From positions 1-64,000 of the forward strand of contig NZ_MLFS01000013.1 in assembly GCF_002095485.1 (NCBI RefSeq): a stretch of DNA of 64,000 bases, written 5' to 3'. The notes beneath the pieces were generated by a model. The model was given only the letters and a program-made list of their open reading frames with translations. It was not told the origin of the DNA and searched no databases. The stretch is from Pantoea wallisii. GTDB taxonomy: Bacteria > Pseudomonadota > Gammaproteobacteria > Enterobacterales > Enterobacteriaceae. Below, piece by piece: positions 1 to 64,000 of this stretch (its first letter is position 1; every line of letters starts with the position of its first letter). The position numbers and the translations under genes were made by a program.

Positions 1-725
1 TCGTAGCGGCCGGCCAGCGCCTCCAGGCTGTCACGCGTGTGGCAGCTCTCGTCGGCACATATGGGTAGCGGATGGATAAAGTTGCTTAGCGCGGCATCCT
101 GATCGGCCGGCAGAGGTTGCTCCAGCATCGCTACCTGCAGATCCGCCAGCAGCTGACAGCGCGCCGCCAGCCCTTCGGCGTGCCAGGATTCATTCGCGTC
201 CACAATCAGCGTCGCCTGCGGTACGGCGCTGCGAATCGCCACCAGACGTTCACTGATTAGGTGGTCGTCCAGCTTGATTTTCAGTAACCGCGCGCCGTGC
301 TGCCACAGCGCCAGCGCGCTGCTGGCCATCGCCTCAGGCGTATCAATGCTGATGGTATGGGCGGTAAAAATTTCCGGTGCCAGCTGTACGCCGCACAGGG
401 CGGTCAGCGTTATTTGCTGCTGCTGGCGCGCCAGGTCCCAGAGCGCGCAGTCGATGGCATTGCGCGCTGCACCCGCGGGCAAGGCCTGCTGTAATTCGGC
501 GTGGGTCATGCCGTTTTGCAGCGCGCTCAGCTGAGAAGCAATTTGTGCCAGCACAGAGGCTTCACTTTCACCATAGCGTGCGTATGGTGTCGCTTCACCG
601 ACGCCCTTAATACCATCCTGCTCAATCTCCACCACCACCACATGCGCCTCGGTACGGCTGCCGCGCGAGATCACAAACGGCGAATGTAACGGCCAGGCTT
701 CCGGATAACTTTTCACTGTTCTCAT
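1..725 (-). CDS. ycjG: L-Ala-D/L-Glu epimerase YcjG (partial, C-terminus off window)
   Basis: Reading the minus strand from an ATG at 725 gives an open frame of 241 codons that runs off the left edge; a GGAG ribosome site lies just upstream. The protein belongs to the enolase superfamily (muconate-lactonizing/dipeptide epimerase group), which interconverts L-Ala-D-Glu and L-Ala-L-Glu during murein peptide recycling in the cytoplasm. Visible family marks are the KIK catalytic lysine motif, DANE and EQP metal-ligand motifs and the following DES. The neighbour tpx is divergent, the same order as E. coli ycjG-tpx. The C-terminal part of the barrel is missing only because of the window boundary. 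Confidence 0.9.
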   Translation of the reverse strand, partial: MRTVKSYPEAWPLHSPFVISRGSRTEAHVVVVEIEQDGIKGVGEATPYARYGESEASVLAQIASQLSALQNGMTHAELQQALPAGAARNAIDCALWDLARQQQQITLTALCGVQLAPEIFTAHTISIDTPEAMASSALALWQHGARLLKIKLDDHLISERLVAIRSAVPQATLIVDANESWHAEGLAARCQLLADLQVAMLEQPLPADQDAALSNFIHPLPICADESCHTRDSLEALAGRY

Positions 726-879
726 TGATTCTCCTTTAAACCTTCACGTAAATGCGAGATGGCGCGGTTTTCATCGCGAAATGCGCTCGTAAACCCTTAA
801 AAATTATGTCATAAACAAACGCTATATCTGTTCTGGCACGGCTCACGCCAGCCTTTTCCATCGTCAATAAGGAAATCCC

Positions 880-1383
880 ATGTCTCAGAATGTTCACTTT
901 CAGGGCAATCCGGTACCGGTTGCAGGCCACTTCCCGCAGATGGGCGATCAGGCTAAACCCTTCACGTTAGTTGCCAAGGATCTTAGTGATGTGCCGCTCT
1001 CTAAGTATGCAGGCAAACGCAAAGTTCTGAACATTTTCCCGAGTATTGATACCGGCGTTTGTGCCGCATCGGTTCGGAAATTTAACGAGCGTTCAGGCGA
1101 CGCGGACAATACCGTGGTGCTGTGCATCTCAGCTGACCTGCCTTTTGCCCAGTCACGCTTCTGCGGTGCCGAAAATGTGAATAACGTGGTCACGCTCTCT
1201 ACCCTGCGCGGTGCAGAGTTCAAAGAGGAGTATGGCGTGGCGATCGCTGATGGCGCGCTGAAAGGCCTGACCGCCCGTGCGGTAGTGGTGCTGGATGAAA
1301 ACGATAAGGTGATCTACAGCCAGCTGGTGAACGAGATCACTGAAGAGCCGGATTACGATGCTGCGCTCGCCGCGCTGAAGTAA
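880..1383 (+). CDS. tpx: Thiol peroxidase Tpx
   Basis: A 167-residue atypical 2-Cys peroxiredoxin that reduces hydrogen peroxide and preferentially alkyl hydroperoxides, recycled by thioredoxin. The peroxidatic cysteine is C61 in the TGVCAAS motif, the resolving cysteine is C95 in SRFCGAEN, and C82 is also conserved. Length and cysteine spacing agree with the family. An AAGGA-type ribosome site precedes the ATG at 880. It is a single-gene unit: ycjG is divergent upstream, a strong hairpin terminator follows at once, and tyrR is convergent. Confidence 0.97.
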
Positions 1384-1396
1384 CTGCGCCTGAGAA

Positions 1397-1425
1397 AAAG
1401 CCGTCATTAAAGACGGCTTTTTTTT
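1397..1425 (+). terminator. Rho-independent terminator of tpx
   Basis: A 9-bp perfect stem (AAAGCCGTC pairing with GACGGCTTT, six-base loop) is followed by an uninterrupted T run, 14 bases after the tpx stop codon. It also separates tpx from convergent tyrR. Confidence 0.95.
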
Positions 1426-1462
1426 GGCTTATGCCCATGCGATAAGGCGATTCGCAGCGCGG

Positions 1463-3028
1463 CTATTCGCTTTCGCCACGCTTCTGCCCTAAACCATATT
1501 CACGCAGCTTATTGGCAATCGCGGTGTGCGATACGCCCAGGCGCTTCGCCAGCTTACGGGTGCTGGGATAAGAGAGATAAAGGCGCGTCAGCACCGAGCG
1601 CTCAAAGCGGCTGGTGATATCATCCAGCGATCCCTCCATCGCTTCATCCCCCAGCGAGACATCCAGCGCCTGTTCCGGTAACACAATATCCTGCGGACGC
1701 AGCTCGTAGCCTTCCAGCTGGGTCAGCGCACGGTACAGCGCGTTCCGGAGTTGCCTGACGTTACCCGGCCAGTTGTAACGCGTCAGAAAAGGCGTCAGCT
1801 GCGGCGACAGACGCGGACGCGGCAAGCCCTGCTCATCAGCAAAACGCGCGACAAACATTTCAGTTAGCGGCAGGATATCCAGCGGACGCTCGCGCAGCGG
1901 AGGCAGATTGAGCGTCAGCACATTGAGCCGGTAGAAGAGGTCCTCACGAAACTCACCGCGCTGCACCAGCTCAATCAAATTCTTCTGCGTGGCGCAGATC
2001 ACGCGCACATCCACATGCACTTCGTGATCCTCCCCGACGCGACGGAAGGTGCCGTCGTTGAGGAAACGCAACAGTTTGGTCTGCATGCGCGGCGACATTT
2101 CGCCGATCTCATCCAGCAGCACCGAGCCGCCGTTTGCCTGCTCGAAAAAGCCTTTTTTACCTTCCAGCGCATTGGGATAGGCGCCAGCGGCATGACCAAA
2201 GAGCTCACTCTCCGCGACATCGTCAGGGATGGAGCCGCAGTTAAGCGCAAGAAATGGCTTCTTGCCGCGCGCGCTGCGCAGATGGCAGGCACGCGCCAGC
2301 ATATCTTTACCGGTCCCGGTATCGCCCACAATCAGCAGCGGCGCATCGTGCATCGCCAGTTTTCGCGCCTGATCGATCACCTGGCGCATCTTTGGCGTCA
2401 CGGCGACGATATGGTCAAATTCGGACTCGTCGGTAACGGTCAGGTTTTGCAGCTGGCGCCCCATACGCGCAGTGGATTTCAGCGTGATCATAGCGCCCAC
2501 CGGCTGATCGTTCTGCCCCTCTTCACCGGGCAGATAGATCGGGCGCGCTTCCATCAGGAAATCCCGCCCCTGAATGACCACATGCTGCGCCTGCGCGTCA
2601 ACGCGCTCGCTCTCCAGCCAGCGCTGGAAGTTGAAACCGCTGATCAGCGTGCTGGCGTTCTGGTTACGGATCTTCGCTTCGTCAAAATTGAACAGGTTTT
2701 GGGCCGCCGGATTGGCGAGTTCTACTTTGCACTTCAGATCGATGGACAGTACCGGCTCCGGCATGGCGACCAGCAGCGCGCTCAAGGCGCGGTGCTCGCG
2801 TTCAGACGGCATGTAAGCGACGGTGCGCACATCCGTCACGCCAGGCGTACGGCGGATCTCCGCCATCAGATTGCTGAACTGTTCAAATTCCAGCGCAGAA
2901 AAGTTGAGGTAGATGCGGCCAAGCGGCGCAATTTCGATACCGCGCAGATCAATGTTGCGGGCAACCAGCAGGTCGAGCAACTCGCGCGCCAGACCGATGC
3001 GGTCCTGGCAGAAAACTTCCAAACGCAT
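1463..3028 (-). CDS. tyrR: Aromatic amino acid regulator TyrR
   Basis: A 521-residue TyrR, the repressor/activator of aromatic amino acid synthesis and transport genes. Domains in order are an N-terminal ACT domain (about 1-70), a PAS domain (about 80-185), a sigma-54-type AAA domain with Walker A GDTGTGKD at 235-242 and Walker B near 303-310, and a Fis-like HTH near the C-terminus (TRKLAKRLGVSHTAI). Where E. coli TyrR has a shortened loop after ELFGHA, this protein has GAYPNA at 282-287, a degenerate version of the GAFTGA sigma-54 loop. As in other TyrR proteins it is not expected to activate sigma-54 polymerase. The start at 3028 gives the standard MRLEVFC N-terminus. Confidence 0.97.
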   Translation of the reverse strand: MRLEVFCQDRIGLARELLDLLVARNIDLRGIEIAPLGRIYLNFSALEFEQFSNLMAEIRRTPGVTDVRTVAYMPSEREHRALSALLVAMPEPVLSIDLKCKVELANPAAQNLFNFDEAKIRNQNASTLISGFNFQRWLESERVDAQAQHVVIQGRDFLMEARPIYLPGEEGQNDQPVGAMITLKSTARMGRQLQNLTVTDESEFDHIVAVTPKMRQVIDQARKLAMHDAPLLIVGDTGTGKDMLARACHLRSARGKKPFLALNCGSIPDDVAESELFGHAAGAYPNALEGKKGFFEQANGGSVLLDEIGEMSPRMQTKLLRFLNDGTFRRVGEDHEVHVDVRVICATQKNLIELVQRGEFREDLFYRLNVLTLNLPPLRERPLDILPLTEMFVARFADEQGLPRPRLSPQLTPFLTRYNWPGNVRQLRNALYRALTQLEGYELRPQDIVLPEQALDVSLGDEAMEGSLDDITSRFERSVLTRLYLSYPSTRKLAKRLGVSHTAIANKLREYGLGQKRGESE

Positions 3029-3197
3029 TGCGATGAGCCTTTGTCAGGTTTTGATTTTGGTGATAATACGCTAACTTGCAGCGCCTCAGAAGGGTTCTGT
3101 CATGAAAAGTTGACAGCCTGAGGCAGGTGACGCGGAGAAGTGTAGCGGAACGGCCATCAATAATCCCGCCGAATATCACACTTAACAAAGATAATTT

Positions 3198-3229
3198 CAC
3201 CCTTTACGCCCTGCGCAGCGTAAAAGGTG
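3198..3229. terminator. Hairpin between tyrR and ycjF
   Basis: An imperfect inverted repeat with 12-base arms (CACCCTTTACGC and GCGTAAAAGGTG) lies 12 bases past the end of ycjF on the minus strand. It has no clear T run on that side, so it may be a weak terminator or an mRNA 3'-end stabiliser for the psp-ycjXF transcript. The rest of 3029-3241 holds the tyrR upstream region; I see no further feature there. Confidence 0.45.
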
Positions 3230-3241
3230 AACGAAGGCCGA

Positions 3242-4314
3242 TTATTTAGCAGACTGCCCTGCTTTATCCCCGCTTTTCATCAGGGACTCTTTAAGCTGGG
3301 CAATCAGTTCACGCCGGAAATCCCCCAGCCGCGGCTTATCCTCCTCCAGCCAGGGCAGCGGGCGGCACAGCTCCATGGCCTTAATACCCAGGCGGCAGTC
3401 AGTAAACCGGCGCCGATACCCTGCGCGGCGCGTGCAGAGAGCCGCGCTGCAACATCCTGCGACATCCAGTCCATGCCCACTTCCCGCACCAGTTCGGAGG
3501 CCCCGGCAAACGCCATATTCAGCAGCACCAGGCGGAACAGGCGCAGACGGCTGAAGTAGCCCAGCTCAATACCGTAGAGCGCGGCGATACGATTAACCAA
3601 CCGCAGATTACGCCAGGCAATAAAGGCCATGTCGACCAGCGCCAGCGGGCTGACGGCGATCATCAGCGTGGACTCCGCCGCATGCCGGCTAATCTCACGT
3701 CGCGCCTGTCGATCCAGCACCGGTTGCACCAGCTGGGCATAGAGCGTCACGATTTCGCGATCGTTATGGGTTTCATGCAGCGCCGCGTGCCAACGCTGTA
3801 ACGCCGGATGCGCCTGATCCAGCTGCGCCTGTTGCGCCAGCTTTTCGCAAAAAGCTCGCCCTTTGCCGATGCCGTGGCTGTGCAGCAATTCCCGACCGAT
3901 ATCGCGCTCCTCTGCACGCTGGCGCAAACGCCAGAGACGCCGCCACTCGCCGATCAAGGCGCCGGCACCGGCCGCCATGATAATTGCCCCTGCCGCGCCC
4001 GTGCCCAGCGCAAACCAGTCACGCGTCAGCCAGGCATCATGCAACCACTGCGCGCCCTGCGCCACCACGCTGACGGCAAAAATGCCGAGGCCAGCGCCCA
4101 CCATTTTGCGCCACAGGCTGCGCTTCGGCCGCAGTGCGGCATCCACCATTTTCTCTCCGGCGCCCTCTTCCAGCGGCTCAACTTCCGCGCTGACCCTAAA
4201 GGCACTTTCAGCTTCTGCGCTAAAGGTCTGGGCCGCGCGCAGCGGTCTCTCGGTTTCCGGCGTCAGCGGCCGTGCAAAATCTATTCGCGGCTTCAGGGGC
4301 GTTTCGTCACTCAT
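3242..4314 (-). pseudogene. ycjF: Membrane protein YcjF (UPF0283), single-base frameshift
   Basis: The first 300 or so residues match YcjF, an inner-membrane protein of unknown biochemical role that is co-expressed with psp and ycjX: an acidic/Pro-rich cytoplasmic N-terminus, two membrane segments and a C-terminal domain. After the residues GAGLLTA the frame shifts near 3395 (a GCCCGCC expected, GCCGCC present). Restoring one base continues the family ending through [20 protein letters not shown] to a TAA at 3242-3244, giving 357 residues, close to E. coli's 353. As written the ORF ends at 3304 with a foreign tail. The start ATG overlaps the ycjX stop by four bases, so translation is probably coupled. 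A sequencing deletion is more likely than a real mutation. Confidence 0.85.
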
Positions 4315-5708
4315 CGCAATTTATCTCCCAATAAAAATTCCAGCGCAGCATCCATGCGAATGTGCGGCAGCGGTTGATCCACATCCAGCTGCTGCGGCCG
4401 GAACTTTTCAAACTGAAAGCCCTGCTGCTGCCAGAAGCTGTTGCCCGGCAGGCGCGGCGGCACTTCACCAGGGTAGAATGTCAGGGGTTCGCCGTCGTCA
4501 AGCCGATGCCCGCGCAGGGCCGGCACTTTTTCGCCGCGATGATCGACCAGCCCGCTCTCTGTCGCCTGTACAGAAGCCAGCCCCAGGCAATCCATGCTGA
4601 TGCCCTCGAATGCCGCGTTCTGCCAGGCATCCTGCACCAGCTGCTGTAACAGTGAGACCATATTGGCGTGCTGATCGGCCGTCACGTGGTCGGCCTTCGT
4701 GGCGGCAAACAGCAGCTTATCGATAACCGGCGAAAACAGCCGGCGGAACAGCGTGCGCTGGCCGTAATGGAAGCTTTGCATCAGCTGCGTTAGCGCCAGG
4801 CGCATATCATTGAAGGCCTGTGGGCCGCTGTTTAACGGCTGCAGGCAATCAACCAGCACAATCTGGCGATCGAAGCGCAGGAAGTGATTTTTGTAGAAGC
4901 CTTTAACCACATGCTGGCAGTAGTAATTGAAGCGCTGCTGCAGCATGGCAATGTTGCTGCCGGCGGGCGCCTGGGCCAGCTGGCTGGCCGGTAGCGTATC
5001 GATTTGCGGCCACGGAAAGAACTGCAGCGCGGGTGCGCCGGCCATGTCGCCAGGCAGGACGAAACGTCCCGGTTGAATGAAGTGCAGCCCTTCGCGTTTA
5101 CACTGGTGCAAATAGTCAGTCCAGGCGGCGGCGATGTCGGCCAGCCGGTTCTCATCGGCGGGAGCAAAAGGATCGAGATCCTGACACAGGCTGCGCCACT
5201 GCGCCGACCACTGCTGACGATCGCCCTGCAGCAATCCGACCATCTGCCGCGACCAGCTGAAGTAGTCCTGCGCCAGCATTGGCAGATCGAGCAGCCACTC
5301 GCCGGGGTAGTCGACAATCTCCAGATAAAGCGTCGCGGTATCTTTAAAGTGACGCATCAACGAGGCATCCGGGCGATAGCGCAGCGCCAGCCGCATTTCA
5401 CTCACGCCACGCGTCGGCGTAGGCCACACGGGTGGCGTACCATATAGCTGCGCCAGCCCTTCATCGTAGGTAAAGCGCGGCGTGCCCAGCTCACGCTGCG
5501 GCACACGTTTGACGCCCAGCAAGCGCTCTTCACGCACCACGGAGAACAGCGGCAATCGGGCGCCGCTGTGCACATTCAGTAGCTGGTTAACCAGCGAGGT
5601 GATAAACGCGGTTTTGCCGCTGCGGCTCAAACCGGTAACGGCAAGGCGCAGGTGGCGATCAACGCCGCGGTTCATCAACGCAATCAATTCATTTTGCAAT
5701 CTTTTCAT
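4311..5708 (-). CDS. ycjX: GTPase-like stress protein YcjX
   Basis: A 465-residue protein of the DUF463/YcjX family, the same length as in E. coli. A P-loop GLSRSGKT lies at about residues 26-33, just after the N-terminal [11 protein letters not shown] segment. It is a cytoplasmic P-loop NTPase induced with the phage-shock response; its substrate is not known. The gene begins inside the 3' end of pspD (20-base overlap) and its stop overlaps the ycjF start (ATGA), making it part of the pspABCD-ycjX-ycjF operon driven by the sigma-54 promoter at 7331-7350. Confidence 0.95.
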
Positions 5709-5937
5709 CGTTTTCCCTGATGAAGCGTGCTGACAGACGTTTAAACGCCTTGCTCAGCAACGGTTCCAGGGCGGCCGCCAGCAACAGGCGCAGCGGACGG
5801 CGCGCCACCGATTTCACTGCCCAGCCAGCCAGGCCGCCGGGCGCATAGGTTACGGCATTGATGATGATGAATTTCCCCGCCGACTTCAACGCAGGCGTTG
5901 CGCGACGGCGCAGAGCGGTAAAACGCTGAGTATGCAT
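5689..5937 (-). CDS. pspD: Phage shock protein PspD
   Basis: An 82-residue peripheral inner-membrane protein. The centre, GGLAGWAVKSVARRPLRLLL, matches the most conserved block of PspD; the N- and C-termini are a little longer than the 73-residue E. coli protein. It is strongly basic with one hydrophobic stretch. It lies 48 bases after pspC and its 3' end overlaps ycjX. Its role is accessory to the PspABC stress response and not well defined. Confidence 0.9.
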   Translation of the reverse strand: MHTQRFTALRRRATPALKSAGKFIIINAVTYAPGGLAGWAVKSVARRPLRLLLAAALEPLLSKAFKRLSARFIRENDEKIAK

Positions 5938-5985
5938 AGTGCCTCTTCGGTAGTGGAAGCGGACCCGCAGCGGGGCCCGGGAAGG

Positions 5986-6333
5986 TTAAATCTGGCGGAA
6001 GCGGCTGCGTACGCTAAAGGTCTCTGAAGTGACGTAACGCTCGATCTCCCGCACATTACGCTCATCGCTTTTCAGCGTGCTTTCCAGTTCATCCAGCAGT
6101 TCGCGCGCCGTGGGCGTGTGCGCGTCCGGCACACCGGCTGGCTTCTCATCCAGCACGTAGCCCAGGATAAAGTAGGCCGTGACGGTGAACATAAACAGGC
6201 CGAAAAACAGCGACAGGACAACAATCACGCGCAGCAGACGCACCGGAATATCAAGGTACTCTGCCAGCCCGGCACAGACGCCGCGCACTTTACCCTGTTG
6301 CGGGATGCGCCACAGTTTGCGACCGTTCATCAT
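5986..6333 (-). CDS. pspC: Phage shock envelope stress sensor PspC
   Basis: A 115-residue inner-membrane protein with the PspC domain: KLWRIPQQGKVRGVCAGLAEY at the N-terminus, one transmembrane segment (about 35-60) and a C-terminal leucine-zipper-like amphipathic region ending RSRFRQI. Together with PspB it senses membrane damage and sequesters PspA, freeing PspF. The ATG overlaps the pspB stop by four bases, typical of coupled translation in this operon. Confidence 0.96.
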   Translation of the reverse strand: MMNGRKLWRIPQQGKVRGVCAGLAEYLDIPVRLLRVIVVLSLFFGLFMFTVTAYFILGYVLDEKPAGVPDAHTPTARELLDELESTLKSDERNVREIERYVTSETFSVRSRFRQI

Positions 6334-6557
6334 GGCTGCCTCCAGCTCGGATGTTCTGCGTCCAGGATGGCTTCCAGCGCTTCAACGCGCTCACGCATGC
6401 GGCGTGCGTCCTGCGTGAGCTGCTGCAAACGCTGCATGTCGCTGGCAGAGAGCTCGCCCCCGCCGTTACGTTTATTGCTGTAGTGTAGCCATAACCAGAT
6501 CGGCGCGACAAACAGCACGAAGATCGTTAAGGGTATGGACAGAAATAGTGCGCTCAT
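6330..6557 (-). CDS. pspB: Phage shock protein PspB
   Basis: A 75-residue protein with one N-terminal membrane helix (FLSIPLTIFVLFVAPIWLWL) and a cytoplasmic coiled-coil rich in Arg and Glu (LTQDARRMRERVEALEAIL). It partners PspC in signalling membrane stress to PspA. Length and organisation are those of E. coli PspB. It follows pspA by 59 bases and overlaps pspC. Confidence 0.96.
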   Translation of the reverse strand: MSALFLSIPLTIFVLFVAPIWLWLHYSNKRNGGGELSASDMQRLQQLTQDARRMRERVEALEAILDAEHPSWRQP

Positions 6558-6616
6558 TGACTCTCCTTAATCATTAACACCCATTATAAGCGGGCCCGTG
6601 ACCAGGCCCGGTGCCA

Positions 6617-7282
6617 TTACTCGCTGCGGTTCATTTTGGCTTTCAGGGCCGCCAGCTGCTGGCTGATCTCATCATCGGCTTTCAGCTCGGCAAACTCCTG
6701 ATCCAGCGATTTTGGCTTGCCGAAGCGCTGACTCTCCGCTTCTGCTTCCATGTGATCGATGCGACGTTCAAACGACTCAAAACGCGCCATGGCTTCATCC
6801 AGTTTGCCGCTGTCGAGCTGACGACGCACATCGCGTGATGAGGAGGCCGCCTGATGACGCAGCGTCAGCGCCTGCTGACGGGCGCGGGTTTCGCTCAGTT
6901 TCTTCTCCAGCTCAGCGATTTCACCTTTCATCCGCTCCAGCGTCTCTTCTACCTGCGTGGCTTCCTGATGCAGCGCCGCGATCAGATCGGTAAGTTTCTG
7001 TTTTTCAATCAGCGCTGAGCGGGCTAAATCCTCTTTCTCTTTGCTGATGGCCAGTTCGGCTTTCTCCTGCCACTCCGCCTGCTGAATTTCAGCCTGCTCA
7101 ATACGGCGCAGTAGCTGTTTCTTTTCCGCCAGCGCGCGAGCGGATGTGGAACGGACTTCAACCAGCGTGTCTTCCATCTCCTGAATCATCAGGCGTACCA
7201 GTTTCTGCGGATCTTCGGCGCGTTCCAGCAGGGAGTTGATGTTGGCGTTCACGATGTCGGCGAAACGAGAAAAAATACCCAT
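6617..7282 (-). CDS. pspA: Phage shock protein PspA
   Basis: A 221-residue, almost entirely helical coiled-coil protein of the PspA/IM30 (ESCRT-III-like) family, beginning [20 protein letters not shown], which contains the membrane-binding amphipathic helix. It has two jobs: it inhibits PspF in unstressed cells and, when released, oligomerises on damaged inner membrane to limit proton leakage. It is the first gene of the operon, directly behind the sigma-54 promoter at 7331-7350, with a GAGGAAC ribosome site before the ATG at 7282. Confidence 0.98.
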
Positions 7283-7330
7283 AATGATGTTCCTCTGATT
7301 GTCATGTTTATGCGCAGTACGCTCTTAGCT

Positions 7331-7350
7331 AATACAAATCGCGTGCCAAC
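7331..7350 (-). promoter_or_regulatory. Sigma-54 promoter of pspA operon
   Basis: On the minus strand the sequence TTGGCACGCGATTTGTATT fits the sigma-54 consensus, with GG of the -24 element and TTTGT as the -12 element, and closely resembles the E. coli pspA promoter. It lies 49 bases upstream of the pspA start. The segment 7351-7445 between it and pspF must hold the PspF-binding sites and the pspF promoter, which I could not place by eye. Confidence 0.9.
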
Positions 7351-7445
7351 TTTTAATTGTCTGTTTTTAAAGGCCTTAGCGATTTTACAGTCGGGCTGGA
7401 TTCCGTTAAGGTAGTGAAATTCATTAATCTGTGGCGAAATTCATC

Positions 7446-8450
7446 ATGGCAAATGGCAACGACAACCTGCTTGGCGAATCCAACAACTTCCTGGAAGTCC
7501 TTGAACAGGTCTCACGACTGGCGCCGCTGGAGAAACCGGTGCTGGTGGTGGGTGAACGCGGCACAGGGAAAGAGCTGATCGCCAGCCGTCTGCACTATCT
7601 CTCTGACCGCTGGCAAGGGCCGTTTATCTCGCTTAACTGCGCCGCGCTGAATGAAAACCTGCTGGATTCAGAGCTGTTCGGTCACGAAGCGGGCGCCTTT
7701 ACCGGCGCGCAAAAGCGTCATCTTGGCCGCTTTGAACGTGCAGATGGCGGCACGCTATTTCTTGATGAACTGGCAACAGCGCCGATGCTGGTGCAGGAGA
7801 AGCTGCTACGGGTGATTGAGTATGGCCAGCTGGAGCGCGTGGGCGGTAACCACTCGCTGCAGGTGAATGTGCGCCTGGTATGCGCCACCAATGAAGATCT
7901 GCCGGCGCTGGCCGCCGCCGGAAAATTCCGTGCCGACCTGCTCGATCGCCTGGCTTTTGATGTTGTGCAGCTGCCGCCGCTGCGCGAGCGCCGCAGCGAT
8001 ATTCTGGTGATGGCTGAGCATTTCGCTATTCAGATGTGCCGTGAGCTGGGCCTGCCGCTGTTTCCCGGCTTCACGGAGTCTGCACAACAGGCGCTGCTTA
8101 ACCACAGCTGGCCCGGCAATGTGCGTGAACTTAAAAACGTGGTGGAGCGCTCGGTGTATCGCCATCACAGCAGTGACGAAGCGCTGGATAACGTCATCAT
8201 CAACCCGTTTGCCCGCCGCAACGCGCCGGCGGGCAGTGAAGCGGCACCTGCCAGCGACCTGCCCGCCCTGCCCGCCCTGCCGCTCGATCTGCGCCAGTGG
8301 CAAAACCAGCAGGAGCGCAATCTGGTGGATGCGAGCCTGCAACAGGCGAAATACAACCAGCGCCGTGCCGCAGAGTTATTGCGGGTAACCTACCACCAGT
8401 TGCGCGCCATGATGAAGAAGCACGGTATACAGGCGCGTGACGAGAATTGA
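7446..8450 (+). CDS. pspF: Sigma-54-dependent activator PspF
   Basis: PspF, the enhancer-binding activator of the psp operon, lacks a receiver domain and starts directly with the AAA domain: Walker A GERGTGKE at 36-43, an intact sigma-54 contact loop GAFTGA at 83-88, Walker B LFLDE near 104-108, and a C-terminal Fis-type HTH (NQRRAAELLRVTYHQLRA). I chose the ATG at 7446 (334 residues, MANGNDNLLGES), which aligns with the E. coli N-terminus; a GTG at 7431 in the same frame would add five residues. The gene is divergent from pspA. A short Pro/Ala linker precedes the HTH. Confidence 0.96.
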   Translation: MANGNDNLLGESNNFLEVLEQVSRLAPLEKPVLVVGERGTGKELIASRLHYLSDRWQGPFISLNCAALNENLLDSELFGHEAGAFTGAQKRHLGRFERADGGTLFLDELATAPMLVQEKLLRVIEYGQLERVGGNHSLQVNVRLVCATNEDLPALAAAGKFRADLLDRLAFDVVQLPPLRERRSDILVMAEHFAIQMCRELGLPLFPGFTESAQQALLNHSWPGNVRELKNVVERSVYRHHSSDEALDNVIINPFARRNAPAGSEAAPASDLPALPALPLDLRQWQNQQERNLVDASLQQAKYNQRRAAELLRVTYHQLRAMMKKHGIQARDEN

Positions 8451-8506
8451 AAGACGTTTGAAGGGTGCAGATTGTTTTTTTAAGACCGCAGCAGTCAGAA
8501 GCAGGT

Positions 8507-8600
8507 AAAAAAAAGCCCGCACAGATAGGCGGGCAACTTAATACTGGAAGCAATGTGAGCAATGTCGTGCTCTTCTTCGGTAGAGCCACCGTCGAAGCGC
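8507..8600 (-). ncRNA. ryhB: RyhB-type iron-regulated small RNA
   Basis: The minus strand between pspF and sapA carries the RyhB signature. The 33-base core at 8540-8572 (from AGCACGACATTGCTCACATT to CCAGTATTA) is, as far as I can recall E. coli RyhB, identical to its target-pairing core. It is followed by a GC hairpin (GCCCGC/GCGGGC, 8515-8534) and eight U residues ending at 8507, a normal Hfq-binding terminator. A good -35/-10 pair places the start near 8600, giving about 94 nt, close to the 90 nt of E. coli. RyhB represses mRNAs of iron-using proteins under iron limitation. No gene on the same strand explains the terminator otherwise. Confidence 0.93.
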
Positions 8601-8604
8601 AGAA

Positions 8605-8636
8605 GAATAATAATCATTCTTATTATCATCTGTAAA
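8605..8636 (-). promoter_or_regulatory. Promoter and Fur-box-like repeat of ryhB
   Basis: On the minus strand TTTACA (8631-8636) and TATTAT (8607-8612) form a sigma-70 promoter with an 18-base spacer. Overlapping it is an AT-rich palindromic run (GATAATAAGAATGATTATTA, 8608-8627) that resembles the Fur box GATAATGATAATCATTATC. This is the expected arrangement for iron-repressed RyhB transcription. Fur control is inferred from this resemblance. Confidence 0.82.
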
Positions 8637-8787
8637 GCCCTAATTGAGAATTTTTCTCATTTCCACACTAACACTGTGCTCTCCTGTCGCACTCGCTGCC
8701 TAAAATGCCGGCAGAACCGTTGCCGATTTGGGGAGTGCGCAACCTTTGCGATACACTCAGGCTATTGCCTGAGAATCGTTGAGTTCT

Positions 8788-10410
8788 ATGCCAAAATTAT
8801 TCCCTTCGCTGCTGCTTGGTCTCAGCGTAATGAGTGCGTCTGCGTTCGCCGCTCCGGTGGACACTATTCGTCAGAGCGGCTTTGTCTACTGCGTGAACGG
8901 TACGGTGAACACCTTTAATCCGCAGATGGTCAGCAGCGGCCTGGTGGTGGATACGCTGGCTGCGCAACTCTATGACCGCCTGCTGGATGTTGATCCCTAT
9001 ACCTATCGTTTAGTGCCCGATCTGGCACAGAGCTGGGAAGTGCGTGATAACGGCGCAACCTACCGTTTCCACCTGCGTAAAAACGTCTCTTTCCAGCACA
9101 CCAATACTTTTACGCCAACCCGTAAAATGAACGCCGATGATGTGGTGTTCAGCTTTGCACGTATGTTTGATCGCCGGCATCCCTGGCATAACGTGAATGG
9201 CGGCAGCTACCCCTACTTCGACAGCCTGCAGTTTGCCGACTCTGTCCAGAGCGTAAAAAAACTCGATAGCGATACGGTAGAGATTCGCCTCAACAGCCCG
9301 GACGCCTCATTTTTGTGGCATATCGCCACCCACTATGCGCCGGTACTGTCGCAGGAGTATGCCAGCCAGCTCAGCGCCAAAGGCCAGCAGGAGCAGCTGG
9401 ATCGCGAGCCCGTGGGCACCGGCCCTTATCAACTGAGCGAATACCGCACCGGACAGTATCTGCGTCTGGCGCGCAATCCGCGCTACTGGCGTGGCGTGCC
9501 GCGCCTGCAGCAGGTGGTGATCGACCTGGGCGTTGGCGGTACCGGTCGCTTATCCAAACTGCTGACCGGAGAGTGTGATGTGCTGGCCTATCCGGCGGCC
9601 AGCCAGCTCTCCATTCTGCGGGATGACCCGCGCCTGCGCATGACGCTGCGCCCCGGCATGAATATCGCCTATCTGGCGTTCAATACCCGCAAAGCGCCGC
9701 TGGATCGCCCGGAAGTGCGCCACGCGCTGGCGCTGGCGATCAACAATGAGCGCCTGATGGAGTCCATCTATTACGGTACGGCAGAAACCGCCGCGTCGAT
9801 CCTGCCGCGCGCGTCGTGGGCCTATGATAATGATGCACGCGTTACCGAGTACAATCCGGACAAAGCGCGTGAAGCTCTTAAGGCGCTGGGCATTGAAGAT
9901 CTTCACCTGCGGCTGGTGGTGCCAACCACTTCGATGTCATGGAACCCCAGCCCGCTGAAAACCGCCGAACTGCTGCAGGCCGATCTGGCGCAGGTGGGCG
10001 TCACCGTGACCATTGCGCCCGTGGAAGGTCGCTTTCAGGAGGCACAGCTGATGGCCATGAACCACGATTTGACGCTTACCGGCTGGGCGACGGACAGCAA
10101 CGATCCTGACAGCTTCTTTCGTCCGCTGCTGAGCTGCGCCGCAATTCGTTCGCAAACCAACTATGCGCACTGGTGCTCGCCGGCATTCGATGAAGCGTTG
10201 CAGCGCGCCCTGCTGTCACAGCAGCTCTCCGCGCGCATCGACAGCTACGATCGTGCCCAGCAGATTCTGGCGCAGGAGCTACCGGTACTGCCGCTGGCAT
10301 CCTCGCTGCGCCTGCAGGCTTATCGACATGATATAAAAGGATTGGTGCTGAGTCCGTTCGGTAATGCCTCGTTTGCAGGCGTCTACCGCGATGAGAACGG
10401 CGAGGAGTAA
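8788..10410 (+). CDS. sapA: Peptide ABC transporter substrate-binding protein SapA
   Basis: A periplasmic solute-binding protein of the DppA/OppA family (SBP_bac_5), 540 residues from the ATG at 8788; a TTG at 8779 would add three. A Sec signal peptide ([19 protein letters not shown]) is cut before APVDTIRQ. SapA gives resistance to antimicrobial peptides in Salmonella and, with SapBCDF, has been linked to peptide and haem uptake and to putrescine export in E. coli. It is first in the sap operon, two bases before sapB. The ryhB gene is divergent upstream, so 8637-8787 must hold the sap promoter. Confidence 0.95.
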
Positions 10411-10412
10411 GC

Positions 10413-11378
10413 ATGATTATCTATCTTTTACGTCGGTTACTGCTGCTGATCATCACGCTGTTTCTGCTTTCGCTGGTGAGCTTCAGCCTCAGCTACTTCA
10501 CGCCCAACGCCCCGCTGGAGGGCGCTTCGCTGTTTGATGCCTGGTGGTTCTGGTTTAAAGGCTTGCTGCAGTTCGATTTCGGGGTGTCCAGTACCAATGG
10601 TCAGTCTATCGATCTGCAACTGCGCGAAGTGTTTCCCGCCACGCTGGAGCTGTGCGTGCTGGCCTTTACGCTGGCGCTGCTGGTGGGCATTCCGCTGGGC
10701 ATTACCGCCGGCGTAATGCGCAAGAAGTGGCAGGATAAAGCCATCAGCGCGCTGGCGCTGCTGGGCTTCTCCATGCCGATCTTCTGGCTGGCGCTGCTCT
10801 TTACCCTGTTCTTCTCGCTAACGCTCGGCTGGCTGCCGGTATCGGGCCGCTTTGACCTGCTCTACCCGGTGCAGAATGTCACCGGTTTTGCCCTGATCGA
10901 TGCATGGCTGAGCCCCTCGCCGTGGCGTCATGAAATGCTGGTGAGCGCGTTAACGCACCTGATCCTGCCGGTGCTGGTACTGGCTGTGGCGCCAACCACA
11001 GAAGTGATCCGCCTGTTGCGCAGCAGCACCAGCGAGGTCATGGATAAGAATTACGTTAAGGCCGCTGCCACACGCGGACTTTCGCGCTTGACCGTGATTC
11101 GTCGTCACGTGCTGCACAATGCCCTGCCGCCGGTGATCCCGCGCCTTGGCCTGCAATTTTCAACCATGTTAACCCTGGCGATGATCACTGAAATGGTGTT
11201 TAACTGGCCGGGATTGGGACGCTGGCTGATTAATGCCATTCGTCAGCAGGATTACGCGGCGATCTCGGCCGGCGTGATGGTGGTTGGCGGACTGGTCATT
11301 CTGGTGAGTGTGCTGTCGGATATTCTGGGCGCGGCGCTAAATCCGCTAAAACATAAAGAGTGGTATGCCCTGCGCTAA
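10413..11378 (+). CDS. sapB: ABC transporter permease SapB
   Basis: A 321-residue inner-membrane permease of the OppB/DppB class, with about six membrane segments and the cytoplasmic EAA-type loop near [20 protein letters not shown] that docks the ATPase. It starts two bases after the sapA stop. In E. coli sapC overlaps the end of sapB; here sapC begins only at 12474, after a cold-shock gene on the other strand, so the transcript from sapA may not reach sapCDF. Confidence 0.95.
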
Positions 11379-11432
11379 ATAGCGTGAGTGGCCCGGACGG
11401 GCACAAATACTTTAAGGAAAAAGAGAGAGAAT

Positions 11433-11464
11433 TTGCCAGGTGCGCACACCTGCGGACCTGGCAA
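11433..11464. repeat. Two competing hairpins downstream of sapB
   Basis: Outer arms TTGCCAGGT (11433-11441) and ACCTGGCAA (11456-11464) can pair, but CAGGTG (11437-11442) can alternatively pair with CACCTG (11447-11452) in a tighter hairpin. A smaller GCCCG/CGGGC hairpin sits at 11391-11402. None has a T run, so termination is uncertain. No gene was found in 11379-11670. Confidence 0.5.
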
Positions 11465-11670
11465 TATGCATTTATGGCGCAGCGGCCACAATGTCGTCAA
11501 CAGACGCAGCATTAGCCGTTAACTGATAATTGCGTGACTGAAACCATATTCGACTTACAAAAAATACATTTTGCGCCGAGCGGGTTTTTAAGCGTGATAT
11601 CAAAAACGGAGCGTCGATATTGAGAGCCCTGACAGTGAGAGCACCTCATAAAATAGATAGCTGAAATAAC

Positions 11671-11883
11671 TTATAGACCTGTAACGTTGGTAGCTGACGG
11701 GCCTTTAGGACCATCCTCTACATTAAATTCGACTTTCTGACCTTCATCCAGCGAGCGGAAATCGCTGCCCTGAATAGAGGAGTAGTGCACGAAAACATCC
11801 TTGCTGCCATTTTCTGGCGTAATAAAGCCAAAACCTTTTTCATTGTTAAACCATTTAACCGTACCGGAAATTTTACCAGACAT
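11671..11883 (-). CDS. Cold-shock-domain protein (CspA family)
   Basis: A 70-residue single cold-shock domain, [20 protein letters not shown] at the start, with RNP1 (KGFGFI) and RNP2 (VFVHYS) and the usual C-terminus [10 protein letters not shown]. Such proteins bind single-stranded RNA/DNA and act as RNA chaperones or anti-terminators. A longer frame reaches 12057, but the domain starts at the ATG at 11881-11883 with an AAGG ribosome site just upstream; the rest is probably a long 5' leader, as csp mRNAs often have. It lies on the opposite strand inside the sap operon. Which csp paralogue it is cannot be decided by eye. Confidence 0.95.
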
Positions 11884-12473
11884 ATTATTACCTTTTATTT
11901 TTAGCCGTTTGGCGATGAGGGCTGAATGCAGAGACACATCAGAACTTGAGATAAAACTCAAATGGAAGGCTGAAGAGCGGCGCTTACATAGCTGAGAGAT
12001 AAATGGGAACCAACAATGAGACTGTCTGCTTATCAGACCGGGAAGCCATTTACTCACGCGGACAAATTAAAAGCAATATATAAAAGAAATTAATTTTTTG
12101 AACTTATCCTTAAAAGAATAACCGGCCTGTTTTATCGTGAACACCCGCTTTAAGAATTACGCGTCCCGGTAATTAACCGTACCGGCGCCCGGGTGCCTGA
12201 GCCGGCAATGGGGGCGAGTGCCGCAATCTTAACCGTTCATGACCCGTAAATGAAATTGCTGACGCCGTTTCCTTGCCTGGGCACGGGATATCGGCGGATA
12301 ATCTTTTACAGAGCGGCGCCGGCACGCAGGTCAACCTGCGGTCCAGCGCCAGCCGCTGCGCAATCGTCACAGCGAGCACACATGAATACGCATATAATCA
12401 AGGCAATGCATTGATATGAAGACTTTGTACCGACACTATCAGCCAACGCTTAACTCACACCCAGCGATTGCCT
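11884..12473. other. 590-bp non-coding gap between csp and sapC
   Basis: The csp-proximal part (11884 to about 12150) is AT-rich and presumably holds the csp promoter and 5' leader. The sapC-proximal part has a TATAAT at 12393-12398 that could be a -10 element for sapC, but no convincing -35 was seen. No coding frame here looks real. Confidence 0.5.
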
Positions 12474-13363
12474 ATGCCATTTGATAACGTTTACGCCGAG
12501 AAAAGGTTACCAGGCGCTTTCCGTCTCAGCTGGCAGCGGTTTTATCGTGATACGGGCGCGATGATCGGCTTATACGGTTTTGGCATGCTGCTGTTTTTGT
12601 GTCTGTTTGGTGGCCTGCTCGCGCCGTACGGTATTGACCAGCAGTTCCTCGGCTATCAGCTGCTGCCGCCTTCGTGGTCGCGCTACGGTGACGTCTCGTT
12701 TTTCCTTGGCACAGACGATCTGGGCCGCGATGTATTGAGTCGCCTGCTGAGCGGCGTAGCGCCGACGGTCGGCTCTGCGCTGCTGGTCACCCTGCTTGCG
12801 GCACTGTGCGCGCTGGTGCTTGGCGTGCTGGCTGGCATCACTCACGGGCTGCGTTCGGCGGTGATGAACCATGTTCTCGATACTCTGCTGTCGATCCCCT
12901 CCCTGCTGCTGGCGATTATCGTTGTGGCGTTCCTGGGGCCGCGCCTGGAGCATGCGATGCTGGCGGTACTGCTGGCGTTGATTCCACGCCTGGTGCGGGA
13001 AATCTATACGGCAGTCCATGATGAGATGGAAAAAGAGTATGTCGTGGCGCTGCGCTTGATGGTGCCCGTAATCTGAACATTCTGTGGAATGCGTTGCTGC
13101 CGAACGTGCTGCCGCTGCTGGTCAGTGAGTTTACCCGCTCGTTGTCGATCGCCATTCTGGATATTGCCGCGCTCGGTTTCCTTGACCTGGGCGCACAGCT
13201 GCCCTCGCCGGAGTGGGGTGCGATGCTGGGGGATGCGCTGGAGCTGATCTATGTTGCCCCCTGGACGGTGATGCTGCCGGGCGCCGCGCTGATGGTTAGC
13301 GTGTTGATTGTTAACCTGCTGGGCGATGGCATCCGTCGCGCCGTTGAAGCGGGAGCTGAATAA
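12474..13363 (+). pseudogene. sapC: ABC transporter permease SapC, single-base frameshift
   Basis: A permease of the OppC/DppC class. Residues up to YVVALRL and from about GARNLNILW onward both match SapC but lie in different frames; a C is missing near 13055 (CGCCTT expected, CGCTT present). Restoring it gives 296 residues, exactly the E. coli length. As written, translation stops at 13076. The N-terminus [11 protein letters not shown] at the ATG at 12474 corresponds to E. coli MPYDSVYSEKR. The stop overlaps sapD by one base. The loss is probably a sequencing error, because sapD and sapF downstream are intact. Confidence 0.88.
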
Positions 13364-14355
13364 TGCCGTTACTGGATATCCGTAATCTGACCATTGAGTT
13401 TATGACCTCAGAGGGACCGGTTAAAGCGGTGGACCGCATCAACCTGACGCTGAGCGAAGGCGAAATACGTGGGCTGGTAGGCGAATCGGGCTCGGGCAAG
13501 AGCCTGGTGGCAAAAGCCATCTGCGGCGTGACCAAAGATAACTGGCGCGTCACCGCCGACCGTATGGTATTTGATGACATCGATCTGCTGCGCCTGTCAC
13601 CGCGCGAGCGGCGGCGTATCGTGGGCCATAACGTCTCCATGATTTTTCAGGAACCGCAATCGTGTCTGGATCCTTCGGAGAGTATTGGTCGCCAACTGAT
13701 GCAGGCGATCCCGCGCTGGACGTTTAAGGGCCGCTGGTATCAGCGTCTATGGTTCTGGCGCAAAGCACGCGCCATTGAGCTGTTACACCGCGTCGGCATA
13801 AAAGATCACAAAGACATTATGCGCAGTTTCCCGTACGAGCTTACGGAGGGTGAGTGTCAGAAAGCGATGATCGCCATCGCGCTGGCCAATCAGCCACGCC
13901 TGCTGATTGCCGATGAGCCAACCAACGCCATGGAACCGACCACTCAGGCGCAGATTTTCCGCCTGCTGAGCCGCCTGAATCAGAACAACAACACCACGAT
14001 TCTGCTGATCAGCCACGACCTGCGCACCATGAGCCAGTGGGCAGATCGCATTAACGTCATGTATTGCGGGCAAACGGTTGAAACCGCGCAGAGCGACGAC
14101 CTGATGGAGACGCCGCACCACCCTTATACCCAGGCGCTGATTCGTGCGATGCCCGATTTTGGCAGCGCACTGCCGCATAAAAGCCGCCTTAATACGCTGT
14201 CAGGTGCGATTCCCTCTCTGGAGCATCTGCCAATAGGCTGTCGTCTGGGTCCGCGCTGCCCCTACGCGCAGCGTAAATGCATTGAAACGCCGCGCCTGAG
14301 CGGTAATAAAGCGCACCTGTTCGCCTGCCACTTCCCGCTCAACATGGAGAACTGA
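13363..14355 (+). CDS. sapD: ABC transporter ATPase SapD
   Basis: A 330-residue nucleotide-binding subunit of the Opp/Dpp type: Walker A GESGSGKS near residues 43-50, a signature-like [12 protein letters not shown] in place of the canonical LSGGQ, Walker [11 protein letters not shown], and the C-terminal oligopeptide-transporter extension with Cys residues ([11 protein letters not shown]) common in this family. The TAATG overlap couples it to sapC. In E. coli SapD also supports Trk potassium uptake by TrkH/TrkG. Confidence 0.95.
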
Positions 14356-14357
14356 TC

Positions 14358-15161
14358 ATGGAAACCCTGCTGGAAGTGCGCAACCTGAGCAAGACATTCC
14401 GCTACCGCACCGGGCTGTTTCGTCGTCAGCATGTCGAAGCGGTGAAAAACGTCAGCTTTACCCTGCGGGAGAAACAGACGCTGGCGATTATCGGTGAGAA
14501 CGGCTCGGGCAAATCGACGCTGGCGAAGATGCTCAGCGGCATGGTTGCGCCGACTGAGGGACAGATGCTGATTGACGATCATCCGCTTGAGTATGGCGAT
14601 TACGGCTATCGCAGCCAGCGTATTCGTATGATTTTTCAGGATCCCTCAACCTCGCTCAATCCGCGCCAGCGCGTCAGTCAGATCCTTGATTTTCCGCTGC
14701 GGCTCAATACCGATCTGGCGGACGAGGCGCGCGAAAAACGCATTATCGCCACTTTGCGCCAGGTCGGGCTGCTGCGCGATCACGCCGGTTACTATCCGCA
14801 CATGCTGGCGCCCGGACAGAAGCAGCGTCTGGCGCTGGCGCGCGCGCTGATCCTGCAACCCAAGGTCATTGTGGCCGATGAAGCCCTCGCCTCGCTGGAC
14901 ATGACCATGCGCTCTCAGCTGGTGAATCTGATGCTGGAGCTGCAGGAGAAGCACGGTATCTCCTATATTTATGTTACCCAGCATCTCGGCATGATGAAGC
15001 ACATCAGCGATCAGGTTTTAGTGATGCATCAGGGCGAAGTGGTGGAGCGCGGCGGCACGGCTGATGTCCTGGCGTCGCCTCTGCACGATCTGACGAAGCG
15101 CCTGATTACCAGCCACTTTGGTGAAGCGTTAACCGCTGAAGCGTGGCGGCGCGAGCGCTGA
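14358..15161 (+). CDS. sapF: ABC transporter ATPase SapF
   Basis: A 267-residue ABC ATPase with Walker A GENGSGKS, a degenerate signature (MLAPGQKQRLALARAL, LAPGQ instead of LSGGQ) and Walker B VIVADEALASLD. It pairs with SapD to energise the SapBC permease. It starts two bases after the sapD stop and is the last sap gene; fabI follows 138 bases later with its own promoter. No clear terminator was seen between them. Confidence 0.95.
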   Translation: METLLEVRNLSKTFRYRTGLFRRQHVEAVKNVSFTLREKQTLAIIGENGSGKSTLAKMLSGMVAPTEGQMLIDDHPLEYGDYGYRSQRIRMIFQDPSTSLNPRQRVSQILDFPLRLNTDLADEAREKRIIATLRQVGLLRDHAGYYPHMLAPGQKQRLALARALILQPKVIVADEALASLDMTMRSQLVNLMLELQEKHGISYIYVTQHLGMMKHISDQVLVMHQGEVVERGGTADVLASPLHDLTKRLITSHFGEALTAEAWRRER

Positions 15162-15208
15162 GATTCAGCCGTCACGGAAAACGCGGTCGATTTACCGCAT
15201 TTGATTCA

Positions 15209-15230
15209 GACGTGCTAGAATCCGCACGTC
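15209..15230 (+). promoter_or_regulatory. Extended -10 promoter of fabI with inverted repeat
   Basis: TGCTAGAAT at 15213-15221 is an extended -10 element. It sits in the middle of a perfect 7-bp inverted repeat, GACGTGC (15209-15215) and GCACGTC (15224-15230), which could be an operator or a hairpin at the start of the transcript. The fabI start lies 79 bases further on. Confidence 0.5.
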
Positions 15231-15299
15231 GATTAACGTCGGTCGCTCACTTTTTAAACATTGCGACCGCCAACAACAATGACCATAAGGATTACAGCT

Positions 15300-16088
15300 A
15301 TGGGTTTTCTTTCCGGTAAGCGCATTCTGATTACTGGCGTTGCCAGTAAACTTTCCATCGCCTACGGTATTGCGCAGGCGATGCATAAACAGGGCGCAGA
15401 ACTGGCTTTCACCTACCAGAACGACAAACTGAAAGGTCGCGTGGAAGAGTTCGCTAAAGAACTGGGTTCAGACATTGTTCTGCCATGCGATGTGGCAGAA
15501 GACGAGAGCATTACCGCCCTGTTCACTGAACTGGCAAAAACCTGGCCAAAATTTGACGGTTTCGTGCACTCAATCGGTTTCGCACCAGGCGATCAGCTGG
15601 ATGGCGATTACGTTAACGCGGTAACCCGTGAAGGCTTCAAGATTGCCCACGATATCAGCGCCTACAGCTTTGTTGCCATGGCGAAAGAGTGCCGTGCGAT
15701 GCTGAACCCGAATTCAGCCCTGCTGACCCTCTCTTACCTGGGTGCAGAGCGCGCTATCCCGAACTACAACGTGATGGGCCTGGCGAAAGCGTCACTGGAA
15801 GCAAACGTGCGCTACATGGCGAACGCAATGGGCCCGGAAGGTACGCGCGTGAACGCCGTTTCCGCCGGTCCAATCCGTACGCTGGCGGCGTCTGGCATCA
15901 AAGATTTCCGTAAGATGCTGGCCCACTGCGAAGCCGTTACCCCGATTCGCCGCACCGTGACCATCGAGGACGTCGGTAACTCTGCGGCCTTCCTGTGCTC
16001 CGATCTGGCAGGCGGTATCACTGGTGAAGTGGTACACGTTGATGGCGGCTTCAGCATTGCCGCGATGAACGAGCTGGAACTGAAGTAA
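15300..16088 (+). CDS. fabI: Enoyl-[acyl-carrier-protein] reductase (NADH) FabI
   Basis: The enoyl-ACP reductase of type II fatty acid synthesis, 262 residues as in E. coli, and the target of triclosan and diazaborines. It is a divergent short-chain dehydrogenase: nucleotide-binding [11 protein letters not shown] at the N-terminus, the Tyr-x6-Lys catalytic pair in [11 protein letters not shown] (preceded by the Tyr of LSYLGAER), and the substrate loop [12 protein letters not shown]. The ATG at 15300 ([13 protein letters not shown]) is chosen over an upstream in-frame start because it is the family N-terminus and has an AGGATTA ribosome site. Confidence 0.97.
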
Positions 16089-16118
16089 TGATGTAAGGGC
16101 GGCCGCCTGGTCGCCTCC

Positions 16119-16146
16119 GGGCGCACTGCGGTGCGCCCTTCTCTCC
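16119..16146 (+). terminator. Terminator downstream of fabI
   Basis: An 8-bp stem GGGCGCAC/GTGCGCCC with a TGCG loop, followed by a T/C-rich tail, 30 bases after the fabI stop. The rest of the 329-bp gap to yciW (16147-16417) shows no gene. Confidence 0.75.
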
Positions 16147-16417
16147 GGATTTATTCTCGCCCTGCGCCTTTTCTGCTTTTCTCTGATTTGACCTGCTTAC
16201 TTCGAAGCTCAGGTTTTTCAATTGCTATACCCTGAATTGGCACCCGCCGGGCCGCCATAAGCAACACCTCTCTTATACCTGGTCGCTATTAATTATTCCG
16301 CATCAATCTTTTGCCGCAGCCGGGGGTTCAGCGACGATAAGCTTGCCCTTGAATCACGACGGCCTTTTCAGAATTACCCGTCGGAGATTCAGTCCGAATT
16401 TTGCGCAAGGAATGACC

Positions 16418-17544
16418 ATGGAACAACGCCGTTTTCCCGGCCATGATCACTGGTTTTATGAAAGCCAGACTCGTCCGCACGCCTCCGCTGCTGCACCGCT
16501 GGTGCCCGAAGCCGCCCATATTGACGATCGCTTTCTGCTGGGTCTGCAGCAGGAAGCCACTGCCCTGCAGCCGCTGTTCCAAAGTTTTCAGCCGGTACTG
16601 CTGGCGGCACGTGATGTAAGCCAGATTCTGTTTCCCGATAGCGTCCATACCTCGCTCACCCATACGTTAACGCTGTACGATCGGCTAAGCACCGCGCTTA
16701 CGGTTGCACAGGTTGCAGGGGTTCAGCGCCTGTGTAATCACTACGCGGCGCGTCTCAACCCGCTGCCGGGGCCCGACTCCTCGCGGGAGAGCAACAATCG
16801 CCTGACGCAAATCACGCAGTATGCCCGCCAGCTGGCGATGCAGCCGGCGTTGATTACCCGGCAAAGCATTAAGGCGCTGGATGCCGTAGGTTTGACCGAA
16901 CCGGATATTGTGACGCTCAATCAGCTGGTGGGGTTTGTCAGCTATCAGGCGCGCGTCACCGCAGGGCTGCAGGCGATGATGGGGCTGCCGGTACGCTGGT
17001 GCCCGGCGTCACGCCGCCACCAGATGCCAGCGCCGCGCTGTTTAGCGCCGACGCTGGCGCGCAGCCGGTCCTGAAGCCGGTCGAGCTGCGCTATGCCAGC
17101 GCTGATCAGCTGGCGGCCATCACCCTTTGCAAGGATATCAGTGAAGTTGATGACGCCCTGTGGCTGCTGGTGCACGATGCGCAGGCGCTCTATGGCTGGG
17201 CCACGCTGAAACAGCATCTTGATAAGCATTTTATGGCTGATGAGAGGCTGGCGCAGGCGGTCAGCGCCCGTCTGCTGGGCTGCCGCTGCCAGTTCAACCG
17301 CTTATCCGGTACATGGCGGGCAGCGCTGTTGCAGGATATTGATACTGCCGGCACGCGCGCACAGCAGCAGATCGTCGCGCTCAGCGCTCAGCTCACCCGC
17401 CTGCCGGAGCGTTTTAGCGCGGCCCACCTGCAGCCGCTCCTCAATGCTGGCTGGAGCAGCGAGCGTCTGTTTACGCTGCTGCAGGCTGTGGCTTTCGCCA
17501 GCTGGCAGGATCGCTTACTGATGACGCTGGGCGAAACGCGCTAA
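16418..17544 (+). pseudogene. yciW: AhpD-like protein YciW, single-base frameshift
   Basis: The product resembles YciW, a carboxymuconolactone-decarboxylase/AhpD-fold protein linked in E. coli to the CysB sulfur regulon; its reaction is not established. The N-terminal 190 residues (MEQRRFPGHDHWFYESQ) are in one frame and the rest (VPGVTPPPDASAALF to LMTLGETR) in another. One base, probably a G in CCGG, is missing near 16990. Corrected length is 375 residues, the E. coli length. The ATG at 16418 has an AAGGA site six bases upstream; an ATG at 16412 is too close to it. Its stop overlaps that of the convergent LysR gene. Confidence 0.8.
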
Positions 17545-18447
17545 TCCGGCAGGTGCCGGCGCGCTTCATCAAAGAAATGCTGAGCCAGCGGCGATGCCCT
17601 GCCCGGCTCGGCAATCACCAGCGCCGCCTGGCGGCCCATGGGCGCCATCTCAATCGGCCTGCGCGCCAGGTTTGCAGCATCTCCGGCAGCAGGTGCCGCA
17701 GGGCGCTACCATCACGCCTAATCCTACCTGCGCGCTCTGCAGAAGCTGCATGATGGAGGCGCTTTCGACAATCACGCGCGGCAGCACGCCGGTTTCCCGC
17801 AGCTGTCCATCCAGATAGCGGCGGAAATAGCGCGTCGGCTCAGCCAGGCACAGCGGCTGGCGGGCCAGCGTATGCAGAGAAACCGTTGCGTTCTCCAGTA
17901 ATGCCGGGAAGCAGTGCGGATTAAAAACCGCCTCCACGCCGCGATCTTTCAGCAGCGCGGTCTGAAAGTGCAGCTCACGCAGTGAGGTAAGCTCAAAGAA
18001 GCCAATACCGCCATCCACGGTGTGGCTGTTGAGCGCCTCCAGCAGCTGATCGGCACTCATCGCTGAGACCCGGTAATCGAGCTGCGGATAGCGCGCCTCT
18101 ACCGCCTTCAGCAGGGCCGGCAGCGCCACGCTGCACTGTGGCATGACGCCCAGCCGCAGCGTACCGTTAACGCCGTGCTTTAGCGACTCAACCTCCAGCT
18201 TCAGCCCCTGATAGACCGAAACGATTTCGCGTGCCCACGTCAGCACGCGCTCGCCCTCCGGCGTAAAGCCATCGAAGTTATTGCTGCGGTTGATCAGCGA
18301 AAGCCCCAGCTCACGCTCCAGGTTTTTCAGCCGCATCGACAGCGTTGGCTGACTGACAAAACTGGCTTCCGCTGCACGGCCGAAATGACGCTCACGCTCC
18401 AGGTTGCACAGGTAGATCAATTGCTTGATGTCTATTTTCTCACCCAC
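17541..18447 (-). pseudogene. LysR-family transcriptional regulator, two single-base frameshifts
   Basis: An N-terminal winged HTH (DIKQLIYLCNLERERHFGRA, then SFVSQPTLSMRLKNLERELG) and a substrate-binding domain mark a LysR-type regulator. Near the end two bases are missing, a C near 17702 and an A near 17672, both in homopolymer runs. With both restored the protein continues LRHLLPEMLQNLARRPIEM and ends RRHLPD at a TAG at 17541-17543, for 302 residues, the normal family size. As written the frame ends at 17650. I do not recognise its regulon. It is upstream-adjacent to neither a divergent gene nor an obvious target; the PTS gene on the same strand precedes it by 59 bases. Confidence 0.82.
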
Positions 18448-18506
18448 TCATGGCTTATTGAATCGCGGGTATGTTAGCAAACCCAGGCACAAATTGATCC
18501 GGCGTG

Positions 18507-20095
18507 TTACGCCACACCTAACGCGCTTTTCACCTCATTGGCAATTTTCTCCACCTGCGGGCCATAAATCACCTGAACGTCATGCTCGCTTACGCGGTTC
18601 ACGCCATTCGCCCCGGTGGTGAGCAGCGTCTTATCTACCACCTCTTTCATCTCTTTAACGCGCACGCGCAGACGCGTAAAGCAGCAATCGACGTCCTCTA
18701 TATTGGCCTCGCCGCCCAAACCGCTGATGATAACCCGGGTGCGCTCATCGGCAGCGACCTGCTGCGGCTTCTCCTCTTCGTCACTCTCACGTCCCGGCGT
18801 TTCTACGTTCATGCGTGTAATCACATAGCGGAAACCGTAGTAGTAGAGCGGCGCATAGACAACGCCGAGCGCCAGGGTCCACCACCAGTGCGTTTTGCTG
18901 CCGCCCAGCACGCCAAATACTACCAGGTCGATAATGCCGCCCTGCACATTACCGATCATCAGGTGCAGCATCGACATCAGCATGAATGAAAGCCCGGTAA
19001 GCAGTGCATGCAGGATATAGAGCACCGGTGAAACGAAGATAAAACAGAACTCCAGCGGCTCAGTGATGCCGGTGGTAAATGAGGTTAGCGCCCCCGCCAG
19101 TACCAGCGCCTTCACGCGCTGTTTGTGTGCCGGCTTCGCCGTGTGGTACATCGCCAGGGCCGCTGCCGGCAGGCCAAACATCATTACCGGAATTTTACCC
19201 TGCGCCAGAAACTGGGTGGCGCTGCGCACGGTCTCATCCGGAATGGCCCCGGGATTAGTCAGTGAGGTGTTGAAGATGTTAAGCGCGCCGACAATGGTTT
19301 GCCCGTCAACGGTGGCCATGCCGCCAATGGGCGTGAAGCGCACGGTCTCATTCAGAATGTGGTGTAAACCGGTAGGAATCAGCAGGCGCTCGCCCGTTCC
19401 GAGCAGAAAGGCGCCGTACTGCCCGCTCTTACCAATCATCTGACCTACCCAGCGATGCCAGCGCCAATGGTCGGCCAGATCAGCGCCAGCAGCACGCCGA
19501 TCAGCGGCAGCACCAGAATGGTGACAATCGGTACAAAGCGACGACCGCCAAAGAAACTGATCGCCGTAGGCAGCTGCTGAGTATAGAAGCGGTTATGCAG
19601 CACCACCGTCATTAGCCCGGCAATCACTCCGCCCAGCACGCTCATGTTGTAGGTAAAGATGCCCAGCATCTCGATATATTCCGCGGAGGTCATCATCGCC
19701 GTGGTTTGGTCCATCCCCGCCTGCTGCAGCGCCTCCGGCGTGGTGGTCGCAGCGGTCAGCCCTTTTGCCGCCAGCGTGGCGCTGATGCCCACGTTCAGCG
19801 CAATATAACCGATGATCGCCGCAAATGCCGCCGTGGCCTTCTCAGCTTTTGCCAGTCCGATGGCGCTGGCAACGGCAAAAAATACCGGCAGATTGGCAAA
19901 CAGTGCGGCGGCTACTTTACGGATAAAGCCGATAATTAACTGCGGCACCTGCATATGCGCAAAGGCATCGCCGGTGACGGCTGGATTTTGCATGGCGGCT
20001 GCCAGGCCGAGGAATATCCCGGCGGCGGCGATGACGGAGATCGGCATCATCAATGCTTTACCGAAGGCGTGAATTTGGCTGGTCAGATTCTTCAT
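18507..20095 (-). pseudogene. PTS EIICB, glucose/maltose type (MalX-like), single-base frameshift
   Basis: An EIIC membrane domain (about 10 hydrophobic segments, with the FTTGITEPLEF motif of this transporter class) is followed by a C-terminal EIIB domain whose phosphorylated cysteine lies in DCCFTRLR, equivalent to the usual DNCITRLR. N-terminal and C-terminal parts are in different frames around 19447 (GCTGGG then TAGGTCAG; one base missing gives AGLGQMIG). Corrected length is 529 residues, right for MalX/PtsG-like proteins. The sugar is not identifiable; it resembles MalX more than PtsG. The gene is divergent from the YdeP-like gene and absent from this position in E. coli. Confidence 0.8.
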
Positions 20096-20343
20096 GCGGC
20101 GTGCCCTTTCTGTGGCCGAAAGAGCAATTATTAGCCAGTTATGTGTAACCCATGCAGTTGCAGCGCTGTAGCGGCCGATAAAGTTTGAAGCCCATCACGT
20201 TTCAGCACTGCTGGCAGCGATAAACGTTAACTATCGCACCATTAAGTCAATCAATTAGACAACTTTTGCCGCCAGTCGCACACTTCCCTCCAACAGAAGA
20301 CATATTCTGATAACAATTCATAAACAATAAGCCTGCAACGACT

Positions 20344-22652
20344 ATGAAATTTAAACGTAAGATCCAGCCTTATCGCGCCGCCGCTGGCGGCTGGGGCTCT
20401 TTGGAAGCCACCACCCGTTTCGTTCTTGACAGCAAAGCCGCCCTGAAAAATATGCGCAACCTGATGCGCATGAACAAAGCGCGCGGTTTCGACTGCCCGG
20501 GCTGTGCATGGGGCGATGACAACAAAAGTACCTTCAGTTTCTGTGAAAACGGCGCCAAAGCGGTGACATGGGAAGCGACGCGCCGCGTCGTGGAGCCTGA
20601 GTTTTTCGCCCAACACAGCGTCAGCACGCTCTATCAGCAGAGCGACTACTTCCTTGAGTATCAGGGCCGTCTGACCCACCCGATGCGCTACAACAGCGAA
20701 ACCGATCACTATGAGCCCATCAGCTGGGACGAGGCGTTTGCGCTGATTGCACAGCACCTCAAGGCGATGGATCACCCGAATCAGATGGAGCTGTATACCT
20801 CCGGCCGTGCCAGTAACGAAGCCTCCTGGCTCTATCAGCTGTTTGGCCGCGTTATGGGCACCAACAACTTCCCTGACTGCTCCAACATGTGCCATGAAGC
20901 CAGCGGCACCGGCCTGAAGCGCAGCATTGGCGTGGGTAAAGGCACCATTCGCCTCGACGATTTCGACCACGCGAACGCGATCTTTGTTTTTGGTCAAAAC
21001 CCGGGAACCAACCATCCGCGTATGCTGCACAGCCTGCGTCACGCCGCGGACCATGGCGCGAAGATCGTCACTTTTAACACTTTGCGCGAGCGCGGGCTGG
21101 AGCGTTTCGCCGATCCGCAGAAGCCGCTGGAAGTGGTGACCTCAATGGCAGGCACCATCAGCTCTGCCTATTACCAGCCGAACCTCGGCGGTGATATGGC
21201 AGCCGTGCGCGGTATGGTGAAAGCGCTGCTGGAAGAGCAACGCAAGCGGCTGGATAACGGCGAGAAAGGTATTTTTGATCAGGCCTTTATTGATGCGCAT
21301 ACCCAGGGCGTTGAGCAGTATCTGGCAGCGGTCGATAACACCCGCTGGGATGATATTGTGCGCCAGTCGGGCCTGAGTGAAGCGCAGATTCGTGAAGCTG
21401 CGGCAATTTATCAGAGCGCTGAACGTGTGATCATCACCTGGGCGATGGGCATCACGCAGCATAAACACTCTGTGGATACGGTGCGTGAAATCACCAACCT
21501 GCAGCTGCTGTTCGGTCAGTTGGGTAAAAAAGGCGCGGGTCTCTGCCCGGTGCGCGGCCACAGTAACGTGCAGGGCAACCGCACGATGGGTATCGATGAG
21601 AAGCCAAATAAGCCGTTCCTCGATGCGCTGGGCGCCCACTTTGGTTTTGAACCGCCGCGCGAGCACGGTCACAACACGGTTGAAGCGCTGAACGCCATGC
21701 TGCGTGATGAAGTCAAAGTGCTGATTGCCTTAGGTGGCAATCTGGCCGCAGCGGCGCCGGACTCCCCTGTCACCGAAGAGGCGCTGCAGCACTGCGGCCT
21801 GACGGTGCACATCAGCACCAAACTGAACCGCAGCCACCTGGTGCCGGGTCATGAAGGGTTAATCCTGCCGACGCTGGGCCGTACCGAGCGCGATCGTCAG
21901 GCAAGCGGCAATCAGTTCATTACCGTTGAGGACTCCTTCAGCATGGTTCACGCCTCGGAAGGCGTGGGCATTCCGCTGGCCGAGACGCAGCGTTCTGAAA
22001 CCGCAATTGTTGCGGGTATCGCTCACGCGACCCTGGGCAGCGATAAGATCGACTGGCAGGGCATGGCCGCAGACTACAATGTGATTCGCGAGCACATCGC
22101 CGCCACCATTCCCGCTTCGCCGACTTCAACAACAAGTGTGACCAGCCGGGCGGGTTCTATCTGGGTAATGCTGCGGCCGAACTGCGTTTCAACACGCCAT
22201 CGGCGCAGGCCGAGTTCAGCGCCGCCGCCCTGCCGGATTCGCTGTTCCCGCAGTTGGGTGCCGATGTGGAGGTGCCGTTTACGCTGCAAACCCTGCGTTC
22301 GCACGACCAGTACAACACCACGATTTACGGCCTCGATGACCGTTACCGTGGCGTTTACGGCCAGCGCGAAGTGGTGTTTATTCACCCGGAGGATATGTCC
22401 GCACTTGGCTTCAGCGAAGGCCAGCTGGTGGATATTGAAACCCTGTGGAACGATGGCCTGACGCGCCGGGTCAGCGGTTTTAAACTGGTGCCGTACAATA
22501 TTCCGCGTGGTAACCTGGCAGCCTACTATCCGGAAACCAACCCGCTGGTCCCGCTCTCCAGCTATGGCGACGGCAGCGGTACGCCGACCTCAAAATCTGT
22601 GCCGGTTAAACTGGCACTGAGTGCCGCAGTGCCGACACAGCGCATCGCCTGA
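20344..22652 (+). pseudogene. YdeP/FdhF-family molybdopterin oxidoreductase, single-base frameshift
   Basis: A formate-dehydrogenase-alpha-like molybdoenzyme closest to E. coli YdeP. The N-terminus AAAGGWGSLEATTRF and the cysteine set FDCPGCAW plus FCENGAKAV can bind an iron-sulfur cluster; the MCHE motif supplies the likely molybdenum ligand; GHSNVQG and NRSHL belong to the cofactor-binding regions. A G is missing near 22113 (CCCGGC expected), after which the frame continues FADFNNKCDQPGGFYLGNA to TQRIA at 22652. Corrected length is 769 residues (E. coli YdeP 759). Its substrate is unknown; YdeP is tied to acid resistance in E. coli. It is divergent from the PTS gene, with 248 bp between. 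Confidence 0.82.
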
Positions 22653-22673
22653 GCCCGGCGTTACATCAAGGTC

Positions 22674-22696
22674 AAAGCCGCGTAAAGCGGCTTTTT
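22674..22696 (+). terminator. Terminator of the YdeP-like gene
   Basis: An 8-bp stem AAAGCCGC/GCGGCTTT with a GTAAA loop and a short T tail, 22 bases past the stop codon, before rnb. Confidence 0.85.
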
Positions 22697-22775
22697 CACC
22701 TGTTTTGGCCTTGCCGCGCGCACCTGATTCGCGTAAAACTGTCCACCGCTCTTAGGCCACGAAACTGAATATATT

Positions 22776-24710
22776 ATGTTCCAGGATAACCCGCTGCTCG
22801 CGCAGCTGAAAGAGAAGCTTCACGCGCAGACTCCGCGCGCCGAAGGTGTAGTGAAAGGCACGGAAAAAGGTTTTGGCTTCCTCGAAGTTGATGCACAGAA
22901 AAGCTACTTCATCCCACCACCGCAGATGAAGAAAGTGATGCACGGTGACCGCATTTCCGCGGTGATCCATACCGATAAAGATCGCGAAAGCGCTGAGCCG
23001 GAAAGCCTGATTGAGCCGTTTCTGACGCGCTTTGTTGGTCGCGTGCAGAAGAAAGATGACCGCCTCTCCATTGTGCCGGATCACCCCCTGCTGAAAGACG
23101 CCATCCAGTGCCGTGCGGTGCGTGGTCTGACGCACGATTTCCAGAACGGCGACTGGGCCGTTGCAGAGATGCGCCGCCATCCGCTGAAAGGCGATCGCGG
23201 TTTTTATGCCGAACTGACCGAATTCATTGTCACCGCGGACGATCACCTCGCGCCGTGGTGGGTTACGCTTTCACGCCATAATCTGGAGCGTGAAGCGCCG
23301 CAGATCGCCTTTGGCGAGATGCTCGACGAACATCTGCAGCGCGAGGATCTCACCGCGCTTAACTTCGTCACGATCGACAGCGCCAGCACTGAAGATATGG
23401 ACGATGCGCTGTATGCAGAAGAGACCGCAGACGGGAATCTGCTGCTGACGATTGCCATCGCCGATCCGACCGCTTACGTAGCTGAAGGCAGCGCGCTGGA
23501 TAAGCTGGCTGCCCAGCGTGCCTTCACCAACTACCTGCCTGGCTTCAACATCCCGATGCTGCCGCGTGAGCTGTCAGACGATGTCTGCTCGCTGCGCCCT
23601 GACGTCAAACGCCCGGCGCTGGCATGCCGCGTGACCGTACTGGCTGATGGCAGCCTGGCGGATGACGTGCACTTCTTTGCGGCGTGGATTGAGTCCAAAG
23701 CCAAACTGGTTTACGACGAAGTGTCTGACTGGCTGGAAAACAGCGGCAGCTGGCAGCCAGCCAGCGACGCTATTGCTCAGCAAATCCGTCTGCTGCACCG
23801 CCTGTGTCAGGTGCGCAGCGAATGGCGCCAGACCCATGCGCTGGTCTTTAAAGATCGTCCTGACTACCGCTTTGTGCTGGGTGAGAAAGGCGAAGTGCTG
23901 GATATCGTGGCTGAGCCACGCCGTATTGCTAACCGCATCGTTGAAGAGTCAATGATTCTGGCAAACGTCTGTGCGGCCAAGGTATTGCGGGAGAAGCTTG
24001 GCTTCGGTATCTACAACCTGCATACCGGATTCGATCTGGCTAACGCTGAGCAAGCCGCTGGCGTGCTGGCCGGACACGGTATCACCGTTGATCCGCAGGC
24101 CATCACCACGCTGGAGGGTTTCCGCCAGCTGCGCCGTGAGCTGGATGCCCAGCCGACGCAATATCTGGATAGCCGTATTCGCCGCTTCCAGAGTTTTGCT
24201 GAGATCAGCACGGAGCCGGGCCCGCACTTTGGCCTGGGTCTGGAGGCGTATGCCACCTGGACCTCGCCGATCCGTAAGTTTGGCGACATGGTTAATCACC
24301 GCCTGCTGAAAGCCATCGTGCGCGGTGAGAGCGTGGCGCGTCCCAAAGATGACGTGACCGTCACCATGGGCGAGCGTCGCCGTCTGAACCGTATGGCAGA
24401 GCGCGACGTGGGTGACTGGCTGTATGCTCGTTTCCTCGCCCCGTTTGCCGGCAGCGACCGGAAGTTCAGCGCCGAGATCATCGACGTCTCGCGTGGCGGC
24501 ATGCGCGTGCGCCTGCTGGAAAATGGTGCGGTAGCCTTTATCCCGGCGCCGTTCATTCACGCGGTACGTGATGAACTGGTGTGCTCGCAGGAGAGCGGCA
24601 CCGTTCAGATCAAGGGTGAAGTCGCTTACCGCGTGACGAACATAATTGATGTGACACTCGCCGAAGTGCGCATGGAGACCCGCAGCGTGGTCGCCCGCCC
24701 CGCTGCCTGA
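22776..24710 (+). CDS. rnb: Exoribonuclease II
   Basis: RNase II, a processive 3'-to-5' exoribonuclease of mRNA decay, 644 residues as in E. coli. It has two N-terminal cold-shock domains, a catalytic RNB domain and a C-terminal S1 domain. The four metal-binding aspartates are in the motif [15 protein letters not shown] near residues 199-212. The highly conserved [20 protein letters not shown] block lies in the RNB domain. The gene is flanked by a terminator on each side. In E. coli rnb lies directly between yciW and pdeR; here both sides carry inserted genes. Confidence 0.98.
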
Positions 24711-24722
24711 GCATGAATGCCC

Positions 24723-24751
24723 GCGGATAACAGCTGTTATCCCGCATTTTT
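24723..24751 (+). terminator. Terminator of rnb
   Basis: A perfect palindrome GGATAACAGCTGTTATCC within GCGG...CCGC, followed by ATTTTT, starts 12 bases after the rnb stop. Confidence 0.85.
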
Positions 24752-24895
24752 CCCCGCCAGAACCCGCAATTGTTAAATTTGTTTCCCGCTTCACACTTCT
24801 GCCCTGATTCACTTTCGCTAACATTCCATTACATTACTTTTAACTTGTTGTATTTCGATCGCCTGTTTTTCCCGGTCCCTACAAGGAGTTAACTC

Positions 24896-26961
24896 ATGAA
24901 CAACGTCAAAACCGGATTGATCTGGTTAGCGGTGGCGTTAATTGGTGCAGCGGCGTTTGCCATGCTGGCCCTCAGCCGTGGCGAGCATGTGAATGCTGTC
25001 TGGCTGGTGATTGCCTCGGTTGCCTGCTACAGCATTGCTTATCGCTTCTACAGTCTGTTTATCGCAAAGCGTATCTTTGAGCTGGATGACAATCGCCGTA
25101 CGCCGGCGGAACGTCTTAACGACGGGCTGGACTATGTCCCTACCAATAAGTGGGTCCTGTTTGGCCATCACTTTGCGGCCATTGCCGGTGCAGGCCCGCT
25201 GGTGGGACCTATTCTGGCGGCACAGATGGGCTTCCTGCCTGGCACCATCTGGATTCTGGTCGGTGTGATGCTGGCCGGTGCGGTACAGGATTTTCTCGTG
25301 CTGTTTATCTCCACGCGCCGCGATGGCCGCTCGCTGGGGGAGATGGCGCGCCAGGAGCTGGGTTCGTTCGCCGGTGTGGTGACGATGCTGGGCGCGCTGG
25401 GCGTAATGATCATTATCCTCTCGGCGCTGGCGCTGGTGGTGGTAAAAGCGCTGGCCAACAGCCCCTGGGGCCTGTTCACCATCGCCGCGACGATACCGAT
25501 CGCACTGTTCATGGGCGTCTATATGCGCTTCCTGCGCCCCGGTAAGATCGCGGAAGTCTCGGTCATTGGCTTTGTTCTGATGATGGCAGCGATCATTTAC
25601 GGCGGGAATGTGGCGGCCGATCCTTACTGGGGACCGATCTTCACCCTGAAAGGCACGGAGCTGACCTGGGTGCTGGTGATCTACGGTTTTGTGGCGTCGT
25701 CACTGCCGGTGTGGCTGCTGCTGGCACCGCGCGACTACCTCTCCACCTTCTTAAAAATCGGGGTGATTGTCGGTCTGGCGGTGGGTATTGTGTTCGCCAT
25801 GCCGGAGCTGAAGATGCCGGCGGTGACCAAATTCATTGATGGCACCGGCCCGGTATTTTCCGGCTCGCTGTTCCCGTTCCTGTTCATTACGATCGCCTGC
25901 GGCGCCATCTCCGGCTTCCATGCGCTGGTCTCCAGCGGCACCACGCCGAAGCTGATTGAGCGTGAGAGCCACATTCGCTTTATCGGCTACGGCGCCATGC
26001 TGATGGAGTCCTTTGTGGCTATCATGGCGCTGATCTGTGCCTCGGTGCTGGACCCGGGCGTGTACTTTGCCATGAACGCCCCGGCGGCCCTGATTGGCAC
26101 AACGGTTGAGAATGCCGCTCAGGTGATCAACGGCTGGGGCTTTGTGGTGACGCCGGAGATGCTCAGCGGCATTGCCGGCGAAGTGGGTGAAAGTACCATC
26201 CTTTCGCGCGCCGGGGGTGCGCCAACCTTTGCGGTCGGCATGGCGCACATCATCACGGAGGTATTTAACAGCCGGGCAATGATGGCCTTCTGGTACCACT
26301 TCGCCATTCTGTTTGAGGCGCTGTTCATTCTCACGGCGGTGGACGCCGGCACGCGGGCCTGTCGCTTTATGGTGCAGGATCTGGTCGGGACCGTAGTGCC
26401 ATCAATGGCGAACAACCGCTCCTGGTTGGGCAATATGGCCGGCACCACTGTAGCTGTCGCTGGCTGGGCTTCTTCGTGTATCAGGGCGTGGTCGATCCGC
26501 TTGGTGGCATTAATACGCTGTGGCCGCTATTTGGTATCGGCAACCAGATGCTGGCATCAATGGCGCTGATTCTCGGCACCGTGGTGCTGTTTAAGATGAA
26601 GAAGCAGCGCTACGCCTGGGTCACTATCGTCCCGACCGCCTGGCTGTTCATTACCTCGATGACGGCGGGCTGGCAGAAGATTTTTCACGAGAAGCCGGCC
26701 ATTGGCTTCCTGGCTCAGGCGAATAAATTCCGCAAAGGCATTGATGAGGGTGTGATCATCGCGCCGGCCAAAACGGTTGCCGACATGCAAACCATCGTCT
26801 TTAGCAATCAGATTAACGCGGCCCTGTGCGGCTTCTTTATGCTGGTAGCCGTTACCATGCTGATTGCCGCCTTCTTTGTGATCCGCCGGGCGCTACACAG
26901 TACGGTGCCGACCACCCATGAATCAGAGGTATCAGTGCGTAAAGAGGTGCGTAATGTCTGA
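24896..26961 (+). pseudogene. cstA: Peptide/pyruvate transporter CstA, single-base frameshift
   Basis: A CstA-family inner-membrane transporter with about 16-18 hydrophobic segments and the hallmark FGHHFAAIAGAGPLVGP near residue 88 onwards. E. coli CstA (carbon starvation protein) has been linked to peptide and pyruvate uptake. A G is missing near 26465 (TGGGGC expected, TGGGC present), after which the frame continues GFFVYQGVVDPLGGINTLWP and on to 26961. Corrected length is 688 residues, near the 701 of CstA, whose GGINTLWPLFGI motif it shares (BtsT/YjiY is alternative). The ribosome site AAGGAG is clear. It is followed by ybdD with an 8-base overlap. Confidence 0.88.
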
Positions 26962-27250
26962 GTCCATTCTGCACTGGAGAAAACCGTCTGGCCGCTGGCA
27001 TATTCAGCGCTGCTTACCGATCGCTTCCGCACCCCGAGTGCAGCCTCGTGGTCGCTGGCAGCGTATCTGGCAGGGATTGCAGCAAAGTTTTCGGTTAATG
27101 GTTGGCGTGCACGACTATCAAACTTATCTGAAGCATATGCGTGAAAAACATCCCGGGCAGCAGCCCATGGACGAGCGTGCCTTTCACCGTTACTGCCTTG
27201 ACGCCCGCTTCCCCAGCCAGGCCGGGAAAATAGGAAAGTGCCCCTGCTAA
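26954..27250 (+). CDS. ybdD: YbdD/YjiX-family small protein (DUF466)
   Basis: A 98-residue protein whose C-terminal two thirds match YbdD/YjiX: FRLMVGVHDYQTYLKHMREK, HPGQQPM, DARF and the Cys-rich end GKCPC. The gene typically follows cstA or btsT, as here, and its stop-start overlap with cstA suggests coupled expression. E. coli YbdD has only 65 residues; this one carries about 35 extra, Arg- and Trp-rich residues at the N-terminus, unless an internal start is used. I chose the ATG at 26954 over an upstream in-frame start at 26918 inside cstA. Function is unknown beyond its association with the transporter. Confidence 0.85.
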   Translation: MSESILHWRKPSGRWHIQRCLPIASAPRVQPRGRWQRIWQGLQQSFRLMVGVHDYQTYLKHMREKHPGQQPMDERAFHRYCLDARFPSQAGKIGKCPC

Positions 27251-27259
27251 ACTATCCAG

Positions 27260-27281
27260 GCCCCGATTTTCGGGGCTTTTT
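27260..27281 (+). terminator. Terminator of cstA-ybdD
   Basis: A 7-bp stem GCCCCGA/TCGGGGC with a three-base loop and a five-T tail, ten bases past the ybdD stop. Confidence 0.93.
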
Positions 27282-27405
27282 CGTGCCATTCTTTATTAAA
27301 AACAAAAATATATTACGTTTGCATCTTGTGCTGAAGCAGGAGGTTGAATACTGTTGCTAAAATAATGAGATACCGCCTGCAGAGCATTCCCCGGAGGAAG
27401 TTTCC

Positions 27406-29391
27406 ATGACCGATGAACAAGGGCAAACGCTGTTATATACCTTGTTTGGCACCACCAGCCCTCATTGGCGTTTAACTTCTGATAGCGATGCACTGCATTT
27501 TGCCGAAGATGAGAAAGCCAATACAAACCTGGCGGTTCCGCTTACCCCTGCGCAGGCCAGTCTGTTACGCGCCATGACCGTGATCACTTCCAGCATCAAC
27601 CTGACGCTCTCTCTGCACGGTTCGCCGGTACCCATGCACTTTGTGGGACGCAAAGTTAATCAGTCCGCCTGGGCCGGCACCGCTTCGGCATGGGGTGATA
27701 CCTCCTCCGTTGCGCGGGATTTAACGCTGGGCCTCTCCTTTGCCGAACAGGTCGTCTCTGAAGCCAACTCGGTGATCGTGATTCTCGATCAGCGCGGCAA
27801 TATTCAGCGCTTTAACCGCTTAAGCGAAGAGTATACCGGCCTGAAAGAGCAGGAAGTCATTGGCCGGAATGTGTTTCAGCTGTTTATGACGAAGCAGGAG
27901 GCGCAGGCATCGCGCCGCAACATTGCCGGTTTCTTCCGTGACGGCAACTCGTATGAGGTGGAGCGCTGGGTGAAAACCAGAAAAGGCCAGCGACTGTTTC
28001 TGTTTCGTAATAAGTTTGTCCACAGCGGTAGTGGGAAAAATGAAATTTTCCTCATCTGTTCTGGAACGGACATCACAGAGGAGCGACGCGCCCAGGAGCG
28101 CCTGCGCGTGCTGGCAAACACCGATACGGTGACCGGATTACCTAACCGCAACGCCATTCACCAGCAAATTAGCCTGGCACTGGAGCTGGCGAATGGCAAC
28201 CAGACCGGTGTGGTTTATCTCGATCTGGATAATTTTAAGAAAGTTAACGACGCCTATGGCCATATGTTTGGCGATCAGCTGCTACAGGCGGTATCACTGG
28301 CGATCCTCAGCTGCCTCGGTAAAGATCAGACGTTAGCGCGTCTTGGCGGCGATGAGTTTGTGGTGCTGGCGGAGAACACCAGCCAGGCATCGCTGGAAGC
28401 GATGTCGTCGCGCATTCTGGATCGCCTGCGTCAGCCGTTCCGCATTGGCCTGATCGAAGTCTACAGCGGCTGTTCCATCGGTATCGCCCTCGCCCCGCTG
28501 CACGGCGAAGATCGCGAAAGCCTGATCCGTAATGCCGATACCGCGATGTATCACGCCAAAGAGAACGGCCGCGGTAAGTTCTGCGTGTTCGCCAGTGAGA
28601 TGAATCAGCGCGTGTTTGAGTATCTGTGGCTCGATACCAATCTGCGCAAAGCGCTGGAGCAGGATCATCTGGTGGTGCACTACCAGCCGAAGCTCGATCG
28701 CGATGGCGAGGTGCGCAGCGCCGAAGCGCTGGTCCGCTGGAATTCGCCCGAGCGCGGTCTGGTGCCGCCCGGGGACTTTATCTCCTATGCCGAGGAGTCC
28801 GGCCTGATTGTGCCGCTTGGCCGCTGGGTGATGCTCAATGTGCTGCAGCAGATCGTGCAGTGGCGCCGCGAAGGCATCTATCTGCGCGTCGCCGTTAACG
28901 TCTCGGCTAAACAGCTGATCGATGAAAGCATCTACAGCGATCTGAAAAAGGCGCTGAGCGAAGCTGGCATCACCGACTGCCCGATCGATATTGAGCTGAC
29001 CGAGAGCTGCTTAATCGAAAACGAAGCCGGGGCGCTGAAGCTCATGAAGCAGTTCCAGGAGCTGGGGGCGCAGGTACACCTTGATGACTTCGGCACCGGC
29101 TACTCCTCACTGTCGCAGCTGGCGCGCGTGCCCATTGATGCCATCAAGCTGGATCAAAGCTTTGTGCGTAATATCAATAAGCAACCGGTGGCGCAATCAC
29201 TGGTGCGTGCGATTGTCGCGGTTGCCAAGGCCCTTGATCTGCAGGTGATTGCCGAGGGCATTGAAACCAAAGCCGAAGAGAAATTTGTGCTGAACAGTGG
29301 TGTGGATGGACGTCAGGGCTATTATTATGCCAAACCAATGCCCGCAGAACAGCTCGGGCATTGGCTGGCTAAGCATCCTGCCCGCGTCTAA
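27406..29391 (+). CDS. pdeR: Cyclic-di-GMP phosphodiesterase PdeR / DSF receptor RpfR
   Basis: A 661-residue PAS-GGDEF-EAL protein, the length of E. coli PdeR (YciR, Gmr). An N-terminal domain (1-110) is of the kind known in RpfR to bind RpfF; a PAS domain follows (about 115-225), then GGDEF at 314-318 and EAL at 440-442, both intact, with DDFGTGYSS further on. In Cronobacter and Burkholderia, RpfR binds the cis-2-unsaturated fatty-acid signal (BDSF) in its PAS domain and then degrades c-di-GMP. The rpfF homologue 15 bases away, convergent, supports that role here. A strong GGAGGA site precedes the ATG. Confidence 0.93.
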   Translation: MTDEQGQTLLYTLFGTTSPHWRLTSDSDALHFAEDEKANTNLAVPLTPAQASLLRAMTVITSSINLTLSLHGSPVPMHFVGRKVNQSAWAGTASAWGDTSSVARDLTLGLSFAEQVVSEANSVIVILDQRGNIQRFNRLSEEYTGLKEQEVIGRNVFQLFMTKQEAQASRRNIAGFFRDGNSYEVERWVKTRKGQRLFLFRNKFVHSGSGKNEIFLICSGTDITEERRAQERLRVLANTDTVTGLPNRNAIHQQISLALELANGNQTGVVYLDLDNFKKVNDAYGHMFGDQLLQAVSLAILSCLGKDQTLARLGGDEFVVLAENTSQASLEAMSSRILDRLRQPFRIGLIEVYSGCSIGIALAPLHGEDRESLIRNADTAMYHAKENGRGKFCVFASEMNQRVFEYLWLDTNLRKALEQDHLVVHYQPKLDRDGEVRSAEALVRWNSPERGLVPPGDFISYAEESGLIVPLGRWVMLNVLQQIVQWRREGIYLRVAVNVSAKQLIDESIYSDLKKALSEAGITDCPIDIELTESCLIENEAGALKLMKQFQELGAQVHLDDFGTGYSSLSQLARVPIDAIKLDQSFVRNINKQPVAQSLVRAIVAVAKALDLQVIAEGIETKAEEKFVLNSGVDGRQGYYYAKPMPAEQLGHWLAKHPARV

Positions 29392-29406
29392 CGCTGGTGT
29401 TTACTG

Positions 29407-30273
29407 TTATCCGGCTTTACGCAGTGATGCGCTATGACGGTTTTGCAGCTGCACCAGACGTTCCATGTAGGCAATATCTTTCGGTTCCAGCGTGAAGGCA
29501 TAATCGACCCAGTCCTCCGTGATATCCATCAGCTCTGCCCGCGACAGCTGCAGCACGCGCTGACGCGCCTTCAGCATGGCACGAACGCCATTGAGTTTCG
29601 GCCGCAGCGTATCGATAAAGGTACGCGTTGTGCGATAGCTGTCGCCCGGCTGGAACACCTTATCCACCAGGCCACGGGTCTCATACCACTCAGCGCTGTG
29701 CGACTCCCCTTCGCAGATCAGCTCTTCCGCCAGCTTCATGCCAGAGCGGCGCGCCACTAACGAATAGCCGCCCATGCCGGGGAACAGGTTAAACGCGATC
29801 TCCGGGAAGCCCATGCGCGCGCTGTTTTGCGCCAGAATGAAGTGGTGCGCCAGCGCCGCTTCGAAGCCGCCGCCCAGCGCACTGCCCTCAATCATCGCCA
29901 GCGTCACTGCACCGGTATCAAAACCGCGCGCCGCCGAGTGAATGCAGTCCACGCAGGCACGGGCATAGGCACGTAGCGCTTCGCGCCGGTTATTACGGAT
30001 GCACTCAACAAAGAAGCGTAAATCGCCCCCGGCATTGAACATCTGTGGCACTAACGACCCGGTAACCCAAAAATCAATCGGCAGGCCGGAGCGCTGAGCG
30101 GTATAGCTCAGGTTCATGATCTCCTCAATTAATTCGTGGTTGAAACTCGGGCGGGGTTGCGCACGTAACATCATCCACATGGTGTGGCGCCCTTCCTCAT
30201 AATAGGCGACTAACTGAGTGGTTTGTCCGGCTTCTGTGAACAGTCTGCAAGTTGGTTGGTTAATTACTGTCAT
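29407..30273 (-). CDS. rpfF: DSF-family signal synthase RpfF (crotonase fold)
   Basis: A 288-residue crotonase-superfamily protein matching RpfF, the dual acyl-ACP dehydratase/thioesterase that makes diffusible signal factor (cis-2-unsaturated fatty acids). The two catalytic glutamates are in place: E138 in EGSALGGGFEAA and E158 in GFPEIAFNLFPGMG, offset by three from E141 and E161 of the Xanthomonas enzyme. It is tail-to-tail with pdeR/rpfR. E. coli has no counterpart at this locus. A plain enoyl-CoA hydratase is less likely given the paired glutamates, the FPGMG motif and the neighbour. Confidence 0.92.
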   Translation of the reverse strand: MTVINQPTCRLFTEAGQTTQLVAYYEEGRHTMWMMLRAQPRPSFNHELIEEIMNLSYTAQRSGLPIDFWVTGSLVPQMFNAGGDLRFFVECIRNNRREALRAYARACVDCIHSAARGFDTGAVTLAMIEGSALGGGFEAALAHHFILAQNSARMGFPEIAFNLFPGMGGYSLVARRSGMKLAEELICEGESHSAEWYETRGLVDKVFQPGDSYRTTRTFIDTLRPKLNGVRAMLKARQRVLQLSRAELMDITEDWVDYAFTLEPKDIAYMERLVQLQNRHSASLRKAG

Positions 30274-30379
30274 CGTCTCATCCTCTGGTTATATGATGCG
30301 TTAAACGCCACATCAGCGTAATCCAGAGTGAGTCCAGACCAAATGAGAGTTTGATTTATAAAGTAAAATCCAGAGATAT

Positions 30380-30399
30380 CCCCGACCAGGGGGTCGGGG
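30380..30399 (-). terminator. Hairpin terminator of kdgT
   Basis: An 8-bp GC-rich stem, CCCCGACC/GGTCGGGG with a four-base loop, lies 14 bases beyond the kdgT stop. The minus-strand tail is AT-rich without a long T run. Confidence 0.55.
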
Positions 30400-30413
30400 A
30401 AAGATTAGCGCAC

Positions 30414-31397
30414 TTACTTGATGGCTGCGTGCTGGCCCACCGCCACATGAGAACGCTTAACGCGTTTTGAGTAGACAGCAGTAATAATAGGCACCAGCAC
30501 TGAGGTCACGATCACTGAGGTGGCCACCAGCGCAGTTGCGGCTGGCGCGACCGGTTTAAACTGGGGCAGCATCTCGGCAATCAGCACGGGGGTGGCGACG
30601 GCCGCCCCGGCAGTGCTGGACGCGGCTACGCCGGCGGTACCGTCGCCGCCGCCAATCAACCGATCGGCGATGATCAGCGGGATGCCGGTGATAATGATGA
30701 CGGAGACGCCCAGCAGCACACCGAGCATGCCGGTTTCGGCAATGACCGCCAGGTTGATGGTATTCCCCAGCGCAAACGCGAAGAAGGGAATCAGCGTGTG
30801 CACCGCTTTGCCGAAGAACTCGCGCAGTTCAGGGTCGAGGTTACCCAGAGCGAAGCCGACAATAAACGGCAGCACGGCGCCAACAAACACATGCGGCTCA
30901 AACGATGCAATGCCGGCGGTGCCCAGAATCACCATTGTCATGAGCGGGCCCGACTCCAGTGACATCAGAACAAAGGCGCCCGCCTCCTCTTTTGAACCGT
31001 ACTGTTGCATGATGGAGGCATACAGACCGCCGTTGGTCATGTCCATCGCCGCCACCAGCGCCAGCGTTGATAAGCCGGCGAACATGCCCACCTCGACGCC
31101 ATTCTCCGGCATAACGCGCGAGGCGATGGCGGCAACCACCCAGGCGACAGCAATCTTTGTGATCACCAGCGTGCCCGATTTACGCAGCACGGTACCCGTC
31201 GCGCTGAGCTTGATCGATGCGCCCATGCAGAAGAACCACACCGCCAGAATCGGCACGGTGCCCGTCATCAAACCGTTAGTGAATGAACCAAAATATTTGC
31301 CTGAACCGGGGGCAAAGGTATGACAAAGCGCGCCGAGAAACAGCGGAATCAGCATCATACCGCCAGGAATTTTATCGATAGCACGTTTGATATGCAT
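30414..31397 (-). CDS. kdgT: 2-keto-3-deoxygluconate permease KdgT
   Basis: A 327-residue inner-membrane proton symporter of the KdgT family, the E. coli length, starting [20 protein letters not shown], with about ten membrane segments and a glycine/alanine-rich stretch [20 protein letters not shown]. It imports 2-keto-3-deoxygluconate, a product of pectin and hexuronate breakdown, consistent with a plant-associated host. A KdgR-like operator lies about 110 bases upstream. No other kdg gene is in the window. Confidence 0.95.
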
Positions 31398-31506
31398 ATG
31401 TGGATCACCTTAACTGAGCCAGAAGGAGGTGCGTGATGTTTTGCCGTCAGGCATGGCAGGCAAGATAACCGCACGGCAGCGCAAAAAAAGTGATCGCACG
31501 AGTATT

Positions 31507-31525
31507 TATGAAACGCTGTTTTATT
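31507..31525. promoter_or_regulatory. KdgR operator-like palindrome upstream of kdgT
   Basis: ATGAAACGCTGTTTTAT (31508-31524) is a near-palindrome close to the KdgR consensus, in which ATRAAA and TTTYAT half-sites are separated by a few bases. Its position upstream of kdgT, a known KdgR target in enterics, supports the assignment. The remaining gap to araD contains no gene. Confidence 0.65.
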
Positions 31526-31594
31526 TTTATTGATCATTCATTTTGATTATTTGATGCGCGTCGCCATACCAGTTGACGATGCCCCAAATAACAA

Positions 31595-31612
31595 GGGCAC
31601 CCGCAGGTGCCC
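31595..31612 (-). terminator. Terminator of araD
   Basis: A 7-bp stem GGGCACC/GGTGCCC with a short loop lies about 19 bases after the araD stop; the minus-strand tail is TTGTTATTTG, moderately T-rich. Confidence 0.65.
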
Positions 31613-31630
31613 TGAATAGTGCCTTTGTCG

Positions 31631-32329
31631 CTACTTTTGGCCATACCAGGCATTTTTGCCATGCTTACGCAGGTAGTGCAGATCCAGCAAGGTTTGCGAA
31701 ATCGGCGGTAACTCTGCGCGCAACTGCTCTGTATGGAGCGCCATATAAGCGACCTCCTCCAGTACCACAGCGCTGTGTACGGCGGCATCGGCATCTTTGC
31801 CCCAGGCAAAAGGACCGTGGGAATTCACCAGCGCGGCGGGTACCGCGTCTGGTGCAATCCCACGCTGAGCCAGCGTTTCAATGATGACCTGCCCGGTGTG
31901 CCACTCATACTCCTGCTCGATCTCTTCCCGCTCCATCGCGCGCGTACAGGGGATGGTGCCGTAAAAGTCGTCGGCGTGCGTGGTACCCCAGGCTGGCAGA
32001 TCGCGCCCCGCCTGCGCCCAGATGGTGGCATGCCGTGAATGGGTGTGGACGATACCGCCCACTTCCGGCCAGGCGAGATAGAGCGCACGATGCGTGGCGG
32101 TATCCGATGAGGGCCGCATTTTTCCCTCTACAATCTTGCCGCTCTCCAGCTCAACCACCACCATGTCGTCACGCTGCATCTGACTGTATTTCACCCCTGA
32201 CGGCTTAATCACCAGCAGCCCCTGTTGGCGGTCTACGGCACTGACATTGCCCCAGGTGAAAGTGACGAGGTTGTAACGCGGTAGGTCAAGATTGGCTTCC
32301 AGCACTTGCTTTTTCAGCGCTTCCAGCAT
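31631..32329 (-). CDS. araD: L-ribulose-5-phosphate 4-epimerase (AraD type)
   Basis: A class II aldolase-fold epimerase, 232 residues, very similar to E. coli AraD. It converts L-ribulose 5-phosphate to D-xylulose 5-phosphate. The zinc ligands D76, H95, H97 and H171 and the catalytic Y229 all stand at AraD positions. No araB or araA is nearby, so it may act on arabinose degradation encoded elsewhere, or be an UlaF/SgbE-type enzyme of L-ascorbate or xylulose breakdown; sequence favours AraD. It is a single-gene unit, oriented like kdgT. Confidence 0.88.
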
Positions 32330-32631
32330 GATTTTTTCTCCTGCTCACTGTGATAGCTGAATTGTGCGGAGCGCGCGGCAAAAACGTTATGGAGGGAATG
32401 GCTGGATAAGCTGCGGAAAGTGGCTGACAGATTTAAAATGTGGCGCGAATTAAGAGTTTTCTCCCTCCGGTAATATTTTGCAATGCCTAAACTTTATCAG
32501 GGTCCGCGCTGGACCGGAGCACGGGTGCCGACATCGGACCCGGCCCCCATGATGCCTGGCGGAGTGCCGGACATCTCTGCCGGAAAGAGAGCCATTCGCC
32601 ACTGTGGGGAGAGAACTTTGCAGCGCAACAT

Positions 32632-32639
32632 CTATACTT
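32632..32639 (+). promoter_or_regulatory. Sigma-S type -10 element of osmB
   Basis: CTATACTT at 32632-32639 is a full match to the RpoS -10 consensus (CTATACT), 38 bases before the osmB start. It fits the known osmotic and stationary-phase control of osmB in E. coli. The rest of the 348-bp gap from araD (32330-32677) shows no gene. Confidence 0.7.
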
Positions 32640-32677
32640 ATCACGTTGCCTCTGAGTAAACCATCAAGGAGAAGTTT

Positions 32678-32893
32678 ATGACTACAACAATGAAACGAGT
32701 GACCGTTGCCGTTCTGGCGACAACATTAGTGGTCGCGCTGAGCGGCTGTTCAAACTGGTCAAAACGTGACCGCAACACTGCGATTGGTGCCGGTGCCGGT
32801 GCGATTGGGGGGTCCATCCTCACCAATGGTAGCGGATTAGGTACTGTAGGCGGTGCAGCCGTTGGCGGTATCATCGGCCATCAGGTTGACTAA
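32678..32893 (+). CDS. osmB: Osmotically inducible lipoprotein OsmB
   Basis: A 71-residue lipoprotein with a signal peptide ending in the lipobox LSGC and a mature part CSNWSKRDRNTAIGAGAGAIG that is almost the E. coli sequence, rich in glycine zipper repeats (GAGAGAIGG, GGAAVGG). It is an outer-membrane lipoprotein induced by osmotic stress and stationary phase; its precise role is unclear. Ribosome site AAGGAG precedes the ATG. Confidence 0.95.
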   Translation: MTTTMKRVTVAVLATTLVVALSGCSNWSKRDRNTAIGAGAGAIGGSILTNGSGLGTVGGAAVGGIIGHQVD

Positions 32894-32935
32894 TAACAAT
32901 ATTGCTTCAGGCTACGCAGCGCATCTACACTATTC

Positions 32936-32955
32936 CGGGCCACTCAGGTGGCCCG
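32936..32955. terminator. Bidirectional hairpin between osmB and yciH
   Basis: A stem CGGGCCAC/GTGGCCCG with a TCAG loop sits between the convergent genes. T content after the stem is modest on both strands. Confidence 0.6.
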
Positions 32956-32962
32956 CTTCTCA

Positions 32963-33286
32963 TTAACCGCCCGCCAGCTTCACCTTCATGCCTTTGGCTT
33001 CCAGCAGCTGTTTGAGCAGATCCCGGTTATCGCCCTGAATTTCGATTATGCCCTCTTTTACCGCACCGCCACATCCGCATCTCTTTTTCAGCTCGGCAGC
33101 CAGCTTGCTGAGCGCATCGTCATCCAGATCAATGCCGCTGATCAGGCAAACGCCTTTGCCTTTGCGACCGCTGGTCTGACGCTGAATACGTACAATACCA
33201 TCGCCTTTTGGCCGCTGTGGCTTCGCTTCCGTTTGCGCAATGCGCCCGGTTTCGGTCGAATAAACCAGTGGATTGTCCTGAGCCAT
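32963..33286 (-). CDS. yciH: SUI1/eIF1-domain translation factor YciH
   Basis: A 107-residue protein with the SUI1 (eIF1-like) fold. Conserved GRKGKGVCLISGIDL and the Cys-Gly motif KKRCGCGGAVKEGIIEIQGD are visible. E. coli YciH can influence initiator discrimination in vitro and stress translation; its physiological role is not settled. The ATG overlaps the pyrF stop by one base (TAATG), as in E. coli. Confidence 0.95.
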   Translation of the reverse strand: MAQDNPLVYSTETGRIAQTEAKPQRPKGDGIVRIQRQTSGRKGKGVCLISGIDLDDDALSKLAAELKKRCGCGGAVKEGIIEIQGDNRDLLKQLLEAKGMKVKLAGG

Positions 33287-33993
33287 TAGACCTCCTGTAA
33301 ACTGTGCAGAATCTGCTGCAGCGTCGCAGCCGGATCGGCAGATTGCGTAATAGGACGCCCGATCACCATATAGTCCACGCCTGCCTGCTGCGCCTGCTGC
33401 GGCGTCATGATGCGACGTTGATCGCCGGCGTCACTGCCCGCCGGACGAATGCCTGGGGTTACCAGCGCAAAATCCTGACCGATGGTCTGTTTAAAATGCG
33501 CGGCTTCCTGCGCAGAACAGACCACGCCATCAAGGCCGCACTCACGGGTCAGTTTAGCCAGGCGCTCTGCCTGCTGCGCCGGCGACAGCATAATCCCCAG
33601 ACCTTTCAGATCCTCTTCGTCCATGCTGGTCAGAACCGTTACCGCAATCAGCAAGGGAGCATCATCACCGAACGGCATCAGCGCTTCACGCGCGGCACTC
33701 ATCATGCGCGCCCCGCCGCTGGCGTGGACGTTCACCATCCACACACCGAGATCGGCGGCGGCCGCTACCGCATGCGCGGTGGTGTTCGGGATATCGTGAA
33801 ACTTCAGATCGAGGAAGACCTCGAAACCGCGCTGCTGCAGAGTTTTCACCAGCGCAGGTCCAAACAGCGTGAACATCTCTTTACCGACTTTCAGGCGGCA
33901 CTGGCGGGGATCAATACGGTCAACGAACTGCAGTGCGCTATTCAGATCATGATAGTCGAGTGCCACCAGAATCGGTGAAGGGGTTACAGGCAT
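33286..33993 (-). CDS. pyrF: Orotidine 5'-phosphate decarboxylase PyrF
   Basis: The final enzyme of UMP synthesis, 235 residues. The catalytic DxKxxDI motif is seen as [10 protein letters not shown] and the phosphate-binding end as [20 protein letters not shown]-barrel single-domain protein. It lies 204 bases after lapB and is coupled to yciH. In E. coli pyrF has its own promoter; the 33994-34197 gap is large enough for one. Confidence 0.98.
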
Positions 33994-34197
33994 AACGTTT
34001 CCTCAGAGGCTGGCACCCGCAGGCGCGATGGACAAACGGCAAGCATTCTACCCGCGCAATCCGGTCACGACAATCACGCAGCGGCCTTCCGCCGTCTGTA
34101 TGACTGATGGTTGCACAGTGCTGACTGGTCGTTATATTTTAACTAAACAGTATGTTGTAACTACAAAGCGAAATCAGAAAAGAGTAAACGGCGGCCA

Positions 34198-35367
34198 TTA
34201 CTGGCCGTCCAGTCCGCGGATAGGTTTAACTGAAGACCACGCCCGGCAGGAGGGACAGTGCCAGTAGAGCGCGTGGGCGGTAAAGCCGCATTTCTGGCAG
34301 CGGTACCGCGGCTTGGTACGAATCTGCTCGCCAACCATATCACGCAGCACCATCAGGCTCTCTTTAGCGCGTCCGTCTTCCGCCTCATGCAGATGGAAAT
34401 CCATTAGCCGGTGGAACACGCGCATGGTGGGATGCCGCTGGAGCTGACGATTGATATAGAGCTGCGCCGCTTCCGGGCCCTGCTGCTGTTCAAGGATATC
34501 AGAGAGATAGAGTTCGGCGGCGGCACCGGTATTTTCATCCACGCAGCGCTGCAGAAACTGTGCCCAGCTCTCCGGCTCCGCCAGGCGCTGATAGCAGGTT
34601 TCAAGCATCGGCAGTGTCTCACTCACCAGCTCTTTATCCTGCTCCAGTACGCGCTGCAGGCGCTGCGCCGCTTTGGCATACTCGCCCTGTTCCATCAGAA
34701 TGCGGCCCATCATAATCGAGACGCGCGCGCTTTGATGATCGGCCGACTCCCCTTTTTTAAGCAGACTCATGGCGCGATCCAGATCGTCACTGCTCAGTGC
34801 CTGGAGCGCCAGTTCACAGTAGAAATGTGCAATCTCGCCCTTCTGCTTATCTTTACCCAGTTTCACCAGCCGCTCAGCGACCTCAATGGCTTTATGCCAG
34901 TCGCTGGTGGCCTGATGAATTAACAGCAGCTGCTGCAGGGCGCCGATGCGGAAGTCGGTCTCATCGATCAGCTGGCTGAACATATCTTCTGCGCGATCAT
35001 ATAAACCGGCTGCCATATAGTCGCGTCCCAACTGCTGGATAGCCAGCAGACGCTGTTCATAGCTGAGCGAAGCGCTCTCCATTAAAGACTGGTGAATGCG
35101 AATGGCGCGATCGACCTCTCCACGGGAGCGGAACAGGTTACCCAGCGTCAGGTGGGCTTCAACCGTGCCGCTGTCCTCTTTCAGCATATCGAGGAACAGA
35201 TCGACCGCTTTATCCTGTTGGTTAGAGAGCAGAAAGTTAACCCCCGCCACATATTCACGTGACAGGCGATTTGCCTCCTGTTGCTTATCCTGATGCGCGC
35301 TGCGCCGGCCCATATACCAGCCATACGCCGCCGCGACAGGAAGAAGCAGAAACAGCAATTCAAGCAT
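34198..35367 (-). CDS. lapB: Lipopolysaccharide assembly protein LapB
   Basis: A 389-residue protein (formerly YciM), same length as E. coli: an N-terminal membrane anchor (LELLFLLLPVAAAYGWYMG), a series of TPR repeats (about 70-330) and a C-terminal rubredoxin-like metal site with two CxxC pairs (CQKCGF and CPSCRAW). LapB recruits LpxC to the protease FtsH and so limits lipid A synthesis. Six bases separate it from lapA upstream. Confidence 0.97.
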   Translation of the reverse strand: MLELLFLLLPVAAAYGWYMGRRSAHQDKQQEANRLSREYVAGVNFLLSNQQDKAVDLFLDMLKEDSGTVEAHLTLGNLFRSRGEVDRAIRIHQSLMESASLSYEQRLLAIQQLGRDYMAAGLYDRAEDMFSQLIDETDFRIGALQQLLLIHQATSDWHKAIEVAERLVKLGKDKQKGEIAHFYCELALQALSSDDLDRAMSLLKKGESADHQSARVSIMMGRILMEQGEYAKAAQRLQRVLEQDKELVSETLPMLETCYQRLAEPESWAQFLQRCVDENTGAAAELYLSDILEQQQGPEAAQLYINRQLQRHPTMRVFHRLMDFHLHEAEDGRAKESLMVLRDMVGEQIRTKPRYRCQKCGFTAHALYWHCPSCRAWSSVKPIRGLDGQ

Positions 35368-35373
35368 CGAACA

Positions 35374-35676
35374 TTAATCCCGACGACCTGCAGTCGATGA
35401 GGTTACCGCGGTGGAGGTTTCATTCTGCGCCTGCATCCGCTTCAGTTTACGCTGCGCATGTGCCAGCGAAACGCGGATACGCAGCCAGAACAGACCACAG
35501 ATAGCCCAGCCCAGCAGAAAGCCCGCGCCAAACAGGCTGGCCAGCAGTGTGGAGATGCGGAACTCGCCCTGCGCCAGCAGGTAATTAAAGGTGACGATTT
35601 GGTCATTGTGCGCGCCAAGCGTCACAGAGATGATGAAGATGACCAATACCACGAGAAAAATCAGCAAATATTTCAC
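35374..35676 (-). CDS. lapA: Lipopolysaccharide assembly protein LapA
   Basis: A 100-residue inner-membrane protein (formerly YciS, DUF1049) with two membrane helices (LIFLVVLVIFIISVTLGA and ASLFGAGFLLGWAICGLFWL) and a basic cytoplasmic coil (AHAQRKLKRMQAQNE). It is co-transcribed with and functionally linked to lapB. E. coli LapA has 102 residues. Confidence 0.95.
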   Translation of the reverse strand: MKYLLIFLVVLVIFIISVTLGAHNDQIVTFNYLLAQGEFRISTLLASLFGAGFLLGWAICGLFWLRIRVSLAHAQRKLKRMQAQNETSTAVTSSTAGRRD

Positions 35677-35802
35677 AAGGCGTCCTGTTGTGAGGTTATC
35701 CGGTAGAGTATGCCAAAAAAGCGCGTCCGATGCTGCTACTCAGCACATCAGTTACTGCCCTTTCCGCAAGCGCAATCAATAATATGGGGGCGCAGGTGAA
35801 AA

Positions 35803-36567
35803 TTACAATCCATCATCACGCTGCGCAATCTCCTGCTGCTCCTGCGGCGGCACGCTGAGCGGTCCGCAAAAGCGCTGCGCCAGCCAGGTGGCCAGGGTTA
35901 CCAGCAGCCAGGAAATAAGCGTTGCCATAACCAGATCGCGCGGCCAGTGCATGCCCAGCACCAGACGGCTGCCCATCACCAGCGTGGCCCAGACAAAGAG
36001 CACGCCAATAGTAATGAAGTGACGGCGCGGCCACAGCAGGCCAATAACCAGTAGCGCCCAGCTGGCGGCAAACATAGTATGCCCGGAGGGGAAGGCAAAA
36101 CCGGTTTCAAAGGCCCAGTGATTTTTCAGCCACTGAGGCAGCTGCGTATCGTTAGCCAGCAGCGCGGAGACCATCTCACTGCGCTCCTGGCGTTTGAGCT
36201 GATAGAACTGCGTTTCATCAATGCCGCGATGGTGCTCCAGCCACACGACATATGGGCGCGGCTCCTGTACCTGCTCTTTGATAAAGGATTTGGTGTACTG
36301 GCCGGCGAGAATGGCACCGTTCATGATGATAATCAGCAGAATCGCGGGCTTGAGACGAAAACGCAGGCACCATAGCACCCAGGCGCTGAGAATCACGCTG
36401 GTGAGTATGCCCCACGGGCTGGTGACGGTTTCTGTGATCCAGAAGAGAATGCGCAGCAGCTGTCCACTTTCGCCGGGCTGCCACGCCCAGCCTGACAGCC
36501 ATACGCTCAGTGGCATCAGCAGCAGCAAAATCGTACCGAGCGTGGTGCGTTGAATAATTTTTAACAT
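35803..36567 (-). CDS. pgpB: Phosphatidylglycerophosphatase B PgpB
   Basis: A 254-residue integral membrane PAP2-family phosphatase that dephosphorylates phosphatidylglycerophosphate and undecaprenyl pyrophosphate. The three PAP2 signature motifs are present: KEQVQEPRPY, FPSGHTMFAASW and SRLVLGMHWPRDLVMA, including the catalytic histidines. Six membrane segments are expected. It is a single-gene unit divergent from ribA. Confidence 0.97.
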   Translation of the reverse strand: MLKIIQRTTLGTILLLLMPLSVWLSGWAWQPGESGQLLRILFWITETVTSPWGILTSVILSAWVLWCLRFRLKPAILLIIIMNGAILAGQYTKSFIKEQVQEPRPYVVWLEHHRGIDETQFYQLKRQERSEMVSALLANDTQLPQWLKNHWAFETGFAFPSGHTMFAASWALLVIGLLWPRRHFITIGVLFVWATLVMGSRLVLGMHWPRDLVMATLISWLLVTLATWLAQRFCGPLSVPPQEQQEIAQRDDGL

Positions 36568-36798
36568 CCTTTTCCCTTATACAATCCGCCTGATGTCATG
36601 CGTGACGCATAACTTTAGCTGAAAAAAGAATAACATACCCGTTGCGGCTTGGATAATTGTGCTTTATCACTACAATCACTCTGACTGATTAGCGAGCCTG
36701 GTAAAGGTTGTGGCACAATATTGTCAGTTTTGTCGGGCCAACCGGGCCCGTGCGTTATCATGATGATAGCGCATCCTCTGAAGGTTCTGGAGAGTCAC

Positions 36799-37392
36799 AT
36801 GCAGCTTAAACGGGTAGCAGAAGCCAAACTGCCCACGCCATGGGGAGATTTCCTGATGGTTGGTTTTGAAGAACTGGCAACCGGACACGACCACGTCGCG
36901 CTGGTTTATGGCGACATTAGCGATCACCACCCTGTGCTGGCGCGCGTTCACTCCGAGTGTCTCACCGGCGATGCGCTGTTCAGCCTGCGCTGCGACTGCG
37001 GCTTCCAGCTGGAAGCGGCGCTGACGGCGATTGCTGAAGAGGGTCGCGGCGTGCTGCTGTATCACCGCCAGGAAGGACGCAACATCGGTCTGCTGAATAA
37101 GATCCGTGCCTATGCGTTACAGGATAAAGGGTACGATACGGTTGAAGCGAATCACCAACTGGGGTTTGCTGCTGACGAGCGTGATTTCACGCTGTGCGCG
37201 GATATGTTCAAACTGCTGGGCGTGAACGAAGTGCGCCTGCTGACCAACAATCCACGCAAAGTGGAAATTCTGAGTGAAGCCGGTATCAACATCGTTGAGC
37301 GAGTGCCGCTGATTGTGGGACGCAATCCTAAAAATGCGCACTACCTTGATACTAAAGCGGAAAAAATGGGCCATCTGCTGCCTAAGTCATAA
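36799..37392 (+). CDS. ribA: GTP cyclohydrolase II RibA
   Basis: The first committed enzyme of riboflavin synthesis. I start at the ATG at 36799 ([20 protein letters not shown]), giving 197 residues against 196 in E. coli; the frame is open further upstream to 36721, but that part is not family sequence. The zinc-binding cysteines are in the segment [15 protein letters not shown], and the RQEGRNIG nucleotide-binding motif follows. A strong bidirectional hairpin comes right after the stop. Confidence 0.97.
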
Positions 37393-37397
37393 AAGAG

Positions 37398-37423
37398 AGC
37401 CGGGTTATGACCCGGCTTTTTTA
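37398..37423. terminator. Bidirectional terminator between ribA and acnA
   Basis: A 7-bp stem AGCCGGG/CCCGGCT with a TTATGA loop and a six-T tail on the plus strand; the minus strand has a weaker T/C tail, so it serves ribA best and possibly acnA. Confidence 0.93.
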
Positions 37424-37424
37424 A

Positions 37425-40106
37425 TCAGTTCAGCATGTTGCGGATGACATAGTGCAGAATACCGTCATTCTGGTAATAGGTGAGCTCATTACCGGTGTCG
37501 ATGCGGCAGCGCGTATCCAGCGTCTCCTGGCTGCCATCGGCGCGTGTCAGCGTAACCTTCACGGTACATCCCGGTTTCAGCTGAGTCAGGTCAGCCACAT
37601 CAATGCGCTCTTCACCGGTAAGCTGTAGCGTTTTACGCGTTACGCCTGCCGGGAACTCCAGCGGCAGAATGCCCATGCCGATCAAATTTGAGCGATGAAT
37701 ACGCTCAAAGGATTCGGCAATCACTACACGCACCCCCTGCAGTCGCGGCCCTTTGGCGGCCCAGTCACGGCTGGAACCTGAGCCATACTCTTTACCTGCA
37801 ATCACAGCCAGCGGTACGCCTTCCGCCTGGTACTTCATGGCAGCATCATAAATCGACAACTGCTCATTACTCGGGAAGTGTTTGGTGTAACCGCCCTCTA
37901 CGCCTGGCACCATCTCATTACGGATACGGATATTAGCAAAGGTGCCACGCATCATCACTTCATGGTTACCACGACGTGAGCCGTAAGAGTTGAAGTCATT
38001 TCGCTCCACACCGTGCGCCAGCAGATAACGTCCTGCCGGGCTCTCGGCTTTGATGCTGCCGGCCGGAGAGATGTGGTCGGTGGTTACGGAATCCCCCAGC
38101 ATGGCGAGAACGCGCGCGCCTTTGATGTCCTGCACCGGCTTCGGCGTTTTCTCCATGTCATCAAAGAAGGGTGACAGACGAATATAGGTAGAGCCCTCGT
38201 CCCAGTCATAGGTTGCGGCTTCACTGACCTTGATCTGCTGCCACTCCGGCGTGCCGTCAAACACTTCGGCATACTCTTTATGGAACATATCACTGGTCAC
38301 TTTCTGTACTGATTCGGCAATCTCTTCCGGCGACGGCCAGATATCTTTCAGGAACACATCGTTGCCCTGCTGATCCTGACCGATCGGATCGGTTTGCAGA
38401 TTGATCTTCATATTGCCAGCCAGCGCGTAAGCAACCACCAGCGGCGGTGAGGCAAGCCAGTTGGTTTTAATCAGTGGATGAATACGGCCTTCAAAGTTAC
38501 GGTTACCGGATAACACCGCGCCCACCGTGAGATCGCCCTCTTTAATGGCGCTCTCGATCTGGTCCGGCAGCGGGCCTGAATTACCAATACAGGTGGTACA
38601 GCCGTAGCCTACCAGGTTAAAGCCCAGCTCATCGAGGTAAGGCGTTAAGCGCGCCACGGCAAGATAGTCAGAGACCACTTTAGATCCCGGTGCAAGTGAG
38701 GCTTTTACCCAGGGCTTGCGCGTGAGGCCACGCTCGACAGCATTTTTTGCCAGCAGGCCGGCCGCCATCAGTACGCTGGGGTTGGAGGTATTGGTGCAGG
38801 AAGTGATGGCCGATATGACCACCGCGCCCTCCTCCAGCGGATGATTTTCACCGGTTGTGCTATCCAGATAGCTGACCGTCTTATGTGCTTTTTGCGCCTG
38901 ATTCACCTCCAGCTCATTGCTGGCATCAAACGCAGCCGGGACATCCCCCAGCGAGACGCGATCCTGTGGCCGTTTCGGACCCGCCATGCTCGACTCTACG
39001 TCAGCCATGTCCAGCGCCAGCATACTGGTAAAGATGGGTTCATCACCCGCATTGCGCCACATTCCCTGCGCTTTAGCGTAAGCTTCTACCAGCTTAACCT
39101 GCTCTTCATCACGCCCGGTCAGAGACATGTAGCTCAGCGTCACTTCATCGATCGGGAAGAAGCCGCAGGTCGCGCCATATTCAGGTGCCATATTGGCGAT
39201 GGTCGCGCGGTCGGCCAGCGGCAGATCGGCCAGCCCGTCACCGTAGAACTCAACAAATTTGCCGACGACGCCATGTTTACGCAGCATCTGCGTCACGGTC
39301 AGCACTAAGTCAGTGGCGGTGATACCCGGGCGTAGTTTACCGGTGAGCTTAAAGCCCACCACATCCGGGATAAGCATGGAAACCGGCTGTCCCAACATTG
39401 CCGCTTCCGCTTCAATGCCGCCCACACCCCAGCCGAGCACGCCCAGCGCGTTGATCATAGTGGTGTGTGAATCGGTACCAACCAGCGTATCAGGATAGGC
39501 AATCTCCTGGCCGTTCTGATTCTCATGCCAGATCGATTTGCCAAGATATTCGAGGTTAACCTGATGGCAGATCCCGGTGCCCGGCGGCACCACGCGGAAA
39601 CGGTTAAACGCTTTTTGCCCCCAGCGTAGAAACACATAGCGTTCGTGGTTGCGTTCCATCTCTAAACGCACGTTCTCTTCAAACGCGTCATCGTCACCAA
39701 AGTGATCGACCGTAACTGAGTGGTCAATGACCAGATCGACCGGCGACAGCGGATTAACTTTCGCCACATCACCGCCGAGACGTTTCACCGCTTCGCGCAT
39801 GGCGGCCAGATCGACCACCGCCGGTACCCCGGTAAAATCCTGCATCAGCACGCGCGCCGGGCGGTATGCGATTTCGCGGTCGGCATGTGCATCTTTCTGC
39901 CAGTCGACCAGTGCCTGGATATCTTCGGCGGTAACTGAATCCCCATCCTGCCAGCGCAGTAAGTTTTCCAGCAGCACTTTCATGGATTTGGGTAAGCGAT
40001 CAATATTGCCCAACTGATGGGCGGCTTTGGGCAAGCTGTAGTAATGATATTTTTGTGCCCCGACTTCCAGCGCGTCCTGACTTTGCTCACGTAACGTTAA
40101 CGACAT
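37425..40106 (-). CDS. acnA: Aconitate hydratase A
   Basis: An 893-residue monomeric aconitase of the IRP/AcnA class (E. coli 891) that interconverts citrate and isocitrate; it is the stress- and stationary-phase enzyme. The three cluster-binding cysteines are in [10 protein letters not shown] and [10 protein letters not shown]. The C-terminal swivel domain has [15 protein letters not shown]. The start is supported by a very strong GGAGGAG site. In E. coli the gene is controlled by SoxRS, FNR and CRP; I could not confirm their sites by eye. Confidence 0.98.
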
Positions 40107-40231
40107 AACTCCTCCTTTTTATGGGCCTTTCAACTAAGCCTTAGAGAGTGAAAGGTTTAGCTTAAAGATAGACCACATTTTCGTTAACGTTTTGATAACA
40201 ACACGAATTGACACATTAATGCACAAACAAA

Positions 40232-40257
40232 AATGCCCCGACAATTGTCAGGGCATT
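40232..40257 (-). terminator. Terminator downstream of ymiC micro-ORF
   Basis: AATGCCC/GGGCATT closes a near-perfect hairpin whose inner part GACAATTGTC is also palindromic; on the minus strand it ends in TTTTTG. It separates the small-protein cluster from acnA, so acnA is probably transcribed from its own promoter in 40107-40231. Confidence 0.85.
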
Positions 40258-40290
40258 CAAAGGCATTGGTGAAAATTTTTTGTTATCGGA

Positions 40291-40374
40291 TTACATCACT
40301 GCCCACACGGCTGCAGACCATACCGCAAAGGAAAACGCGTACACGCTAAACCATGAAAAAGTTGTTGTGTTCAT
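40291..40374 (-). CDS. ymiC: Micro-protein YmiC-like (27 residues, membrane)
   Basis: A 27-residue ORF, MNTTTFSWFSVYAFSFAVWS followed by AAVWAVM, with one hydrophobic Trp/Phe-rich helix. A strong GGGAG ribosome site lies six bases upstream and a terminator follows, so it looks translated. Its place between acnA and yciX-ymiA matches the small E. coli gene I recall as ymiC. Function unknown. The name is from memory of synteny and should be checked. Confidence 0.75.
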   Translation of the reverse strand: MNTTTFSWFSVYAFSFAVWSAAVWAVM

Positions 40375-40546
40375 TTGTCACTCCCTCCCGGATTCCGGGC
40401 ATAAAAAGGCCACGTCTTCAGCTTGAGTACTGATGACACCGTTTTTTAATGCTGAGTGTTAAAGGACGGGCTTATAAGGTGCCCACCGGATAATCCGGTA
40501 AAATGAGGGATGAAATTATCTTAATAAGAACTGTACGCAATCGGCG

Positions 40547-40726
40547 TTATTTAGATTTAGGATCCATAAATGATTCAATAAAACTGCGCTGCTTGTCACT
40601 CAGTTCCCACGATGCGGGGATCGCCACCTGCTGTGCGGTAGCCGGTACGTCATTCACTTTACACGCAGGCGTTTTGGGCTGGCGTGCTGAGACCGGAAGT
40701 TTACGACTGAGTGTATTTGCCCACAT
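40547..40726 (-). CDS. yciX: Small protein YciX-like (59 residues)
   Basis: A 59-residue ORF, MWANTLSRKLPVSARQPKTP at the start and ELSDKQRSFIESFMDPKSK at the end, with no membrane segment. It begins three bases after the ymiA stop, in the same orientation, suggesting an operon. The E. coli gene here (yciX) encodes a very similar small protein of unknown function. Conservation of the C-terminal SFIESFMDP argues it is real. Confidence 0.8.
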   Translation of the reverse strand: MWANTLSRKLPVSARQPKTPACKVNDVPATAQQVAIPASWELSDKQRSFIESFMDPKSK

Positions 40727-40729
40727 GGC

Positions 40730-40888
40730 TTAACCCCACATACGCCAAATCATTAACGCCACCACTACCCAGAACAGTGCTGAAGCAGCGAAGACAGTGA
40801 GCCAGGCTTTGCGACGAATGTTACCAGAACGCTCAACCTTGGTGCTTTTAGCCCGGAAGTCCGGTTGTACAGTTAATCTCGTAGTCAT
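40730..40888 (-). CDS. ymiA: Small membrane protein YmiA
   Basis: A 52-residue ORF with a basic N-terminal half and a single C-terminal membrane helix, KAWLTVFAASALFWVVVALM then IWRMWG. This ending is shared with E. coli YmiA (46 residues), which lies in the same place between cysB and acnA. Function unknown. It appears to be the first gene of the ymiA-yciX unit. Confidence 0.85.
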   Translation of the reverse strand: MTTRLTVQPDFRAKSTKVERSGNIRRKAWLTVFAASALFWVVVALMIWRMWG

Positions 40889-41329
40889 AGTTTTTGATAA
40901 TCACTCTCAATAAAACGATTGATAACAACGATGAAGATTTAGGACGAATCCTAAACTTGTTAAGTCCAAAAATCCAGTTATTTTTATTGAGCACAACGAT
41001 TAACGCTATTTATCAAAATGCAAAAAATAGATGAGCCACACTTAATAACCCAGCAAACTATTAATTAAATCGAGACGTTGTAAATTTGCGTTAAAACAAA
41101 ATTAGATCCAGTTTAAATTTGAGTTTAATTCAACAGGCCAGTGTAAAAGGCCTTTCTCATCAACTCTTAACTGGAGTATGGGAATATTCCTGGCAGTCCG
41201 CAAAGTAGCGACGTAAAAAATGTGTGCTGTTTCGCATTTAAGAGATAACAATAAAAAAACATGTGACCGATGTTTCATTTACAAAAAAAGAATGGAATTT
41301 TTGAACTACGGCTGGCGCTAAGCGGGGAG
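40889..41329. other. AT-rich 440-bp gap between ymiA and cysB
   Basis: No ORF, tRNA or clear hairpin was found. The base composition is markedly more AT-rich than the surrounding genes. It presumably contains the ymiA promoter. Confidence 0.5.
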
Positions 41330-41330
41330 A

Positions 41331-41357
41331 AAAACAGCGGGTGCCCACTGGACACCC
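41331..41357 (-). terminator. Terminator of cysB
   Basis: On the minus strand GGGTGTCC and GGGCACCC pair around a three-base loop (8 bp, one G-U), followed after four bases by a five-T run. It begins 21 bases after the cysB stop. Confidence 0.88.
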
Positions 41358-41378
41358 AAAGAAAATAATGACTTAGAC

Positions 41379-42436
<1,058 letters not shown>

Positions 42437-42514
42437 TCAGTGAGATGAAAAAATCTATAACTACTATATCAGTTAAAGGAAGAATGTAGAACGATTAGCT
42501 ATAAGGCAGAGAGA

Positions 42515-42536
42515 AAGGCCAGCAGATGCTGGCCTT
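42515..42536 (-). terminator. Hairpin downstream of topA
   Basis: AAGGCCAGC/GCTGGCCTT with an AGAT loop, 11 bases after the topA stop, followed on the minus strand by TTCTCTCT. Confidence 0.7.
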
Positions 42537-42546
42537 GAGGGGGGAA

Positions 42547-45144
42547 TTACTTTTTGGTTTCCTGCCACTTGCCGTCAATGTAAAACACTGACCAGCCAGT
42601 TGCCTTGCCATCCTTTTCAGACGACACATACTGCTGTTTGGTTTTACGGCTAAAACGCACTAGCGTTTTGTTACCTTCCGGATCGACAGCAGGCGCATCG
42701 GCCAGATATTTCAGCTTTTCAGGCAGACGATCGGCAAAGCGCTGCAGCTCTTCCACCAGCGGCGCGCGGGTCTCACGCGATTTCGGGAAGGTGTTCGCCG
42801 CAAGGAAAACACCCGCCGCGCCATCACGCAGTACAAAGTAAGCATCCGATTTTTCACAAGGCAGCTCTGGCAGCGGAACCGGATCCTCTTTCGGCGGCGC
42901 CACTTCACCGTTACGCAGAATTTTACGGGTGTTTTTGCACTCGTCGTTGGTGCAGGCCATGTATTTACCAAAGCGCCCCATTTTCAGGTGCATTTCAGAA
43001 CCACACTTCTCGCACTCAACAATCGGGCCATCGTAACCTTTAATGCGGAATTCGCCCTGTTCGATTTCGTAGCCATCGCACTCCGGGTTATTCCCGCAGA
43101 CATGCAGCTTACGACCATTATCGATCAGATAGCTGTCCATGGCGGTGCCGCACTTCTGGCAGCGACGACGTGCACGCAGCGCGTTGGTTTCAGCGTCATC
43201 GCCTTCCAGCACGTTGAGCACTTCGTTTTCCGGAATCAGATTGATGGTCTGCTTGCAACGCTCTTTCGGCGGCAGCGCATAGCCAGAGCACCCGAGGAAC
43301 ACGCCGGTGCTGGCGGTGCGGATACCCATCTTGCGGCCGCAGGTCGGACAATCAATAGAGGTGAGTACCATCTGGTTCGGCTGCATGCCGCCCTCTTCCG
43401 GCTCCTTCTCAGCCTGATCCAGCTGCTGACTGAAGTCGCTGAAGAAGGAGTCCAGTACCGCTTTCCACTCCGCTTCGTTGTTGGCGACCTGGTCAAGGCT
43501 ATCTTCCATGTGCGCGGTGAAGTCATAGTTCATCAGCTCACGAAAGTTCTCTTCCAGGCGGTCAGTGACGATCTCACCCATCTTCTCAGCGTAGAAACGA
43601 CGGTTCTCCACCCGGACGTAACCACGGTCCTGAATCGTCGAGATGATGGAGGCATAGGTCGATGGACGGCCAATGCCGCGCTTCTCCAGCTCACGCACCA
43701 GTGACGCTTCACTGAAGCGCGCAGGCGGTTTAGTGAAGTGCTGGCCGGGCTGCAGCGCTTTCAGATCAAGCATATCGCCAACGTTTACCGGCGGCAGCGT
43801 CAGATCTTCATCATTTTTACGTAGCGCAGGCATCACGCGCGTCCAGCCGTCGAAACGCAGCGTACGGCCTTTGGCTTTCAGTTTGAACTCCGCGGCACCG
43901 ACGGTCAGCGTGGTCGAATCATACTGTGCCGGCACCATCTGGCAGGCAACAAACTGGCGCCAGATAAGCTGATAGAGCTTCTGCGCATCTGCTTCCATAT
44001 CTTTGAGCTGTTCGGCGGCAATATTCACGTCAGAAGGACGAATCGCTTCGTGCGCCTCCTGAGAGTTCTCTTTGCTGGCGTAAGTATTGGGCGCTTCCGG
44101 CAGGTATTTCTTACCGAAATTACTCTCTACATAGCCACGCGCCATCGCCACCGCATCCTGACTCAGGTTAGTGGAGTCGGTACGCATATAAGTAATGTGG
44201 CCCGCTTCGTACAGCCGCTGCGCCATCATCATGGTTTTCTTCACGCCAAAGCCGAGGCGCGTACTCGCCGCCTGCTGCAGCGTCGAGGTAATAAAGGGTG
44301 CAGAGGGCTTGCTGCTGGTCGGTTTATCTTCACGATCCAGCACTTCATAACGGGCTTTCTCAAGGATCGCTACCGCAGCCTGCGTTTGCTCACGATTAAC
44401 CGGGCGGAAAGCTTTGTCATGCTGATGCGTGACGCGCATCGCCAGGTTATCGCCTTTCGGCGTGGAGAAGTCGGCATCAATTTCCCAGTACTCTTCAGGT
44501 ACGAAGGCTTTGATCTCGCGCTCGCGCTCTACCACCAGGCGCACCGCCACGGACTGCACGCGTCCTGCAGAGAGGCCGCGGGCGATCTTTTTCCACAGCA
44601 GCGGTGAAACCATATAACCCACCACACGGTCCATAAAGCGACGCGCCTGCTGGGCATTCACCCGCTCAATATTCAGCTCGCCCGGCTTCTCAAACGCCTG
44701 ACGAATCGCATTTTTGGTGATTTCGTTAAACACGACGCGGCTAAAGCGTTTATCGTCGCCACCAATCACTTCCCGCAGGTGCCAGGCAATGGCTTCCCCT
44801 TCGCGGTCAAGGTCGGTTGCGAGATAGATGTGATCGGCATCGGCGGCAAGATTTTTCAGCTCGGCGACCACTTTCTCTTTACCCGGCAAAATCTGGTAAT
44901 CCGCTTCCCAGCCGTGCCAGGGATCAACGCCCATGCGGTTGACCAGCGCGGCCTTCTCATCTTTTTTTACTTTTTTGCCGGTTTTGGCCTTTTCTCCGTC
45001 GGCACTTTTACGGGTCGTTGAACCACTGGTCGGCAAGTCACGGATATGACCGACGCTGGATTTCACCACGTAGTCATTACCGAGGTATTTATTGATTGTT
45101 TTGGCCTTTGCCGGGGACTCAACGATGACGAGTGCTTTACCCAT
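42547..45144 (-). CDS. topA: DNA topoisomerase I
   Basis: An 865-residue type IA topoisomerase, the E. coli length, that relaxes negative supercoils. It begins with the Toprim domain ([20 protein letters not shown]), has the active-site tyrosine in YMRTDSTN (E. coli Y319), and carries C-terminal zinc-ribbon repeats with CxxC pairs (CPTCGR, CQKCGT, CEKCGSE) that contact RNA polymerase. It is a single-gene unit with a long 5' region. Confidence 0.98.
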
Positions 45145-45513
45145 ATGTACCTTTACCTAATTGAAACGTCCTGATAAACGGGAGAGGATTGAAGGCCCCA
45201 AAACCCAACGGGTTAATATTGTTGCCGGCTTTTTTGTTTTCAAGCCAGCGGGGGCAATCTCAGGTCAGATTGTATCGATATTTGCAACTTCATGATTAGA
45301 AGCGGGTTTTCCGTCTGACGGTATCACACATCCGGGTGTGATCTCCCTGAAAGCTGAATCGCCCACACTCTACCTGATAAAATCTGTTACGCAACTTAAT
45401 TAGCATTCTGTTTAATTTTGCGCCAGTTTTGCTGGCAAATGCTGATTTGCTGAACGGACTCTCAGGCAAGTAATATAGAAGGAAGCATTAGGCTGTCAAA
45501 AAAGGAGTCACTT
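45145..45513. other. Divergent promoter region of topA and yciN
   Basis: This 369-bp gap must hold both promoters. A TAATAT at 45471-45476 could be the yciN -10 element. No ORF or RNA gene was seen. Confidence 0.45.
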
Positions 45514-45762
45514 ATGTCAGCAGAAACGGAATCCATTTCACACGAGGCACTACTGGAAATGGCAAATCAGCTCATCCGCGAGCACGATGAATATTTCTCC
45601 GGTATGGAAGCAAATGAGGTGATTCAGCAGGGCGATGTGCTGGTGTTTCGCGGCCCCTGGTTTCTGGACGATCAGGGATTGCCTACAGCGAAAACCACAG
45701 CGGTATTCAATGTGTTTAAACACCTTGCCGTGGTGCTCTCGCCGCGCTATCACCTGGCATAA
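45514..45762 (+). CDS. yciN: Small protein YciN
   Basis: An 82-residue cytoplasmic protein of the YciN family (E. coli 83). Conserved parts include [20 protein letters not shown] and [20 protein letters not shown]. Function unknown. A strong AAGGAG site precedes the ATG. Convergent sohB follows after a shared hairpin. Confidence 0.95.
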
Positions 45763-45784
45763 AAAAACCCGGCCAGCGCCGGGT
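45761..45784 (-). terminator. Terminator of sohB (yciN convergent)
   Basis: The stem ACCCGGC/GCCGGGT with a four-base loop is flanked on the plus-strand left by a seven-A run, so it is a good terminator on the minus strand, for sohB. Plus-strand T content is low. Confidence 0.85.
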
Positions 45785-45788
45785 CTCT

Positions 45789-46835
45789 TCATAACAGCGG
45801 CTTATCGCCCCGCTGCCAGATTTTCAGAATCAGCCGCTCTGCTGCGGTGCTGGCGCTCTGCGTAAAGCGATCCATCATCTTTTTCTTGCGCGCATAGTGC
45901 ACGCCAAGCACGGTAAAGCGATCCATATGGTGAATAATCAACGCATCGCTGGTGCCGATCTCATCAATCAGTCCTAAATCCAGCGCCTGGCGACCGTACC
46001 AGTGTTCACCCGTGGCGACTTTTTCCAGGTTGAGTGCCGGACGCATCTGCTGCACAAAATCTTTGAACAGCTGATGCGTTTCGTTGAGATCTTCCTGAAA
46101 TTTCTCGCGTCCCTCATCGGTATTCTCACCGAACAGCGTCAGCGTGCGCTTATACTGGCCGGCCGTATGCAGCTCAACGTCAATATTATTGCGCTTCAGT
46201 AAACGATTGAAGTTCGGAATCTGGGCGACCACGCCAATGGAGCCGATGATGGAGAACGGTGCCGCCACGATGCGATCGGCCACGCAGGCCATCATATAAC
46301 CGCCGCTGGCTGCCACTTTATCCACCACCGCAGTAAGCTGCAGGCCGGCATCACGTAAACGCTGCAGCTGCGAAGCCGCCAGACCATAACCGTGCACCAC
46401 GCCACCCGGGCTCTCCAGGCGCAGTAAGACTTCATCGCCCGGCTGCGCGACTGCCAGCACTGCTGAAATCTCTTCGCGCAGTGAGCTCACTTCACCGGCG
46501 TCCATGCTGCCTTTAAATTCCAGCACGTAGAGCGTAGGCTTTTCTGCTTCCGTTACGCCGGCTTTGGCATTGCGCTTTTCCGCTTTGGCTTTGAGCTTCT
46601 CCTCTTTCTTATGCTGCTTAAGCCACGCTTTTTGCGCATGCGGCTTCATCTTCGCCAGCTGCAAATCCTCTTTCATCTGGCGATACTCTTCATCCAGATG
46701 CGTTAAGCGCAGCTGACCACCGCTTTGACGTTTACGCAGCGCGGCATTGAGCACAATCAGAACAATAGCTGCGATCGCCACCACCACGGTGATGGCCTTG
46801 GCCAGAAATAATCCATAACTGGAGAGTAAATCCAT
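45789..46835 (-). CDS. sohB: Peptidase SohB (S49 family)
   Basis: A 348-residue inner-membrane S49-family peptidase related to SppA. An N-terminal membrane segment (AKAITVVVAIAAIVLIVLNA) and a Lys-rich cytoplasmic coil precede the protease domain; the catalytic serine lies in VAASGGYMMACVAD and the family lysine further on (GQYKRTLTLFGEN). Multicopy sohB suppresses a degP mutant in E. coli, hence a proposed periplasmic quality-control role. Confidence 0.96.
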   Translation of the reverse strand: MDLLSSYGLFLAKAITVVVAIAAIVLIVLNAALRKRQSGGQLRLTHLDEEYRQMKEDLQLAKMKPHAQKAWLKQHKKEEKLKAKAEKRNAKAGVTEAEKPTLYVLEFKGSMDAGEVSSLREEISAVLAVAQPGDEVLLRLESPGGVVHGYGLAASQLQRLRDAGLQLTAVVDKVAASGGYMMACVADRIVAAPFSIIGSIGVVAQIPNFNRLLKRNNIDVELHTAGQYKRTLTLFGENTDEGREKFQEDLNETHQLFKDFVQQMRPALNLEKVATGEHWYGRQALDLGLIDEIGTSDALIIHHMDRFTVLGVHYARKKKMMDRFTQSASTAAERLILKIWQRGDKPLL

Positions 46836-47009
46836 TCTGCCGCCTTATTAAACAGTAAATTACAGATAAGCGCTGAGTTTACCCGCTTTACCGGCATTCG
46901 TCGCCTGAATTGCCTGCAGGCGGCACAGAATGCGCGTTACGGCGATTGCGCCCGACGGAAAATTGAGGCATAAAGCCAAAAACCTTCTGACCTGCCAAAG
47001 GACATCGCT

Positions 47010-47774
47010 GTGCATTATCAACCGAAAAGCGATCTGCTGGAAAATCGCATCATTCTTGTCACCGGCGCTTCAGATGGCATTGGCCGTGAAGCCGCGCTGA
47101 CCTATGCGCGCTACGGTGCCCGCGTCATTCTGCTGGGCCGTAATGCTGCGACGCTGCAGCAGACCGAAGCCGCCATTAATCAGCTGAATAAGCAGCCTGC
47201 CGCCTCGCTGCTGCTGGACTTATCCCACGCCACGCCGGAGAGCTGCCAGCAGCTGGCCGACCAGGTTGCTGCCCTGGTGCCGCGCCTTGATGGCGTGCTG
47301 CATAACGCCGGAATTCTGGGTGAGATTGTGCCGCTGGCGGAACTCGATCCCGCAATCTGGCGTCAGGTGATGCAGATTAACCTTGATGCCACGCTCTATT
47401 TAACCCAGGCGCTGCTACCCCTGCTGCTGAAATCGGATGCCGGTTCGCTGGTCTTTACCACCTCCAGCGTTGGCCGCACCGGCCGGGCCGGCTGGGGTGC
47501 CTATGCCGTCTCAAAATTTGCTACCGAAGGCATGATGCAGGTGCTGGCGGACGAGTATAAAAATCGCACGTTGCGGGTTAACTGCATCAATCCGGGCGGT
47601 ACGCGGACAAAGATGCGGGCCAGCGCCTTCCCGGAAGAGGATGCCAGCCTGCTGAAAACCCCTGCCGATCTGATGCCGCTCTACCTCTATTTAATGGGTG
47701 ACGACAGCCGGCGGAAAACCGGCATGAGCTTTGATGCGCAGCCCGGCCGCAAACCCGGACCGGCCAGCGCATGA
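47010..47774 (+). CDS. yciK: Short-chain dehydrogenase YciK
   Basis: A 254-residue short-chain dehydrogenase with the TGASDGIGRE cofactor loop, the NAG motif (HNAGILGE), catalytic serine in TTSSVG and YAVSKFA. Its substrate is unknown. The stop overlaps the btuR start by four bases (ATGA), and this pairing with btuR is conserved in enterics. Confidence 0.95.
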   Translation: MHYQPKSDLLENRIILVTGASDGIGREAALTYARYGARVILLGRNAATLQQTEAAINQLNKQPAASLLLDLSHATPESCQQLADQVAALVPRLDGVLHNAGILGEIVPLAELDPAIWRQVMQINLDATLYLTQALLPLLLKSDAGSLVFTTSSVGRTGRAGWGAYAVSKFATEGMMQVLADEYKNRTLRVNCINPGGTRTKMRASAFPEEDASLLKTPADLMPLYLYLMGDDSRRKTGMSFDAQPGRKPGPASA

Positions 47775-48358
47775 GCGATCGCCATCAACAGCGCCAGCAG
47801 CGCCTGAAAGAGCAGGTTGATGCACGCATCAAGGCGGCCACTGAATCACGCGGCATTCTGATGGTGTTTACCGGCAACGGCAAAGGCAAAACCACGGCGG
47901 CGTTCGGTACGGCCCTGCGCGCCTGCGGGCACGGTAAAAAGGCTGCGGCCGTGCAGTTTATCAAAGGTGAGTGGGCCAATGGCGAACGCAATCTGCTGGC
48001 GCAGCACGGTGTTGAATTTCAGGTTATGGCTACCGGCTTTACCTGGGATACGCAAAACCGCGAAACTGATACCCTGGCCTGTCAGCAGGTGTGGCAACAT
48101 GCGAAACGCATGCTGGCGGATGAACAGGTTGATTTGGTGATTCTGGATGAGATCACCTACATGGTGAGCATGAACTATCTCGACCTTGATGAACTGGTCA
48201 GCGCGCTACAGCAGCGTCCCCGCCAGCAGAGCGTGATCATTACCGGTCGCGGCTGTCACCGTACGCTTCAGGAGATAGCCGACACGGTAACCGAAATGCG
48301 CCCGGTCAAACATGCGTTTGATGCCGGCATTCAGGCGCAGCAGGGCATTGACTGGTAA
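47771..48358 (+). CDS. btuR: Cob(I)yrinic acid a,c-diamide adenosyltransferase BtuR (CobO)
   Basis: A 195-residue corrinoid adenosyltransferase that transfers the adenosyl group of ATP to cobalamin or its precursors. A P-loop GNGKGKTT lies near residues 36-43 and the Walker B-like VDLVILDEITY follows. E. coli BtuR is 196 residues. Translation is coupled to yciK. Confidence 0.97.
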   Translation: MSDRHQQRQQRLKEQVDARIKAATESRGILMVFTGNGKGKTTAAFGTALRACGHGKKAAAVQFIKGEWANGERNLLAQHGVEFQVMATGFTWDTQNRETDTLACQQVWQHAKRMLADEQVDLVILDEITYMVSMNYLDLDELVSALQQRPRQQSVIITGRGCHRTLQEIADTVTEMRPVKHAFDAGIQAQQGIDW

Positions 48359-48362
48359 GACT

Positions 48363-48387
48363 GTGACGCCGCGCTAAACGGCGTCAC
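48363..48387. terminator. Hairpin between convergent btuR and rluB
   Basis: A perfect 9-bp stem, GTGACGCCG/CGGCGTCAC with a seven-base loop, four bases after btuR and nine before the rluB stop. No T run follows. Confidence 0.6.
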
Positions 48388-48396
48388 TGGGGTGCA

Positions 48397-49275
48397 TCAG
48401 GCACCGCGTTTGCTGCTGTTACGACGCGGGCTGTTGCTGCTCACCGTGCTGTGGCGTTTTACCGCGCGGCGAATCTGGTTCGCTTTAGTACGACGACGAT
48501 CTTTCTCTACCGCCACTTTGGTCACCGTCTCTTCCGGCATACCAACCAGCGTGCGCAGATAGTTGACCGCAGGCAGCTCCATCTCCATCCAGCCGCCGCG
48601 TGGCAGACCTTTCGGCAACTGGATATCACCGTAGCGCACGCGCATCAGGCGGCTTACCTGCACGCCGACTGCTTCCCACAGACGACGCACTTCGCGGTTG
48701 CGCCCTTCGGTCAGCGTCACATTGTACCACTGGTTGATCCCTTCACCGCCGGCAAACTTGATAGTTTTGAACGAGGCCGGGCCATCTTCCAGCTGTACGC
48801 CTTTACTCAGCTGGCGCACTTTATCGTCGCCCACTTCGCCAAATACGCGCACGGCGTATTCACGCTCCACTTCGCGGCTGGGGTGCATTAAGCGGTTTGC
48901 CAGTTCACCATCGGTGGTGAACAGCAGCAGACCGCAGGTATTCACATCCAGACGACCGACGGCAATCCAGCGTGAACCGCGCAGGCGCGGCAGGCGATCA
49001 AAGACGGTCGGACGCCCTTCCGGATCGTTACGCGTACACAACTCCCCTTCTGGCTTGTAATACGCCAGCACGCGGCATACTTCGGTTGCCGATTCAGCAA
49101 TCGATACCAGATGGCCATCGATACGGATTTTCAGGGATTTGTCATTTTCGATGCGATCGCCAAGCGTCGCCAGTTTGCCATCGACGCTGACGCGTCCGGC
49201 TGAAATCATTGTTTCGATTTCACGACGCGAACCGTGTCCGGCACGCGCTAATACTTTCTGTAATTTCTCGCTCAT
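48397..49275 (-). CDS. rluB: 23S rRNA pseudouridine(2605) synthase RluB
   Basis: A 292-residue RsuA-family pseudouridine synthase that modifies U2605 of 23S rRNA. It has an N-terminal S4 RNA-binding domain ([20 protein letters not shown]) and the catalytic aspartate D110 in [12 protein letters not shown]. The C-terminal tail is Arg/Lys/Ser-rich. The start at 49275 has an AGCTC-rich, weak ribosome site, but the N-terminus is that of the family. Confidence 0.97.
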
Positions 49276-50085
49276 GGAGCTGCCTCGTTGTCGCCTTCCC
49301 AGGCGTCGTGGTAAAGAAGAGGTAAGATACAGGCGTTACCAGTTCCCATATCAGAATCTGTAATCGCTGCGCAGCGGTGCTTGCTTCGCAGACGGCCCGC
49401 GATTTTACACCAGCTAAAGTTTCGTTAACACCTTTTCCTTGCCTGCCGATAATAGGGGGCCTGCGAATAGGCACCGCACGGCGGATAAGTGATCCACAGC
49501 GCAGCCAGGCTTATCGATTGGCCCGTTCATCTCACGACATCGTCGCCTTAACTGGCTGAATTACGGTCAGTTTGTTTAAGATGCGTCCCATCCGTTTTTT
49601 ACTGAACGATAATGACTCAACACATTAGCGCAGCTCACCACCGGCCGATCAGTTTAGTCCGCCACCCGAAAAAACATTTGCAAACATAAAAACCAACAAA
49701 AAACACATAAACAGCACAATACTCTGCAGAACATATTTAGCGCCTTAGTATGATGCCCCCAAATAGAAATCAATAGTGCATTGGCGCTACAGGTTGGATT
49801 AAGTCTGTATTTTTCGGCTTATTTGTGAAACTTTAAATTTCATTAATTGTTCTGATAAAAAAACTGTGTAGAATTTAAGCCACATCAGATATGTGTCGTA
49901 TTAATTAAAAGCATTACATTTACTATTTATACTCGATTTCATAACAGGTTATTAACGATTAAAGCAGTAGCCTGCCTGATAATATAAAACGACGCGCACG
50001 GGATACGACGCGTTTATTCATGCATGGATTACGTTAAATTGGCATGTCGAAAGTCTTCACCAGGGATTTTACTGACATGCATTAA
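49276..50085. other. 810-bp AT-rich intergenic region
   Basis: From about 49560 on the sequence is strongly AT-rich, unlike the flanking genes. It may hold the promoter of the downstream lipoprotein gene: TTGTTC (about 49847) and TAGAAT (49869) have near-standard spacing. E. coli has the yciQ membrane-protein gene at this position; nothing of it is visible. No RNA gene or mobile-element remnant was recognised. Confidence 0.5.
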
Positions 50086-50757
50086 ATGAAGACTACTATC
50101 ATGAGAACCTCTCTGCTTTGGCCTGCCCTTGCGGCGCTGGCTTTGAGCGGTTGTTCCGTGGGCCACACTGAGTACAGTCGTACGGCGCTGCAGCACGTAG
50201 ATATGAGCGTGACCGGCATCCCGACTGTGCTGGGTTTGGGCATCCTCGGCACCACCATTCCCTTAACGCCGGAATATAGCCTCACCGCGGCGCACGTGGC
50301 TAAAACCGCCGTTCAGCGCGTAAAGGCTTATCACCCCTACTGTGATGTTGCCATTATCTATCATAAAAACAGCCCGGATACGCTGGCGAAATTCCGCACC
50401 AGCGCCGTAGGCGAGCCTATTAAAATGTATGGCTACAGTTTTATTTCCGCCATGCCGGTTGAATCCAGCGGCGTTAATTTAGCGCGCACGGCCATTACCA
50501 ATAGCTGGAATAAAAAGCCCTGTATGGCAATGGCATCCAATGCCGGCGTAGTGCAGGGAATGTCCGGTGGCGCGGTATATAACGCAGACCAAACCATTGG
50601 CGGCGTTATTGTGGGTTATAGCCATAACATCTCAAATGTGCGCAGTAAGCGCGTCATCTTAAAAGATGTTTCACTCTATATTCCGTACGGGGATTTTAAA
50701 ACCTGGCTGGAGCGCAATATTGGCCAGACGCCGGGCATGGCGCCTGACCACGCGTGA
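50086..50757 (+). CDS. Predicted trypsin-like lipoprotein (S1 peptidase fold)
   Basis: A 223-residue protein with a lipoprotein signal (LLWPALAALALSGC, lipidated C23) and the layout of a trypsin-like serine protease: H70 in LTAAHVA, D87 in CDVAII, and S160 in GMSGGAVYN. It looks like a compact secreted or outer-membrane protease or inactive relative, perhaps fixed to the periplasmic side. I do not recognise a named homologue. An internal ATG at 50101 would shorten it by five residues. It is convergent with yciO, its stop adjoining it, and it lies behind an AT-rich gap, which suggests acquisition. The catalytic activity is inferred from motif spacing only. Confidence 0.7.
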   Translation: MKTTIMRTSLLWPALAALALSGCSVGHTEYSRTALQHVDMSVTGIPTVLGLGILGTTIPLTPEYSLTAAHVAKTAVQRVKAYHPYCDVAIIYHKNSPDTLAKFRTSAVGEPIKMYGYSFISAMPVESSGVNLARTAITNSWNKKPCMAMASNAGVVQGMSGGAVYNADQTIGGVIVGYSHNISNVRSKRVILKDVSLYIPYGDFKTWLERNIGQTPGMAPDHA

Positions 50758-51378
50758 TTACAGGAACGGGCGCGTGTCGCCCACTCCTTCACGCACTACC
50801 ACTGGCGTATCGCTGGTGAGATCGACAACGGTGGTCGGCTGCTGTCCCAGCGTACCACCGTCAATGATCAGATCGACCAGCTTGCCGATAGCGTGCTGAA
50901 TCTCCTCGGGATCCGACTCGGTGAAGTCATTACCCGGCAGCATCAGAGACGTTGACATCATCGGCTCGTTCAGCCGCTCCAGCAGTGCCAGCGCCACCGG
51001 ATTGGAGGGCACGCGCAGGCCGATGGTTTTACGCTTGTCATTCATCAAGCGACGCGGCACCTCTTTGGTCGCTTTCAGGATAAAGGTGTAACTGCCCGGC
51101 GTATTATTTTTCAGGATACGAAACGCGCTGTTGTCCACCTGCGAATAGGTAGACAGCTCCGACAGATCGCGGCACATCAGCGTAAAGTTGTGGTTGCCAT
51201 CCAGCTGACGGATGCGGCAGATACGCTCCATGGCGTTTTTCTCTTCCAGCCGGCACCCCAGCGCATAGCCGGAATCGGTCGGATAGACAATAACACTGCC
51301 CTTATTCAGATAATCCACCGCCTGATTCACCAGGCGCGGCTGCGGATTATCGGGATGAATGTGAAAAAGTTGACTCAT
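50758..51378 (-). CDS. yciO: YciO (Sua5/YrdC-family protein)
   Basis: A 206-residue member of the YrdC/Sua5 family, same length as E. coli. The family uses L-threonine, bicarbonate and ATP to make threonylcarbamoyl-AMP for tRNA t6A, but YciO itself is thought not to be the main enzyme. Motifs include VIVYPTDSGYALGC at the N-terminus and KTIGLRVPSNPVAL. The start overlaps the rnm stop (ATGA). Confidence 0.95.
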   Translation of the reverse strand: MSQLFHIHPDNPQPRLVNQAVDYLNKGSVIVYPTDSGYALGCRLEEKNAMERICRIRQLDGNHNFTLMCRDLSELSTYSQVDNSAFRILKNNTPGSYTFILKATKEVPRRLMNDKRKTIGLRVPSNPVALALLERLNEPMMSTSLMLPGNDFTESDPEEIQHAIGKLVDLIIDGGTLGQQPTTVVDLTSDTPVVVREGVGDTRPFL

Positions 51379-52274
51379 AAAACCTCCTGTTCCCTGTCTG
51401 CAGTAGCCGTTGCAGGCGCCAGCGCAGGAAAGCGTTCCCAGACCGGTTCAACGCCACCCGGCAGCCACAATTTGCGCCCCAGCTCAATCCACGGACAGGG
51501 TTGGTGAAAATCCGATCCCTGCGATGCCGCCAGCTGATTATCCCGCGCATAGCTCGCCAGCTGCGTGCGTTCGTTTGGCGCCTGCTGACACTGCGCCACC
51601 TCCATTGCATCGCCGCCGGATGCCGCGAAATGGGCGATCAGGCGCTTCAACCATTTGGCTGAAAGGCCATAGCGGCCCGGATGCGCCAGCACGGCAACAC
51701 CACCAGAATCGTGAATAGCATCAATGGCTTGTTTAATTGTACACCATTGCGGCGGCACGTAGCCGGTTTTCCCGCGCGCCAGATAGTGTTTAAACACCTG
51801 CGCCATATTATCCGCTTTGCCAATCTCCACCAGATAGCGGGCAAAATGGCCGCGGGTGATCACACCGCCCTGCGCCAGGCGCTCTGCCCCGGCCAGCGCG
51901 TCGGGAATACGTGCGCGCTCCAGTCGTTCAGCAATCAGGTGCGCCCGTGCCAGACGACACTGATGCTGGCGCGCCAGAAAGGCAGTGAGCGCCGGATGCT
52001 GACAATCAACATTCAGTCCGGCGATATGAATCTCATGATTTTCCCACAGCGTTGAGGCTTCCAGCCCCGACAGCACGCTGATCGGCAATGTGCGCGCTGC
52101 CGCCTGCGCTTCAGCTACCCCGGCGACAGTATCGTGATCGGTGATGGCCAGTACGCCCACCTTCATCTCAACCGCGCGCTGCACCAGCGCAGTCGGCGTG
52201 AGCAAACCGTCAGAGGCCTGAGTATGGCTGTGTAAATCATAGAGGGGAAAACGGGCGATATCTGACAAGAGCAC
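51375..52274 (-). CDS. rnm: 5'-3' exoribonuclease Rnm / RNase AM (TrpH, YciV)
   Basis: A 299-residue PHP-domain metal-dependent phosphoesterase (E. coli 293) that trims 5' ends of rRNAs and degrades short RNAs 5' to 3'. The PHP motifs DLHSHTQASDG, ITDHDTVAG and the later HPGRYG and QGSDFHQ metal ligands are present. It is divergent from trp, with the trp promoter in the 125-bp gap, and coupled to yciO. Confidence 0.93.
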   Translation of the reverse strand: MLLSDIARFPLYDLHSHTQASDGLLTPTALVQRAVEMKVGVLAITDHDTVAGVAEAQAAARTLPISVLSGLEASTLWENHEIHIAGLNVDCQHPALTAFLARQHQCRLARAHLIAERLERARIPDALAGAERLAQGGVITRGHFARYLVEIGKADNMAQVFKHYLARGKTGYVPPQWCTIKQAIDAIHDSGGVAVLAHPGRYGLSAKWLKRLIAHFAASGGDAMEVAQCQQAPNERTQLASYARDNQLAASQGSDFHQPCPWIELGRKLWLPGGVEPVWERFPALAPATATADREQEVL

Positions 52275-52336
52275 TCCGGAAACGGCTTAAAACTGGCTGG
52301 CATCATAACGATTTTGTTGTTAACTGAAAAAGGGTA

Positions 52337-52370
52337 TTGACTTTTTTCACCTGAACCAGTTAACTAGTAC
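52337..52370 (+). promoter_or_regulatory. trp promoter and TrpR operator
   Basis: TTGACT (52337-52342) and TTAACT (52360-52365), 17 bases apart, are the -35 and -10 elements. The palindrome GAACCAGTTAACTAGTAC (52353-52370) overlapping the -10 is the TrpR operator, differing from the E. coli operator core by one base. Confidence 0.95.
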
Positions 52371-52399
52371 ACAAGTTCACACCTGACGGGTATTTAATC

Positions 52400-52483
52400 A
52401 TGGCTTACATTGTTACGCTGTTAAATGGTTGGTGGCGCGATGATCCCTTACACGGGCAACGTCGTCGTGCACAATTTGCGTAA
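52400..52483 (+). CDS. trpL: trp operon leader peptide TrpL
   Basis: A 27-residue ORF, MAYIVTLLNGWWRDDPLHGQ then RRRAQFA, with tandem Trp codons at 11-12. It is the attenuation leader: ribosome stalling at the Trp codons blocks formation of the terminator at 52502-52528. E. coli TrpL has 14 residues; this one is longer and Arg-rich at the end. It is 30 bases downstream of the operator. Confidence 0.93.
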   Translation: MAYIVTLLNGWWRDDPLHGQRRRAQFA

Positions 52484-52501
52484 CCGCTGTGCAGATACCT
52501 G

Positions 52502-52528
52502 AGCCCGCCACCGAGCGGGCTTTTTTTT
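52502..52528 (+). terminator. trp attenuator
   Basis: The 3:4 hairpin, with stem AGCCCGC/GCGGGCT and an eight-T tail, 19 bases after trpL and 24 before trpE. The upstream GC-rich sequence of trpL can form the alternative antiterminator. Confidence 0.96.
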
Positions 52529-52551
52529 AGGCGAAATTCAGAGAATCCACT

Positions 52552-54114
52552 ATGGCAAATGCGAAACCTACATTGAAGTTGATTACCGGTACTGCGCCCT
52601 ATCGCGAAGATCCGGCCGCAGTGTTTCATCAACTGTGCGGCGCACGTCCGGCCACTCTGCTGCTTGAATCGGCGGATATCGACAGTAAAAAGAACCTTAA
52701 GAGTCTGTTAATCGTTGATAGCGCGCTGCGCATCAGCGCGTTGGGTAATGTCGTTACCCTGCAGGCGCTCTCCGAAAATGGCCGCGCCCTGCTGCCGCTG
52801 CTGGATGAAGCCCTGCCCACGAGCGTACGTATTGCCGTCCGCCCTGATGGCCGCGAACTGCATTTCACGCCCTCTCACGACCTGCAGGATGAGGACTCAC
52901 GCCTGAAAGCGCTCTCCGTCTTTGATGCGCTGCGACTGATACCGCAACTGGTCAACAGCCCGGCCGAGGAGCGTGAAGCCATGCTGCTGGGCGGTCTGTT
53001 TGCGTACGATCTGGTGGCCGGCTTTGAAGATCTGCCGGCACTGCGCAATGAACAATGCTGCCCGGATTACTGCTTCTACCTGGCGGAAACCCTGCTGGTC
53101 ATCGATCACCAGCAGCGCAGCGCGCGATTACAGGCCAGTCTGTTTGCCCCCTCAACCAGCGAGTTTCAGCGTCTGCAACGCCGTATTGAGCAGTTACACG
53201 GTCAGATGACTCAGCCTGCGCCTGCGCTGCCGGTGCAGCATGTGGAGCAGATGACGCTCAGGACCAGCCAGAGCGACGAAGAGTACTGCAGCGTCGTCAG
53301 CGAACTGCAACAGGCCATTCGCATCGGTGAAATTTTTCAGGTAGTGCCGTCGCGCCGCTTCTCACTGCCGTGTCCCTCGCCGCTGGCGGCATACGATACG
53401 CTGAAAAACAGCAATCCCAGCCCCTATATGTTCTTCATGCAGGATCAGGATTTCGCGCTGTTTGGCGCCTCGCCTGAGAGCTCGCTGAAGTATGACGCCC
53501 CTTCGCGTCAGATTGAGATCTACCCCATCGCCGGTACGCGCCCTCGTGGCCGTCACGCTGATGGCTCGCTGGATCGCGATCTCGATAGCCGAATTGAGCT
53601 GGAGATGCGCACTGACCATAAAGAGCTGGCCGAGCACCTGATGCTGGTCGACCTGGCGCGTAACGATCTGGCGCGTATCTGTGAGCCGGGTAGCCGCTAT
53701 GTCGCCGACCTGACTAAAGTGGACCGCTACTCCTTTGTGATGCACCTGGTTTCACGCGTGGTGGGCACACTGCGTGCGGACCTCGACGTGCTGCACGCCT
53801 ATCGGGCCTGCATGAACATGGGCACGCTGAGCGGCGCGCCTAAGGTGCGCGCCATGCAGCTGATCGCCGAAAAGGAGGGCACGCGCCGCGGCAGTTACGG
53901 CGGGGCCGTCGGTTACTTCACCGCGCAGGGCGATCTGGATACCTGCATCGTAATCCGCTCAGCATGGGTGGAAAACGGTATCGCCACCGTGCAGGCCGGT
54001 GCTGGCGTGGTGCTGGACTCTCAGCCCCAGGCTGAAGCGGACGAAAGCCGCAACAAAGCGCGCGCCGTGTTGCGCGCAATTGCCACCGCCCATCACTGCA
54101 AGGAGATCTTCTGA
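52552..54114 (+). CDS. trpE: Anthranilate synthase component I TrpE
   Basis: A 520-residue chorismate-utilising enzyme, the E. coli length, that makes anthranilate from chorismate with ammonia supplied by TrpG. The LLES motif including S40 forms the Trp feedback site. The chorismate-binding part includes [19 protein letters not shown] and [10 protein letters not shown]. It lies behind the attenuator and its stop overlaps trpG (TGATG). Confidence 0.98.
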
Positions 54115-54707
54115 TGGCCGACATCCTGCTGCTCGATAATATCGACTCCTTTACTTACAACCTCGTTGATCAGCTGCGTACTTTTGGCCACAACGTGGTG
54201 ATCTACCGCAACAACGTCCCGGCAGAGGTGCTGACCGAACGGCTACAGCAGATGGAGAACCCGGTGCTGATGCTCTCACCGGGCCCGGGCGCACCAAAAG
54301 ATGCCGGCTGCATGCCGCAGCTGCTGCAAACGCTACGCGGTCGTCTGCCCATTATCGGGATCTGTCTCGGTCATCAGGCGATTGTGGAAGCCTATGGCGG
54401 CCATGTGGGCCAGGCGGGCGAGATCCTGCACGGTAAAGCTTCAGCGATTACGCATGATGGCGAAGCGATGTTTGCCGGCCTGAGCAATCCCTTGCCGGTT
54501 GCACGCTATCACTCGCTGGTCGGCAGCAATACGCCGGCGGAGCTCACCGTCAACGCCAGTTATAACGGTATGGTGATGGCCGTCCGTCACGATGCCGATC
54601 GCGTGTGCGGCTTCCAGTTTCACCCCGAATCAATCCTTACCACCCAGGGCGCACGTCTGTTAGAGCAGACGCTGAGCTGGGCGCTGGCGCAGTATCAGGG
54701 AGCTTAA
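54114..54707 (+). CDS. trpG: Anthranilate synthase glutamine amidotransferase TrpG
   Basis: A free 197-residue class I glutamine amidotransferase subunit with catalytic C84 in GICLGHQA and the histidine/glutamate pair in FQFHPESIL. In E. coli this domain is fused to TrpD; here trpG has its own stop (54705-54707) and trpD starts two bases later at 54709. The one-base overlap with trpE suggests coupled translation of the two synthase subunits. Confidence 0.97.
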
Positions 54708-54708
54708 A

Positions 54709-55707
54709 ATGCATACTATTCTGGAAAAACTTTATCAGGCGCAGACGCTGAGCCAGGCGGAGAGCCACCAGCTATTCAGCGCCATTATTACCGGCCAGCT
54801 GGAGCCTACGCAGTTAGCGGCCGCGCTGATCGCCATGAAAGTACGCGGTGAACGCCCGGAAGAGATTGCCGGTGCCGCTTCAGCGCTGCTGGCCGATGCC
54901 AAACCGTTTCCGCGCCCGGACTATACCTTTGCAGATATTGTGGGTACAGGCGGTGACGGCAGTAACAGCATCAATATCTCAACGGCCAGTGCGTTTGTCG
55001 CAGCGACCTGTGGCCTGAAGGTGGCAAAACATGGTAACCGCAGCGTCTCCAGCAAGTCCGGCTCTTCCGATCTGCTGGCGGCCTTTGGTATCAACCTTGA
55101 CATGCCTGCCGATCGGGCCCGTCAGGCGCTGGACGACCTGAATGTCTGCTTCCTGTTTGCCCCGCAGTATCACACCGGGTTCCGTCATGCGATGCCGGTA
55201 CGCCAGCAGCTGAAGTCACGCACGCTGTTTAACGTCCTCGGCCCATTGATTAACCCGGCGCGCCCACCACTGGCCGTTATCGGGGTGTACAGTCCGGAGC
55301 TGGTACTGCCGATTGCACAGACGCTGAAAGTACTCGGCTATCAGCGCGCTGCCGTAGTGCACGGCGGCGGTATGGATGAAGTTGCCCTGCACAGCCCGAC
55401 GCAGGTAGCGGAGCTGCGGGACGGCGAGATCACCGGTTACCAGCTGACGCCAGAGGACTTTGGTTTTGGCTTCCACGCGAAAGAGGCGCTGGCGGGCGGC
55501 ACGCCGGAAGAAAATCGTGACATTCTGGCGCGTTTACTCCAGGGTAAAGGCCAGCCCGCCCACGAGCAGGCCGTTGCGGTGAACGTCGCAATGTTGCTGA
55601 AAGTATTCGGAAATGAAGATTTGCGCGACAACGCTCAGCGCGCCATTGCTGCCATTCGCAGCGGACAGGTGTACGAGCGCGTTGTAGCACTGGCAGCGAG
55701 AGGATGA
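54709..55707 (+). CDS. trpD: Anthranilate phosphoribosyltransferase TrpD
   Basis: A 332-residue enzyme that adds phosphoribosyl to anthranilate. The PRPP-binding [14 protein letters not shown] and [15 protein letters not shown] loops and the HGGGMDE motif identify it. It is the unfused form (E. coli TrpD is a 531-residue TrpGD fusion). One base separates its stop from the trpC start. Confidence 0.98.
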
Positions 55708-55708
55708 G

Positions 55709-57076
55709 ATGAGTATTAAGGGCACCGTATTAGAGAAAATCGTGCAGGATAAAGCCGTCTGGGTAGCAGCACGTAAGGCACAGCAGCCGCTGGCAACCTT
55801 TCAGCCCGATCTGCAACTGGCCGAGCGCCACTTTTACGATGCGCTGCGTGGCACGCGCACCGTATTCATCCTGGAGTGCAAAAAGGCGTCGCCATCAAAA
55901 GGCGTGATTCGGGAAGATTTTGATCCCGCCACTATCGCCGGCGTTTATCGTCACCATGCCTCAGCGGTATCGGTGCTGACGGATGAAAAGTACTTCCAGG
56001 GTGACTTCGCCTTCCTGCCGATTGTCAGTGCCGCCATTACTCAGCCGGTATTGTGCAAAGATTTCATCATCGATGCCTACCAGATTTACCTGGCGCGCCA
56101 CTACCAGGCCGATGCCATTCTGCTGATGCTCTCAGTGCTGGATGACGAACAGTATCGTCAGCTGGCAGCCGTTGCGCACAGCCTGAAGATGGGCGTGCTG
56201 ACAGAAGTGAGTAATGAAGAGGAGCTGGCGCGCGCTATTGCGCTGGAGGCGAAAGTCGTTGGCATCAATAACCGCGATCTGCGCGATCTCTCCATTGACC
56301 TCAACCGCACCCGCCAGCTGGCACCGCGCCTGGGCCATGGTGTTACCGTGATCAGCGAATCCGGTATTCACAATTATGCGCAGGTGCGTGAACTGAGCAA
56401 TTTTGCTAACGGTTTTCTTATCGGCTCCGCACTGATGGAGGAGGCCGATCTTGATGCCGGCGTGCGCCGCGTACTGCTGGGTGATAACAAAGTGTGTGGT
56501 CTGACGCGCCCCGAGGATGCCCGTATCGCGCATGAGGCGGGCGCGCTCTATGGCGGGATTATCTTTGCCGAAGGCTCACCGCGTAAAGTCAGCCGTGAGC
56601 AGGCGCTGGCGGTGATTGCAGCGGCCCCGCTGAAGTATGTTGGCGTGTTCCGTAACAACAGCATTGGTGACATTGTCACGTTAGCCCGGGTGCTGCAGCT
56701 GGCAGCCGTGCAGCTGCATGGCGATGAAGACCAGGCATTTGTCGCCGAGTTGCGTCATGCCCTGCCGGCTGAGGTGAAGATCTGGAAGGCGCTGAGCATC
56801 AGCGATCGTCTTCCGGCCCGCGACTGGCCGCACGTAGACCGTTACGTCTTTGATAACGGCCAGGGCGGCAGCGGTCAGCGCTTTGACTGGTCGCTGTTAC
56901 AGCAGCAGGATCTGAGTGATGTGCTGCTGGCCGGTGGCCTGAGCGCCGATAATTGCGTCGAAGCCGCTCAGCTCGGCTGTGCCGGTCTTGATTTCAACTC
57001 CGGCGTGGAGTCCGCGCCAGGCATCAAAGATGCCGCTAAAGTCGCAGCGGTTTTCCGCACGCTGCGCGCCTACTAA
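55709..57076 (+). CDS. trpC: Bifunctional IGP synthase / PRA isomerase TrpCF
   Basis: A 455-residue fusion of two TIM barrels (E. coli 453). The N-terminal indole-3-glycerol phosphate synthase has the [17 protein letters not shown] motif and VISESGI; the C-terminal phosphoribosylanthranilate isomerase begins at [11 protein letters not shown] (about 258) and includes AVQLHGDE and [11 protein letters not shown]. It carries out two consecutive steps of Trp synthesis. Confidence 0.98.
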
Positions 57077-57120
57077 TTTCGCTTGCCTGCACTGCGCAGG
57101 CAGATAAGGAAGATGAGAAC

Positions 57121-58314
57121 ATGACCACGTTATTGAACCCTTATTTTGGTGAGTTTGGCGGCCAGTATGTGCCGCAGATCCTGATGCCGGCACTGCGCCA
57201 GCTGGAAGCGGCGTTTGTCGAAGCCCAGCGTGACCCTGAGTTTCAGGCTGAATTTACCGATTTGCTGAAGAACTATGCCGGTCGCCCAACCGCGCTGACC
57301 CTGTGCAGCAACCTGACTAAAGGGACGAAAACCCGCCTCTACCTGAAGCGTGAAGATTTGCTGCACGGCGGCGCGCACAAAACCAACCAGGTTCTGGGCC
57401 AGGCGCTGCTGGCTAAACGCATGGGCAAAAATGAGATCATCGCCGAGACCGGCGCCGGTCAGCACGGTGTGGCGTCCGCCCTTGCCTGTGCGCTGCTCGG
57501 CATGAAGTGCCGTATCTATATGGGCGCGAAAGACGTGGAGCGCCAGTCGCCGAACGTATTCCGTATGCGCCTGATGGGTGCAGAGGTGATTCCGGTACAC
57601 AGTGGCTCTGCCACCCTGAAAGATGCCTGTAATGAGGCGCTGCGCGACTGGTCGGGCAGCTACGAGACCGCACACTATATGCTCGGCACCGCCGCCGGTC
57701 CGCACCCGTTCCCGACGATTGTGCGTGAGTTCCAGCGCATGATCGGTGAAGAGACCAAAGCGCAGATTCTGGAAAAAGAGGGTCGCCTGCCTGATGCCGT
57801 GCTGGCCTGTGTGGGCGGTGGTTCCAACGCCATCGGCATGTTTGCCGATTTCATCGACGAAACCTCGGTCAATCTGATTGGCGTAGAGCCGGCGGGCCAC
57901 GGTATTGAAAGCGGCGAACACGGCGCACCGCTAAAACATGGCCGCGTCGGTATCTATTTCGGTATGAAAGCGCCGATGATGCAGACCGAAGAGGGGCAGA
58001 TTGAGGAGTCCTATTCAATCTCCGCTGGCCTGGATTTCCCCTCTGTGGGCCCACAGCATGCGCATCTCAACAGCATTGGCCGCGCAGAGTATGTGTCGAT
58101 TACCGATGATGAAGCGCTGGACGCCTTCAAAACGCTGTGCCGCGCTGAAGGGATTATTCCGGCACTGGAGTCTTCGCACGCGCTGGCCCATGCGCTGAAA
58201 ATGATCCGCGATAATCCGGAAAAAGAGCAGCTGCTGGTAGTTAACCTCTCCGGTCGCGGCGACAAAGACATCTTTACCGTTCACGATATTCTGAAAGCAA
58301 AGGGAGAGATCTGA
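57121..58314 (+). CDS. trpB: Tryptophan synthase beta chain TrpB
   Basis: A 397-residue PLP enzyme that joins indole and serine. The PLP lysine is K87 in GGAHKTNQ, with the phosphate loop VGGGSNAIG. It works in a 2:2 complex with TrpA. It starts 44 bases after trpC and its stop overlaps trpA (TGATG), a standard coupled pair. Confidence 0.98.
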
Positions 58315-59120
58315 TGGAGCGTTACAGTCAGCTGTTTAAACGTCTGGCGGCAAACAAGGAAGGAGCATTTGTCCCCTTCGTAACCCTGGGCGATCCCACG
58401 CCCGATCTCTCGTTAAAAATCATTGATACGCTGGTTGCAGGCGGTGCGGATGCGCTGGAGCTGGGTATTCCGTTCTCCGATCCGCTGGCTGATGGCCCGA
58501 CCATTCAGGGCGCCACGCTGCGCGCATTTGCCGCGGGCACCACGGTAGCCCAGTGCTTTGAGATGCTTGCGACCGTCCGCCAGAAGTATCCGGATCTGCC
58601 GATCGGCCTGCTGATGTACGCAAACCTGGTGTTCAGTCAGGGAATTGATAACTTCTATGCAAAGTGTGCCGCAGTGGGCGTGGATTCCGTGCTGGTTGCG
58701 GATGTGCCGGTTGAAGAGTCTGCGCCCTTCCGTCAGGCCGCGCAGCGTCACGCTATCGCGCCAATCTTTATTTGCCCGCCTAATGCCGATGATGCGCTGC
58801 TGCGTGATATCGCAGCGCACGGTCGCGGATACACCTATCTGCTGTCGCGTGCGGGTGTCACCGGTGCAGAGAACCGTGCCAGCCTGCCGCTGCATCATCT
58901 GATCGAAAGGCTGCGTGAACTGAATGCGGCACCTCCGCTGCAGGGTTTTGGTATTTCAGAGCCCGGTCAGGTAAAAGAGGCGATCGCCGCCGGTGCTGCG
59001 GGTGCTATCTCCGGTTCAGCGATTGTGAAAATCATTGAGCGCAACCAGAGCGATCCGGTCACCCTGCTGAGTGAACTGCAGACCTTCGTCAGTAACCTCA
59101 AAGCCGCGACCCGCTCGTGA
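58314..59120 (+). CDS. trpA: Tryptophan synthase alpha chain TrpA
   Basis: A 268-residue TIM barrel that cleaves indole-3-glycerol phosphate to indole, which is channelled to TrpB. Catalytic E49 and D60 lie in [13 protein letters not shown]. It ends the trp operon, followed by a GC hairpin. Confidence 0.98.
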
Positions 59121-59127
59121 TCGTGCC

Positions 59128-59165
59128 GGCCCTGTGCAGCCTCGCGCAGGGCCACTCTGATTGTT
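59128..59165 (+). terminator. trp operon terminator
   Basis: A 10-bp GC-rich stem, GGCCCTGTGC/GCGCAGGGCC with a six-base loop, seven bases after trpA. The tail ATTGTTGTT is only moderately T-rich. Confidence 0.8.
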
Positions 59166-59291
59166 GTTCAACGCACCTTATACCCGATAACTTTTTCATC
59201 ATCATTGAGTTGCCTAACCGCAAAGCGCAGCCCACACTTAACTGCACCGTCTCGTTACGGTGTTAAACCATCTATGACAGGGAGATAACCA

Positions 59292-59606
59292 ATGAAATTG
59301 TTCAAAGTCGTTGCGGGATTTTTAGTGGCTGCCGTTATGGCGCTTACGCTCAGTGCCTGTGCACCTACACCAACCCAGGAGGGTACCGGCGGCTATATTG
59401 ATGATACGGTGATTACCACCAAAGTGAAGGCACAGCTACTGAATGATGAATCACTGAAATCCACCGAAATTAATGTCGAAACCTTTAAAGGCAAAGTTCA
59501 GCTGAGTGGTTTTGTCAGCTCGCCGCAGATGGCTAATCGCGCTGTCTCGGTGACGCGTAGCGTGGAAGGGGTGAAATCTGTTGTGAACAACATGCAGATA
59601 AAATAA
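59292..59606 (+). CDS. BON-domain lipoprotein
   Basis: A 104-residue lipoprotein (lipobox LSAC) with one BON domain: DDTVITTKVKAQLLND, then KGKVQLSGFVSSPQMANRAV and GVKSVVNNM. Such proteins (OsmY, DolP) bind membranes in the periplasm. It resembles a single-BON envelope stress protein; I cannot name it. In E. coli this place between trpA and ompW holds yciGFE, which are missing here. A GGGAG site precedes the ATG. Confidence 0.88.
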   Translation: MKLFKVVAGFLVAAVMALTLSACAPTPTQEGTGGYIDDTVITTKVKAQLLNDESLKSTEINVETFKGKVQLSGFVSSPQMANRAVSVTRSVEGVKSVVNNMQIK

Positions 59607-59611
59607 GTAAA

Positions 59612-59633
59612 CGGGCGACCCTCTGGTCGCCCG
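59612..59633. terminator. Bidirectional hairpin between BON gene and ompW
   Basis: A 9-bp stem, CGGGCGACC/GGTCGCCCG with a CTCT loop, six bases after the BON gene and 17 from the ompW stop. Confidence 0.75.
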
Positions 59634-59649
59634 CTCTCCTGGTGCACCC

Positions 59650-60282
59650 TCAGAAGCGGTAACCCACGCCAAAGAAGAACACCCACGGATCGATGCGCGT
59701 ATTGATGTTTTGCTGCTCACCGCCCGCCTTAAATTTTACTTCCGTATCAATATCCATGTACCACAGCGACGCATTCAGCATCCAGTCGCGATTAATTTGA
59801 TAATCGAGCCCTACCTGGCCGGCGACGCCCCAGGAGTCTTTGACGCTGAGATCGCTGAGGCCCGCATCCTGCCCGGTCTGGTTGAATTTTGCATCATAGA
59901 ATGTGGTGTAGTTAATGCCGACGCCCACATAGGGACGCACGACACTTTTACTGTCGAAGAAGTAGTACTGCGCCATCAGAGTAGGCGGCAACTGACGCAC
60001 GGTGGCGAGATTTCCGGTTGGTCCCAGGCCCACTTTATGACGAAATGGCGTGGCGGCCAGCAGCTCAACGCCAATATTGTCAGTGGCCATCCAGGTCAGG
60101 GTCAGTCCCAGCTGGGTATCATTGCTCACATTGAATCCGCCCATACCCAGCACATTGTCAGAGCCTTCGGTTGGGCGCACCGTGGCACTGCCGGCACGCA
60201 TAAAGAGATCGCCGGCCTGATGGGCCAGCGCCAGTTGTGGAAGAGCCAGTGCTATCAGCAGCGCGCATTTTGCCAGTTTCAT
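59650..60282 (-). CDS. ompW: Outer membrane protein OmpW
   Basis: A 210-residue eight-stranded beta-barrel protein with a signal peptide (MKLAKCALLIALALPQLALA) and the usual C-terminal GVGYRF. OmpW forms a small hydrophobic channel and is a colicin S4 receptor. I start at 60282, which has a GGAG site five bases before it; the open frame reaches 60369 but the extra part is not signal sequence. A perfect FNR site lies about 120 bases upstream, so it is expected to respond to oxygen. Confidence 0.96.
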   Translation of the reverse strand: MKLAKCALLIALALPQLALAHQAGDLFMRAGSATVRPTEGSDNVLGMGGFNVSNDTQLGLTLTWMATDNIGVELLAATPFRHKVGLGPTGNLATVRQLPPTLMAQYYFFDSKSVVRPYVGVGINYTTFYDAKFNQTGQDAGLSDLSVKDSWGVAGQVGLDYQINRDWMLNASLWYMDIDTEVKFKAGGEQQNINTRIDPWVFFFGVGYRF

Positions 60283-60398
60283 CATCACTCCTTTGCCGAA
60301 AAGTAAGGTATTGCGGTATATCGCGGCACAAGGTGTAACCCTTTTTTGGTAAAAGATCATCTGCATCAATATAAATTAATCACTTAAAAAACAATGGA

Positions 60399-60412
60399 TT
60401 GATTCAGATCAA
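60399..60412 (-). promoter_or_regulatory. FNR box upstream of ompW
   Basis: TTGATCTGAATCAA on the minus strand is a perfect match to TTGAT-N4-ATCAA. A TATATT that could be the -10 element lies at 60368-60373, which would put the FNR site near the -41.5 class II position. E. coli ompW is FNR-activated, which supports it. Confidence 0.85.
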
Positions 60413-60526
60413 TTTTGGCGTTACAGGCAGACATAAAAATTCCGTTGCAGACGTTTCGCGCCGTGACTATTTTATTTTTTCCCTTGGTGATTTTGGTTCG
60501 ATGCGTCAGGAGTGGCGGGCAATCAG

Positions 60527-60943
60527 ATGAGCGATGCACTTAACCCTTGTATGACCTGCGGCGCCTGCTGCGCCTATTTCCGTGTCTCTTTCTACTGGGC
60601 CGAAGCCGACGATGCCAGCGGCGTGGTGCCGGTTGATCTCACTGAACCGTTAGGCCTGCTGATGCGCAATATGCGCGGCACCAATGCACGCGAACCGCGC
60701 TGTGTTGCGCTGCAGGGCGAGGTCGGCGGCTGTGTGTCGTGCGGTATTTATCAGCAGCGCCCGTCGCCGTGCAGCGAGTTTGCGATGTCCGGTGAAGACG
60801 GCGTGCTGAACGAAGCCTGCGATAGAGCGCGGGCGCGCTACGGTTTGCCTGCGCTTTTTCACCCTTCTTTACCTTCCATGACAGAAAGTTATGGCATTGC
60901 GGGTGCCAGCCCGCCCGCAGAACATGTACAATCGCCGGGTTAA
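60527..60943 (+). CDS. YkgJ-family cysteine cluster protein
   Basis: A 138-residue protein of the YkgJ/UPF0153 family, with eight cysteines including [15 protein letters not shown] at the N-terminus and [17 protein letters not shown] later, a putative zinc or iron-sulfur cluster site. I take the ATG at 60527 (MSDALNPCM); the frame is open to a GTG at 60512 that overlaps a GGAG motif. Function unknown. Confidence 0.85.
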
Positions 60944-60970
60944 TTAACCCGGTTCCTTCAAGGAGTGTAC

Positions 60971-61705
60971 ATGTCTATCACGGCAAGCTCGTTATACCGT
61001 GACACAGGAAATTTTTTGCGCCATCAGCTGGCCACCATTGTGCTGATGGCGCTGCTGACCTCATTCATTACCGTGATGGTCGGCCATGCCCTTACCCCTG
61101 CTCAGGACCAGTTATCGCTGTTGAGCCAGACCGATGACAGTGCTTCATCACTGTTTGAGCTGGTGCAAAACATGTCGCCGGATCAGCAACGCATTCTGCT
61201 GCGCGCCTCTGCTGCCGGCACCTTTGCTGCGCTGATTGGCAATACGCTGCTGTTGGGCGGCATGCTGTGTCTGCTGCCGATGGTCTCCAGCGGGCAGCGT
61301 GTCAGTGCGCTGCGTGCCATTGGCGCTTCCGCGCCGCTGCTGCCAAAGCTGCTGCTGCAAACCTTCCTTATTACGCTGCTGGTCCAGCTGGGCTTTATGG
61401 TCCTGATGGTACCGGGCGTTATTCTGGCGATCCTGCTGTCGCTGGCCCCCGTGATAATGGTCAGCGAGAAAATGGGCGTCATGGGCGCGATGCGCGCCAG
61501 TATGCGCCTGGCATGGAAGAACATTAAGGTGATTGCGCCCGCCATCGTGCTGTGGCTGCTGGCGAAGATTGTACTGATGTTCTTCTTCTCCTCGCTGACG
61601 GTGCTGCCCGCGACCCTCGCCTCCGTGCTGCTGAATGCGCTCGGCAATCTGGTTTCAGCGATTCTGATTATCTACCTGTACCGGCTGTATATGCTGTTAC
61701 GTTAA
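60971..61705 (+). CDS. yciC: Inner-membrane protein YciC
   Basis: A 244-residue polytopic membrane protein of the UPF0259 family (E. coli 247). It has about six membrane segments, with conserved [20 protein letters not shown] and [15 protein letters not shown]. The ATG at 60971 ([15 protein letters not shown]) has an AAGGAG site; an upstream ATG at 60965 is too close to it. Function unknown; the order yciC-yciB-yciA is as in E. coli. Confidence 0.95.
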
Positions 61706-61764
61706 GCGTTGCGGCGCTCTGCTGAGCGCCCTGACTGAATGCTCCTGTCTCTACTGGAAACGCT

Positions 61765-62304
61765 ATGAAGCAGTTACTCGATTTTCTTCCCCTGGTGGTT
61801 TTCTTCATCTTTTATAAGCTGTACGACATCTTCGTGGCGTCGGGTGTGCTGGTGGTGGCCACCGGTATCGCACTGATCGTCAGCTGGGTGCTCTATCGCA
61901 AGCTGGAGAAGATGACCATCTTCACGTTTGTGCTGGTCGCGGTGTTTGGCACACTGACCTATGTGTTTCATAACGACGAGTTTATCAAGTGGAAAGTCAC
62001 GGTGATCTATACGCTGTTCGCGCTGGCGCTGCTGTACAGCCAGTGGTTCATGAAACAGCCGCTGATTCAAACCATGCTGGGCAAAGAGCTGCAGCTGCCG
62101 GGTGCGGTGTGGCGTAATCTGAATATTGCCTGGGCCCTGTTCTTCTTCGTGTGTGGTATGGCGAACATTTATGTGGCGTTTTGGTTATCACAGGCGTTTT
62201 GGGTTAACTTTAAAGTATTCGGTCTGACGGGTCTTACCCTGCTGTTTACCCTGCTGAGCGGCCTCTATATCTGGCGTCAGATGCCGCAACAAGAACAAAA
62301 ATAG
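61765..62304 (+). CDS. yciB: Septation/cell-envelope protein YciB (IspZ)
   Basis: A 179-residue inner-membrane protein, the E. coli length, with about five membrane helices, starting [21 protein letters not shown]. It interacts with cell division and elongation proteins and affects membrane potential; the older name ispZ reflects intracellular septation. It lies 59 bases after yciC. Confidence 0.97.
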
Positions 62305-62313
62305 ATCACGCCG

Positions 62314-62333
62314 CCCGGCTCACTGCCGGGTTT
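62314..62333 (+). terminator. Weak hairpin between yciB and yciA
   Basis: CCCGGC/GCCGGG with a five-base loop and a TTTGT tail, ten bases after yciB. Confidence 0.55.
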
Positions 62334-62359
62334 GTCTTCACCTGCAGAAGAACTGAGCA

Positions 62360-62779
62360 ATGAACGATAAACATAAATTGCCGCAAGGCGAGATGGTGTC
62401 GCGCACCCTGGCGATGCCAGCGGATACTAACGCCAATGGTGATATTTTTGGCGGCTGGCTGATGTCGCAAATGGACATGGGCGGCGCCATCATGGCGAAA
62501 GAGATCGCTGAAGGACGCGTTGTTACGGTGCGAGTGGATGGCATGAGCTTTCTTAAGCCGGTTGCCGTCGGCGATGTTGTGAGCTGTTATGCCCGCTGCA
62601 TTCGCACCGGTAACAGTTCCATGACCATCAATGTGGAAGTGTGGATTAAGAAGGTCTCGTCAGAACCTATCGGCCAGACCTACTGCGCGACCGAAGCCGT
62701 TTTCGTCTATGTTGCAGTGGATAATAACGGTCAATCCCGACCTTTACCGGTAGGCAGAGCCAACCTGAGCGATAGCTGA
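62360..62779 (+). CDS. yciA: Acyl-CoA thioester hydrolase YciA
   Basis: A 139-residue hot-dog-fold thioesterase (E. coli 132) that hydrolyses a broad range of acyl-CoAs. Conserved motifs are LAMPADTNANGDIFGGWLMS (catalytic Asn and Asp region) and VVTVRVDGMSFLKPV. It is probably cotranscribed with yciC-yciB. Confidence 0.97.
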   Translation: MNDKHKLPQGEMVSRTLAMPADTNANGDIFGGWLMSQMDMGGAIMAKEIAEGRVVTVRVDGMSFLKPVAVGDVVSCYARCIRTGNSSMTINVEVWIKKVSSEPIGQTYCATEAVFVYVAVDNNGQSRPLPVGRANLSDS

Positions 62780-62786
62780 CAATAAA

Positions 62787-62816
62787 AAAAGCGGTCAATT
62801 CGTTGACCGCTTTTCT
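62787..62816. terminator. Bidirectional terminator between yciA and tonB
   Basis: AAAGCGGTCAA/TTGACCGCTTT with a UUCG tetraloop, flanked by an A run on the left and T-rich sequence on the right, so it can stop transcription from both sides. Confidence 0.93.
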
Positions 62817-62827
62817 CTTCCACTCAG

Positions 62828-63559
62828 TTATTCGATGTTCGCGCCGCCGTTAATGCGGAACACGATATTCATGGTAAGCCCTTTCCCCGGCCGCCCCGGT
62901 TGATACCGCCATTTCTTCATGGCCGTTTTCACTTCCCGTTCAAACATGTTGCGCGGCTCTGCAGAGAGAATCTCAACGTTATCGACGCGGCCATCGCTGT
63001 CGACATCAAACTTCACGCGCACGCGGCCTTCCACGCGTAGCGCAAATGCGCGTGCCGGATAGGCCGGTTTGCTGACGTTCATGGCTTTTGGCCCGTCAGA
63101 GACGCCCGGCGCTGGCGCAGGGTTCGCCTTCGGCGCGGTGGATGGTCGAGTCTGCGTGGTCGGCGCATCCTGCTTAAACGGGTTCTCCTGCGGCTTTGGC
63201 TGCTGCTTCGGCCGCGGTTCAACCCGCTTCTCTACCTTCGGCTTCGGCTTGGGCTTCGGCTTGGGTTTTGGCTCGGGCTTGGGAATCGGCACTGGCTCAA
63301 CCTTTGGCGGTTCGGGCGCGACCTCCGGTTCAGGTTCAGGCTCAGGAGGCGGCGGAGGCGTAACGGCAGCCGGCGCCGGTTCTGGCTGCACTTCCGGGGC
63401 AACCATACTAATGCTGATGGGTTGCGATGCTTTCGGAACCTCAATGGTCTGATGAAACGATGCATACAGAATGCCGGCGATTACCGAGCCGTGAAGTACC
63501 ACGGACAAAATTACCGAAACGGGGGTACGTGCTGGAAAAGGCGTAGTCAACGTCGTCAT
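62828..63559 (-). CDS. tonB: Energy transducer TonB
   Basis: A 243-residue TonB (E. coli 239). The N-terminal membrane anchor has the Ser/His pair in SVILSVVLHGSVIAG used for contact with ExbBD; a Pro-rich periplasmic spacer has PEPEP repeats and a long KP repeat (62 residues around 63225-63400); the C-terminal domain (AYPARAFALRVEGRVRVKFD, YQPGRPGKG) contacts receptors. I start at 63559 by alignment with E. coli MTLDLPRRF; ATGs at 63568 and 63574 and an open frame to 63742 are alternatives. Confidence 0.94.
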   Translation of the reverse strand: MTTLTTPFPARTPVSVILSVVLHGSVIAGILYASFHQTIEVPKASQPISISMVAPEVQPEPAPAAVTPPPPPEPEPEPEVAPEPPKVEPVPIPKPEPKPKPKPKPKPKVEKRVEPRPKQQPKPQENPFKQDAPTTQTRPSTAPKANPAPAPGVSDGPKAMNVSKPAYPARAFALRVEGRVRVKFDVDSDGRVDNVEILSAEPRNMFEREVKTAMKKWRYQPGRPGKGLTMNIVFRINGGANIE

Positions 63560-63588
63560 ATCAGTCATGTTCATTGAATGAAGCACAG

Positions 63589-63618
63589 ATTTTAAATGCA
63601 AATAGCAATCAGTTTCAA
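63589..63618 (-). promoter_or_regulatory. tonB promoter, Fur-type
   Basis: TTGAAA (63613-63618) and TAAAAT (63589-63594) on the minus strand are separated by 18 bases. The sequence between them, TGATTGCTATTTGCATTT, is very close to the known E. coli tonB promoter/Fur region. The leader to the first ATG is only about 10-25 bases. Confidence 0.78.
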
Positions 63619-63763
63619 TAACCGATGTGTAAGTGACGCTGAGAAAAGCCTTTTTAACCCTGCCTGCGCTGTGCCGCATTCGCTTTATCTTTCGTTTGCA
63701 CTCTGATCTACGATCACTTAACGTGTCTCGCAATTTCGGCAAGTCTAACGGGAGTATCCCATC

Positions 63764-64000
63764 GTGCTTTATCTTATTTATGCGGAAGATACCGCGGATT
63801 CACTGGAAAAACGCAACGCCGTACGTCCTGCGCATCTGGCGCGGCTGCAGTTGTTACAGGATGAAGGCCGCCTGATTGTTGCGGGTCCGCTGCCGGCTGT
63901 GGACAGTAACGATCCCGGCCCGGCTGGTTTTACCGGCTCCGCAATTGTTGCCGAATTCTCTTCGCTGGAAGAGGCTGAATCCTGGGCGAAAGATGACCCT
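63764..64000 (+). CDS. yciI: YciI-family protein (partial, C-terminus off window)
   Basis: The last 79 codons of the window read [20 protein letters not shown] and on through [17 protein letters not shown] and [15 protein letters not shown], matching YciI, a 98-residue ferredoxin-like-fold protein of uncertain function with a conserved His-Asp pair. Translation appears to start at a GTG at 63764, with a GGGAG site ten bases before; E. coli has an ATG. The end lies beyond 64000. It is divergent from tonB. Confidence 0.9.

Follow-up and report, generated by a model that had tools for sequence, protein, structure and literature searches.

RyhB-type small RNAs (sRNAs) have been described in several relatives of the bacterium studied here, and the statements below follow those parts of the open-access articles that were available. 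In Erwinia amylovora, ryhB is placed at pspF/sapA in the orientation > < >, assigned to RF00057, and confirmed by Northern blot, and a deletion was made (Table 1 of PMC4070566); without hfq, its depth was 2.7% and 2.1% of that of the wild type, and a second RyhB homolog, Hrs15, is given as 73% identical (PMC4070566). Two RyhB sRNAs, RyhB and RyhB2, were found in Pantoea ananatis by RNA-seq, and in qRT-PCR ryhB2 differed from most in not being lowered without hfq (PMC6749038). RyhB1 and RyhB2 have been described in Yersinia (PMC4211561, PMC4773443), a pair is likewise described in Salmonella (PMC4211561), and Y. enterocolitica has two RyhB (PMC10342277). Since the Yersinia and Salmonella pairs are published, RyhB siblings that diverge at their 5′ ends are a known kind.

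The element analysed here lies on the minus strand between pspF and sapA in a stretch of DNA of 64,000 nucleotides, which is called the window throughout and to which all positions refer unless marked otherwise. We put the probability that the element is a RyhB2-type gene, i.e., a second copy of RyhB, an Hfq-dependent sRNA under Fur repression, at about 0.93. It is a RyhB paralog, and its positional ortholog has been published; the location is already known and not new, because ryhB of E. amylovora is printed there in the available part of PMC4070566.

Identity and architecture of the element

Family membership was determined with the RF00057 covariance model, for which Rfam gives a gathering score of 55. 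The model matched positions 8508–8574 of the minus strand over its full length (1–67 of 67) with 70 bits and an E-value of 4.8e-11, i.e., above the curated threshold. The conserved core GCACGACATTGCTCACATTGCTTCCAG is present, and the longest exact identity with E. coli K-12 ryhB comprises 33 bases. The Rho-independent terminator, recovered by both site scan and fold, consists of a stem (8534–8515) followed by TTTTTTTT (eight T); one terminator-like site was found in a 400-base stretch, compared to 0.4 expected in shuffles. The promoter is composed of TTTACA (8636–8631), an 18-base spacer, and TATTAT (8612–8607), agrees with the consensus in 10 of 12 bases, and is one of two promoter-like sites in the 400-base stretch, where 0.5 were expected by chance. 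Counting 7 nt past the −10 box puts the predicted start at G8600, which would yield an RNA of ~94 nt, and this predicted RNA folds (−28.6 kcal/mol) with a stem-loop at its 5′ end, a largely unpaired core, and the terminator. The features are collected in Table 1.

Table 1. Coordinates of the sRNA gene, its control region, and its neighbours in the window.
Feature	Position	Strand	Basis
Predicted RyhB-2-type sRNA transcript, ~94 nt	8507..8600	-	G8600 to end of U8 tail; RF00057 match 8508-8574
33-base RyhB core, E. coli-identical, presumed mRNA-pairing region	8539..8571	-	exact shared stretch
5′ stem-loop with GGCUCU loop region, in Erwiniaceae pspF-sapA copies	8569..8600	-	fold; 48-sequence alignment; pair counts
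Intrinsic terminator stem-loop, U8 tail 8507-8514	8515..8534	-	fold, terminator scan, pair counts
Sigma-70-type promoter TTTACA-18-TATTAT	8607..8636	-	promoter scan; similar arrangement readable at the other ryhB copy
Overlapping Fur-like boxes over spacer and -10; best 19-mer 8609-8627, 15/19	8603..8627	-	Fur consensus scan
Fur-like 7-1-7 palindrome TGAGAAAAATTCTCA, second site, shortly upstream of -35 box	8645..8659	-	motif scan, locus comparison
pspF, convergent neighbour	7431..8450	+	ORF; pspF annotation under plasmid matches of the stretch
Gene taken to be sapA (gene order and recall), divergent neighbour	8788..10410	+	start codon read, ORF, relatives

An earlier note on this DNA, made from its letters alone, had proposed a RyhB-type sRNA on the minus strand between pspF and sapA, with the 33-base core, a GC terminator with U8, and a promoter overlapped by a Fur-like repeat. 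All of this was recovered, the family by the 70-bit match, the terminator by scan and fold, and the overlap by Fur-like boxes that cover spacer and −10 box; the hand-read core is shifted by one base from the 8540–8572 given there.

Copy number in the genome and the genus

RF00057 searches gave matches in both the window and the whole genome (4.65 Mb in 149 contigs), which contains two, i.e., the window copy and a second match at C1:58257-58322. The latter scored 84.9 bits, above the window copy, and is flanked by homologs of YhhY and GntR of E. coli (53% and 76% identity, respectively); yhhX had no match in the 3-kb locus around it. The window copy lies between pspF and sapA and not by yhhY/gntR, i.e., outside the canonical locus. 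Whether it was the only copy or a second one had been left as an alternative in the earlier note: the second-copy reading stands, and the only-copy reading is ruled out by the two matches.

Exactly two RF00057 matches were also found in each of the 12 same-genus genomes searched (own genome included). Across the 11 relatives, the lower-scoring copy had sapA within its 3-kb locus in 11/11 and pspF in 10/11, and the higher-scoring copy had ggt or gntR in 11/11. In the wider family, 191 of the 295 genomes drawn had a match; among the 20 listed of the 104 genomes without one, each was at most 2.4 Mb in size. Annotation and models of the iron regulon of these bacteria need both ryhB copies.

Conservation of the location

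Named genomes were scanned for SapA, and the best 80 of 267 loci were taken, the closest SapA among these being that of P. dispersa (96%, L074); by this similarity, the bacterium studied here probably belongs to Pantoea. The RyhB core was found upstream of sapA in 57 of the 80 named loci; 46 of these have it demonstrably between pspF and sapA, and for the other 11 the locus as retrieved contained no match to pspF. A further 12/80 have neighbouring pspF and sapA but lack ryhB, and the remaining 11/80, all Serratia records, showed neither ryhB nor pspF. The ryhB-bearing loci belong mostly to Pantoea, Erwinia, Mixta, and Winslowiella, and include Acerihabitans, Sodalis, Edaphovirga, one Serratia sp., four metagenome records (family or order name only), and two records named Enterobacter; the 12 adjacent, ryhB-less loci are from Buttiauxella (eight), Cedecea, Dryocola, one Enterobacter sp., and one Pantoea. 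Among the relatives' loci of the wider-family search, pspF was near ryhB in 8 of 30 (best-scoring only). As the earlier note had stated, the location differs from that in E. coli: K-12 has ymjA and the puu genes between sapA and pspF, with no ryhB annotated there, and its ryhB is found between yhhX and yhhY with gntR nearby. In Erwiniaceae and some neighbouring groups, the pspF-sapA region is a well-conserved second location of RyhB.

The two records named Enterobacter ludwigii and Enterobacter cancerogenus (L034 and L039) look misnamed, because their SapA is 94% identical to that of the window and they carry the pspF-sapA ryhB. Megablast of positions 6001–11000 against plasmids matched 559 records, and the 20 matches listed cover the psp part only (region 6340–8176 with pspF, pspA, and pspB, ~76% identity) and not ryhB-sapA; the plasmids with psp operons are from Klebsiella, Enterobacter, Salmonella, and others.

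Fur-like sites of the control region

Scans were performed with the 19-base Fur consensus. The best match in the whole 64-kb window is the 19-mer on the ryhB promoter, a putative Fur box and the sole site scoring 15/19, with further overlapping Fur-like matches across 8603–8627. The 15-base palindrome upstream of the −35 box scored 11/14 against the 7-1-7 Fur motif, which is unremarkable for the palindrome alone because the window has 12 strand positions with this score and one site above it; the version of some relatives is nearer to the motif (TGAGAATAATTATCA). Allowing up to 3 mismatches, the palindrome was present in 57/57 ryhB-bearing loci and was not found in 23/23 ryhB-less loci (positions 1000–2560 of each searched). 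Over 330 bases upstream of the SapA match, Fur 19-mer scores peaked at 10–12 in the 23 ryhB-less loci, compared to 13–17 in 53 of the 57 ryhB-bearing ones (10–11 in the other 4), and in the 110 bases preceding the core they peaked at 12–17 in all 57.

Because the palindrome was found in all ryhB-bearing and none of the ryhB-less loci, and Fur scores are mostly lower in the latter, it is read as part of the ryhB control region and, judged by sequence, is probably a second Fur operator. An assignment to sapA was rejected, as the palindrome was not found in 23/23 ryhB-less loci; a different, sapA-proximal motif, GAGTGCGATACACT, persists in all 23 with at most 2 changes. In the limited open-access literature available in part, no description of a double Fur-like site at a pspF-sapA ryhB was found.

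Conservation of the 5′ hairpin

For the alignment, 51 Erwiniaceae-type loci were chosen from the 57 (the other 6 were left out), which comprised 48 distinct sequences, and the window was aligned with 47 of the distinct sequences (48 in total). The core is almost invariant, with one substitution (L076), and the 5′ hairpin is conserved. In a structure of 17 pairs, 98.6% of the cells are paired across the 48 sequences, compared to 37–53% in slid versions of the structure. Changes on both sides of a pair occur in 5 of the 17 pairs, a value attained by 0 of 500 shuffles; three of them fall in the 5′ hairpin (97.9% of cells paired) and two in the terminator stem (100% paired), and kinship among the sequences can inflate such covariation counts.

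A decaying, silent duplicate is an extremely unlikely explanation of the element. It would fit the lower model score compared to the other copy (70 vs 84.9 bits) and the missing core at the locus of one record named Pantoea (L080), but of the 57 loci with the core, 54 have it without a mismatch and 3 deviate by one or two bases, the promoter pattern is found in 57/57 (by either of two expressions), the terminator stem is retained with its two doubly changed pairs, and the E. amylovora ortholog is expressed (PMC4070566, part available).

The reading as a second RyhB copy leaves room for a sibling with a job of its own, in which the 5′ hairpin and its GGCUCU loop add targets, stability, or regulation compared to the yhhY-gntR copy. 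This is possible, at somewhat less than even odds. It is in line with the pairing and the both-sided changes of the hairpin, with the retention of both copies in 12/12 genus genomes, and with the different 5′ parts that other lineages have at this locus; the 5′ part also differs from that of E. coli, as sequence comparison confirmed for the earlier note. According to the available part of a review, 5′ divergence may be one reason why the RyhB siblings of Salmonella have distinct targets (PMC4211561). Against it, stability alone could explain a 5′ hairpin, the single-sequence fold is unexceptional (z only −1.66 vs shuffles), and the RNAalifold covariation term is small (−0.36), with kinship weighing on the counts as stated above. 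The limited open-access literature, as far as available, yielded no description of a covarying 5′ hairpin in a pspF-sapA RyhB.

Predicted targets and mode of action

Candidate targets were scored by the simple duplex energy of the core with 32-base windows around start codons, without accessibility, and 47 genes of the window served as background. Target prediction with the core had been proposed in the earlier note, and its outcome was mixed: the sdhC start ranked high at −24.9 kcal/mol (1/47 window genes as low; better than 46/47) and the sod start fairly high at −22.8 kcal/mol (3/47 as low), but iscS (−18.2 kcal/mol, 11/47) and iscR (−16.7 kcal/mol, 18/47) were ordinary and msrB was poor (−9.8 kcal/mol, 44/47); the gapA control start gave −9.8 kcal/mol (44/47). 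By hand reading, the sdhC pairing would cover the apparent Shine-Dalgarno sequence and the GTG start. When the 5′ part was used instead of the core, no candidate target or neighbour was prominent (sdhC as the best with 6/47 background genes as low, sapA 13/47, pspF 27/47, pspA 34/47), which speaks against a sibling with additional targets.

In the proposed mode of action, Fur would leave the overlapping boxes on the promoter when iron is short, and the ~94-nt RNA would be made; its single-stranded core would then pair, with Hfq, with the start regions of mRNAs for iron-using proteins, e.g., sdhC, and lower the translation and stability of these mRNAs. An iron response, Hfq dependence, and target repression are expected of the pspF-sapA copy from its orthologs and from general knowledge of RyhB.

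sodB is the textbook target of RyhB. The own genome has one Fe/Mn-SOD gene (C4:12558-12875), and a single gene of this kind was counted in every one of the 12 genus genomes, its type having been read in the own genome only. Since the gene of the own genome is Mn-type by its first 35 residues, sodB appears to be absent. It is rather doubtful that the pspF-sapA RyhB of Erwiniaceae differs in function from its sibling in the full sense, with a selected GGCUCU stem-loop and a double Fur operator giving it a target set and an iron threshold different from those of the canonical copy, in a genus apparently without sodB. The paired siblings form a clean set for studying the contribution of a 5′ domain and of an additional Fur-like site to a shared pairing core.

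Relation to the psp and sap operons

The earlier note had also suggested that the neighbourhood of psp and sap may link iron limitation to envelope stress and antimicrobial-peptide transport. This was not supported: pspF and sapA stay together without ryhB in 12/80 loci, and pairing of the core with the starts of pspF (−15.8 kcal/mol), sapA (−12.9 kcal/mol), and pspA (−12.7 kcal/mol) is ordinary, being matched or bettered by 20, 34, and 35 of the 47 window genes, respectively, so that these genes were rejected as local targets. That the window copy couples iron limitation to the adjoining psp or sap operons is very unlikely, even with two other sap genes taken into account. By duplex energy, the starts of sapD and sapF take the second- and third-lowest places among the 47 window genes, and over the genus loci in which they were measurable (9 of 12, own window included) their means are −23.0 and −21.4 kcal/mol, compared to means of −10.0 to −17.5 kcal/mol for six further genes from this stretch, each measured in 5 to 11 loci. 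The sapF site is at about the same place in 9/9 loci but encodes the N-terminus of the ABC-ATPase, and the best sapD site moved in 3/9; the ranking is post hoc, with energies that disregard accessibility, and the core is common to the distant copy, therefore the pairing is not specific to the pspF-sapA location. Because of the coding role of the sapF site and the shared core, the predicted sapD/sapF pairing is a weak lead.

Three further observations concern the sap region and the sequence beyond it. A cold-shock (cspA-type) gene with a match to the thermoregulator RF01766 lies between sapB and sapC (11619–12057, minus strand), and tblastn gave no hit for it in the E. coli stretch or in eleven same-genus stretches, some with a partial sap operon. 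The sapC frame (12468–13363, plus strand) stops early at 13076, and the SapC of four relatives, 296 residues long, was matched only to residue 195, an apparent frameshift that is either real or an assembly error. Split or shortened-looking ORFs within 16343–22461 (16343/16999, 17650, 18507/19445, and 20344) hint at base-level errors in the assembly.

Comparison with known systems

E. amylovora RyhB is alike in family, flanking genes, orientation, and terminator, and is Hfq-dependent and Northern-confirmed there; it is unlike in length, with 140 nt given compared to ~94 nt predicted for the window copy, and the available part of PMC4070566 gives neither a 5′ hairpin nor a double Fur box for it. 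In P. ananatis, the 82-nt one of the two RyhB sRNAs (pPAR246) would, judged by length, correspond to the pspF-sapA copy of that species (L063), for which ~83 nt were counted by hand (PMC6749038, part available). The primers given there for RyhB2 had no match in the pspF-sapA locus of that species; RyhB2 of P. ananatis was thus ruled out as a label for this locus and is probably the other copy. E. coli RyhB (b4451) shares the identical 33-base core, a Fur-like box over the promoter, and a terminator, and differs in its locus (yhhX-yhhY), its 5′ part, and its terminator stem. The Yersinia RyhB1/RyhB2 pair and the Salmonella siblings, as far as described in the available part of PMC4211561, resemble the present pair in that there are two copies with divergent 5′ ends, of which one is located as in E. 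coli and the other is distal.
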